A stretch of DNA of 35,269 nucleotides from positions 1 to 35,269 of the IMG/VR virus record IMGVR_UViG_3300020467_000020; one strand, 5' to 3'. The notes under the pieces were generated by a model, which was not told the origin of the DNA, did not search any database, and saw only the letters and a program-made list of their open reading frames with translations. Shown piece by piece: positions 1 through 35,269 of this stretch; within the stretch, counting starts at the first letter, position 1, and each line of letters opens with the position of its first letter. Position numbers and translations under genes: made by a program. This stretch comes from a virus.

Positions 1-678
1 TTGTTGTTCTGGTGTTTGCATCCCAGGGGGTATTTCACCTTCTGCTATTCTTAATATTGTTTGTTCATCTTCTTCTATTTGAGCTGGAGTAAGATTAGCT
101 GTTGTTGCATCTGCTTGTTTTTGACCTTCTGAATAACGATAAGATTCTTTTTTATCAATCCTTCTAGGATCTACATAAAGTTCATCTGTTTCAGGATATT
201 TATTATTAATATTTTCAAATATATTTTTTTTTATTCTCTGTTGTACGGTAGAACTTTCTCTTATATCGTCCCAAGTAACAGGTTCAACATTTAAATCTTG
301 TTGAATACCACCAACATTAGTTGATGTTGCTGTACCAGGCTTAGGACGACCTCTTACTAATTGACCACTTTGGTCCCGTGTTACTGTTTCTGTATTAGGT
401 GGGATTTTATCAACAAAATTTAAAAGATTCCTTCTAGCATTAGGATTAAGAGCAGCTAATGCAGCAGCACCAATAGCTGTCAATCCTGCAACTTTTCCCA
501 GACCAACATCATTTCGCTCGATATAATCTTCTTTACTTTCTGTAAATTTATTAACAAGTCTACTTTTTTTCCATTGGTTAACAGCTGGAGCTAATTGTGC
601 CTCTTCCTTCTTACTTTTAGGTAATGGAGTACCAGTAGCTTCTGCATATCTATAGAAATCGGCTGCAGCAACGACCAT
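1..678 (-). CDS. Partial minus-strand gene, probable virion-associated protein
   Basis: The reverse strand is open from an ATG at 678 to the window edge without a stop, giving 226 residues; the C-terminus lies outside. The N-terminus (VVAAADFYRYAEATGTPLPK) leads into a charged stretch, then a small Ala/Leu-rich segment (about residues 62-75, GKVAGLTAIGAAALAALNP) that could be a membrane or hydrophobic patch, then a polar, disordered-looking tail rich in T, Q and E. I have a recollection of similar N-termini in cyanophage structural modules, but no catalytic motif is visible and the virion role is inference. It is transcribed away from the gene at 780, so the gap between them should hold two divergent promoters. 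Confidence 0.7.
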   Translation of the reverse strand, partial: MVVAAADFYRYAEATGTPLPKSKKEEAQLAPAVNQWKKSRLVNKFTESKEDYIERNDVGLGKVAGLTAIGAAALAALNPNARRNLLNFVDKIPPNTETVTRDQSGQLVRGRPKPGTATSTNVGGIQQDLNVEPVTWDDIRESSTVQQRIKKNIFENINNKYPETDELYVDPRRIDKKESYRYSEGQKQADATTANLTPAQIEEDEQTILRIAEGEIPPGMQTPEQQ

Positions 679-720
679 ATTACTTTATTTTCTAAATTAT
701 TCCTTCTAATTATTCTATTC

Positions 721-749
721 TTGATAAATCTAAGAAATAGTACGATTAT
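721..749 (+). promoter_or_regulatory. Candidate sigma70-type promoter for the gene at 780
   Basis: A TTGATA (-35-like) at 721-726 is followed after 17 nt by GATTAT (-10-like) at 744-749, 31 nt before the ATG at 780. It lies in the AT-rich divergent gap between the minus-strand gene ending at 678 and the plus-strand gene. In such AT-rich DNA the match could be chance. Confidence 0.3.
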
Positions 750-779
750 TATTAATATTATTCTCATTATTACAAAATA

Positions 780-1028
780 ATGGATATTGAAGATAGAAAA
801 AAGAAAGTTAAAGGTCTATTATCTATAAAAGATAGAGCTTTGAAGCAATTAAAAGCTGGAACAGATCCTTTTGAAGTCAGAGAATTTGTAGATGAGGCAA
901 AAATAGGATTAGCTTATGAAATTCCTGATATTGATGCTCATGTACAAGCAACAAATGCAGCTTTGAAACATAAAAGACAAAAAGAAAGTTTCTATATTCC
1001 AGAAAAGAAAGATAATCTTTTTCATTAA
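780..1028 (+). CDS. Small charged helical protein of unknown function
   Basis: 82 residues, not recognised. The sequence is strongly charged and mostly helical in character: Lys-rich at the N-terminus (DRKKKVKGLL), a middle acidic segment (PFEVREFVDEAK) and a basic C-terminus. No membrane segment, cysteine pair or known motif is visible. It stands alone between the divergent promoter gap and the gene-free origin candidate; no Shine-Dalgarno sequence precedes its ATG (upstream is ATTATTACAAAATA). Confidence 0.65.
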   Translation: MDIEDRKKKVKGLLSIKDRALKQLKAGTDPFEVREFVDEAKIGLAYEIPDIDAHVQATNAALKHKRQKESFYIPEKKDNLFH

Positions 1029-1311
1029 GACTTTTTAATACAAAATATAAATATATAAAGGCGACTTTTGGCTGATTTCTTGGGCTAATTGGGGAATTTC
1101 GCTACAAAATTAACTTTTTACTTAAAAAAGAAGGCTCGTATATATCTCAAATAGGGAACAAAATTTCCTGACTAGTCTCCCACCACCCTACCGAATACGA
1201 TCCTGTAAAGAAAAAAAATAAAGGGGGGAATATGTACATATATATCTTTATATACACCCAAGTATATAGAGAGAATGTCACGATTCACCCACATATGACT
1301 GTTTTCCACAG

Positions 1312-1332
1312 ATTTTAGTGGGTTTTTCCACA
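1312..1332 (+). promoter_or_regulatory. Tandem DnaA boxes 1 and 2
   Basis: TTTTCCACA occurs exactly at 1312-1320 and again at 1324-1332, same strand, 12 nt start to start, so slightly over one helical turn. This suits side-by-side DnaA binding. Confidence 0.6.
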
Positions 1333-1402
1333 ATTCCCGCCCGAATTTGGGGAGAGTTCCGTCGCACTGTAAGTGTTAGATAGAACTGTATTTAACTTGG
1401 CA

Positions 1403-1418
1403 CTGTGGTTTTCCACAG
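1403..1418 (+). promoter_or_regulatory. DnaA box 3 within an inverted repeat
   Basis: TTTTCCACA at 1409-1417 forms the right arm and loop of CTGTGG-TTTT-CCACAG. The site could bind DnaA as duplex or extrude as a hairpin. It is 33 nt before the start of the gene at 1450 and could also autoregulate that transcript. Confidence 0.5.
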
Positions 1419-1449
1419 GTAAGACCAGCTGTTCACTTAACTTAATCCT

Positions 1450-1596
1450 ATGTCTAGAAAACATTCCATCACTGAAACTGAATTCAATTCCCTTATTGAT
1501 ACAGCTGTGAAAATCTATCGTCGTTCTGACGTTATGGCTAAATATTCACTGCAAGAAGTCATCAAGATAGGAGCTGAAGAATACTTTAGTGAATAA
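1450..1596 (+). CDS. Small protein, first gene after the origin candidate
   Basis: 48 residues (MSRKHSITETEFN...EYFSE), unrecognised. The sequence looks helical, with a basic N-terminus and KIYRRSD in the middle; it could be a small DNA-binding or inhibitor protein, but no motif proves that. The ATG follows the SD-less leader CACTTAACTTAATCCT. The stop TAA (1594-1596) ends on the first base of the tRNA-like element A. Confidence 0.6.
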   Translation: MSRKHSITETEFNSLIDTAVKIYRRSDVMAKYSLQEVIKIGAEEYFSE

Positions 1597-1636
1597 CTGA
1601 GTGGGTTTTAAGGAGGGTTCAACTCCCTCCCTCAGT
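1596..1636 (+). ncRNA. tRNA-like element A (acceptor/T-arm mini-fold)
   Basis: ACTGAG (1596-1601) pairs with CTCAGT (1631-1636). Inside, GGAGGG (1612-1617) pairs with CCCTCC (1625-1630) around the 7-nt loop TTCAACT, which has the T54-T55-C56-R57-A58 pattern of a tRNA T loop. The two helices stack directly on the 3' side to give 12 bp, the length of a tRNA acceptor plus T stem. The 10 nt between ACTGAG and GGAGGG (TGGGTTTTAA) form no arm, so D and anticodon arms are absent. No CCA is encoded. The fold follows directly on the stop codon of the gene at 1450. Confidence 0.6.
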
Positions 1637-1639
1637 CTT

Positions 1640-1658
1640 GCCGTCCACTGAGGATGGC
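1640..1658 (+). promoter_or_regulatory. Companion hairpin A' with ACTGA loop
   Basis: GCCGTCC (1640-1646) pairs with GGATGGC (1652-1658), with one G-U pair, around the loop ACTGA. It lies 3 nt after element A and 13 nt before the ATG at 1672. The loop plus the next G (ACTGAG) repeats the 5' strand of element A and could pair with CTCAGT instead, so two exclusive folds are possible. Confidence 0.5.
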
Positions 1659-1671
1659 TTACTTCGACATC

Positions 1672-1851
1672 ATGTCTATTCGTTCTCGCTTTGTATCTTC
1701 TCTTCGTTCTGTTGCTAATGCAGTAGAGCGTGACAATACAGGCGATAAGGTTCGCCAGTTGATCTATGACACACGTGTCAAAGTTGCTGGTGTAATCGAA
1801 CCTTCTACTCCCAAGGTTATTAAAGGGGGTGCTGAAGTGTCTGGATCATAG
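1672..1851 (+). CDS. Small basic protein
   Basis: 59 residues, unrecognised: MSIRSRFVSSLRSVANAVER, then a mixed helix and a C-terminal PSTPKVIKGG tail. An in-frame ATG at 1654 would add MAYFDI, but that ATG lies in the 3' strand of hairpin A'. In the two genes behind identical hairpins (2192 and 2424) the ATG comes 12-13 nt after the hairpin, exactly where 1672 falls, so I prefer 1672. The last codons and the TAG stop are part of tRNA-like element B, which constrains the C-terminal sequence. Confidence 0.6.
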   Translation: MSIRSRFVSSLRSVANAVERDNTGDKVRQLIYDTRVKVAGVIEPSTPKVIKGGAEVSGS

Positions 1852-1883
1852 CCAGGTCGGGGGTGCAACTCCCCCACTTCAGA
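1832..1883 (+). ncRNA. tRNA-like element B: D-armless tRNA fold with CAU loop
   Basis: Acceptor CTGAAGT (1832-1838) pairs perfectly with ACTTCAG (1876-1882). After one G, TCTGG (1840-1844) pairs with CCAGG (1852-1856, one U-G) around the 7-nt loop ATCATAG. After TC, GGGGG pairs with CCCCC around the 7-nt loop TGCAACT. A1883 sits at the discriminator position. In tRNA numbering the middle loop has U33, anticodon CAU and A37. Only the D arm is missing and no CCA is encoded. The TAG stop of the upstream gene (1849-1851) lies in the anticodon-like loop. Stem sequences differ entirely from elements A, C and D while the architecture is kept, which is covariation-type support. Charging is not implied. 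Confidence 0.6.
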
Positions 1884-1885
1884 AT

Positions 1886-1906
1886 TACCTACAGCAGAGA
1901 TAGGTA
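1886..1906 (+). promoter_or_regulatory. Companion hairpin B'
   Basis: TACCTA (1886-1891) pairs with TAGGTA (1901-1906) around a 9-nt loop (CAGCAGAGA). It sits 2 nt after the discriminator base of element B and 23 nt before the ATG at 1930. Unlike A', C' and D', its loop is not complementary to the acceptor strand of its element. Confidence 0.4.
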
Positions 1907-1929
1907 CTGCACTCAACATAGGTGACATT

Positions 1930-2100
1930 ATGTTCGCTGTTGAATTTATCGGTACTTCTGGTTCTCCAGAACGTAAAGAGTTTGATACTCGTGATCAAGC
2001 TACTGGTTATGCCGATTCTCTTGCTACACATACACGTGTTTTAAACAGGTGTGTGATTAATGGCGAGAATTGGGAATTACCTCTTTATGGGTACCGCTAA
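1930..2100 (+). CDS. Small protein of unknown function
   Basis: 56 residues (MFAVEFIGTSGSPERKEFDT...WELPLYGYR), unrecognised. The pattern of short beta strands with a helix (FDTRDQATGYADSLATH) suggests a small alpha/beta fold. The ATG follows hairpin B' by 23 nt. The TAA stop is 2 nt before the acceptor strand of element C. Confidence 0.55.
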   Translation: MFAVEFIGTSGSPERKEFDTRDQATGYADSLATHTRVLNRCVINGENWELPLYGYR

Positions 2101-2102
2101 TG

Positions 2103-2156
2103 ACTGAGCTTGGTCAGCTTCGTGCTGTAAAGGAGGGTTCGACTCCCTCCCTCAGT
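2103..2156 (+). ncRNA. tRNA-like element C
   Basis: ACTGAG (2103-2108) pairs with CTCAGT (2151-2156). GGAGGG (2132-2137) pairs with CCCTCC (2145-2150) around the T-loop-like TTCGACT. A middle arm is present as CAGC (2115-2118) / GCTG (2124-2127) with loop TTCGT, in the place of the anticodon arm but without a 7-nt loop. A competing D-arm-like pairing (GCT-TGGTC-AGC, 2108-2118) is possible. It starts 2 nt after the TAA at 2098-2100. Element D is nearly identical outside the middle loop. Confidence 0.6.
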
Positions 2157-2159
2157 ATT

Positions 2160-2178
2160 ACCACTCACTGAGAGTGGT
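2160..2178 (+). promoter_or_regulatory. Companion hairpin C' with ACTGA loop
   Basis: ACCACTC (2160-2166) pairs with GAGTGGT (2172-2178) around ACTGA. It is 3 nt after element C and 13 nt before the ATG at 2192. CTCAGT of element C and ACTGAG of this hairpin are also complementary with a 10-nt gap, the same spacing as in the A and D units. Confidence 0.5.
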
Positions 2179-2191
2179 CTTAATTCAAGTT

Positions 2192-2341
2192 ATGAACTAT
2201 TTCAAACACGTAACTACTGATCTTTGGATTGCATTTGGAATTGGTGCATGTATAGGTGGAGCTATTCGCCTATGGTTATGCCACGGTAGTTGGATGAATT
2301 TTATCAATCCTTTCTACCCATTCAATCTTTTAATCAACTGA
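2192..2341 (+). CDS. Small membrane protein
   Basis: 49 residues with one clear hydrophobic segment (about residues 11-30, LWIAFGIGACIGGAIRLWLC), so a single-span inner-membrane peptide is likely. Function unknown; small early membrane peptides of phages often act on host membrane processes, but nothing here shows that. The TGA stop (2339-2341) lies within the 5' acceptor strand of element D, so the end of the gene and the RNA fold are interlocked. Confidence 0.6.
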   Translation: MNYFKHVTTDLWIAFGIGACIGGAIRLWLCHGSWMNFINPFYPFNLLIN

Positions 2342-2389
2342 GCTTGGTCAGCTTTAGCTGTAATGGAGGGTTCAACTCCCTCCCTCAGT
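2337..2389 (+). ncRNA. tRNA-like element D
   Basis: ACTGAG (2337-2342) pairs with CTCAGT (2384-2389); GGAGGG (2365-2370) with CCCTCC (2378-2383) around TTCAACT; middle arm CAGC (2349-2352) / GCTG (2357-2360) with loop TTTA. It is a close copy of element C with changes only in loops and linkers. Cleavage at the 5' end of the acceptor, as RNase P would do, would remove the upstream stop codon. Confidence 0.6.
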
Positions 2390-2392
2390 ATT

Positions 2393-2411
2393 ACCACTCA
2401 CTGAGAGTGGT
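2393..2411 (+). promoter_or_regulatory. Companion hairpin D' with ACTGA loop
   Basis: ACCACTC (2393-2399) pairs with GAGTGGT (2405-2411) around ACTGA, identical to hairpin C'. The ATG at 2424 follows after 12 nt. Confidence 0.5.
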
Positions 2412-2423
2412 CCCCTTGATCTA

Positions 2424-2762
2424 ATGCCCATGCAAGAGATCCCTATTACTTCTAAGCCTTTCTTTGAAGTAAATCCCTCTGACTTTACACGTTCTGTAGA
2501 AGGTGGATGTATCCGTTATCGTCTCTACTACAAGTATGGTCCTGTTGATATGTCTATTGTTACCATACCTCCTAAAGCAACTGGAATGTATGGAAACCTT
2601 GGACTAGCAGGAGAACCTACTAGGTATGAAGTCATGTATTTCGATCCTCGAATGGAGGAGCCTATGGAATATATGACATGGGACGATATTGCAGGTACTA
2701 TCCGTTGGCTTTTTGCCAAACATCAACAAGAACTTGATAAATTCAGTTTGGTAGAGGCATAG
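2424..2762 (+). CDS. Hypothetical protein with conserved-looking alpha/beta fold
   Basis: 112 residues, unrecognised. The sequence alternates beta-like strands (IRYRLYYKYGPVDMSIVTI) with a C-terminal helix (AGTIRWLFAKHQQELDKFS). Many acidic and aromatic residues, no membrane segment. ATG 2424 is chosen because it lies 12 nt after hairpin D'; a second ATG at 2430 is two codons on. The last three codons and the TAG stop are inside element E. Confidence 0.7.
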   Translation: MPMQEIPITSKPFFEVNPSDFTRSVEGGCIRYRLYYKYGPVDMSIVTIPPKATGMYGNLGLAGEPTRYEVMYFDPRMEEPMEYMTWDDIAGTIRWLFAKHQQELDKFSLVEA

Positions 2763-2795
2763 ACCGCCTAGCCAGGTGCAAGCCCTGGTCTACCA
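2749..2795 (+). ncRNA. tRNA-like element E: D-armless fold with stop codon in the loop
   Basis: TGGTAGA (2749-2755) pairs perfectly with TCTACCA (2789-2795). GGC (2756-2758) pairs with GCC (2766-2768) around the 7-nt loop ATAGACC. CCAGG (2772-2776) pairs with CCTGG (2784-2788) around the T-loop-like TGCAAGC. The TAG stop of the preceding gene (2760-2762) lies in the anticodon-like loop, as in element B. All stems differ in sequence from A-D but keep 7 bp + arm + 5 bp/7-nt T arm. The final CCA of the acceptor strand is paired, not a free tail. Confidence 0.55.
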
Positions 2796-2797
2796 AT

Positions 2798-2824
2798 TGG
2801 ACTTTAACCAGTGGAACTAGTCCA
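2798..2824 (+). promoter_or_regulatory. Companion hairpin E'
   Basis: TGGACT (2798-2803) pairs with AGTCCA (2819-2824) around a 15-nt loop. It is 2 nt after element E and 34 nt before the ATG at 2859. Confidence 0.35.
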
Positions 2825-2858
2825 TCCACATCGCTTGTCCTTTAGCCCCTAATTTATT

Positions 2859-3092
2859 ATGGCTACTATCAAACATCTCTCATGGTGTTACCCAGAAACA
2901 ACATCAGATGACTGGGTTGAATATTCCGTTAGTAATCCAGATGCAAGCTTTATGTCTTACTGGAAATTAGATAACAGAGGTGAAGCTTATGTAGCGGCTA
3001 CTAAGCCGTTCCATAGAGAACCTCATCTAAGTGTCAAAGACATATTGGAATGCATGAAGAATTACTACGAGGAAATGTCATGTAATCTCTGA
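2859..3092 (+). CDS. Hypothetical protein
   Basis: 77 residues, unrecognised: MATIKHLSWCYPETTSDDW, a mixed middle part, and a helical C-terminus with two cysteines (ILECMKNYYEEMSCNL). Acidic and cytosolic in character. The ATG follows the unstructured leader CCCCTAATTTATT. After its TGA come two strong hairpins rather than a tRNA-like element. Confidence 0.65.
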   Translation: MATIKHLSWCYPETTSDDWVEYSVSNPDASFMSYWKLDNRGEAYVAATKPFHREPHLSVKDILECMKNYYEEMSCNL

Positions 3093-3101
3093 TCCCTTCT
3101 C

Positions 3102-3146
3102 AAAGCCCTTCCAGCAATGGTGGGCTTTCTGCAGGGTTCTCCCTGC
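3102..3146 (+). promoter_or_regulatory. Double hairpin between genes, with a direct repeat after it
   Basis: AAAGCCC (3102-3108) pairs with GGGCTTT (3122-3128); then GCAGGG (3131-3136) pairs with CCCTGC (3141-3146) around TTCT. No T run follows, so these are not standard terminators. CTTGTTCTAT is repeated at 3146-3155 and 3161-3170, the second copy ending in the start codon region of the next gene. Confidence 0.45.
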
Positions 3147-3168
3147 TTGTTCTATACCTACTTGTTCT

Positions 3169-3795
3169 ATGGACAAAGCTAAGAAAGAGTTGAAGCAAAA
3201 GCTTGTTGACAAATTCAACATTGACTTTACTCATCCAGAGTATATCTCTGGTGATAAACAACTCTTTTATGCTCTTCTGAACGAATCAGAAGATGATTAC
3301 AAGGGTAGTCAAGAGGAATGTGCTTCCTTAAAGAAGACTATTGATGAGTTACGTGGTTTTAATCACAATCAAATGAATCAAATTGATTGTTTAAAAGCAG
3401 TACATACCCGTGAGATCAAGTGTCTCGAAGAGGTAAAGATAGGACAGAAACATACTATTGATTCTCTTGAAGCAGAGTTAGTTAAAGTTCGATCTGAATG
3501 CGACAAGTTTAAAGCTCAACAAGCAGAAGATCAGAATGCACTAGCTCTTGCTGATGAAGAGATTCAACTGGTTAAAGAAGTTGCTGCCGAATGGGAGCAT
3601 AAATCTAAATCTGTCCGTAAAATTCCTCTTCTAGGTACTGATACTCTTAGCTACCAAAGTGATATCCTCCTGCGTTGGCAAGAGCATATAAAGGAATGGA
3701 ACGATCTAGTTTCCGACTTCCAGAAGAAGTATTTACCTCCTTTGAAGGAAGGTTTTAACTCTTTCGTTACGAGGGTTAAGAACGTGGAAATCTAG
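3169..3795 (+). CDS. Coiled-coil protein
   Basis: 208 residues. From about residue 45 to 150 it is a long heptad-like coiled coil (CASLKKTIDELRG, DSLEAELVKVRSECDKFK, EEIQLVKEVAAEWEHK). The C-terminal 50 residues look globular, with two tryptophans (LLRWQEHIKEWNDLVSDF). It is likely an oligomeric cytosolic protein; partner and role are unknown. Its stop is followed by a chain of three hairpins before the next gene. Confidence 0.75.
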   Translation: MDKAKKELKQKLVDKFNIDFTHPEYISGDKQLFYALLNESEDDYKGSQEECASLKKTIDELRGFNHNQMNQIDCLKAVHTREIKCLEEVKIGQKHTIDSLEAELVKVRSECDKFKAQQAEDQNALALADEEIQLVKEVAAEWEHKSKSVRKIPLLGTDTLSYQSDILLRWQEHIKEWNDLVSDFQKKYLPPLKEGFNSFVTRVKNVEI

Positions 3796-3808
3796 TTGAT
3801 TCTCTCCT

Positions 3809-3876
3809 GGAGTCATTCCCGAAAGGGTTGGCTCCCTGAGAGGTTCATCCTCTCTGCCTACACGATTGGGATAGGC
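3809..3876 (+). promoter_or_regulatory. Three-hairpin leader
   Basis: GGAG (3809-3812)/CTCC (3832-3835) encloses CCC-GAAA-GGG (3818-3827, a GNRA tetraloop). GAGAGG (3838-3843) pairs with CCTCTC (3849-3854) around TTCAT. GCCTA (3856-3860) pairs with TAGGC (3872-3876). The last resembles hairpin B'. The ATG of the next gene is 24 nt downstream. Confidence 0.45.
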
Positions 3877-3900
3877 TCCAACACAATTCAACTTAATACC

Positions 3901-4263
3901 ATGCTTACCGTACAAGGTACTGGAAACATCAGCTTCGTTCGTTTAGCTAAGAACGGACAAGATGAGTGGTTAGAGATCGAAATTATCTCTAGTGATCTTG
4001 ATGATAGTTCTATCAAGGTATTTGCTAGAAGTAAGAACGGTCTTTATAAAGCTCATAAAGATGGTTCCAAGCTTATAGGTAGACAAGTCGCCTTCCATGG
4101 TAGTGCTGATAGACGCACTATTAGAGATCACTATATTGATCAAGAAGGAGCAATGCATACACTTAAAATGCCTGAAATGCGTTTAAGATATGCAGTTGTA
4201 GAAAGACTTGGTAAACCTGAAGTTACAAAGACCAATCCAAAGGTAAAGACTATGGCTAAATAG
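3901..4263 (+). CDS. Hypothetical beta-rich protein
   Basis: 120 residues. Repeated beta-strand patterns (GNISFVRLAK, WLEIEIISSDL, SIKVFARSKNG) suggest a beta-barrel or beta-sandwich; the C-terminus is basic (KTNPKVKTMAK), which could contact nucleic acid. Family not recognised. The ATG at 3901 is preferred over upstream near-starts because the upstream part is the hairpin leader, and it is preceded by the recurring SD-less leader TTCAACTTAATACC. Confidence 0.65.
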   Translation: MLTVQGTGNISFVRLAKNGQDEWLEIEIISSDLDDSSIKVFARSKNGLYKAHKDGSKLIGRQVAFHGSADRRTIRDHYIDQEGAMHTLKMPEMRLRYAVVERLGKPEVTKTNPKVKTMAK

Positions 4264-4268
4264 TCGAA

Positions 4269-4319
4269 ACTCCCTTCGGGGAGTCGATGGGAACTAACCC
4301 ACCCATCCTGACGAGACAG
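4269..4319 (+). promoter_or_regulatory. Hairpin cluster with UUCG tetraloop
   Basis: ACTCCC-TTCG-GGGAGT (4269-4284) is a very stable UUCG hairpin. GATGGG (4286-4291) pairs with CCCATC (4302-4307). CTG (4308-4310) can pair with CAG (4317-4319). It follows the stop at 4263 and ends 26 nt before the ATG at 4346. No T run, so RNA stability or spacing is as likely as termination. Confidence 0.45.
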
Positions 4320-4345
4320 GTTATTATCCAATCGCAAATTTAATC

Positions 4346-4519
4346 ATGAACCAATTTAATTGGAATGATCTTGATCCAAAGACTAAAGAAGATGTTGCTG
4401 AAGTTATTGCTGAAGCTGCTCATGAAGATCAACAACTTGATTATTACATCAAAACCAAGAGCTATGTCTTAACATATAAAGATGTTTTTCCACTTAAAAA
4501 GGAGAAGTCATCTAAATGA
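4346..4519 (+). CDS. Small acidic protein
   Basis: 57 residues (MNQFNWNDLDPKTKEDVAEV...KKEKSSK), unrecognised. An acidic helical N-terminal half (TKEDVAEVIAEAAHEDQQ) is followed by a short beta-like stretch and a basic tail. Leader GCAAATTTAATC precedes the ATG without a Shine-Dalgarno sequence. Confidence 0.55.
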   Translation: MNQFNWNDLDPKTKEDVAEVIAEAAHEDQQLDYYIKTKSYVLTYKDVFPLKKEKSSK

Positions 4520-4592
4520 TATAGATTCAATTATTAATTTTTGTCAATTTACTGAATGTTTATTATGCTGATTGATAGTTTAATTTAAATCT

Positions 4593-4832
4593 ATGTCTGA
4601 ATTACAAGGCAAAATTCACAAGATTGGTGATCGTGTACGTAAGAAGAGTACTCGTGCATCTACTAATGCAGTATATTCTTCACCTATATATGGTCACATT
4701 ACTGAAATTGAGAAGAAGTCTAATTCAGCTAAAAGATGGCATCATTATTGCACTATTAAACATGAAAGAACAGGTAGAACTTCACAACATATTGAACATC
4801 AATTAGTAGCTGCTCCCCTGACCCCTCAGTAG
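4593..4832 (+). CDS. Small SH3/Tudor-like basic protein
   Basis: 79 residues. GKIHKIGDRVRKK followed by a bend and then GHITEIEKKS and YCTIKHERTGR resembles the strand order of small SH3/KOW/Tudor-like barrels. Rich in Lys, Arg and His, so RNA or DNA binding is plausible. The fold call is inference from pattern only. A downstream gap of 226 nt holds hairpins and repeats. Confidence 0.6.
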   Translation: MSELQGKIHKIGDRVRKKSTRASTNAVYSSPIYGHITEIEKKSNSAKRWHHYCTIKHERTGRTSQHIEHQLVAAPLTPQ

Positions 4833-4888
4833 CCTATTACTACCAATAGGTTCTTGAATACTCATTCCTAACTGGGCATTAGATGTTG

Positions 4889-4919
4889 AACTCTTTTTTG
4901 TGAGTAGAAAAGAGTTTTA
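4889..4919 (+). terminator. Possible terminator hairpin
   Basis: AACTCTTTT (4889-4897) pairs perfectly with AAAAGAGTT (4908-4916) around a 10-nt loop, followed by TTTATT. The stem is AT-rich and the T run short, so termination may be weak. A small hairpin CCTATT/AATAGG lies just upstream (about 4833-4850). Confidence 0.4.
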
Positions 4920-4944
4920 TTAGGTCTGCATACCTCATACATCT

Positions 4945-4977
4945 ATGTAAGTCATCATGTAAGTCGAAGTACATGAT
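4945..4977. repeat. Direct repeat overlapping an inverted repeat
   Basis: ATGTAAGTC is repeated at 4945-4953 and 4957-4965 (12-nt period). ATCATGTA (4954-4961) and TACATGAT (4970-4977) form a perfect 8-bp inverted repeat with an 8-nt gap. The combination looks like an operator in the 226-nt gene-free gap (4833-5058) before the next operon. Confidence 0.45.
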
Positions 4978-5058
4978 CCCAGATTTATACATCCAAGAAA
5001 CGATCCAGAAGCATCTATACTATTAGGTGTTTTTGGATTTTTTTATTCCTTACTGTTT

Positions 5059-5199
5059 ATGACTTTACCAACAAAGAAGCTAACGAAACGTCCTAAGAAA
5101 CGTTATGTACAGAAAGATCCTACTCGTAAGCTCTTATCTAAGAATGCAACTAAGAGTACCTTTCTTAAATGGCAACAACACCAAATGGAGATGACTTAA
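5059..5199 (+). CDS. Small very basic protein
   Basis: 46 residues, with about one third Lys/Arg in the first 35 (KKLTKRPKKRYVQK). Likely to bind nucleic acid or to be part of a larger RNP, but unrecognised. Its TAA overlaps the next ATG as TAATG. Confidence 0.55.
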   Translation: MTLPTKKLTKRPKKRYVQKDPTRKLLSKNATKSTFLKWQQHQMEMT

Positions 5200-5342
5200 T
5201 GACTGATCATGTTATAGAAGAGCTTCACGATTTTATAGGTGATAGAAAAACTTACTATGACCTATGTCGTTTAACCAAAGCTCAAAAATATCAACTCATT
5301 CTTAAATCTCTAATCAAACTTGATTATTTACAAAATGACTGA
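5199..5342 (+). CDS. Small helical protein
   Basis: 47 residues (MTDHVIEELHDFIGDRKTYY...LDYLQND), unrecognised, probably all helix. Coupled at both ends: TAATG with the gene before and an 8-nt overlap with the gene after, so the three genes are translated as one operon. Confidence 0.55.
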   Translation: MTDHVIEELHDFIGDRKTYYDLCRLTKAQKYQLILKSLIKLDYLQND

Positions 5343-5667
5343 TTCATTCAACGAACCACTTCCACCTGGAGTAAAGAATCTCGATAACTATGAGATTGAT
5401 TTCCCTGAACACAATCTGGAGGATTATGTTATGTATTCACCTAAAGAAGTGAAACAATCAGACACAAACTATGACAAGGATATCAAAGTTGATAACCTTT
5501 TTATAGCTGCTGATAAACACGAAGAGCAAATCTCAATTACAGAAGACATGGTTCCTGATTTTATAAAATGTAAGGAAGACATGTATGAAACTAATCCAGA
5601 AGACTGGACAAACTCTGATATAGATCTTCTATTTGATGCTAATGATCCACCTTTATCTTGGGAATAA
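5335..5667 (+). CDS. Acidic hypothetical protein
   Basis: 110 residues from the ATG at 5335, which overlaps the TGA of the previous gene; an upstream in-frame TTG (5320) is less likely. Very rich in Asp and Glu with few basic residues (DFPEHNLEDYVMYSP, DSIDLLFDANDPP-like end), no membrane segment. Strong acidity is typical of phage DNA-mimic or inhibitor proteins, but nothing specific supports that here. Confidence 0.6.
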   Translation: MTDSFNEPLPPGVKNLDNYEIDFPEHNLEDYVMYSPKEVKQSDTNYDKDIKVDNLFIAADKHEEQISITEDMVPDFIKCKEDMYETNPEDWTNSDIDLLFDANDPPLSWE

Positions 5668-5670
5668 TAG

Positions 5671-5838
5671 ATGACTGTCAATTACAAAATTGAAAGTGTT
5701 TTGATACCTGATGATAGCTATAAAAAGCTAGGTATTATGTCTACTCATGACGATATACCAATAGCTGAGATAGCATCACAGGCTATACAAGAATGGGTAA
5801 CAACTAACTTTGGTAGTCGTTATCCTACAAATTCATAA
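5671..5838 (+). CDS. Small protein of unknown function
   Basis: 55 residues (MTVNYKIESVLIPDDSYKKL...FGSRYPTNS). A helix IAEIASQAIQEWVTTNFG fills the C-terminal half after a beta-like N-terminus, an arrangement loosely like small ribbon-helix-helix proteins, but it is too divergent to call. It starts 3 nt after the stop of the acidic gene. Confidence 0.5.
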   Translation: MTVNYKIESVLIPDDSYKKLGIMSTHDDIPIAEIASQAIQEWVTTNFGSRYPTNS

Positions 5839-5913
5839 ATAGTAATTGACCCCCAAACCCCCGCTAGAAACAACCAAAGAATTATTCATTTACCTTCCCT
5901 TTTAATTACAACA

Positions 5914-6360
5914 ATGATTTTTAAATATGGTCCCCCGAATCTAACAGCTGACTCTACATGGAAAGAATTCTCTGTAGCTTTAGCTAGAAAAGTAATGACT
6001 CTTTCTCATAATTTTAAAAATGATGAAGTTAAGGATGAATCTTTGAAAGAAGCTTTAATCCTTACTCAACATGTATGGGATAAACAACAGAAAGATATGC
6101 TACAAGAAAGCATTAAAACAGCAATCAAAGAATGTGATTCAGATGAAGAAGATAGAGCTGCAGATTATCTACAGGATAATACTGAACATAATCCAACAGA
6201 TATGAAACGAGAAGAGGTTCTAACCAAAGCAATTCAAAATGGTTGGGAACGCTATCCTGAACCTACAGATGAAGAATTAGGTTATGGATCTGAACCTCCT
6301 CTCACCTTGGATGAAATGCATTCAAAATCTTTCAAAGAACACATCAAATTACACTCTTAA
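5914..6360 (+). CDS. Acidic helical hypothetical protein
   Basis: 148 residues; about one quarter Asp/Glu. Long helical segments (WKEFSVALARKVMTLSHNF; EEDRAADYLQDN). No recognised motif. The ATG follows the 75-nt gap after 5838 and an SD-less leader (CCCTTTTAATTACAACA). It starts a run of closely packed genes to 7.9 kb. Confidence 0.65.
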   Translation: MIFKYGPPNLTADSTWKEFSVALARKVMTLSHNFKNDEVKDESLKEALILTQHVWDKQQKDMLQESIKTAIKECDSDEEDRAADYLQDNTEHNPTDMKREEVLTKAIQNGWERYPEPTDEELGYGSEPPLTLDEMHSKSFKEHIKLHS

Positions 6361-6364
6361 TGAT

Positions 6365-6544
6365 ATGAAAATCGGAGACTATGTAACTGCAAAAGTTACT
6401 ACTACCAACAAGACTTTAGTTAAAGGCAATTCTTACAAAATTGTTAAGATAAATGATGCTTTAACTAGAAAAATCTATTGGGTTAAAGGTAAAGGTGCTG
6501 GTGATGTTCAAACAATGGCCTTCGCTGAACATTTAGAACCATGA
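6365..6544 (+). CDS. Small SH3-like barrel protein
   Basis: 59 residues. MKIGDYVTAKVTTTNKTLVK, then SYKIVKINDALTRKIYWVKG and a final AEHLEP suggest five short strands of a small SH3/Tudor-like barrel. The ATG at 6365 lies 4 nt after the preceding stop; in-frame codons upstream of it overlap the previous gene and are not needed. Stop overlaps the next start as ATG...TGA (4 nt). Confidence 0.55.
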   Translation: MKIGDYVTAKVTTTNKTLVKGNSYKIVKINDALTRKIYWVKGKGAGDVQTMAFAEHLEP

Positions 6545-6633
6545 ATATGTTTATCCTCGTTATAGTTCTTCTCATTATTTACTTATTATTAAGACTATTC
6601 ATGGATAACTCACACCCTAATCATCCAATATGA
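6541..6633 (+). CDS. Single-span membrane micropeptide
   Basis: 30 residues: MNMFILVIVLLIIYLLLRLF is an uninterrupted hydrophobic span followed by a short polar tail (MDNSHPNHPI). It is coupled by 4-nt overlaps to the genes on both sides, which supports it being translated. Confidence 0.55.
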   Translation: MNMFILVIVLLIIYLLLRLFMDNSHPNHPI

Positions 6634-6872
6634 ACTTTAATGAAGAGAAATGGTATGAAATCCAAAGTAAAGATAAAGGTCCTTGGAGAATTAACGTCTA
6701 TGAAATTAGGCGAGGTTATATTCCTTGTAACTCTTTAGAAGAAGCTGATCGTGTATTTCTTGAAGTACAAGATCCTATTAATCAAATTCAAGACCGACAT
6801 GTAAAACGTATTATCTATCGTGATACTCAACGTACATTTGGTCCAAGAGTACAAGGAACCTTTGAGGACTAA
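6630..6872 (+). CDS. Hypothetical protein
   Basis: 80 residues, unrecognised: MNFNEEKWYEIQSKDKGPWR, then mixed strands and helices (SLEEADRVFLEVQDPINQIQ) and RHVKRIIYRDTQRTFGPR. The motif of an 'EEAD' helix between strands is like many small phage proteins that read 'what is typed in a table column'; no function can be given. Confidence 0.55.
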   Translation: MNFNEEKWYEIQSKDKGPWRINVYEIRRGYIPCNSLEEADRVFLEVQDPINQIQDRHVKRIIYRDTQRTFGPRVQGTFED

Positions 6873-6879
6873 TCTATTT

Positions 6880-7092
6880 ATGACTAATTTAACAAATGAA
6901 GAACTTACTTGTTTAATTGAATTAGTCGAAATGGAACATCTAATATCTTTATGCGAAATAAATACAGAATTTTTCTGTAATCTTAATCTCAAACTTAAAC
7001 ACATTCGCAAAAATCATGACATCAAAGAAAACCAACGATTGGACTCCAGCTACAAGCTTTACACTCAAAAAACTAAGAGCAGCAGGTCCTAA
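6880..7092 (+). CDS. Small protein of the LxxEELxxLIxLVExE type
   Basis: 70 residues starting MTNLTNEELTCLIELVEMEH. The amphipathic N-terminal helix pattern is shared with the products at 7243, 11016 and 12977, suggesting diverged paralogues. It ends KSSRS and overlaps the next gene by 77 nt in another frame, so its basic C-terminal 25 residues may be constrained by the other frame. Confidence 0.5.
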   Translation: MTNLTNEELTCLIELVEMEHLISLCEINTEFFCNLNLKLKHIRKNHDIKENQRLDSSYKLYTQKTKSSRS

Positions 7093-7243
7093 ACCTGGTC
7101 AATCTGTTAATGCTTATATGTATGGCAGAGCCAAAGGTGACGCTGAATGGGCAACTATGTCAGTTAATTACAGTGTTACGAAAAAGAAGCAAGTAAGAAA
7201 GCCAAGATGGACAATTAAGAGAAACAATCAGGAGCAAAAGTAA
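7016..7243 (+). CDS. Basic hypothetical protein
   Basis: 75 residues, rich in Lys/Arg and Pro (PGQSVNAYMYGRAKGDAEWA; KKKQVRKPRWTIKRNN). Likely nucleic-acid binding by charge, family unknown. The first 25 codons overlap the previous gene; the end couples to the next by TAATG. Confidence 0.5.
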   Translation: MTSKKTNDWTPATSFTLKKLRAAGPKPGQSVNAYMYGRAKGDAEWATMSVNYSVTKKKQVRKPRWTIKRNNQEQK

Positions 7244-7401
7244 TGGCTTATTTACAACTTCAAACTATTGATTTAACAGAAGATGAATTAAAAGTGTTAA
7301 ATCAAAAGGAAATACCTATTGTAGATTTCCTTACTAAAAAGATTTGTGATGGAGAAACTCATTTTTCTATTCAAAATTACACAAGTCCTGTATCAAAATG
7401 A
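7243..7401 (+). CDS. Small protein with LTxDELxxL motif
   Basis: 52 residues (MAYLQLQTIDLTEDELKVL...SPVSK). The segment IDLTEDELKVLNQKE resembles the start of the proteins at 6880, 11016 and 12977. Starts in TAATG overlap; no Shine-Dalgarno needed if reinitiation is used. Confidence 0.5.
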   Translation: MAYLQLQTIDLTEDELKVLNQKEIPIVDFLTKKICDGETHFSIQNYTSPVSK

Positions 7402-7453
7402 ATGAATACAATAGTCCACTTTGGCGACCCATAACTCAACACAATTCTAAATC

Positions 7454-7657
7454 ATGGCTAAAAGAAAGCGTTCTGCCTTTAACTTCGATAAAACAATCTT
7501 CGGAGTCAATGTTACAGAAAGAGGACCACAATCTCTCTCTAAACGAATCAAACTTGGACCGTTAAGTTTAACTCTTAATGGTCGTAAATCAGGTCTACGT
7601 GCTTCTATAGCTATACCTGGAACTGGTTTATCTAAAAGAAATATTAAAATCTTTTAA
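7454..7657 (+). CDS. DUF4236-like protein
   Basis: 67 residues. SLSKRIKLGPLSLTLNGRKS followed by GLRASIAIPGTGLSKRN matches the repeating pattern of DUF4236 proteins (RKRIKLGPG...LNLSKSG...PGTGLSYR), a short beta-rich domain of unknown function found in bacteria and phages. The Lys/Arg-rich start (MAKRKRS) and positive charge suggest surface or nucleic-acid contact. The ATG has the leader CTCAACACAATTCTAAATC; its stop directly abuts the next ATG. Confidence 0.65.
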   Translation: MAKRKRSAFNFDKTIFGVNVTERGPQSLSKRIKLGPLSLTLNGRKSGLRASIAIPGTGLSKRNIKIF

Positions 7658-7891
7658 ATGAAAAGACTAAGGTTACAAGATCTTAGTGAATTAATAGATG
7701 TCGGTAAGTTATCTAACTTCACTCGATATTGCTATAAATGCAAGAAGGTCTTGTATAGAAATGAAGAGGAAGCGAGAGTTGTCGGTGCTCGCATGGCATC
7801 CAAGGGGCATGGTAAAACACGTCCTTATTCATGTCCTAAATGTGATGGTTGGCATCTCACTTCCTTAATCAGATTTAAGCGTCCTAAGTAA
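7658..7891 (+). CDS. Zinc-ribbon protein
   Basis: 77 residues. CYKCKKVLYRNEEEA near residue 25 and YSCPKCDGWHLTS near residue 60 give two CxxC knuckles about 30 residues apart with a final WHL, the layout of small phage/actinobacterial zinc ribbons. Probably a structural zinc and nucleic-acid or protein binding. It starts directly at the stop of the DUF4236-like gene. Confidence 0.65.
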   Translation: MKRLRLQDLSELIDVGKLSNFTRYCYKCKKVLYRNEEEARVVGARMASKGHGKTRPYSCPKCDGWHLTSLIRFKRPK

Positions 7892-7933
7892 GACGCAATA
7901 AACTGCTTACAAACTCAACCCTAATTTAATCTC

Positions 7934-8212
7934 ATGTCTCCTTTCGAATACAAACGAATCGTTAAAGCATTAGAAACATTTGGAGGTGGATTCTTCCAAT
8001 CTTTTGCAACATGCCTTCAAAAAGCTGATCCTATTAACAAAGTAATTTTGTTAGAAGCTTTTAGAAAAATGAATAAAGCTGATCTTTATCTACCAGGAGG
8101 TGTTCATTATGAAGATGAAGAATCAACTCCTAGTTTCAAGATGAGCGAATTACAGAAATGTCAAGATCAATCCAAAATGTGGGCTGAAGAGAATTTAGGT
8201 ATCAAATTATGA
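7934..8212 (+). CDS. Hypothetical protein
   Basis: 92 residues, unrecognised, helical start (PFEYKRIVKALETFGGGFFQ; NKVILLEAFRKMNKADLYL) and acidic centre. Begins a new translational unit with the leader CTCAACCCTAATTTAATCTC. It overlaps the next gene by 4 nt (ATGA). Confidence 0.6.
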   Translation: MSPFEYKRIVKALETFGGGFFQSFATCLQKADPINKVILLEAFRKMNKADLYLPGGVHYEDEESTPSFKMSELQKCQDQSKMWAEENLGIKL

Positions 8213-8544
8213 AATTAGATAACCTAGATCTCCAGCCAAAATACTGGATACAACTTAGAGAACAACTTGAAAAAATAGAGAATAAAGAGATTCTTCTCGA
8301 TATGCTTTATGAAGCTGTTGTTGATCTCACATCTAATTTTTCTAGTGGAAATTTATTGTATGACATCTTTAATTTCCAATGTGCATATGGTTATCCACCA
8401 GAAGAATTAATTTCTGCTAGACAATTTGCAAAATTTAAAGGTGGTTCTGGTCTATCTAAACGTATTAAAGATTTAGGTAGATTAGAAGTTAAAAAAGAAT
8501 ATGAAGAATATGCCAAAAGAAAAGTATTGAATTTTGAAACATGA
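8209..8544 (+). CDS. Helical hypothetical protein
   Basis: 111 residues, unrecognised. The N-terminal part (QPKYWIQLREQLEKIENKE) and the ending (KRIKDLGRLEVKKEYEEYAK) are helical; a GG-rich hinge (KFKGGSGLSKRI) separates them. Coupled by ATGA to the gene before and to the membrane peptide after it. Confidence 0.6.
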   Translation: MKLDNLDLQPKYWIQLREQLEKIENKEILLDMLYEAVVDLTSNFSSGNLLYDIFNFQCAYGYPPEELISARQFAKFKGGSGLSKRIKDLGRLEVKKEYEEYAKRKVLNFET

Positions 8545-8627
8545 ATTTAATACGTGCCTTTATGGAATCATCTTTCATTTTTACAACCTTACTCCTATTT
8601 AATTACTACTTACATGGAAATCACTGA
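8541..8627 (+). CDS. Membrane micropeptide
   Basis: 28 residues (MNLIRAFMESSFIFTTLLLF + NYYLHGNH). The hydrophobic block SSFIFTTLLLF is short for a full span but membrane association is likely. ATGA coupling with the gene before and a 14-nt overlap with the gene after support it. Confidence 0.4.
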   Translation: MNLIRAFMESSFIFTTLLLFNYYLHGNH

Positions 8628-8901
8628 CGCTCCCGTTATTTCTTTAAATGAAACACCTTTTTTACATGGACATACTGTAAAAATAAATGCACAAATTGAA
8701 CATGAACATCTAGTTAATCCAGCTGTTTATAATCCACCTGAGATGTCTCATCCAGATGAATATAAAACAGTAATAGTAGATGCTGATACTGAAATTAAGT
8801 TTGAGGATGATGAATATCCTCCTATAACTCTTGAAGGATGGCTTAACTACTTAAATAACAACTCACATTCCATTACATGGATTGTGGATACAGGAGTTTA
8901 A
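8614..8901 (+). CDS. Acidic beta-rich hypothetical protein
   Basis: 95 residues from the ATG at 8614; an upstream in-frame GTG at 8554 would overlap the membrane peptide fully and is less likely. Strand-rich (HGHTVKINAQIEHEHLVNP; KTVIVDADTEIKFEDDEYPP), acidic, no cysteines. Unrecognised. Confidence 0.55.
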   Translation: MEITDAPVISLNETPFLHGHTVKINAQIEHEHLVNPAVYNPPEMSHPDEYKTVIVDADTEIKFEDDEYPPITLEGWLNYLNNNSHSITWIVDTGV

Positions 8902-8903
8902 TT

Positions 8904-9023
8904 ATGTCTCATCTACCAAATGAACAACACAATGAAGATTTATGGGAACTTGTATATCAAGACCATCCAAATCTTACACATAAAGAAAGATTACGAATTT
9001 TTGAAGACCTTAAAGGAGATTAA
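8904..9023 (+). CDS. Small acidic helical protein
   Basis: 39 residues (MSHLPNEQHNEDLWELVYQD...IFEDLKGD), unrecognised, probably one helix-turn-helix-like hairpin. It starts 3 nt after the previous stop and its end (AAAGGAGAT) provides the Shine-Dalgarno sequence of the next gene. Confidence 0.5.
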   Translation: MSHLPNEQHNEDLWELVYQDHPNLTHKERLRIFEDLKGD

Positions 9024-9025
9024 GC

Positions 9026-9289
9026 ATGACTACTCTTTACACAGCTCGTCTTTATTACCAAACTTGGGATAAAAATGACAACTCAATCCAATCAACAATT
9101 GGAACTCCTGTTTCTATTAGAGCTACATCATTAGAAGAAGCTTATCTTAAAGCTAAGAAAACTAAAGCTCTAAAAAGAAAGAAAGGTGATCGCAAATACT
9201 TAGATATTTGTGCTCCACCTGCACCAGGAAGATCATTCTCAGAAGAAGCAATGATTATTCCTCCTATCCCAACTTCTAATCCACACTAA
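9026..9289 (+). CDS. Hypothetical protein
   Basis: 87 residues, unrecognised. The start YTARLYYQTWDKNDNSIQST followed by SIRATSLEEAYLKAKKTKAL looks like a beta-hairpin plus helix with a basic loop (KRKKGDRK), and a Pro-rich tail. One of the few genes here with a good Shine-Dalgarno: AAGGAG about 8 nt before the ATG. Confidence 0.6.
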   Translation: MTTLYTARLYYQTWDKNDNSIQSTIGTPVSIRATSLEEAYLKAKKTKALKRKKGDRKYLDICAPPAPGRSFSEEAMIIPPIPTSNPH

Positions 9290-9507
9290 TGCCTGAAATC
9301 ACTCTTCGTTTTAACATCAATCCTGATGGATCTGTACAAGAAATTGTAGAAGGTGTTACAGGACATGGATGTGATCTACTTACTAAACCTATAGAACAAT
9401 CTTTAGGTGAAGTAGAACAACGTACTCATACTGCTGCTTTCTATGAAAAAATTAATTCCATACAGAATAGACATATAGAGTATTTAGAAGATCATGACTG
9501 GATTTGA
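9289..9507 (+). CDS. Small DUF2997-like protein
   Basis: 72 residues. MPEITLRFNINPDGSVQEIV, then GVTGHGCDLLTKPIEQSLGE has the strand-PDG-turn-strand-G-x-x-C-x-x-x-T-x-x-x-E pattern of DUF2997, small proteins of unknown function common near phage and cyanobacterial genes. The remainder is helical. TAATG overlap with the gene before. Confidence 0.6.
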   Translation: MPEITLRFNINPDGSVQEIVEGVTGHGCDLLTKPIEQSLGEVEQRTHTAAFYEKINSIQNRHIEYLEDHDWI

Positions 9508-9625
9508 AATTATTGTTATACCAATATTATTCCTAGAGGAATTTGTTAAACGAATTCTAATTGGAATTTATTTGTTATGGCAACGATTTCATTATTGGAA
9601 TTTCAATCGTAAATTACCAAAATAG
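9494..9625 (+). CDS. Small membrane peptide
   Basis: 43 residues with hydrophobic stretches FEIIVIPILFLEEFV and RILIGIYLLW and a basic C-terminus (NRKLPK). Likely membrane associated, C-terminus inside. Overlaps both neighbours (14 nt and 1 nt, TAGTG). Confidence 0.5.
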   Translation: MTGFEIIVIPILFLEEFVKRILIGIYLLWQRFHYWNFNRKLPK

Positions 9626-9861
9626 TGACTGAATTTAATAACTATAAATATACAGATTCAATACCTGATACTTATGGTGTTGAACCTGTTAATTATGGTT
9701 TAATTTATCAATTTAAACCGTGGTATAACAACGGTAAAACGATTTATTGGGGGACTGTATATCCCCTTAAATCAGAAGCACAATCTGCTGCTTTAAAACT
9801 CCAACAACAATTTAAAAACAATGACAACAGCAACTCGCTCAAAAGCGAAACCCAAAAGTAA
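9625..9861 (+). CDS. Hypothetical protein, GTG start
   Basis: 78 residues, unrecognised, aromatic-rich (KYTDSIPDTYGVEPVNYGLI; FKPWYNNGKTIYWGTVYPLK) ending in a helical Gln/Lys-rich tail. The GTG start forms a TAGTG overlap with the preceding stop. Its last 41 nt overlap the ArdC-like gene in another frame. Confidence 0.5.
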   Translation: MTEFNNYKYTDSIPDTYGVEPVNYGLIYQFKPWYNNGKTIYWGTVYPLKSEAQSAALKLQQQFKNNDNSNSLKSETQK

Positions 9862-10759
9862 TAAACCTACTCCAGAAGAAAAATTAGTAGAAGAACTAAT
9901 TAATCTAATGGAATCAGGTAAACAACCTTGGAGAAAAGAATGGGATTGTACTAATGGAGGTAAACAACAAAACATCCTTAGTCATCACATTTATACAGGA
10001 CAGAATCCTGCACTATTAGCTTTCTATCAAATAGCTAGAGGTTATCCTCTTCCTTTATGGGCAGGAGGAGGACAGATAAAAAGCAAAGGCTGGCGTATTC
10101 GTAAAGGATCTAAAGCTTGCTATATTTGTGTTCCTAATAAATATCAAATTGAAGTAGAAAATAGCTTTGGTGAAAAAGTAAAAGAATCTAGAACTGGTGG
10201 TTTTTATTTCTCTCCAATCTTTAATGTTAAAGATATAGAAGGAGAAGATAAAAATGAAATTATTGCTAGACACCAAGGAGAAGTAGAACAACCAAGACCT
10301 GAACCAGAACGTATGGACAATTGCGAGAAAGTATTCGCTGCATACCACCGTCGAGAAACGTTAGAAACCCAATGGGCTGGTGAAAAGGCTTGTTACTCTC
10401 CCTCTTTAGATATAGTCACAATGCCTGAACGTAAGAAGTTCCATTCTGTTCATGCCCTCTATTCCACCTGGGCACATGAATTAGGTCATTCAACTGGGCA
10501 TTCCAAGCGTCTTAAGCGTGATATGTCAGGCATGTTTGGCTTAGATACCTATGCCAAAGAAGAATTAGTAGCTGAGTTATGTGCATTTTTAATTGCAGAT
10601 GAATTACAAATTAATTCAGATACAAAAAATCATGCCAGCTATTTACAATCATGGATTAAATGCTTACGCAAAGATCCATCTATTCTCAAAGATTCCTTAA
10701 AGCAAGCTAATGCTGCAAAAAACTACATTCTTCATCCAAAGGAGGACAAAACAAAATGA
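9821..10759 (+). CDS. ArdC-like antirestriction protein with zincin domain
   Basis: 312 residues in two parts. Residues about 10-120 match the ArdC N-terminal ssDNA-binding domain: LVEELINLMESGKQPWRKEW, NPALLAF, WRIRKGSKACYICVP. Residues about 180-310 are a zincin-like metallopeptidase domain with HELGH (about 221-225), ligand and catalytic residues, followed by GHSKRL and AKEELVAEL, whose glutamates can give the third ligand. In plasmids ArdC protects incoming single-stranded DNA from restriction; in a phage it could do the same at entry or replication. Length is usual for the family. The 41-nt overlap with the preceding gene indicates coupling. Confidence 0.85.
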   Translation: MTTATRSKAKPKSNKPTPEEKLVEELINLMESGKQPWRKEWDCTNGGKQQNILSHHIYTGQNPALLAFYQIARGYPLPLWAGGGQIKSKGWRIRKGSKACYICVPNKYQIEVENSFGEKVKESRTGGFYFSPIFNVKDIEGEDKNEIIARHQGEVEQPRPEPERMDNCEKVFAAYHRRETLETQWAGEKACYSPSLDIVTMPERKKFHSVHALYSTWAHELGHSTGHSKRLKRDMSGMFGLDTYAKEELVAELCAFLIADELQINSDTKNHASYLQSWIKCLRKDPSILKDSLKQANAAKNYILHPKEDKTK

Positions 10760-11019
10760 ACAACAATCGTGATCTAAGTAAGATACTTGAATCTTTACAA
10801 GACTTACAAATAAATACAGCTTCTACAGAAGAAATAACTGTATTAAAAGAAATGCTGTCAGAAACAATAAGTACACTAATTGCTTTAGCACAACAAACAG
10901 CAGTAGTTTCAACAGCAATAAATAAACGAATCACACTTGTTGATGAAAAAATTGATTTAAATCGTAAAGCAATCGATATGCTTTATAAACATGTATTAAA
11001 AGAGGACAAAAAATCATGA
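10756..11019 (+). CDS. Small coiled-coil protein
   Basis: 87 residues, almost entirely helical with heptads (ILESLQDLQINTASTEEITV; KEMLSETISTLIALAQQTAV; KRITLVDEKIDLNRKAIDML). Likely forms an oligomer. It overlaps the ArdC-like gene by 4 nt (ATGA) and has a clear Shine-Dalgarno (AAGGAGG) inside the end of that gene, so it is expressed with it. Confidence 0.6.
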   Translation: MNNNRDLSKILESLQDLQINTASTEEITVLKEMLSETISTLIALAQQTAVVSTAINKRITLVDEKIDLNRKAIDMLYKHVLKEDKKS

Positions 11020-11261
11020 CAACAAGAACTAGAAATCTGCTGCATCTAAATTTAAATCAATTTAAAATATTACTTTCTTTAGTTAAGAAAGAATATGAAA
11101 ATAGTGAATCATTAAATTGTGATGATCTTTATTATCAAGCAGATTTATTAGAACTTCTTAGTAAATTAATTAAGAAAGTTGTAGATTTAGAAGCAGATGG
11201 TGCAACTGAAAAAGATTTAAGAAAATTAAATCGTATTAGAAAAACAGAGGTTACTACATGA
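11016..11261 (+). CDS. Small protein of the LNLNQFxxLLSLV type
   Basis: 81 residues; NLLHLNLNQFKILLSLVKKE then YENSESLNCDDLYYQADLLE. The start closely parallels the protein at 12977 (LIDLDLNQIHYLIDLV...ENEK), so the two are probably paralogues. Helical throughout, basic C-terminus. ATGA overlap; Shine-Dalgarno AGAGGA upstream. Confidence 0.6.
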   Translation: MTTRTRNLLHLNLNQFKILLSLVKKEYENSESLNCDDLYYQADLLELLSKLIKKVVDLEADGATEKDLRKLNRIRKTEVTT

Positions 11262-11542
11262 TTGGAGATCTAACTAAAAAACGAGAGAAGGAAAATCGTT
11301 TCGCAAGAATGTTTCCTTCTCGTGCATTAAAAATTAAAGATCAACTTCGAATACTTGGTAACTGTTCCAATAAACATAACTATGAATGGAACAAAGACAA
11401 AGTAAAACGAGTCATGCTTGGTCTTGCTCAAGTTCTAGTAGCTCAAGCTAAAAAGTTTGAGTTACAACTTGAACTTACATACAATGGATCACCTGTTGAA
11501 AATTTCAATATTGGTGATCCAGATCTTTTTAAACTGGAGTAA
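11258..11542 (+). CDS. Hypothetical protein
   Basis: 94 residues, unrecognised. Basic N-terminal half (LTKKREKENRFARMFPSRAL; NKHNYEWNKDKVKRVML) with a long helix (VMLGLAQVLVAQAKKFELQL), acidic tail. It could bind nucleic acid. ATGA overlap with the gene before. Confidence 0.6.
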   Translation: MIGDLTKKREKENRFARMFPSRALKIKDQLRILGNCSNKHNYEWNKDKVKRVMLGLAQVLVAQAKKFELQLELTYNGSPVENFNIGDPDLFKLE

Positions 11543-11545
11543 CTT

Positions 11546-11695
11546 ATGTCAACTTATAACACTTCTTCTATGAGTGAAAAATTTCATGAATGGTTAGAAG
11601 AATGTCCAGTTAATTGGACAAGATCTACATATGATTCTTCTTCTTCAACTTATATTTTTTATAACTATGAGGAGGAATCTAATGCCAATGACTAA
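11546..11695 (+). CDS. Small WLxxCPV protein, copy 1
   Basis: 49 residues: FHEWLEECPVNWTRSTYDSS. It shares W-L-x-x-C-P-V with the next gene product (YYDWLSNCPVSFEIAFSIDS), so the two are probable tandem duplicates. Copy 1 is shorter by about 10 residues and Ser-rich. It overlaps copy 2 by 14 nt. Confidence 0.55.
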   Translation: MSTYNTSSMSEKFHEWLEECPVNWTRSTYDSSSSTYIFYNYEEESNAND

Positions 11696-11858
11696 ACAAC
11701 AAGCCTATTATGATTGGCTTTCTAACTGTCCAGTTAGCTTTGAAATTGCTTTCTCAATTGATAGTGAAAGTAATCAAGAAAATCATAAAGATGAATTCGT
11801 TATCTTTCGAGATATTCCAAGAACTAAATTGACTGTAATTAATGGAACTAAAAAGTAA
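11682..11858 (+). CDS. Small WLxxCPV protein, copy 2
   Basis: 58 residues. YYDWLSNCPVSFEIAFSIDS is followed by an acidic loop and then DEFVIFRDIPRTKLTVINGT. It has one of the best ribosome sites in the window (GAGGAGG 6 nt before the ATG), inside copy 1. This placement fixes the start at 11682 rather than further upstream. Function unknown. Confidence 0.6.
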   Translation: MPMTKQQAYYDWLSNCPVSFEIAFSIDSESNQENHKDEFVIFRDIPRTKLTVINGTKK

Positions 11859-11956
11859 CATTAGTTGCACAGATCTCTTTACATTACTAAAATGTAATTC
11901 CTAGTGTATTATTTATGCACTCATTAAATTCAACCTTAATTAACTTAATCACTACT

Positions 11957-12355
11957 ATGCAAATTTTTAAAGCTTTCAAATCTTTAGTTCCTTCGATAGA
12001 ACTAACAAATGATTCATCCAAAACTTCTCATCTTGTTGGCACCTGGACTGATAGTCAAGGTTATAGAGATGAACATAAACTATCTTTCAGATATGTTCGT
12101 AACTCTGAAAAACTAGCTTCTTTAAAAGGTAAACCCAATCTAAAAACTAAAGATATTGAATATGTTGATGAATGGGGTAACAAGCATGTACTAACAGCAC
12201 AAAGAGCTAAAGAAATTATTCGTTTAGCACAATCTATTTCTGAACAAGCTGGTGCTTTAGCTGATCTTTATGAAGAAGCTGGTATTACTACTTCAGAAGT
12301 TCTTGGGAATAATAATTTAATTGAAATTAAAGCAGAAGGTTTAAGTCCTGCTTAA
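11957..12355 (+). CDS. Hypothetical protein
   Basis: 132 residues from ATG 11957; an in-frame ATG at 11915 would add 14 residues, but the intervening stretch TTCAACCTTAATTAACTTAATC looks like the SD-less leader found before other genes. Beta-rich N-terminal half (KTSHLVGTWTDSQGYRDEHK; SFRYVRNSEKLASLKG) and helical C-terminal half (RAKEIIRLAQSISEQAGALA). No family recognised. Confidence 0.6.
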   Translation: MQIFKAFKSLVPSIELTNDSSKTSHLVGTWTDSQGYRDEHKLSFRYVRNSEKLASLKGKPNLKTKDIEYVDEWGNKHVLTAQRAKEIIRLAQSISEQAGALADLYEEAGITTSEVLGNNNLIEIKAEGLSPA

Positions 12356-12366
12356 ATTATCTATAA

Positions 12367-12400
12367 TTAGTTCAATATTTAAAATTAAAATATTAACTAA
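12367..12400 (+). promoter_or_regulatory. Long hairpin ending at a start codon
   Basis: TTAGTT-C-AATATTT (12367-12380) pairs with AAATATT-AACTAA (12388-12400), 13 bp with one bulged C and a 7-nt loop. Its last base is the A of the ATG at 12400. As DNA it may be an operator; as RNA it would restrict access to the start codon. Confidence 0.45.
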
Positions 12401-12720
12401 TGACTTCTGAAACAGAAAAATTAATTGAAGATACTATTTCTTTAATACCAGAACATACATGGCCAATTGTTATAGATGAACTATCTAAAAGAATTGTAAA
12501 TGTTATGCCTTCTGATGTAATTGAAGAATTAACAGGAGATCAATTAGATTTTGATAAAGCTCACGAAACTTTATTATCTTATTATTTAGCTTTAAAAGAT
12601 AATAGAAAAAAGATAATTAAAGATGCTTTTGGTTTTGTAGGAGCTGTGCAAATTTTACATTATTTAGATCATCTAAATTTAGATAAAATTTCTGCTGTTC
12701 AATCTGAATTAGCAACATAG
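12400..12720 (+). CDS. Acidic helical hypothetical protein
   Basis: 106 residues, unrecognised. Rich in Leu, Ile and Asp/Glu (KLIEDTISLIPEHTWPIVID; SDVIEELTGDQLDFDKAHET). No membrane span despite a hydrophobic stretch (FGFVGAVQILHYL). The ATG is at the base of the hairpin described above. Confidence 0.6.
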   Translation: MTSETEKLIEDTISLIPEHTWPIVIDELSKRIVNVMPSDVIEELTGDQLDFDKAHETLLSYYLALKDNRKKIIKDAFGFVGAVQILHYLDHLNLDKISAVQSELAT

Positions 12721-12732
12721 CTCCTAATCCTA

Positions 12733-12867
12733 TTACTTCTTAATTTTTCTTTTACTTGCATTTTGCTCTCTATCTCTCAGAATTTCTCTGTTATACCTTG
12801 TATCTAACATGACATTACCTCTTTTATCTTTTAGATAAGAGATTCCTCTGTAAGTGAGTTTAATCAT
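12733..12867 (-). CDS. DUF4278-like small protein
   Basis: 44 residues on the minus strand. The start MIKLTYRGISYLKDKRG matches the opening of DUF4278 proteins (MKLTYRGxxY), short proteins of unknown function found mainly in cyanobacteria and their phages. The rest is very basic (RDREQNASKRKIKK). A purine-rich GGAT lies about 9 nt upstream. It is set in the 256-nt plus-strand gap between 12720 and 12977, tail-to-tail with the gene before. It is the clearest host clue among the small genes. Confidence 0.65.
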   Translation of the reverse strand: MIKLTYRGISYLKDKRGNVMLDTRYNREILRDREQNASKRKIKK

Positions 12868-12976
12868 TTTCTGTATCCTTTGTTACTAAAATGATATTAT
12901 TACACCTCAAGAAATCATGTGGTTCAAGTTGTAACAAAACTTACAAATTTAACAATTTATTTACAAATCAACACAA

Positions 12977-13327
12977 ATGGAATTTTCTACTAAGCTTATT
13001 GATCTTGATTTAAATCAAATCCACTATTTAATTGATCTTGTTTCGCAAGATATTGAAAATGAAAAAAGAGATTATGAAAATAAATATAATTGTTATGATG
13101 AAAAACAAGGAAATTTATCTAATGAAGAATTAAATAGAATTCATAATGTAATGGCTATGAAACAACATATTGTTATAAAACAACTTTATGTTCTTTCTCA
13201 GTTATATCTTGCTTCTGATTTTTCTTCAAAAAAATCTAATAAATCTAAAAAAGAATTGCCTAAAACATTAGATTCTTACCAAATTCAAGAAATTCCAGAG
13301 GAAATGTTAGACGGTTTTAACCTTTAA
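12977..13327 (+). CDS. Helical protein of the LDLNQIHxLIDLV type
   Basis: 116 residues. STKLIDLDLNQIHYLIDLVS then QDIENEKRDYENKYN parallels the product at 11016. A long helix and a Lys/Ser-rich segment (SSKKSNKSKKELPK) follow. Probably a paralogue with the same unknown role. Starts after ATCAACACAA leader. Confidence 0.6.
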   Translation: MEFSTKLIDLDLNQIHYLIDLVSQDIENEKRDYENKYNCYDEKQGNLSNEELNRIHNVMAMKQHIVIKQLYVLSQLYLASDFSSKKSNKSKKELPKTLDSYQIQEIPEEMLDGFNL

Positions 13328-13329
13328 TT

Positions 13330-13623
13330 ATGAAATGTCCTCAATGTAAGTCTAAAAAAACTAGAGTAGGTACTACTGAAGGTCGTCCTACTTTTACAAA
13401 AAGATATTGTAAATGTTTAGATTGTGGTTCAAAATTTCGAACTATTGAAAAACATTTTGACATTATAGAAAGACCAGGACCAAAAGAAGTTTTAAATCGT
13501 TATCAAATGGAATTGATTCATAAAAATAAATATATGTTATCTCGTAAAGAATGGGCAACTATTTATAAAGTTTCAATTTCATCTGTAGTTAAAGCAGAAA
13601 ATAAAGCAACTGCCATAAGTTAG
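13330..13623 (+). CDS. NrdR-like zinc ribbon with C-terminal helix-turn-helix
   Basis: 97 residues. MKCPQCKSKKTRV...CKCLDCGSKFRTIEKH gives two CxxC pairs about 25 residues apart, as in NrdR-type or transposase/Ogr-like zinc ribbons. Residues about 60-95 (NKYMLSRKEWATIYKVSISS) look like a helix-turn-helix (SRKEWATIYKVSISSVVKAE). The ATP-cone of true NrdR is missing, so it is not NrdR itself. A small phage transcription regulator acting on nearby operons is a fair guess. Confidence 0.65.
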   Translation: MKCPQCKSKKTRVGTTEGRPTFTKRYCKCLDCGSKFRTIEKHFDIIERPGPKEVLNRYQMELIHKNKYMLSRKEWATIYKVSISSVVKAENKATAIS

Positions 13624-13667
13624 TTGTATTTATTAAAAATTGTATTATTATTTATCAGAAATCGTCA

Positions 13668-13910
13668 ATGAAAAAAACAACAATGTCTTATGTAATTGCA
13701 TGTTGGAAAGATGGTGTTCCTCATGGTATACAAGTGGATAAGAATCAATTTAATCTTCTTCCACTTGATTCACAGACAAATGTATCTAAACTACTTAACA
13801 ACCCGCATCGAACCCAGATGCAAAAATTCTTGGATTGGATAAAAGAGAATGACAAAGAACTTAAAAATGAAGAATTCTCAATTCAAGACTACGGCAGATT
13901 CAGAAAATGA
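13668..13910 (+). CDS. Hypothetical protein before the DNA polymerase
   Basis: 80 residues, unrecognised: TMSYVIACWKDGVPHGIQVD then NQFNLLPLDSQTNVSKLLNN and an acidic Lys-rich tail. It overlaps the polymerase gene by 62 nt in another frame, so translation is likely coupled; the overlap is in the polymerase's poorly conserved N-terminus. Confidence 0.55.
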   Translation: MKKTTMSYVIACWKDGVPHGIQVDKNQFNLLPLDSQTNVSKLLNNPHRTQMQKFLDWIKENDKELKNEEFSIQDYGRFRK

Positions 13911-15711
13911 AAAATGGTTAATATTTGACTTAGAATCTGATGGTTTATATAATGATGTCACAAAAGTATATTGCTTATCTGTCTATGATATACAAAAAGA
14001 AAAGTTAATTACTTTTGAACCAGACTTTATTCAAGAAGGTATTAATTATTTATTAGATGCAAACGTACTTATAGGACATAACATTCTTTTTTATGATATT
14101 CCTGTCTTAGAAAAAATATATTCATTTGATTTTAAAGGAAGAATTATAGATACTCTGTTATGTACTCGTCTTATATGGCCTAAAGAAACCCTCTATGACA
14201 TTGACGAAGAACAACATCAGGAAGTTCCACCGAAACTTAAAGGATCTGCATCCCTTAAAGCATGGGGATATCGATTATCAGATCAGAAGATTGAATTTCA
14301 TGATTTCTCCGAATATTCCAAAGAAATGTTGGAGTATTGTATGCAAGATGTTCGGGTTACCAAAAAGTTATGGGAACACATCATTTCTCAAAACTATCCA
14401 GGATCTGCACTTCTTCTTGAACATCAATTTGCTAAAAGAATTAATAAACAAATTCGAACAGGTATTCCTTTTGATGTGGATGAATGTCTTGATCTTGTGG
14501 ATGATCTCAGAGGAAAAAAAGCAAACCTTGAAAAAAGTTTAGAACAATTATTTCCTCCTATTAAAAGATCAGAATGGTTTACTCCAAAAGTAAATAACAA
14601 AAAAAGAGGCTATATAAAAAATGTTCCATTTGAGAAAATTACTTATGAAAGATTCAATCCAGGTTCACGTAAACAAATTATTGAACGTCTACAACAAAAG
14701 TACCAATGGACACCAGAAGGAAAAACTGAAAAAGGAAATCCAAAACTTGATGATGATGTCCTTGAAAAATTACCCTTCCCAGAAGCTAAAACATTGGCAG
14801 AATACATGCTCATTAATAAGCGATTGGGACAAATAGCTGATGGTAATAATGCATGGTTAAAATTAGTTAATAACGATACAGGCAGAATTCATGGTGATGT
14901 TATTACCAATGGAACAATTACAGGCAGATGCAGTCACAGAAATCCCAACTGTTCCCAAGTAGTTGCTAGTGGTAAACCTTATGGAAAAGAATGTCGTTCC
15001 TTATTTCATGCTCCTTATGATTGGGATTTAATTGGAGTTGATGCAAAAGCGTTAGAATTACGGTGTCTTGCCGGATATCTAGCTTTTTGGGACCAAGGGG
15101 AATATGCAGCACTTGTTATCAATCCTAAAGTTGACATACATAGTTACAATCAAGAACAGTTTGGGGTTGCTTCTAGGGATATCAGTAAACGACTCCTTTA
15201 TGGGATGTTATATGGATGTGGTGCAGCTAAAGCAGGAAAAATAATTGATCCTAATGAAAAAAATGAAACACGTTTAAAAACATTAGGTCGTAATGCCATT
15301 AACGGTTTTATGAAAGGTGTTCCTGCTTTAAAAAAATTAAAAGATCAAATAGAAGAAACTATTTCCACTCGTGGTTATCTAATTGGTTTAGATCGACGCA
15401 TCCTTTACTGTCGCTCTTCTTTTAAAGGTTTAAATGTTTTATTGCAATCTGCTGGTGCAATTTTAATGAAACAAGTAGTTATTAACATTCATAAAAATAT
15501 TGAAACGAATCTAAATCTTCCTCATGGAAAAGGTTGGGAACAGCTATTAATGATTCATGATGAAGTACAACTTACTTGTATGAAACAACATACAGAAAAT
15601 ATAAGAAAAGAAGCTATGGACGCATTTCCACAAGCTCAAGAATTCTTTGGTTTCAGATGCAAAATTGAAGGTGATTCTTGTATTGGTAGTAATTGGTCCG
15701 AAACACATTAG
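13849..15711 (+). CDS. Family A (T7-like) DNA polymerase with 3'-5' exonuclease
   Basis: 620 residues. Exonuclease: FDLESDGL at about 26-33 (metal-binding D-x-E), LIGHNILFYDIPVL (Exo II) and YCMQDVRVTKKL (Exo III). Polymerase: GRCSHRNPNCSQV, motif A VDAKALELR (about 398), motif B RDISKRLLYGMLYG (about 444) with Lys and Tyr at the positions of T7 K522 and Y526, and motif C HDEVQ (about 569). All catalytic residues are present. Tyr at the 762-equivalent position is usual for virulent phages. It is somewhat shorter than T7 gp5 (704). ATG 13849 overlaps the previous gene; ATG 13867 is an alternative start that also leaves the exonuclease whole. Confidence 0.95.
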   Translation: MTKNLKMKNSQFKTTADSENEKWLIFDLESDGLYNDVTKVYCLSVYDIQKEKLITFEPDFIQEGINYLLDANVLIGHNILFYDIPVLEKIYSFDFKGRIIDTLLCTRLIWPKETLYDIDEEQHQEVPPKLKGSASLKAWGYRLSDQKIEFHDFSEYSKEMLEYCMQDVRVTKKLWEHIISQNYPGSALLLEHQFAKRINKQIRTGIPFDVDECLDLVDDLRGKKANLEKSLEQLFPPIKRSEWFTPKVNNKKRGYIKNVPFEKITYERFNPGSRKQIIERLQQKYQWTPEGKTEKGNPKLDDDVLEKLPFPEAKTLAEYMLINKRLGQIADGNNAWLKLVNNDTGRIHGDVITNGTITGRCSHRNPNCSQVVASGKPYGKECRSLFHAPYDWDLIGVDAKALELRCLAGYLAFWDQGEYAALVINPKVDIHSYNQEQFGVASRDISKRLLYGMLYGCGAAKAGKIIDPNEKNETRLKTLGRNAINGFMKGVPALKKLKDQIEETISTRGYLIGLDRRILYCRSSFKGLNVLLQSAGAILMKQVVINIHKNIETNLNLPHGKGWEQLLMIHDEVQLTCMKQHTENIRKEAMDAFPQAQEFFGFRCKIEGDSCIGSNWSETH

Positions 15712-15713
15712 AA

Positions 15714-15735
15714 TAACGTCCTGAGCATGACGTTA
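15714..15735 (+). promoter_or_regulatory. Hairpin/operator after the polymerase gene
   Basis: TAACGTC (15714-15720) and GACGTTA (15729-15735) form a perfect 7-bp inverted repeat with an 8-nt loop, 3 nt after the polymerase stop. No T run follows, so it is more likely an RNA-stabilising hairpin or an operator for the SSB gene than a terminator. Confidence 0.45.
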
Positions 15736-15764
15736 AAAGGTTTCAACTCATTCTCAATTCAATT

Positions 15765-16613
15765 ATGAATTTTATTACTGTGTCAGCTAAAATAGTTGAC
15801 CAACCAAAATCTCTCGATTCTCGTATTGCTTGTACTACATGCACTATTGAAATACCAAAACCTAAATTTGGTAATAGTTATGTTTCTGTTTATGCAGAAT
15901 TAAAAATGTGGGGTAAAAATGCTAATCACGAACTTTTACTCAATGCTCCAATAGGACAAACTCTTTTAATTAATGAAGGAGAATTAGTTATTAATTATGA
16001 TAAAGAAACTAAAACAAATACAGTAAATATTAAAGCTAAAAATATAGCTCCTTATCATGAAACATATCCTACTGTAAATGTTGTAGTGTTAGGAGGAAGA
16101 ACTACATTAGATTTTGATCCTTCAGATCCAAAACAACGTAACTATAAAGCTACTGCTTCAGGATGGTTATTTGCTGAACAACGTATAGGTGTTCAAAATA
16201 GAAGCATTGATAAGTATCCTGACGTTTATACTTTTAAATCTGTTTATAACAATAATGCACAATATAGAAAAGAAAATTATCCTGATGCAATTGCAAATCA
16301 TTTAAATAAAAAGAATGTTCCAATTACAATTAAAGGTTCTTTAATAAGAGAAGAATCAAAGAATCCTCAAACAGGAGATTCTAGATATTATCCTAAAATT
16401 TTATTAGGAGATGACAATTCTTTAATTGTTAATACATCAAAACAAAATCAATCACAAAGTGTAAAGCCACAAGAGCCAAAACCTCAATCAGTATCTACAG
16501 TTATAACAGAAAATCCATGGAAAGATCCTGATCCTCTTCCTAGTTTGGCTCCAGATCCTAGACCTTTATCTACGATCAATGTAGAACCAAATACTGACGA
16601 TCAACCTTTCTAA
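15765..16613 (+). CDS. ssb: Single-stranded DNA-binding protein with tandem OB-like halves
   Basis: 282 residues. Two OB-like halves are visible: 1-105 (MNFITVSAKIVDQPKSL; VYAELKMWGKNA; GQTLLINEGELVINYD) and about 108-225 (TVNVVVLGGRTTLDFDPSDP; ATASGWLFAEQ). A Gln/Pro-rich linker follows and the protein ends TDDQPF, an acidic-aromatic tail like the DDDIPF tip by which bacterial SSB recruits partners. Family members usually have one OB fold per chain; a duplicated form may act as a dimer. It follows the polymerase and would coat template strands. Leader CTCATTCTCAATTCAATT. Confidence 0.75.
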   Translation: MNFITVSAKIVDQPKSLDSRIACTTCTIEIPKPKFGNSYVSVYAELKMWGKNANHELLLNAPIGQTLLINEGELVINYDKETKTNTVNIKAKNIAPYHETYPTVNVVVLGGRTTLDFDPSDPKQRNYKATASGWLFAEQRIGVQNRSIDKYPDVYTFKSVYNNNAQYRKENYPDAIANHLNKKNVPITIKGSLIREESKNPQTGDSRYYPKILLGDDNSLIVNTSKQNQSQSVKPQEPKPQSVSTVITENPWKDPDPLPSLAPDPRPLSTINVEPNTDDQPF

Positions 16614-16627
16614 ATTTCTAGGCTTCA

Positions 16628-16658
16628 TCTGCAGTCATGGATAATGCCTCTGCAGTCA
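16628..16658. repeat. Direct repeat, possible operator
   Basis: TCTGCAGTCA occurs at 16628-16637 and 16649-16658, 21 nt apart, i.e. two helical turns on the same face. It lies in the 123-nt gap before the gene at 16737. Downstream GGGAGA (about 16672) can pair with TCTCCC (about 16705), enclosing GTGGG/CCTAC. Confidence 0.4.
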
Positions 16659-16736
16659 CTGTGTAAGTTGGGGAGACATTGTGGGTTCGTCCTACTAAGA
16701 GCTTCTCCCTCCTAGTTTTCCCTCTTGCTTATTTTT

Positions 16737-17756
16737 ATGACTATTTCTATGTCTACTTCTAAGAAAAAAACAACTCTTACAACAGCTAGATCTTATGATT
16801 CTTTTTTAATGTTTAAAGAAAAAGAATACATTGATGGTCTTCAAAGCTTTGTTACTATTCAACCATTAAATAAATCTAAAAAAAGAGGTTGGTTTATTCG
16901 TAAATCTGATCTTGATACTTGTGGTTGGAATGCTACTGAACAAGATTTTGATTCTAATTCTGTTATTTGGGACTATAAACAAACTTTTGGAATGCCTCCA
17001 AATACTTCAATTGAAGAAGGTTTGAATTTTGTATCTCCTAGAGTTCAAATCTTAATGCGTTCACCTCTTATGGTTGAAGAAACTACAGGATTAAGACAAA
17101 CAATTGGATGTCTTGATAATGAAGATGTTAAAGAATTATTTGATGCTGATAAAACAGCAGCAGAATTAGCAGCATCTAAAAATGAAATGTACAAACGTAA
17201 GTATGGTGTTAGAACTAAGTATCTAATTCACATATTGAAAGCAGATAATACAATAGCTCATAAAGTTCCTATTGTTCTAACTTTAAAAGGATTAAATGGT
17301 ACTGATATGTCTGAAAAATTAAAAATATTTGAAAAAGAAATGCACAAAACTTTATCTAAAGTTATTGATGCAGAAGTACCTTTAAAGTTTAATCCAAAAG
17401 TTAATTCAACTTATGTTTTTATTCCTACTTTCAATTCTGAAATGAGAGGAAAAAATTCAGTTGAAATTTGTGCTATAGAACATTTTGAAGCTCCTGATTA
17501 TTCTTCCAAAGAAGCAGCTCTTGAATCTATTGATAGATTAAGTATCCCTGATTCTGAAAGAGAAACTACATTTAAAAAGATTGATGATCAATGGTATCAA
17601 GACTATATCAATCAACATTCTTTACAAGATGCTAAAAAATTAGGAGGTGCTTATGGTATCAAAGAAGGATTAAAAATCTTACCTAAAGGAGCAGAAGAAT
17701 CTACAACAGTAGATGTAGTTGTTAATAAAGATACAGGAGAAGATTCCTCTTTATGA
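16737..17756 (+). CDS. Hypothetical protein of replication module
   Basis: 339 residues from ATG 16737 (an earlier in-frame TTG is less likely). Not recognised. Mixed alpha/beta; features seen are a Ser/Thr/Lys start, an aromatic segment (KSKKRGWFIRKSDLDTCGWN), an acidic helix (NEDVKELFDADKTAAELAAS) and a beta-rich end of the core (TYVFIPTFNSEMRGKNSVEI). The C-terminus is acidic and disordered. Placed between SSB and the SWIM-type protein, it is likely a DNA-metabolism partner, but no motif shows it. Its last 6 nt overlap the minus-strand gene tail-to-tail. Confidence 0.7.
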   Translation: MTISMSTSKKKTTLTTARSYDSFLMFKEKEYIDGLQSFVTIQPLNKSKKRGWFIRKSDLDTCGWNATEQDFDSNSVIWDYKQTFGMPPNTSIEEGLNFVSPRVQILMRSPLMVEETTGLRQTIGCLDNEDVKELFDADKTAAELAASKNEMYKRKYGVRTKYLIHILKADNTIAHKVPIVLTLKGLNGTDMSEKLKIFEKEMHKTLSKVIDAEVPLKFNPKVNSTYVFIPTFNSEMRGKNSVEICAIEHFEAPDYSSKEAALESIDRLSIPDSERETTFKKIDDQWYQDYINQHSLQDAKKLGGAYGIKEGLKILPKGAEESTTVDVVVNKDTGEDSSL

Positions 17757-17978
17757 TTTAAGAACAACATTAGTAGGACTAGTTAAATCTTTAATTAGTC
17801 CTTTTATTACAGCATTTCTTTGAGTACAAAGATCAGCTAAATATAAACCTATTTCTTTTAATTGTTCAGGAGATTCTGTATTAAGTAATGTTCTTCTAAT
17901 TCTTTCATATAAAAACTTATCTTCCACAGGAATTTCATAATTTCTAAACTCAAGTTTTTGTTCAGGTGTTTTTTCCAT
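17751..17978 (-). CDS. Small helical protein, weakly NblA-like
   Basis: 75 residues on the minus strand: TPEQKLEFRNYEIPVEDKFL, a middle helix and SPEQLKEIGLYLADLCTQRN + AVIKGLIKDL. The arrangement (E-Q-x-L/F ... S-x-E-Q ... L-x-x-L-x-x-Q-R-x-x-x-x-x-L-I-K) recalls NblA, the small phycobilisome-degradation adaptor also carried by some cyanophages, and small picocyanobacterial relatives. The match is only in pattern and the family is short and variable, so this is a weak call. A good Shine-Dalgarno (AGAGGA) precedes its ATG. Confidence 0.6.
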   Translation of the reverse strand: MEKTPEQKLEFRNYEIPVEDKFLYERIRRTLLNTESPEQLKEIGLYLADLCTQRNAVIKGLIKDLTSPTNVVLKS

Positions 17979-18026
17979 TGTTCCTCTTTTCTTTTTCTAT
18001 TCTACATCTAATTCAATTATTCAAAA

Positions 18027-18155
18027 ATGATACTAAGGTTCGGTTCCATTTCTTTAATTGTTATTAGTTATGTATGTATTAAAGTTAATCAATCTATTAA
18101 ACGTAAATCAAAAATTAAAAGTTTATATGGAGATGATTCTGAATTATTTATTTAA
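18027..18155 (+). CDS. Small membrane-anchored peptide
   Basis: 42 residues: MILRFGSISLIVISYVCIKV is a single hydrophobic segment followed by a basic, then acidic tail (RKSKIKSLYGDDSELFI). The charge pattern puts the C-terminus in the cytosol. Its 3' end overlaps the minus-strand gene by 12 nt. Confidence 0.5.
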   Translation: MILRFGSISLIVISYVCIKVNQSIKRKSKIKSLYGDDSELFI

Positions 18156-18296
18156 TTCAATAAATTCTTTAATACTATTAGACATTTCTCTATAGCTAAA
18201 TCCTACATAAAGTTGTCCTGCTATAACAGCAGCACACATTAAACCCCAAAAAACATAATACCAACCTGCTTTGATTTGGTGTGTTTTTTTATTCAT
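18144..18296 (-). CDS. Small cyanophage-type membrane protein
   Basis: 50 residues on the minus strand. After a polar start (MNKKTHQIKAGW) a single span YYVFWGLMCAAVIAGQLYVG is followed by FSYREMSNSIKEF. The W-Y-Y-x-x-W-G-x-x-x-A...GQ-x-Y-V-G pattern is like small membrane proteins I recall from marine cyanophages; function unknown. Such proteins are rare outside those phages, so it supports the host assignment. Confidence 0.65.
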   Translation of the reverse strand: MNKKTHQIKAGWYYVFWGLMCAAVIAGQLYVGFSYREMSNSIKEFIELNK

Positions 18297-18315
18297 CAAC
18301 TTAACCTAACTCAAC

Positions 18316-19203
18316 ATGACTAAAGAACTTTATTCTGAGTTAAATGAAACTCAAAAATTTATTTATACTCCTTCTATGATAGGAAGGACTTTTGAAAATT
18401 TCGATTTTTCTAATATTTGTACCATTTATAAATATAAACAATATTGTATTGTTAAAAGAACAAATGGCAATGAAGAAAAATACGATGCAGAAAAAATTAA
18501 ATCTTCCTATTATAATTTTATTAAAAGAACAGTTCCTTTCTTTTCTTATCTTGGTCCTAATTATAGAGGTCCTATCCCATGGATAAATAATAAAAATACT
18601 TATATTTTATTGAAAGGATGGAATTATCTTTATGCAAATTCTTATAAAACACCTGAAGCTATTATTCAACGTAAATGGATTAATTCTTTTAATAATATTA
18701 AAGACTTAAATGTTTTAAAAACTTTTCTGGAAAATTCTAATGATGATGATCCAGAAGAAGAAATTATTCCTGACGTAAAAGAATCTTTAGGTCATGTTAT
18801 TGTTCCTGGAAAAACATGTTCTTGCAAAGCTTTTCAAAAACAATCAAATAATTTAGATCTATTTAAAGAAGAATTTGGATCTGATTACAAACCTTATTGC
18901 AAACATCTTGTTTGGTATGACAATTTCAAAAAGTTTCAAATTGAAAGACAAATTTTAAGAGATAAATTAGAAGGTAAAATTGAATCAAAAGTTTCTTTAT
19001 GGTTTTATACTCCTAGTCCTCAGAAATTTGGTAAAGGTATTTTCAAAATTTATTATACCGATAAAGGTATTTATTCTAAACAATTTAAAACTGTAAAAAA
19101 TTTAACACAAGATGATGCTTGGGAATATTTCACTAGGATGATTAAAGCAGGTTATCTTCCATATGAAGGTTCACTTGTTCCCAAAATATCAAAAAAATTA
19201 TGA
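18316..19203 (+). CDS. SWIM zinc-finger protein
   Basis: 295 residues. CSCKAF at about 168-173 and YCKHLVWYDN at about 194-203 fit the SWIM signature C-x-C-x(n)-C-x-H. The N-terminal 130 residues are rich in Lys and aromatics; the C-terminal part (about 225-295) has a beta-rich ending. SWIM fingers bind DNA or proteins, often in recombination and transposition factors; here a role in strand exchange or in replication is inference. Leader CAACTTAACCTAACTCAAC before ATG. Overlaps the next gene by 4 nt. Confidence 0.75.
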   Translation: MTKELYSELNETQKFIYTPSMIGRTFENFDFSNICTIYKYKQYCIVKRTNGNEEKYDAEKIKSSYYNFIKRTVPFFSYLGPNYRGPIPWINNKNTYILLKGWNYLYANSYKTPEAIIQRKWINSFNNIKDLNVLKTFLENSNDDDPEEEIIPDVKESLGHVIVPGKTCSCKAFQKQSNNLDLFKEEFGSDYKPYCKHLVWYDNFKKFQIERQILRDKLEGKIESKVSLWFYTPSPQKFGKGIFKIYYTDKGIYSKQFKTVKNLTQDDAWEYFTRMIKAGYLPYEGSLVPKISKKL

Positions 19204-19403
19204 GAACTGTATTAATTGAAGCTTTACAAGACCATGCAAATGGACAAATTAAAAAACATAAAGCTAATATTGAAATTTATTTAAAAAATCCAACTGGCAT
19301 TGGAGAACATTCAGATATTGTTGGTTCTATAGAAAATGAATTAAATCAAATTGCTAAGTATGAAGATCAACTGTATATAATTAAAAAATATTTTACAATT
19401 TAA
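19200..19403 (+). CDS. Small helical protein coupled to the SWIM gene
   Basis: 67 residues, helical (VLIEALQDHANGQIKKHKAN; SIENELNQIAKYEDQLYIIK), unrecognised. ATGA overlap with the SWIM-type gene suggests a partner made in step with it. Confidence 0.6.
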   Translation: MRTVLIEALQDHANGQIKKHKANIEIYLKNPTGIGEHSDIVGSIENELNQIAKYEDQLYIIKKYFTI

Positions 19404-19453
19404 TTGTCCTAAAAACTATGACATAAAACTGGTTTACTTTAATTCAACTTAAA

Positions 19454-20200
19454 ATGACTATCAACAAATTAACAACCACATTAAAGAAAGAACCTGAAGC
19501 TATGTCTTTCTTTGAAATCAATGATGAGTATTCTAATTTAATCAATTTAACAAAAAATCTTCCTCTTTTAGATAATGACTCTCAAGAAATTATTCTGGCT
19601 GATCTTTCTGCTATCAGTAATTCTCGTTCAATAGAAATTGATAAACTCTATAAAACATTAGAGAATTTTGAACGTGAAATAGAGTATTGGCAAAAACAAG
19701 AAGAAGAAGTTAAAAAATCTAAAGTACATGCTCAAAACACAGTTAAACGTTTAAAAGAATCTATTAGAGGTATAAGAAGAAGATTACCTCAAGGTAAAGA
19801 ATTTAATGCTATTTCTGGTAGAGATTATCAATTTACTGTTACTCCTATTACACCAGGACAAGCTTATTCTTTTAAATATATACAAACTAAAGATTTTTCA
19901 GATTTTTCAACTGAAGAACAGGAGTCTTTTTTCTTAAAGAAAGAAACAATACAAACTAAGAAAACTGTGATATCTTCAATATCAGGAAAACATATTAAAG
20001 AAGAAGAATCTTCTAATCCTAAATCTGAAATTATTTTAAATGAAAACACAATCTCAAACGCCCATAAAGAAAACAAACTTCCCGACGGAATACGAGTCAT
20101 CCAAAATTACAAAATCACAAGAAAGACTATCTGTAGAGAAGTGGAATTGGAAACATCCACACATCCAGAACAGTTTTTTCCAGAGTCTAGATCCTCCTAA
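19454..20200 (+). CDS. Gp157-like coiled-coil protein
   Basis: 248 residues. The first 130 residues follow the siphovirus Gp157 pattern: an N-terminal helix (FFEINDEYSNLINLTKN), then a long charged coiled coil (KLYKTLENFEREIEYWQKQE; KVHAQNTVKRLKESIRGIRR). Gp157 proteins are widespread in phage replication/recombination modules; the precise role is not known. The C-terminal 50 residues overlap the next gene by 161 nt, so the last part is coded in two frames. LPDGIRV and KITRK in the overlap look family-like, which supports this frame there. Confidence 0.7.
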   Translation: MTINKLTTTLKKEPEAMSFFEINDEYSNLINLTKNLPLLDNDSQEIILADLSAISNSRSIEIDKLYKTLENFEREIEYWQKQEEEVKKSKVHAQNTVKRLKESIRGIRRRLPQGKEFNAISGRDYQFTVTPITPGQAYSFKYIQTKDFSDFSTEEQESFFLKKETIQTKKTVISSISGKHIKEEESSNPKSEIILNENTISNAHKENKLPDGIRVIQNYKITRKTICREVELETSTHPEQFFPESRSS

Positions 20201-20495
20201 AGATGTAGAAGATTCACATTTAAAAATGTGTGTTCACATGCACGCTCAAAAAGATTTTGAATATCAAATTGAATTAGAACAAGAAAATTTAAATAATTAT
20301 ATAGATAAACAATTAACAGAAGAAGAAGAAGAAAATAAAAATATAAAATATATTGATGAATTAATTATTGAAAGTAGAAATGCTTTAATTCGTTATAAAA
20401 GAAGTCGTAGATTTCATTACAATGCTCATAATTGTTATTGGTATTGGCTTCAAATGGAATCAGATAGAAATCAAAAAAAAATAAATGCTCTTTAA
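20040..20495 (+). CDS. Hypothetical protein overlapping the Gp157-like gene
   Basis: 151 residues from ATG 20040; the first 54 codons overlap the Gp157-like gene. A shorter form would start at ATG 20226 or 20238 (MCVHMHAQ...). The body is helical and charged (FEYQIELEQENLNNYIDKQL; EEEEENKNIKYIDELIIESR) and ends in a basic-aromatic segment (SRRFHYNAHNCYWYWLQMES). SVEKWNWKHPHIQNSFF in the overlap reads like real protein, so true dual coding is possible. Confidence 0.6.
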   Translation: MKTQSQTPIKKTNFPTEYESSKITKSQERLSVEKWNWKHPHIQNSFFQSLDPPKDVEDSHLKMCVHMHAQKDFEYQIELEQENLNNYIDKQLTEEEEENKNIKYIDELIIESRNALIRYKRSRRFHYNAHNCYWYWLQMESDRNQKKINAL

Positions 20496-20538
20496 AATGA
20501 ATTCCATATAGAATAAAAAAAGAATAAGAGGAGTTTTT

Positions 20539-20805
20539 ATGGAGGCAGATCCAGCTAAAATTTACAACTTACTCGCTGGTTTTACTCAAGAAGGAACTCC
20601 TCTGGAGGCTTTGGTTGGAAGTAAAATTGAATGGGGTGTCACCATTTTAACTGCATCAATGCTGGCTAATCCTAATCTTGCGGCTAGTATGCAACCTGAA
20701 GAAATGGTAGATGGTGCCATTAACTATTACAATTTGATTCAAGAAAGATTAGCTTTTTATAGACAAAATCAAGTTCATGCTCTTGAAAAAATGATTAAAG
20801 AATAG
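20539..20805 (+). CDS. Hypothetical protein
   Basis: 88 residues, unrecognised, helical and fairly hydrophobic but without a membrane span (NLLAGFTQEGTPLEALVGSK; GVTILTASMLANPNLAASMQ; INYYNLIQERLAFYRQNQVH). It has a strong Shine-Dalgarno (GAGGAG) 7 nt before the ATG, unlike most genes here. Confidence 0.65.
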   Translation: MEADPAKIYNLLAGFTQEGTPLEALVGSKIEWGVTILTASMLANPNLAASMQPEEMVDGAINYYNLIQERLAFYRQNQVHALEKMIKE

Positions 20806-20834
20806 CTAATATTTATATAGTTATTATTTTTTAA

Positions 20835-21524
20835 GTGAATATTAATCCTCCACATGTTCTTTTTAACATACCTTCTTATGGTGGAATAAAATTAGATTTT
20901 TTAAAAGGATTTTTATCCTTTACTGATTTTGCTTTAGATAATGGGATTGCATACGATATTGAATTTACAAAAGGTTGTTCTGCTATTGCTTTAGCTAGAT
21001 CTTTATTATTTAGTCAAGCAATGGCTCAACCAGATTGGACTCATATGATGTGGATAGATGATGATATTGGATTTAATCCTGAAGATATCATGATGTTAAT
21101 TGCTCATGATAAAGATTTTATTTGTGGAAATTATCCTACAAAAGAAATAACTAAAGATAAAAAAGGTGGTGCAACTTATACACCATTAAAAAATGGCTAT
21201 GAAGATAAAAATATAAAAGAAATAAAATATGCTCCTACTGGATTTATGTTATTAACTCGTAAATTATGTGAAGATATGATCTCAAATTATTCAGATTTAA
21301 CATTTCAATTTTGGCGTTCTCAAAAACTTTTAAATTATCCTTTAATTGATGTCTTTGGAACAATGCTTTATAAAGATCCAACAAAACCTAAAGATGAATT
21401 ACCTTTATATTTAACTGAAGATTATGCATTTTGTAGAAGAGCTTTAGACATTGGTTATAAAATTTATCTTTCTAAAAAAGTTAATCTTAAACATATAGGA
21501 GATCACGCTTACGAAAGTATATAA
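20835..21524 (+). CDS. GT-A fold glycosyltransferase
   Basis: 229 residues, GTG start. HVLFNIPSYGGIKLDFLKG, then TKGCSAIALARSLLFSQAMA and WIDDDIGFNPEDIMML (acidic triad at about 75-77, the D-x-D metal/sugar-nucleotide site), and EDYAFCRRALDIGYKIYLS near the end (acidic base motif) with LKHIGDHAY. This is the layout of small GT-A (family 2/Anp1-like) transferases in phages and cyanobacteria. Donor and acceptor are unknown; targets could be phage DNA, virion glycans or host surface polymer. Confidence 0.75.
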   Translation: MNINPPHVLFNIPSYGGIKLDFLKGFLSFTDFALDNGIAYDIEFTKGCSAIALARSLLFSQAMAQPDWTHMMWIDDDIGFNPEDIMMLIAHDKDFICGNYPTKEITKDKKGGATYTPLKNGYEDKNIKEIKYAPTGFMLLTRKLCEDMISNYSDLTFQFWRSQKLLNYPLIDVFGTMLYKDPTKPKDELPLYLTEDYAFCRRALDIGYKIYLSKKVNLKHIGDHAYESI

Positions 21525-21581
21525 TTTTCAAAATTTTAATAAATTAAAATAAAGAAATCTAATAATGAATAGTATAAAAAA

Positions 21582-23246
21582 ATGGCAAGTAATGAAGCTC
21601 AAGTTAGAACTCTATATCAAAATATTTTAGGAAGAGAAGCAGATCCAGGTGGTTTGAAATATTGGACAGATGCAGCTAATAAATTAGGAATGGGTGAAGT
21701 TGCTAAAGCATTTCGTGTTTCAGCTAATAAAGAGTTAGGGCAAAGAGGTACTCCAGAAGCAACAAATCAAATTTATCAAAATGTTCTTACAAATCAAGCT
21801 AATCGATCTAAATCAATGGCTAATGCATATTTAGCTAATCCAGATAGAGATCCTACTACTGCTGCTGCTATAAGAATGCATGAAGCAAGAATGGCTATAA
21901 AACGAGGAGAAAAAACTCCAGAGACACTCACTCGAAATGAGTTTCCAACTCTTAGTACTAATTTTAATCCATCAGAATATTTTGCTGGCACTAAAGTTTA
22001 TCAAGACCCAAGAAATCAAATACGTGATCAAGTTAAAAATTGGTATAGCAATGAAGGAGAAACAGCAGATGCTGGTGGTTTAAAATATTGGACTGATCAA
22101 ATAGGTAAAGGAGATAAAACTTTTTCGAATGTTAAACAAGATTTTTCAAGGACTTTAGCTGATGAAAGAGCTAAAAAAGCTGCAGCCGCCGCTTCTCTTG
22201 CTAAATCTACAGCTAAAACAGCTGATTCAAGTGCAACTGATACTTCCGATCTTAATAATAATTCCGCTGTTAATACTACATTTCAAAATGTTTTGACAGG
22301 TTTAGAAGAAAATACAGCTGCTGGTGGAGGTCTAGCAGGAGCATTAAATGTTTTACAAGGAGCTAATGATGATGATCCAACAGTTGTTGGTAATACAGAT
22401 GATTACTTTAATGATAATTATTCTTATTTAACTGATGATGAAAAACTAACTCATTCACAATACATGAATGATGTAAATAATTTACCTAAAGTTGCTAATG
22501 AAAATGATCCTATATTTATTAAAGCAGCTGAAGAATTAAAAGCAAAATATGCTAATACAAATATGGAAGATATAGCTAAAAAAATTATAACTAACACTAA
22601 AAGTGGTGATGTTCAATATATAACTGATGGTCCAAAACCTGGTAAAGAATGGGAAGAAAAGTATGGTTCTTATGAAGACTATCAAAAAAATCTTCCTGAA
22701 GCAAAATTACCAACTGGTGTAACAATTGGTACTAATACAAATATTGATACTACTGGTGATACAGGTACTAATACAGGTATTGATACAGGTATAGATACAG
22801 GTTCTACTGTTGATATTGAGAAAATAAAAGATACTTATAAAGGAGCTGGCGACAATAAAGTAGGTATTGGTGATTTTGAAGCAGAACAGTTTAATCAAGA
22901 TGATGTATTAAATAAAGTAAAAGCTGCTGGAAATGCTGGTGCAAGTGGTGAAGAAATAGTAGAAATTATAAAAGATAATCCAATAAATGCAAAAGGTGAT
23001 ATGGCATTTAGTTTGACTGAAGACGATATATTACCACCTGATACAACTCCAGATACAGATACAGATACTTCGTTTGATATAGAAAATACTTATGAACAAG
23101 ATGATTATGGTAGTAATCTTAATTCATTTGAAGCACTATTAAAGAAATTAGAAGGTTCTAAAAAAAGACAGCAAAGACAACGCTCAGTAGAAGGAAGAAG
23201 AGATACTTGGGCACAAGGTTTAGCTTCAATGATGAGTAATTTTTAA
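21582..23246 (+). CDS. DUF4214 repeat protein, probable virion/adhesion protein
   Basis: 554 residues. Two DUF4214-like units: about 8-45 (LYQNILGREADPGGLKYWTD) and about 145-200 (NWYSNEGETADAGGLKYWTD), with the G-R-x-A-D-x-x-G-x-x-x-W core. DUF4214 often accompanies extracellular or surface proteins. The middle is Ala/Ser/Thr/Asp-rich; near residues 386-408 is a short Thr-Gly-Asp repeat (TGDTGTNTGIDTGIDTG), and the C-terminus is basic (KKRQQRQRSVEGRRD). No signal peptide, so it is more likely a virion component than a secreted one. Confidence 0.7.
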   Translation: MASNEAQVRTLYQNILGREADPGGLKYWTDAANKLGMGEVAKAFRVSANKELGQRGTPEATNQIYQNVLTNQANRSKSMANAYLANPDRDPTTAAAIRMHEARMAIKRGEKTPETLTRNEFPTLSTNFNPSEYFAGTKVYQDPRNQIRDQVKNWYSNEGETADAGGLKYWTDQIGKGDKTFSNVKQDFSRTLADERAKKAAAAASLAKSTAKTADSSATDTSDLNNNSAVNTTFQNVLTGLEENTAAGGGLAGALNVLQGANDDDPTVVGNTDDYFNDNYSYLTDDEKLTHSQYMNDVNNLPKVANENDPIFIKAAEELKAKYANTNMEDIAKKIITNTKSGDVQYITDGPKPGKEWEEKYGSYEDYQKNLPEAKLPTGVTIGTNTNIDTTGDTGTNTGIDTGIDTGSTVDIEKIKDTYKGAGDNKVGIGDFEAEQFNQDDVLNKVKAAGNAGASGEEIVEIIKDNPINAKGDMAFSLTEDDILPPDTTPDTDTDTSFDIENTYEQDDYGSNLNSFEALLKKLEGSKKRQQRQRSVEGRRDTWAQGLASMMSNF

Positions 23247-23248
23247 TC

Positions 23249-23368
23249 ATGAATAATAATCCTTTATCTGGTATTAATCAACCAAGTTCTTTTAATGTTG
23301 ATAATTTAAAACAATTATTACAAATATTACATAAGAACAAAAAACAAAATCAAAAATTAAAACAATAA
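23249..23368 (+). CDS. Small Asn/Gln/Lys-rich protein
   Basis: 39 residues (MNNNPLSGINQPSSFNVDNL; LQILHKNKKQNQKLKQ), unrecognised. It starts 2 nt after the DUF4214 stop and ends just before the converging minus-strand HNH gene. Low complexity makes it a weaker gene call. Confidence 0.4.
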   Translation: MNNNPLSGINQPSSFNVDNLKQLLQILHKNKKQNQKLKQ

Positions 23369-23375
23369 CTATAAA

Positions 23376-23633
23376 TTAATTTTCGTTCCAATGTTTAATT
23401 CGATGGCAATTACTACATAAAGGTACGCATTTATTAATTTCTTTTTCAATTGTTAACCAAGAATATCCTTGGTATATCAAATCAATTACATTACCTTTCT
23501 TATCTTCTAAATGATGTAGATCTAAAACACGATAATCTTTTAGTCCACAATCTAAACAACATAAACTTTTTTTATATTTAATATATTTACTTTTATTCTT
23601 TTTTATTCTTTCTTTACTAGATTTCCATGACAT
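23376..23633 (-). CDS. Small HNH endonuclease
   Basis: 85 residues on the minus strand (start ATG 23633, 2 nt past the upstream stop, with GGAAAG as ribosome site; ATG 23654 would add 7 residues and overlap). CLDCGLKDYRVLDLHHLEDK gives the CxxC and the DLHH core (general base His), and VPLCSNCHRIKHWNEN the second CxxC plus the final His of the zinc-bound beta-beta-alpha-metal nuclease. Such free-standing HNH proteins nick or cut dsDNA; in phages they are homing nucleases or packaging accessories. Its pairing with the methyltransferase gene is noted separately. Confidence 0.85.
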   Translation of the reverse strand: MSWKSSKERIKKNKSKYIKYKKSLCCLDCGLKDYRVLDLHHLEDKKGNVIDLIYQGYSWLTIEKEINKCVPLCSNCHRIKHWNEN

Positions 23634-23635
23634 CT

Positions 23636-24223
23636 TTATTCTTTCCAAATCCAACCAATTTGATATTCATCAAAAAATGGTTTAATATTTAAAGCTTCCA
23701 TTAATTCATAAACTAACCTACCTTTTCCTATTACTTTTCCACTAGCTGTTCTAATATTATCGTCTACTACTATTAAAGTTCCTTTTTTAATTATATTTTT
23801 TGCAGCAAATAATTCTTTTAAATGATGAGAAGATGATTCCCAATCATCATTCCAATTTTCAATATTATATGAATCTAAATATAATAAATCAGCAATTCCT
23901 TCTAAATAACTTAACTCTTCTACTGAATCACCGCAAATAACATCTACATTATTACTAGTATTTTCTCTAGCTAATTGACAAGCTTTAGGATTTATATCTA
24001 CAGAAATGACATATCCTTTTCTATTCTCTATATAGTTATCGAATAATAAAGTAGAACATCCATCACCTGTAAAATTACCTTCTTCTCTATAACATCCTGT
24101 TTCTACAATACAAATTTCATCTTTTTTTAAACGATCTAAATATTTGAATATTTTTTTAAATGTATCTGTTCTTTTTCCTAATAAATTACTTTTTTCTTTA
24201 AAATATTTATTCCAAAAAGTCAT
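23636..24223 (-). CDS. SAM-dependent methyltransferase-like protein
   Basis: 195 residues on the minus strand. IVETGCYREEGNFTGDGCST (about 39-58) is a class I motif I variant, GYVISVDINPKACQLAREN (about 70-88) motif II with an acidic residue for the SAM ribose, ICGDSVEEL motif III, and ADLLYLDSYN motif IV. It resembles the methyltransf_24/cephalosporin-hydroxylase-like group often found beside glycosyltransferase genes. Its substrate is unknown; sugar O-methylation is likelier than DNA methylation because no DNA-MTase catalytic motif (DPPY, PC) is present. Confidence 0.75.
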   Translation of the reverse strand: MTFWNKYFKEKSNLLGKRTDTFKKIFKYLDRLKKDEICIVETGCYREEGNFTGDGCSTLLFDNYIENRKGYVISVDINPKACQLARENTSNNVDVICGDSVEELSYLEGIADLLYLDSYNIENWNDDWESSSHHLKELFAAKNIIKKGTLIVVDDNIRTASGKVIGKGRLVYELMEALNIKPFFDEYQIGWIWKE

Positions 24224-24300
24224 TTAATTTTTGTATTTGCTTTTTAAGTATAACTAATTTTTTAAAATTACAATTAAAAATATTATTTTTTCCTTTAGAC

Positions 24301-24328
24301 TTGACAGAGAAGGTAACTTAAAAACAAT
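24301..24328 (+). promoter_or_regulatory. Sigma70-type promoter for the nuclease/primase operon
   Basis: A perfect TTGACA (24301-24306) is followed after 16 nt by AACAAT (24323-24328, 4 of 6 to TATAAT), 13 nt before the ATG at 24342. It lies in the divergent gap between the minus-strand methyltransferase and the plus-strand nuclease gene. It is the best -35 box seen in the window and points to host RNA polymerase use. Confidence 0.5.
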
Positions 24329-24341
24329 ACACATTATTTTA

Positions 24342-25196
24342 ATGAGTCTCTCAAAAGATATTGTTAAAAATGAAATAGAGGATCAAGATATGGATCTAGG
24401 TGTAATGACAAATATAAATAAAACTCCTGCTCGTATTACTCTTAATGGTAAAAGACACTACACAACTCCTTTATTTACTGGACCAGCTCCTTCTGTTACA
24501 ACTATAATTTCAGAAACTGCTTCTGAACAAAATAAAAGAAAACTTGAAATGTGGTCTAAAGCCAATCCAGGTGTAAAAGAAAAAGCTGCTGAAAGAGGTA
24601 CTGCAATTCATTATGGAATGGAACAATATTTAAAAGGTAATAAAGAACCAGAAATATCTGAAGAGTATCTTGAGTTTTGGTCTGGTATGCCAAAAATATT
24701 AGATCAATTTTCAGAAGTACTTTGGGCAGAATCTCCTGTATTAGAAAAATTTAAATTTACTCTTGGTTCTGATGAAGTCGCTCGTGTTTGGGGTTCAGAT
24801 GATGAAGGTAGAGCATGGGCTGGTGCTCCAGATATTATTGGTGTTGCTAATAATAAACTTACTTTAGCTGATTTAAAAACTAGCGTTAAACCTTATAGTC
24901 GTAAATGGCCTAAAGAATATGAAAAAGGTTCTAAAGAATGGAGAGATTTATTAGGTGGTTACATGAAATTTAAAAAAACTTGCAAACAATTAGCTGCTTA
25001 TGATCTTGCCATACAAGAAACATTACATATAAAAGTTCAGCAAGCTGCTATTCTTGTTTCTACTCCTTTAAGAACACAAGTATTTAAAATATCTAGAAAT
25101 TATTTAGATAAATTGCAAAAAGACTGGTTAAAAGTTGTAGAAGAATATTACAAACAAATTGATAATTGTAATGTTTATGACCCTGACTTGATTTAA
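24342..25196 (+). CDS. PD-(D/E)XK (RecB/Cas4-like) exonuclease
   Basis: 284 residues. AERGTAIHYGMEQYLKGNKE (about 86-105) is the G-x-x-x-H motif I; GAPDIIGVANN (about 165) carries the first Asp; LADLKTSVKPYS (about 177) is the D-x-K core; QLAAYDLAIQ (about 217) is the Q-x-x-x-Y motif. Together these define RecB-type nucleases of phages, acting on DNA ends in replication or recombination, often together with SSB-like or annealing proteins. No helicase domain is attached. The N-terminus is a 60-residue variable part. It heads the operon behind the promoter at 24301. Confidence 0.85.
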   Translation: MSLSKDIVKNEIEDQDMDLGVMTNINKTPARITLNGKRHYTTPLFTGPAPSVTTIISETASEQNKRKLEMWSKANPGVKEKAAERGTAIHYGMEQYLKGNKEPEISEEYLEFWSGMPKILDQFSEVLWAESPVLEKFKFTLGSDEVARVWGSDDEGRAWAGAPDIIGVANNKLTLADLKTSVKPYSRKWPKEYEKGSKEWRDLLGGYMKFKKTCKQLAAYDLAIQETLHIKVQQAAILVSTPLRTQVFKISRNYLDKLQKDWLKVVEEYYKQIDNCNVYDPDLI

Positions 25197-25271
25197 TTTT
25201 TAACTTAATATTTATGCATATTTTTTTTGAGTTCTTTTAGATAGGATAATAGAACACCGTAAAAATAACGC

Positions 25272-25457
25272 ATGGAAATTTACATTTCTACTGGGGAATG
25301 GATTGCAAGTATTAAAAATAAAATGGAAAATGCTATTGAAGGATCTTGTTTCCATCTTCCAAGTTTCATGCACTTACACGCTTTTGAAATAATAAAGAAT
25401 CAAGCTTTTTCTAATAAAAACTTTAAAGTTGTAATACATAACAATTCATCTCTATGA
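25272..25457 (+). CDS. Small hypothetical protein before primase-helicase
   Basis: 61 residues (MEIYISTGEWIASIKNKMEN...IHNNSSL), unrecognised; a His-rich middle (CFHLPSFMHLHAFEII) could bind metal. It overlaps the primase-helicase gene by 4 nt (ATGA), so the two are coupled. Confidence 0.55.
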   Translation: MEIYISTGEWIASIKNKMENAIEGSCFHLPSFMHLHAFEIIKNQAFSNKNFKVVIHNNSSL

Positions 25458-28024
25458 CCAACTCAAGATCTAAAGCAATAAAACCAGGGGAAATTAGACT
25501 TGATTTGATTTCTAGTGATTGGCCTTTAACTCCTTTAGGATCAAATAAAGATCCTTATATTTCTTCTTGGCAAAATAATCCTTTTAATGTTCATGATATA
25601 GAAGAAGAAATTATTCAAGGTAGATGTAAAGCTATTGGCTTACTTTCTGGTCCTGTTTATAATCTTCCTTATGGTTTTGTTTGGGTTGATATTGATGGAC
25701 CTAGTATTTATTCATTAATAGAAGATCTTTCAGATAATGAATTTGAAAAAGCTTTACCTAAAACATTAACAATATTAAGTGGAAAAATAGGTAGAGAAAG
25801 AAAACTTTATCGTTTAGATCGTGAAAAACATAAACACTTTATAAGAAATAAATATACTTGGCATGGTGAATTTAATAAGGAAAAATTAGAAATTCTTTGG
25901 AAAAAACATCAAGGTGTTTTGATGGGTTTACATCCAGAAACTGAAGGATATTACACAGACGTTAATCAAGGTTTTGAATGGTTATCTAATTTACCTGAAT
26001 TACCTGAATGGTTACTTAATTGCATTATTAATAAAAATATTAAACAAGGTAAACCTGCATATGAAACAACTAGAATAGTAGGTCCGACCTTTGCTGTTAA
26101 TGCAGAAGCTTCTCTTGAAAGAGATATTCAACTTGCTACAGAAGCAATGTGGTCTTTACCTTCAGAAGCATGTGATGATTACGACATTTGGATTACGATT
26201 GGACAATCTCTTCATTCATTGGATGATTCCTTACTTGACCAATGGGATAATTGGAGTAAGCAATCTCAAAAATATTCAGATGGTGAATGTCAAAAACGTT
26301 GGAAATCTTTTGATAAAGGAGGAGCACGTACTCTTGGATCTTTAATTCATCATGCAAAAGAATATGGTTGGACTCCTTCTAAAGTTAAAGGCAGTATTAA
26401 CCATGAATTTGATGAAAAAACTTTAGAAGAATTAAATGACATGATGAATCAAATGGAAGCTACTACTTCAATCAAAACAAAAAATCCTATTCCTAAAAAA
26501 TTAAATCCTAAAGGTAAAGAACAAAAACCTAGAAATCCTTCTGCTGACGTTATTGTTAATATTTTGCTTCAAACTTATGATGGAAAATTAAGATATAGTC
26601 AAACACAAGATTGTTTCCTTAATTACGAATTTCATCATCACGGTTTATGGTCACCACTTTCTGATACAGAAATGAAAGGTGAAATTAAAGGTCGTTTAGA
26701 AATACTAAAAGATCAACTATTACCTAGCGGATATAGTATGAATCTAATTAATGATGTATTAGAACAATTAAAAATTACAGTTATATTTGACGATTGGTAT
26801 GAAGGTAAAGAACATTTGTTATTTACAAATGGAATTTTAAATGTAGAAACAAAAGAATTTACTTCTTTTAATCCTGAAATGTATATGACTCAACAGTTAC
26901 CTTATGAGTATGATCCTCAAGCTAAATGTGAGCCGATTATTCAATGGTTAAAATATGTTCAAGATGGAAGTTGGGGACGTGTACAAGTCCTTAGAGCATG
27001 GTTACGTGCTGTTCTATTAAGTCATTCAGATATACAAAAGTTTGTAGAAATTGTTGGTCCAGGTAAGTCAGGTAAATCTACATATTCCAATCTGGCACAT
27101 GCTTTAGTTGGTGATACAAATGCTATTATTTCTTCTCTTGATCATTTAGAAAAAAGTAGATTTGAAACAGCTAATTTATATAAAAAGAAATTACTTTTAT
27201 TCAATGATGTTGAAAGATATGGTGGTTCAGTATCAGTATTAAAAGCAATTACTGGTCGTGATTTAATTCGAAATGAACGTAAATTTCAATCTAGTGCATT
27301 AAAGCCATTTAAATTTAATGGGTTGGTAATGATAACTGCTAATGAACCAATACAAACAACAGATCCTACCTCTGGGCTTGCACGTCGTCGTCTTACTATT
27401 CCTTTTGATCGACCTTTCCTTGGTAGTGCAGCTGAACAACGCACATTAATTGACATGGATGATAATGGAAATCCTTTTGGGGATTTTGCTTCATTACTTC
27501 CTGGATTAGTTAATTGGTTATTAGATATGGAAGAAATAGAAATGCGTGAATATTTAATGGAAACAAATAATAAAGTAACTTTCTTTGCTAAACATCATCG
27601 AGAACAAATCCTTAAATCTAATCAAATTATGGATTGGATGGATCATTGTTTAATTTTTGATCCCGATACTGATTCTCCTATTGGATTAGCTAAAGCTGCT
27701 CAACCAGGATCTACTTTTGTTTACTTATGTGCTGATAAATGGCTTTATGCAAGTTACTGTGAATTTTCTCGTGCTTCTAACAGTAACATTCTTGGTCGAA
27801 GCCGTTTTGAAACATTATTAATGGATGTTTGTGTTCATCAGTTACGTTTAAATATTTATAAACATAAAAATCGTAAAGGTATGAGAGTTAAAAATATTGC
27901 TTGTCGTAATTCTGATCCTAAGTATTTAGATTATCCTTCTTTAATTGAAGTTGGTTTAAATAAAGAAAAATGGAAAAAAGAATATGGTGATGTAATTGAA
28001 AAGAAAACTCTAGAAAAAATTTAA
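25454..28024 (+). CDS. Primase-polymerase / SF3-type helicase
   Basis: 856 residues, three parts in order. About 1-200: archaeo-eukaryotic Prim-Pol-like domain with VWVDIDG (77-82; Asp79 and Asp81 as metal ligands) and an ILSGKIG strand. About 220-310: PriCT_2-like linker (LATEAMWSLPSEACDDYDIW; QSLHSLDDSLLDQWDNWSKQ). About 370-760: D5-type N-terminal segment and SF3 helicase with Walker A GPGKSGKST (about 535-543), Walker B LLLFNDVE (about 579) and sensor MITANEP (about 625), then an arginine-finger candidate ARRRLTIPFD. It opens and primes DNA at one origin, the usual partner of a phage lacking separate primase and DnaB helicase. Catalytic residues are intact. Confidence 0.9.
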   Translation: MTNSRSKAIKPGEIRLDLISSDWPLTPLGSNKDPYISSWQNNPFNVHDIEEEIIQGRCKAIGLLSGPVYNLPYGFVWVDIDGPSIYSLIEDLSDNEFEKALPKTLTILSGKIGRERKLYRLDREKHKHFIRNKYTWHGEFNKEKLEILWKKHQGVLMGLHPETEGYYTDVNQGFEWLSNLPELPEWLLNCIINKNIKQGKPAYETTRIVGPTFAVNAEASLERDIQLATEAMWSLPSEACDDYDIWITIGQSLHSLDDSLLDQWDNWSKQSQKYSDGECQKRWKSFDKGGARTLGSLIHHAKEYGWTPSKVKGSINHEFDEKTLEELNDMMNQMEATTSIKTKNPIPKKLNPKGKEQKPRNPSADVIVNILLQTYDGKLRYSQTQDCFLNYEFHHHGLWSPLSDTEMKGEIKGRLEILKDQLLPSGYSMNLINDVLEQLKITVIFDDWYEGKEHLLFTNGILNVETKEFTSFNPEMYMTQQLPYEYDPQAKCEPIIQWLKYVQDGSWGRVQVLRAWLRAVLLSHSDIQKFVEIVGPGKSGKSTYSNLAHALVGDTNAIISSLDHLEKSRFETANLYKKKLLLFNDVERYGGSVSVLKAITGRDLIRNERKFQSSALKPFKFNGLVMITANEPIQTTDPTSGLARRRLTIPFDRPFLGSAAEQRTLIDMDDNGNPFGDFASLLPGLVNWLLDMEEIEMREYLMETNNKVTFFAKHHREQILKSNQIMDWMDHCLIFDPDTDSPIGLAKAAQPGSTFVYLCADKWLYASYCEFSRASNSNILGRSRFETLLMDVCVHQLRLNIYKHKNRKGMRVKNIACRNSDPKYLDYPSLIEVGLNKEKWKKEYGDVIEKKTLEKI

Positions 28025-28026
28025 AA

Positions 28027-28545
28027 ATGAATAAAAAGGATTGTTTTTCTGAATTAAAAACAAAAGGAAAAGAACTTATTCCTTATTTAGAATATTTAAC
28101 TACATTTGATAAATTACCTTGGCAAGAACATTATGGTTTTAATGCTATTCAAATTGATAATAAGTGGATCAATAAAGAACCTGCTTTAAAAGAAGTTCAT
28201 AAAATACATCCAATAAAACAATTAGGTTTATTAAAAATTCCAAAAAAGTCTTTTTATAACTGGCATGTAGATGATTTTAGACAATCTTGTATTAATTTAT
28301 TAGTAAGTAAAGAACTTAACAGTTATTCAATGTTTGGAGAACATGATGGTAATTATTACCATAATAATATTATCCAATTATCTTACAAACCTAATACATA
28401 TTACTTATTTAATAATCAAAATAATCATTGTGTTTTAAATTTAAATGAAACAGATCGTTATTTATTTTCTCTGTATTTTTATAAAGAAATACCTTATTCA
28501 GTAATTAAAAAAAATTTTATGGCTAATTCTATTATTGAAAAATAA
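28027..28545 (+). CDS. 2OG-Fe(II) oxygenase-like protein
   Basis: 172 residues. WHVDDFRQSCINLLVS (about 79-94) carries the H-x-D iron ligands; NNHCVLNLNETDRYLFSLYF (about 132-151) gives the distal His and, later, an Arg that can bind 2-oxoglutarate. The double-stranded beta-helix pattern fits. Such oxygenases are common in cyanophages; substrates may be sugars, proteins or nucleic acids. Starts 2 nt after the primase stop. Confidence 0.7.
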   Translation: MNKKDCFSELKTKGKELIPYLEYLTTFDKLPWQEHYGFNAIQIDNKWINKEPALKEVHKIHPIKQLGLLKIPKKSFYNWHVDDFRQSCINLLVSKELNSYSMFGEHDGNYYHNNIIQLSYKPNTYYLFNNQNNHCVLNLNETDRYLFSLYFYKEIPYSVIKKNFMANSIIEK

Positions 28546-28616
28546 AATCTAATTTCTAATTAAATCTTACTATTTTTGTTTAATTTATGTATATTTAAAA
28601 TAGAAATAATAAAGTA

Positions 28617-29867
28617 ATGTCAAAAAAACCTAAACTTTTATGGTGTGGTGATATTGTTGCTAAAACAGGTTTTTCTCGTGTAACTGAAAATGTTTTACCT
28701 TTTTTATCTAGAGATTTTAATATTGTTGTTTTAGGAAATAATTGGTGGGGTGATCCAACACCTTTGCAAAAAAAATATAAAATGTATCCTTCATCTAATA
28801 GATTTCAAACTGCTCCCTTTGGTGAAAATCGTATTAGAGAAATAGTTAAAGCAGAAGCTCCTGATCTTGTTTTTTCTATTAATGATATGTGGATTATTAA
28901 TGAACAATATAGACAAATAAAAGATTTTCATAAAGATAAAAAATTTAAATTTATAGGCTATGCTCCTATGGATTCTTATAATTGGATAGGTTGCTTAAAT
29001 GAAACTGCTAATGATTGGGACGGTATCATTTCTTATACTGAATTTGGTGCTTATGAGTTTATTAAAGGAGGAATTAAAAAACCAGTTGCTGTTGTCCCAC
29101 ATGGAGTAACACCTGGACAGTTTTATCCTGTAGATAAAAAAGAAGCAAGAGATAAATTAAAAATAGATCATGATTCATTTATTGTATTTAATGGTAATCG
29201 AAATCAATTTCGTAAACGTATAGATATAACAATTGCAGCCTTTGCCAAATTTGCAGTAGGAAAACCTAATACAAAATTATATTTACATATGGGACAAAAA
29301 GATCAAGGTTGGGATGTGATGCATCTATTTTCAAGAGAAATGAAAAAAAATAAACTAGATGGTAACAATCGAATTATTTTAACTTCAAATGATGTTAATC
29401 CTCCAAATGTTGAAGTTGATATGTTGAATACTATTTACAATGCTGTTGATGTAGGGATTAATACATGTAAAGGAGAAGGATGGGGTTTAGTTAGCTTTGA
29501 ACATGCAGCTTGTAAAGTTGCTCAGATCGTACCAAACCATACTTCTTGTAAAGAGATTTTTAAAGGATATGCACCTCTTATTGATTGTGATCATATTGAT
29601 ACAGATACAAATTATGGACGAGAAATGCCTTGTCCTTCCACAAATCATTTAGTTGAAATATTAAATGGTCTTTATGAAGATAAAAATAAATTAGAAGCAA
29701 CAGCTGAACTTTGTTATACACGTGTAACAGATTCTAAATTCAGTTGGGAAACCATAGCTAGTCAGTTTGGTGGCATATTTGAAGATACATTAAAAAATGT
29801 AGATCATTCAGTAAAAGAAAAACCTAAAAAAAGAACTCGTAAAAAAAGGAGAATTGGTAATGCTTAA
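28617..29867 (+). CDS. GT-B glycosyltransferase (family 4-like)
   Basis: 416 residues. N-terminal Rossmann part: KLLWCGDIVAKTGFSRVTEN with the G-x-G-x-F/S-R motif, GNNWWGDP. C-terminal part: VVPHGVTPGQFYP (about 160), NGNRNQFRKRIDITIAAFAK (about 194), and the GEGWGLVSFEHAACKVAQIV donor-site motif with the E-x7-E spacing (about 286-306). The whole follows GT4. It probably uses an NDP-sugar. With the oxygenase before it and the cupin after it, it suggests synthesis or modification of a glycan for virion or host surface. The last 30 residues are a basic tail (KKRTRKKRR). Confidence 0.85.
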   Translation: MSKKPKLLWCGDIVAKTGFSRVTENVLPFLSRDFNIVVLGNNWWGDPTPLQKKYKMYPSSNRFQTAPFGENRIREIVKAEAPDLVFSINDMWIINEQYRQIKDFHKDKKFKFIGYAPMDSYNWIGCLNETANDWDGIISYTEFGAYEFIKGGIKKPVAVVPHGVTPGQFYPVDKKEARDKLKIDHDSFIVFNGNRNQFRKRIDITIAAFAKFAVGKPNTKLYLHMGQKDQGWDVMHLFSREMKKNKLDGNNRIILTSNDVNPPNVEVDMLNTIYNAVDVGINTCKGEGWGLVSFEHAACKVAQIVPNHTSCKEIFKGYAPLIDCDHIDTDTNYGREMPCPSTNHLVEILNGLYEDKNKLEATAELCYTRVTDSKFSWETIASQFGGIFEDTLKNVDHSVKEKPKKRTRKKRRIGNA

Positions 29868-30222
29868 AAAAATTACATTTCGTCCTTGGGGTTGGTGGAA
29901 AAATTTATTCCAAGGATCAGGTTATATAGCAAAAGTTATTACGATAAAAAAAGGAGAACAAATAAGTCTTCAAAGACATGAACATCGTAGTGAGACATGG
30001 ATTATTGCATCAGGTGAAGGAGAAATATTTGCAAATGGTATTTGGCAAAAAGCAAGATTAGGTAAATGTGTTCATATACCTGTTCAAAGTATGCATAGAG
30101 CTAAAGCTACTACAGAAGATTTAACAATTATTGAAGTTCAATTTGGTAAAAAACTTTCAGAAGATGACATTAAAAGATTTGAAGATGACTACGGAAGAGT
30201 TGAAAGTGCATCAAAAACCTAG
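29860..30222 (+). CDS. Cupin, mannose-6-phosphate isomerase type II-like
   Basis: 120 residues. FRPWGWWKNLFQGSGY, KKGEQISLQRHEHRSETWII, GEGEIF and CVHIPVQSMHRAKAT match the C-terminal cupin domain of mannose-1-phosphate guanylyltransferase/phosphomannose isomerase (PF01050 type). H-x-H-R-x-E at about 41-46 and the later His form the metal site. Alone it could isomerise or epimerise a sugar phosphate or bind an NDP-sugar for the adjacent glycosyltransferase. The ATG at 29860 has GGAG 9 nt upstream, and the gene overlaps the previous one by 8 nt. Confidence 0.85.
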   Translation: MLKKITFRPWGWWKNLFQGSGYIAKVITIKKGEQISLQRHEHRSETWIIASGEGEIFANGIWQKARLGKCVHIPVQSMHRAKATTEDLTIIEVQFGKKLSEDDIKRFEDDYGRVESASKT

Positions 30223-30238
30223 AATAGGTTATTTTTTT
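30216..30238 (+). terminator. Rho-independent terminator
   Basis: AACCTA (30216-30221), loop GAA, TAGGTT (30225-30230), then ATTTTTTT. The hairpin overlaps the TAG stop of the cupin gene. Clear stem plus T run: the best terminator seen in the window, closing the nuclease-primase-glycan operon. Confidence 0.75.
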
Positions 30239-30252
30239 CTTATGCATGAACT

Positions 30253-30313
30253 AAATTACACTTCTATTATGAGTCTTATAAGACTATTAAAACTTAGAAT
30301 AGAAATGTAATTT
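30253..30313. repeat. Large nested inverted repeat
   Basis: AAATTACA-C-TTCTATT (30253-30268) is the inverse of AATAGAA-A-TGTAATTT (30298-30313), 15 of 16 pairs. Inside lies a perfect 14-bp palindrome AGTCTTATAAGACT (30272-30285). Together they can form a cruciform of two arms. It lies 50 nt before the HNH-like gene at 30364, right after the terminator; an operator or late promoter control site is possible. Confidence 0.55.
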
Positions 30314-30363
30314 AACTATAGACATAAGAATATTTCATACTATTCTGGGTTTTTATAACATTT

Positions 30364-30705
30364 ATGCCTCACAACTACAAAAAAATGCCTGAATTATGGC
30401 GAATTAAGGAATTTTTTAAACTATCAGATCAATATCCAAGTGGTTTAGAGTGGGCTATTGATAAAGCTAGGCATAAAAAAGGTGATCCAGCTGGAAGATT
30501 AAATCGTTCAAATTCTTATTATTTTGTTTCTATTGATAATGAAGAATACATGGCTCATCGTATTGTTTATTATTTAAAAACAAATATATGTCCTGATCAT
30601 TACTGTATTAAACATAGCTTTTATAATAAAGAAAAAGATAACAGATTGGAATTAAAACCAACTTATTTATCAACCAAATATAAAAAGAATAAATCTTATG
30701 TCTAA
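30364..30705 (+). CDS. HNH-type (homing) endonuclease-like protein, degenerate
   Basis: 113 residues. AGRLNRSNSYYFVSIDNEEY + MAHRIVYYLKTN resembles the strand pair before the catalytic core of HNH_3 homing nucleases (G-R-x...VxIDGxxYxAHRLxW). The following DHYCIKHSFYNKEKDNRLEL keeps D-H and K-D-N-R but lacks the usual G-x-x-N-x-R-x-x-N-L ending, so activity is uncertain. Followed by a second HNH-like gene with an 8-nt overlap. Confidence 0.65.
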   Translation: MPHNYKKMPELWRIKEFFKLSDQYPSGLEWAIDKARHKKGDPAGRLNRSNSYYFVSIDNEEYMAHRIVYYLKTNICPDHYCIKHSFYNKEKDNRLELKPTYLSTKYKKNKSYV

Positions 30706-31381
30706 ATTAAATGAATTAATAGAAATGTCTTCTGAAAAAACTAATTTCAGATATATTTCTAATATTGATAAATTATCAAGACATGAATTAAAAAAACATA
30801 ATTATTATATAGGTTTTCCTTGTGCTCATGGTCATGTTATTCGAGATAGACATGAACATTGGTGTTATCATTGTGCAATAAAAATTCAATCTAATATTTG
30901 TGGCTTTGATATTAACTATTTAAATATTGATTACAAAACTAAATACCATACATTATGGAAAAAAATAGAAATTAAAGAACCAGAAGATTGTTGGCCTATC
31001 TCTTTACCTGGAGATACTTTACCTAATCGTGTCTGTTTTCCTTCTTATCGTTCTCAATATAGTTGTCAAAAATCTGAAAATATAAATGCACATAAAGTTA
31101 TTTATAGTTGTGCTTGGGGAGATGTAGGTTCTTTATTTGTTACTCGTCTATGTTCTAATCCATGGTGTATGAATCCTTTACATATGATGTCTAAATGGAA
31201 TAGAAGATCTATGCCTAAAAAAGTAACTCCTTTTGTAATTGATTTTGATGCAGAAAAATTAATGAGAATATCTAAAGCAATTTCTCTTAATCGTGAAGAA
31301 GAAATAAAAAAAGAAAATTATAAAAAAACAATAACAAATCCATTAGATGTTAAAGATACCCCCGATTATGATGAAGGATAG
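30698..31381 (+). CDS. HNH-like endonuclease with Cys-rich core
   Basis: 227 residues. Two recognisable segments: GFPCAHGHVIRDRHEHWCYH (about 40-60, a C-H-G-H...C-x-x-C zinc knuckle common at the start of phage HNH proteins) and VTRLCSNPWCMNPLHMMSKW (about 148-168, C-x-N-P-x-C-x-N-P-x-H-L/M core of HNH_3). It could be a homing nuclease with zinc modules. Starts in the previous gene by 8 nt and is rich in basic residues toward the end. Confidence 0.7.
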   Translation: MSKLNELIEMSSEKTNFRYISNIDKLSRHELKKHNYYIGFPCAHGHVIRDRHEHWCYHCAIKIQSNICGFDINYLNIDYKTKYHTLWKKIEIKEPEDCWPISLPGDTLPNRVCFPSYRSQYSCQKSENINAHKVIYSCAWGDVGSLFVTRLCSNPWCMNPLHMMSKWNRRSMPKKVTPFVIDFDAEKLMRISKAISLNREEEIKKENYKKTITNPLDVKDTPDYDEG

Positions 31382-31401
31382 ACTAGGTTTTAAAGCTTAT
31401 A

Positions 31402-32124
31402 ATGGCTCGCAATCAAGTAATCCAAAGACAACGAACATCTAAAGATCCATTACTTTTAGGTGATTTTGAAGAAACATCTATACGTTATTTAAAAGGTACA
31501 TTAGGAGGTAAACATGTGCCAAATAGAGGTGGCTATGGAGGAGGCACTGTTAACCACTGGTTTCAAATTAATTTAAAAAAAGATGCTTGGATTATTACAA
31601 TTAAAGATGGTGGATGGGAAAAATGGTTTTCTTTATCTGCTTATGATTTAAATACGGTTCCAATAGAAGGTAGAAATATTTTTGATAAAGATAGTATTAC
31701 TGTAGAAGAAGATGGTTCTATTTATAATCCTTTTGTTGGACATATTATGGATACACAATCCATTTTTTATAATCAATTTGCACCAACAAGATTAGATAAA
31801 GGAGATTCTAGATATTATCCATTATCTATTGGTAGTTATTTATTATGTGTTTCTAGTACTTTAAATATTCCTTTTGATTATGCTGTTGGTTTAATCATTG
31901 AAATAGCAGATCCTTTTCCTTTATTATTAACAGAAAATTATTCTAATTTATTATTTGAAGATACAGCAACAGAATCAGATATCATTTGTGATACAACACC
32001 TAATTATGATGGTAATGATGAACATCAACATTCATTAACTGAGTGGAAAAGAGCATGGGAAAGAGAAATGCCTTCTTATGATAAATTTCCTGAAATCTTT
32101 GCTACATTAGCTACAAGACCTTAA
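31402..32124 (+). CDS. Hypothetical protein, possible virion component
   Basis: 240 residues, unrecognised. Basic start (MARNQVIQRQRTSKDPLLLG), glycine-rich loop (GGKHVPNRGGYGGGTVNHWF), then a strand-rich body with many aromatics and a mostly acidic C-terminal half. No signal peptide or membrane span. Set at the start of the right-hand block, it could be a virion or tail-associated protein, but this is inference. Confidence 0.65.
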   Translation: MARNQVIQRQRTSKDPLLLGDFEETSIRYLKGTLGGKHVPNRGGYGGGTVNHWFQINLKKDAWIITIKDGGWEKWFSLSAYDLNTVPIEGRNIFDKDSITVEEDGSIYNPFVGHIMDTQSIFYNQFAPTRLDKGDSRYYPLSIGSYLLCVSSTLNIPFDYAVGLIIEIADPFPLLLTENYSNLLFEDTATESDIICDTTPNYDGNDEHQHSLTEWKRAWEREMPSYDKFPEIFATLATRP

Positions 32125-32128
32125 TAAT

Positions 32129-32272
32129 ATGGATTCTAATTTTTATACTCAATTACTTGATCAAGCATATGAAAAAGTAATTAGAAAAAGACCTTTAAAA
32201 TTAAGAACTAATTTTGAAAAAGAGTGTAAAAAATTTCCTTACTTACAACAATGTAAAATTTATGATTGTTAA
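32129..32272 (+). CDS. Small basic protein
   Basis: 47 residues (MDSNFYTQLLDQAYEKVIRK...QQCKIYDC), unrecognised, helical with two cysteines near the C-terminus. It starts 4 nt after the previous stop and overlaps the next gene by 11 nt. Confidence 0.5.
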   Translation: MDSNFYTQLLDQAYEKVIRKRPLKLRTNFEKECKKFPYLQQCKIYDC

Positions 32273-32495
32273 TCAAAATGAATCAGAAGATAACGAGAAA
32301 CAAAAAAACAGCGATTACGAAACTACCTGGGAAAAGTTTTTTGAAATTAAGATTAATCCCATGGATGTATACAAAGAACGGATGTATATGGATCGCAAGC
32401 ATGGCAGTAGGAAAGAGTACACATCAAATCAACGATTGGATGAACAAACGAAAAAACAGAAGATCCCGCCTGATGGCTATATCTTTGACAGGTAG
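32262..32495 (+). CDS. Charged hypothetical protein
   Basis: 77 residues from ATG 32262 (MIVNQNESEDNEKQKN...IPPDGYIFDR). Acidic start, then a mixed basic helix (KERMYMDRKHGSRKEYTSNQ). Unrecognised. In-frame upstream codons overlap the previous gene and are not needed. Confidence 0.5.
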   Translation: MIVNQNESEDNEKQKNSDYETTWEKFFEIKINPMDVYKERMYMDRKHGSRKEYTSNQRLDEQTKKQKIPPDGYIFDR

Positions 32496-32706
32496 ATTTG
32501 GAAATAAAACACAAGCTATTGCTATACAACAAGTAAGAGAATGGATGACAACAATTCCGAAAGGAGATTCTATTACGTTACGTTGTGAATGTGTTTTATC
32601 TGATAAACAATTTAGAGTTTGGAAAAAATGGTTTCAAACCCATGAAGATCCTAATTGGCATATATCAGATGAAAATAAAGCTTTTTATTATCGGAATCAA
32701 TCTTAA
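32401..32706 (+). CDS. Basic hypothetical protein
   Basis: 101 residues from ATG 32401 (MAVGKSTHQINDWMNKRKNR); ATG 32473 would give 77 residues and a 23-nt overlap instead of 95 nt. The C-terminal 75 residues (IQQVREWMTTIPKGDSITLR; CECVLSDKQFRVWKKWFQTH) are unique to this frame. Rich in Trp, Lys and Arg; likely nucleic-acid binding, function unknown. It abuts the converging membrane protein gene (stop at 32706). Confidence 0.5.
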   Translation: MAVGKSTHQINDWMNKRKNRRSRLMAISLTGRFGNKTQAIAIQQVREWMTTIPKGDSITLRCECVLSDKQFRVWKKWFQTHEDPNWHISDENKAFYYRNQS

Positions 32707-32901
32707 TTATTTAGATAATTGAGCAAGAACTCCAATAACAGTAGAAGCTGCTGCAATAACAGCACCAGCACCAGCAATCCATCTTTCTGCTGTACTTACA
32801 CGATCAGTTAATTCTTTTTGTTTTTCATCAATTCTTTCTACTTTAGCTTGCAATACTGCAATTCTTACTTCTTGTGCAGTGTCTAAAGTTGTTTCAGGCA
32901 T
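32707..32901 (-). CDS. Hemolysin XhlA-like / holin-type membrane protein
   Basis: 64 residues on the minus strand. VRIAVLQAKVERIDEKQKEL + TDRVSTAERWIAG is an N-terminal amphipathic helix and AGAVIAAASTVIGVLAQLS a single hydrophobic span at the C-terminus, the order found in XhlA-type proteins that assist phage lysis. No peptidoglycan hydrolase gene is seen nearby. A 56-nt divergent gap separates it from the next plus-strand gene. Confidence 0.65.
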   Translation of the reverse strand: MPETTLDTAQEVRIAVLQAKVERIDEKQKELTDRVSTAERWIAGAGAVIAAASTVIGVLAQLSK

Positions 32902-32957
32902 TTTAAAAAGAAAGTTTCATACTTATAGACTAACAATAGATTTAAAAGATTTCTCAA

Positions 32958-33413
32958 ATGACAGAAAATGTTGAAGCAAAAGATCCTAAAAAGAAAGAAG
33001 ATAAGAAAAAAAATGTACTTGAAAAAGTAAAAGATGCAATACTTCCAGACCAAGAAGAACAAGCTGAAATTATTAGTACATTTGTACGCCTTGGTGTGTT
33101 GATTTGGAGTGGCGGGATATTGACATTAAATTACGTTTCTATCCCAGGAATACCTTCTCAGAAAATAGATCCAACTTTCATAGCTTCAGTGTTCACAGGC
33201 GTTTTGGCTGGATTTGGTATTCAGACAGCCAGTAAAAAAGGCGATGGAACTATGAAAATGAATGGAGAAAATGGACAAGTAACTAAGAAAGATATGGAGG
33301 AAATGATAACAAGAGCTGCTGCTAATTCTGCTGTACAAACTATAAAAATTGAACAAGCTCCTTTAGTAATTAAAGCAGAAAAATCTAGTAAAGATTCTAA
33401 GTATCAAATGTAA
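32958..33413 (+). CDS. Membrane protein, cyanophage holin-like
   Basis: 151 residues. Lys/Glu-rich cytosolic start (DPKKKEDKKKNVLEKVKDA), two hydrophobic spans (about 40-62, IISTFVRLGVLIWSGGILTL; and about 72-92, FIASVFTGVLAGFGIQTASK), then a polar C-terminal helix. Similar two-span proteins are common in marine cyanophages. Its place next to the XhlA-like gene suggests lysis timing; this is inference. Confidence 0.6.
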   Translation: MTENVEAKDPKKKEDKKKNVLEKVKDAILPDQEEQAEIISTFVRLGVLIWSGGILTLNYVSIPGIPSQKIDPTFIASVFTGVLAGFGIQTASKKGDGTMKMNGENGQVTKKDMEEMITRAAANSAVQTIKIEQAPLVIKAEKSSKDSKYQM

Positions 33414-33486
33414 TATTAAAAAAATAATTAATCGTAATTTTCTATAAATTGGTATTGATAGACTATTAGAAACTATACATAACTTA

Positions 33487-33999
33487 ATGAAATTATTTAT
33501 AACTTTTTTTCTTTTATTATTTGCACCAGCATCAATTAAAGCTGAATTAATCCATTCTTTAGCTAGTTCAACTCAGTTAACTGTGGCAGGAGCTGCAACT
33601 GTTAGTGAAAGAATTGGTTCAACTTACGTTGTAACAGGTACAAACGTTCAAGTTGGCTCAGGTAATAGTGATGTATTTGGAGGTTTAACAGCTGGTAGTG
33701 CAACGGCGGCAGCGACCATGAAAGCTGGTACCTACGATATTGACAACGACGGTCAAGCCTTCAGTTTCAGTGAAACCTGGATCCAGGGGGACGCCATTCC
33801 TGCAATAGGTTCAGGTGTGGATGTTGCCAGTGGAAGTGTGGCAGACATGCCAGCTTTCGGAAAAGTTACGACTCAAGCTGGAGGCCATGCTGGTAGCCTT
33901 GCAGGTACGATTGATTCACAATCTTTGATTGGCGTAACTGCTGGAGGCAGTGGCACTACGGCTATTGGACAATTTGTTAGTACTATTACCGTAGATTGA
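33487..33999 (+). CDS. Secreted protein 1 of a cyanophage-type trio
   Basis: 170 residues. Signal peptide MKLFITFFLLLFAPASIKA with an A-x-A-like site before ELIHSLA. The mature part is a low-complexity beta-rich sequence of Gly, Ala, Ser and Thr (SSTQLTVAGAATVSERIGST; VTTQAGGHAGSLAGTIDSQS). I recall closely patterned proteins in marine cyanophages with SLAGTI and GQFVSxITV near the end. The second half is GC-richer than the rest of the window. Function unknown; extracellular or virion-surface location is inferred. Confidence 0.65.
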   Translation: MKLFITFFLLLFAPASIKAELIHSLASSTQLTVAGAATVSERIGSTYVVTGTNVQVGSGNSDVFGGLTAGSATAAATMKAGTYDIDNDGQAFSFSETWIQGDAIPAIGSGVDVASGSVADMPAFGKVTTQAGGHAGSLAGTIDSQSLIGVTAGGSGTTAIGQFVSTITVD

Positions 34000-34003
34000 A
34001 GTC

Positions 34004-34429
34004 ATGAAGCGGTTTTTACTGCTCTTTTTGTTATATCCAGCTCCTTTATTCGCTGTGCCCGTCACGCCAAATTTCCAATCTGGAAGTATGACTTCTCATA
34101 CTGAGACAGTTAGTAAAGTATCAGAAACAATTAACGTTATTGAATATCAATCTGGTTGGCAAATGACAGTAACTGGTAATAATATACAAACAGATGCTCC
34201 TAGTATCCTTCCTCCTTCGAATGCTACTAGTCAAACTCTTAATAATGTAACTACAACTTGGACTGAATTAGATGCAAATAACATGCCTAATTTCACCATA
34301 GTTGATCCATCCAAAGCATGGCAATTTACTTCCACACTGTCTCAACCAGGGATGAAATCTCAGACGATAATAACTCGTACAACCGACATAACGTCAGTCA
34401 CAGACACGGTTTCAACATTCAGTCAGTAA
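34004..34429 (+). CDS. Secreted protein 2 of the trio
   Basis: 141 residues. Signal peptide MKRFLLLFLLYPAPLFA, cleavage likely before VPVTPNF. The body is Ser/Thr/Val-rich (SHTETVSKVSETINVIEYQS; GWQMTVTGNNIQTDAPS) and it ends IITRTTDITSVTDTVSTFSQ. The same order and style of three neighbouring secreted proteins is what I remember of cyanophage genomes, supporting the host call. Its stop codon overlaps the start region of protein 3. Confidence 0.65.
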   Translation: MKRFLLLFLLYPAPLFAVPVTPNFQSGSMTSHTETVSKVSETINVIEYQSGWQMTVTGNNIQTDAPSILPPSNATSQTLNNVTTTWTELDANNMPNFTIVDPSKAWQFTSTLSQPGMKSQTIITRTTDITSVTDTVSTFSQ

Positions 34430-35269
34430 AATACTTTTTACTTTTAATAAACATTTTTGCATTTTTTCCACAACTATCTCGTGCTGAAACTATAGGTGGA
34501 GTAAGTGCTAGTGCTGCTCCCATAGCTAATTCCTCTGGATCAGTAACGAACCAAGCTATTCAAGTTTTACAAGGTCCATATATAACTAATACTTATGGAA
34601 ATGGAGTGTCTTGTCAGGGTCCAACGCTAAATATTACACCCTTTGTGACTGGAACGAATTCTTGGAAGGAACCATATGAAGCGTCGTGGGATTCACCCGT
34701 CTACGACATGTCAACAACTGAAGATGGTAATCTAGCAAATCCAGGTAGTGTTCTTTATTACACCCCTAATAGAACAGGACAAAAAGCAAATAATAATATC
34801 TCATTAGGTTTAAGTGCCACCATATCTATTCCATTAGATAAACGTCATCATGAAGGTTGTTTAAGAGCAGCATCTACACAAACAGCATATAATCAACAGC
34901 TATTAGCTAATAAGCGGTTAGATTTTGAAATGGCAAGACTTAAGCATTGTGCTGAACAAAAGCGACTCGGAGTATCCTTCCATCCTTCCAGCTCCTCTTT
35001 CAAAATTTGCGAAGATATTGTTGTTACTAACCCCCATGGAGTTATACCACAACATCAACACTCTATTTCTTTGCCTTCTTCTTCAAAGGAGGTAAATCTT
35101 TCTTCTGACGATATTGATTTGCAACAATCTCAGAACGATTCAACTTCTCTGGATTCTTCCCAAGTAACTTCTGAATCTTCTTCACTGCAGTCTTTATCAG
35201 AGGCTTTATCGCCTTCAGAATCACGTCAGCCAGCGGCTTTGCTAGGACTGCCGATGTCGTTGCCACTAG
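34426..35269 (+). CDS. Secreted protein 3 of the trio, partial; no canonical start codon
   Basis: The frame is open from about 34417 to the window edge (281 codons from 34426) with no stop; the C-terminus is outside. A signal peptide (KYFLLLINIFAFFPQLSRA) is clear, followed by ETIGGVSASAAPIANSSGSV, NQAIQVLQGPYITNTYGNGV, then NKRLDFEMARLKHC and HQHSISL. No ATG, GTG or TTG precedes the signal peptide: the nearest codons are GTA (34426) overlapping the previous stop, and ATT (34417). A rare start codon, a read error or a coupling start are possible. From 35063 on the sequence is Ser/Leu-rich and lies antisense to the minus-strand gene. Confidence 0.6.
35063..35266 (-). CDS. Minus-strand basic protein, possibly partial
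   Basis: 67 residues from a GTG at 35266, or longer if the frame (still open at the edge) starts outside. VLAKPLADVILKAIKPLIKT then AVKKIQKLLGKNPEKLNRSE and a final QYRQKKDLPPLKKKAKK. It is a basic amphipathic helix protein of a type I recall from cyanophages. It overlaps the secreted protein 3 frame on the opposite strand by over 200 nt. It may begin the minus-strand virion module that also ends at the left edge of the window. Confidence 0.6.
   Translation of the reverse strand: MATTSAVLAKPLADVILKAIKPLIKTAVKKIQKLLGKNPEKLNRSEIVANQYRQKKDLPPLKKKAKK

Follow-up and report, generated by a model that had tools for sequence, protein, structure and literature searches.

The RNA elements described here form one structured family, widespread in phages of marine and freshwater cyanobacteria and placed where many small genes end, and most likely mark the sites where long phage messages are cut or protected. 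They constitute a new RNA family of the known kind called “tRNA-like processing element”, cleavage being the predicted part of that designation, and their tRNA-like structure can be regarded as practically certain. Five of them (A to E) lie in tandem in the window, i.e., the whole stretch of DNA analysed, a virus record of 35,269 bases; this is considered to be an S-EIV1-group cyanophage, since its DNA polymerase shares 63.5% identity with the homologue of Synechococcus phage S-EIV1. More than 250 distinct relatives occur in around 130 viral loci, in addition to those of named isolates.

The preliminary description of this DNA had proposed five folds with an acceptor stem, a T arm and a 7-nt T-loop, and all five were recovered where it had placed them. 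A search of the window that required only an acceptor helix joined through a linker to a T stem bearing a 7-nt loop gave elements A to E as the five best scorers of the + strand; once T-loops were restricted to T[TG]C[AG]A, a rule that fits all five, they were the only window matches above 18 (scores 18.9-19.5). Shuffling the window 150 times with dinucleotides preserved gave a maximum of 16.8, with none at 17, and the folding energies of A to E were 2.1-2.9 s.d. lower than those of shuffles. Besides, a second structure, absent from the preliminary description, begins two or three bases past each of the five.

All five elements are on the + strand. Element A (1596-1637) is the simplest: its acceptor (1596-1601/1631-1636) and T stem (1612-1617/1625-1630) are joined by a bare linker (1602-1611, TGGGTTTTAA) that carries GG and no third arm, its T-loop is TTCAACT (1618-1624) and its discriminator is C 1637. 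The TAA (1594-1596) of the gene at 1450-1596 overlaps it, and UU and a hairpin (GCCGTCC-ACTGA-GGATGGC) follow at 1638-1658. Element B (1832-1883) has the acceptor CTGAAGT (1832-1838/1876-1882), compensated in a relative as GGCAAGT/ACTTGTC (locus L006), a T stem at 1859-1863/1871-1875, the T-loop TGCAACT (1864-1870) and discriminator A 1883; the stop codon TAG (1849-1851) falls within the linker. UU and an H-type pseudoknot come next (1885-1910), the latter built from stem 1 (ACCT 1887-1890/AGGT 1902-1905) and stem 2 (GCAG 1894-1897/CTGC 1907-1910). Elements C and D share a linker arm (CAGC..GCTG) and the same downstream hairpin, ACCACTC-ACTGA-GAGTGGT, after UU (2158-2178 and 2391-2411, respectively). 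Element C (2103-2157) comprises the acceptor 2103-2108/2151-2156, the T stem 2132-2137/2145-2150, the T-loop TTCGACT (2138-2144) and discriminator A 2157, with the TAA (2098-2100) shortly 5′ of the element; element D (2337-2390) comprises the acceptor 2337-2342/2384-2389, the T stem 2365-2370/2378-2383, the T-loop TTCAACT (2371-2377) and discriminator A 2390, with the TGA (2339-2341) inside the acceptor. Finally, element E (2749-2796) has the acceptor TGGTAGA (2749-2755/2789-2795), a linker arm GGC..GCC, the T stem 2772-2776/2784-2788, the T-loop TGCAAGC (2777-2783) and discriminator A 2796; its stop codon TAG (2760-2762) lies in the linker, and a longer stem (GGACT..AGTCC) follows UU at 2797-2823, identical to the one downstream of a relative of this element in locus L031. 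The claim that D arms are missing therefore holds for the bare linker of A, but not for C, D and E, which fold with a small third arm, nor for B, where the complementary CTGG and CCAG of the linker can form a short one. In the single-sequence MFE of element B, this linker arm competes with the T arm.

The geometry of the fold is that of the upper half of a tRNA. Taking only the T-loop and the downstream UURCC as anchors, with any distance of 8-18 allowed and pairing left out of the measurement, the spacing was exactly 13 nt in 235 of the 266 distinct element-plus-junction sequences within the retrieved loci, and 14 nt in another 24. Thirteen nucleotides amount to 12 paired bases and one unpaired discriminator, and thus to the stack and discriminator of a tRNA; the base preceding UURCC is A in 224 of the 266 (84%). 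In a set of 147 elements chosen by linker and T-loop, with stems not required, pairs 1-11 are formed in 97-100% of the sequences; the figure is 86% for pair 12 and only 17% for pair 13. The point where the linker enters the stack varies (5+7, 6+6 or 7+5) while the total is always 12, and anchored counts were used because a single covariance model is unable to hold such a varying branch point. In nearly all relatives the second structure, a hairpin or an H-type pseudoknot, starts after UU, two bases past the discriminator.

Compared with a canonical tRNA, the elements display the acceptor/T stack (7+5 bp in tRNA; here a sum of 12 with a varying branch point), the 7-nt T-loop and the unpaired discriminator, and do not display a full cloverleaf with D, anticodon and T arms. 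Linkers are mostly 8-23 nt long, which leaves no room for both a D and an anticodon arm. ARAGORN detected no tRNA in the window and a single one, a tRNA-Leu, in 18 related loci (in L162). Linker and T-loop types are furthermore coupled: linkers with a CCG-CGG arm go with TGCRA T-loops by 180 to 1, and GGT-bearing linkers are present in 33 of the 38 elements with TTCRA T-loops. This coupling would be explained by a D-loop-like GG touching T-loop positions 55/56; common descent of each class also contributes to it. The elements copy the acceptor/T half of a tRNA, and probably its elbow too.

The stems of A to E had been put forward as covariation evidence; within the window this evidence is weak, as A, C and D have their stems in common, but across relatives it is overwhelming. 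Compensatory changes in related phages were looked for and appeared in all five helices (acceptor, linker arm, T stem and pseudoknot stems 1 and 2) of an alignment of 31 class II sequences. There, 98.7% of the cells are paired, as against 81.2% after shuffling (0 of 500 shuffles as high) and 34-47% when the alignment is slid by 1-3 columns; both partners have changed in 15 of the 23 pairs, with a covariation score of 0.545 (shuffled, 0.188; slid, at most 0.138). The pseudoknot stems are 100% paired, with both-side changes in two of the four pairs of stem 1 and two of the four of stem 2, as expected of an H-type pseudoknot. Since the pattern used to select class II fixed the pseudoknot letters (pyrimidine versus purine), pairing in the tRNA-like part is judged more cleanly from the anchored set, which is 96.1% paired, and 73.4% paired when partners are shuffled. 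G-U pairs are about nine times commoner than A-C in this set, and it is therefore the sense RNA that folds.

The proposal that these are RNA elements of gene boundaries gained strong support. In the window, the upstream reading frame ends at a stop codon that overlaps or falls within the element at A, B, D and E; at C the stop is just 5′ of it. Among the relatives, elements keep to a single strand in 130 of 131 loci, with a median distance of 287 nt between them, and UURCC is followed by an ORF (35 codons or more) in 251 of 259 cases, the ORF start lying at a median of 37 nt downstream. Of the 188 cases with an assignable upstream gene, 113 have the stop codon of that gene starting at element base +2/+3 (0-based), as the TGA of a conserved CTGA in the 5′ acceptor strand. 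In T7-like cyanophages, elements occur in the early region and directly before the capsid gene; three relatives have an unrelated conserved hairpin near this pre-capsid site in place of the element, which suggests that the site needs some structured boundary.

Searching IMG/VR for element, linker and pseudoknot patterns returned at least well over 100 contigs, and relatives in named phages were reached through class II and T7-like BLAST queries. S-EIV1 has elements at two places; S-TIP37 has two early elements and P-SSP7 two at its left end, and each of these two phages has one more preceding the capsid gene, the position also occupied in P-SSP3, P-GSP1 and S-RIP1. S-SBP1, MedDCM-OCT-S45-C4, S-CBP2 and P-SSP10 likewise contain the element. 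The occurrence of the family in well-studied laboratory phages (P-SSP7, S-TIP37, S-EIV1) makes it directly testable there. When a window element was compared with phages by BLAST, every match was a short stretch resembling a T arm, and some of these were parts of tmRNA and tRNA-Leu; beyond cyanophages, too, BLAST gave only short T-arm-like stretches, some within tmRNA or tRNA genes. The sole match to the pseudoknot pattern in bacterial genomes, in an Oscillospiraceae (L200), was attributed to chance, there being no tRNA-like element upstream of it.

No Rfam family reaches threshold at the elements, either at gathering or at relaxed thresholds, and the elements are undescribed in the open-access literature searched, in agreement with the original impression that no phage system like this had been described. 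tmRNA (RF00023) was discarded: its tRNA-like domain resembles the elements in having an acceptor, a T arm and a reduced D region, but the match is weak, covers the T arm only and stays at 14.1 bits against a 47-bit cut-off. Unlike tmRNA, the elements have no tag reading frame or pseudoknots between the acceptor halves and no encoded CCA, and they act in cis, between genes. The tymovirus-type tRNA-like structure (Tymo_tRNA-like, RF00233) is also a viral tRNA mimic located 3′ of a message and reproducing the elbow; it was rejected as well (16.9 versus 40 bits, E = 1.3), as the elements contain no acceptor pseudoknot, and they differ further in lacking an anticodon arm and in being internal to the transcript rather than at the genome end. 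With no Rfam threshold reached and neither of these two structures accommodating them, the elements are regarded as a new family, large, strongly covarying and absent from Rfam.

Other systems share single aspects. The RNase III sites of the T7 early region are structured dividers of early phage mRNA as well, but are long hairpins without tRNA geometry; the mascRNA of MALAT1 is a tRNA mimic defining an mRNA-like end, but is a single eukaryotic element. As far as function can be compared, the closest analogue is the plant mitochondrial t-elements, tRNA-like structures at mRNA ends that are cut by RNase P and RNase Z, CCA-tailed and uncharged (PMC11658184). The phage elements join the same three features, namely position at an mRNA boundary, sense orientation and a tRNA acceptor/T fold. 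However, t-elements occur in organelles, in small numbers per genome and as complete tRNA-like relics, whereas the phage elements lack anticodon arms, stand in tandem at stop codons and are fused to a hairpin or pseudoknot.

Processing by a tRNA enzyme, on one side of the element or the other, is the likely function, and we infer cleavage from the fold and its position. Within it, the explanation we consider best, and somewhat favour, is that host tRNA-maturation enzymes would read the elements at gene boundaries in the phage transcript and that RNase Z would cut immediately 3′ of the discriminator, dividing the transcript. The upstream mRNA would be left with a tRNA-like 3′ terminus and its stop codon retained, possibly CCA-tailed and resistant to 3′ exonucleases; the downstream mRNA would start with a 5′-monophosphate end, UU and then the stem or pseudoknot, which would protect this end against RNase E or RNase J. 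Enzyme, cut and effect on stability are all predictions of this scheme. As the stop codon mostly lies within the 5′ strand of the acceptor, an event on the 3′ side is favoured over 5′ cleavage by RNase P, and with the stop at +2/+3 a cut past the discriminator retains it. The tRNA elbow is read by RNase Z, RNase P and CCA enzymes (PMC4810234), and RNase P, RNase Z and RNase J are present in cyanobacteria (PMC10989914). A CC or CCA after the discriminator inhibits B. subtilis RNase Z (PMC7479834), whereas the base in that place is U here. Against cleavage by RNase Z, the B. subtilis enzyme, unlike two archaeal ones, left arm-less pre-tRNAs unprocessed (PMC7479834). Besides, a ribosome at the stop codon would open the acceptor stem, a conserved fold is equally what a translational or protein-binding role would call for, and the full tRNA ruler might stem from tRNA descent and not from present use. 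An enzyme-decoy role, contemplated at the outset, found nothing in its favour, the fixed orientation and the coupling to stop codons being cis features.

More tentatively, an entire group of cyanophages may split its polycistronic transcripts with one reusable module protecting both new ends, a tRNA mimic that would recruit RNase Z (and perhaps CCA addition) joined to a ready-made 5′ pseudoknot or hairpin cap. If true, this would be tRNA-style mRNA punctuation in viruses of bacteria, it would give cyanophages a means of setting and guarding the ends of their messages in hosts with RNase E and RNase J, and it would supply a compact two-sided mRNA-end module for cyanobacterial work.

Punctuation could also be the work of RNase P, cutting 5′ of the acceptor, either alone or together with RNase Z on the 3′ side, so that a small tRNA-like RNA is excised, as in mitochondrial transcripts. 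RNase P is known to use the 12-bp acceptor/T stack as its ruler, and the bacterial enzyme accepts acceptor-T minihelices, both of which fit the elements. It also reads the elbow (PMC4810234), but a 5′ cut would strip the upstream gene of its stop codon wherever this lies at +2/+3 (113 of 188), and we consider excision by RNase P unlikely. Marginally less probable still is an element that works without cleavage, its fold and pseudoknot serving as the binding site of a protein, from phage or host, or of the ribosome, so that termination is coupled to the next initiation. The tight coupling to stop codons and the next start some 37 nt past UURCC would suit such a role, for which there is precedent in the H-type pseudoknots of 5′ leaders that are known to serve as sites of translational repression (e.g., that of T4 gene 32); it is the pattern of conservation that speaks against it, stem sequences varying freely while the determinants of tRNA enzymes (12 bp, T-loop, unpaired discriminator) are fixed.

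That the elements are mainly recombination sites shuffling small genes, by attC-like single-strand folds or plain homology, is improbable. One gene does appear in differing neighbourhoods (e.g., that at 1450-1596, also in L008), and another is followed by an element in L007 and not in L006 or L022; yet the tolerance of G-U rather than A-C points to folding as sense RNA, recombination has no need of a T-loop, discriminator or stop codon, and elements also occur singly ahead of the capsid gene. Gene shuffling may instead be a by-product of the elements. As for chance, or debris of decayed and functionless tRNA genes, its probability is negligible: as a general explanation it is refuted by the shuffle test, the covariation in all helices and the constant geometry in 235 of 266 elements. 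In P-SSP7, the copy located around 975-1046 does resemble, with its long linker, a decayed whole tRNA, which makes an origin of the family from tRNA genes plausible.

Past the five tRNA-like elements (acceptor and T-arm folds at gene ends), the genes next in line in the window are followed by strongly folded intergenic stretches (3093-3168, 3796-3900 and 4264-4345; e.g., GCAGGGTTCTCCCTGC-TTGTTCTATACC), with folding z-scores of -3.2 for 3093-3168 and -4.2 for 3796-3900. Close copies of these stretches are found in four related viral loci (L007, L008, L021 and L022); tRNA geometry is absent from them, and their appearance suggests a boundary element of a second type. In S-EIV1, two similar intergenic stretches, CCTGGGCRTCCATA...AAGTCCCAGG (L012, 11075-11125 and 11770-11835), represent another repeated structured element.

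Other structures also occur close to the capsid gene of T7-like cyanophages. S-RIP2 (L213), MedDCM-OCT-S04-C24 (L216) and P-SSP10 (L210) carry a different hairpin upstream of this gene, whose loop (CACCTCAGAGTCGGA) is conserved while its stem varies, near the site occupied by the tRNA-like element in other members of the group, and this hairpin might be its functional replacement. In S-TIP37 and P-SSP7, the tRNA-like element of the capsid region is preceded at a short distance by a glutamine-II riboswitch (RF01704; L207, 13336-13389; L208, 8523-8576). At its left end, P-SSP7 also contains a pair of tRNA-like elements, one on each side of an unannotated ORF at ~709-966 (L205, 602-1046). With its 41-nt linker, the second of the pair looks like a complete tRNA that has decayed, which may hint at how the family arose.

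Directly ahead of the first tRNA-like element of the window, a long non-coding stretch (1040-1450) combines DnaA-box-like TTTTCCACAG motifs with blocks, such as AAATAGGGAACAAAATTTCCTGA, that are found again in L006, L007, L021 and L022; this stretch is a likely replication origin. Behind that element, the ORF start called mechanically at ATG 1654 falls within the hairpin on its 3' side, and ATG 1672 is the more likely start, judging from the L008 gene behind the same leader. The order of the small genes between elements differs among relatives (window 1450-1596; L008, L006, L007 and L022), and the same genes occur with or without a tRNA-like element depending on the relative, as if they were shuffled as units of gene plus element.
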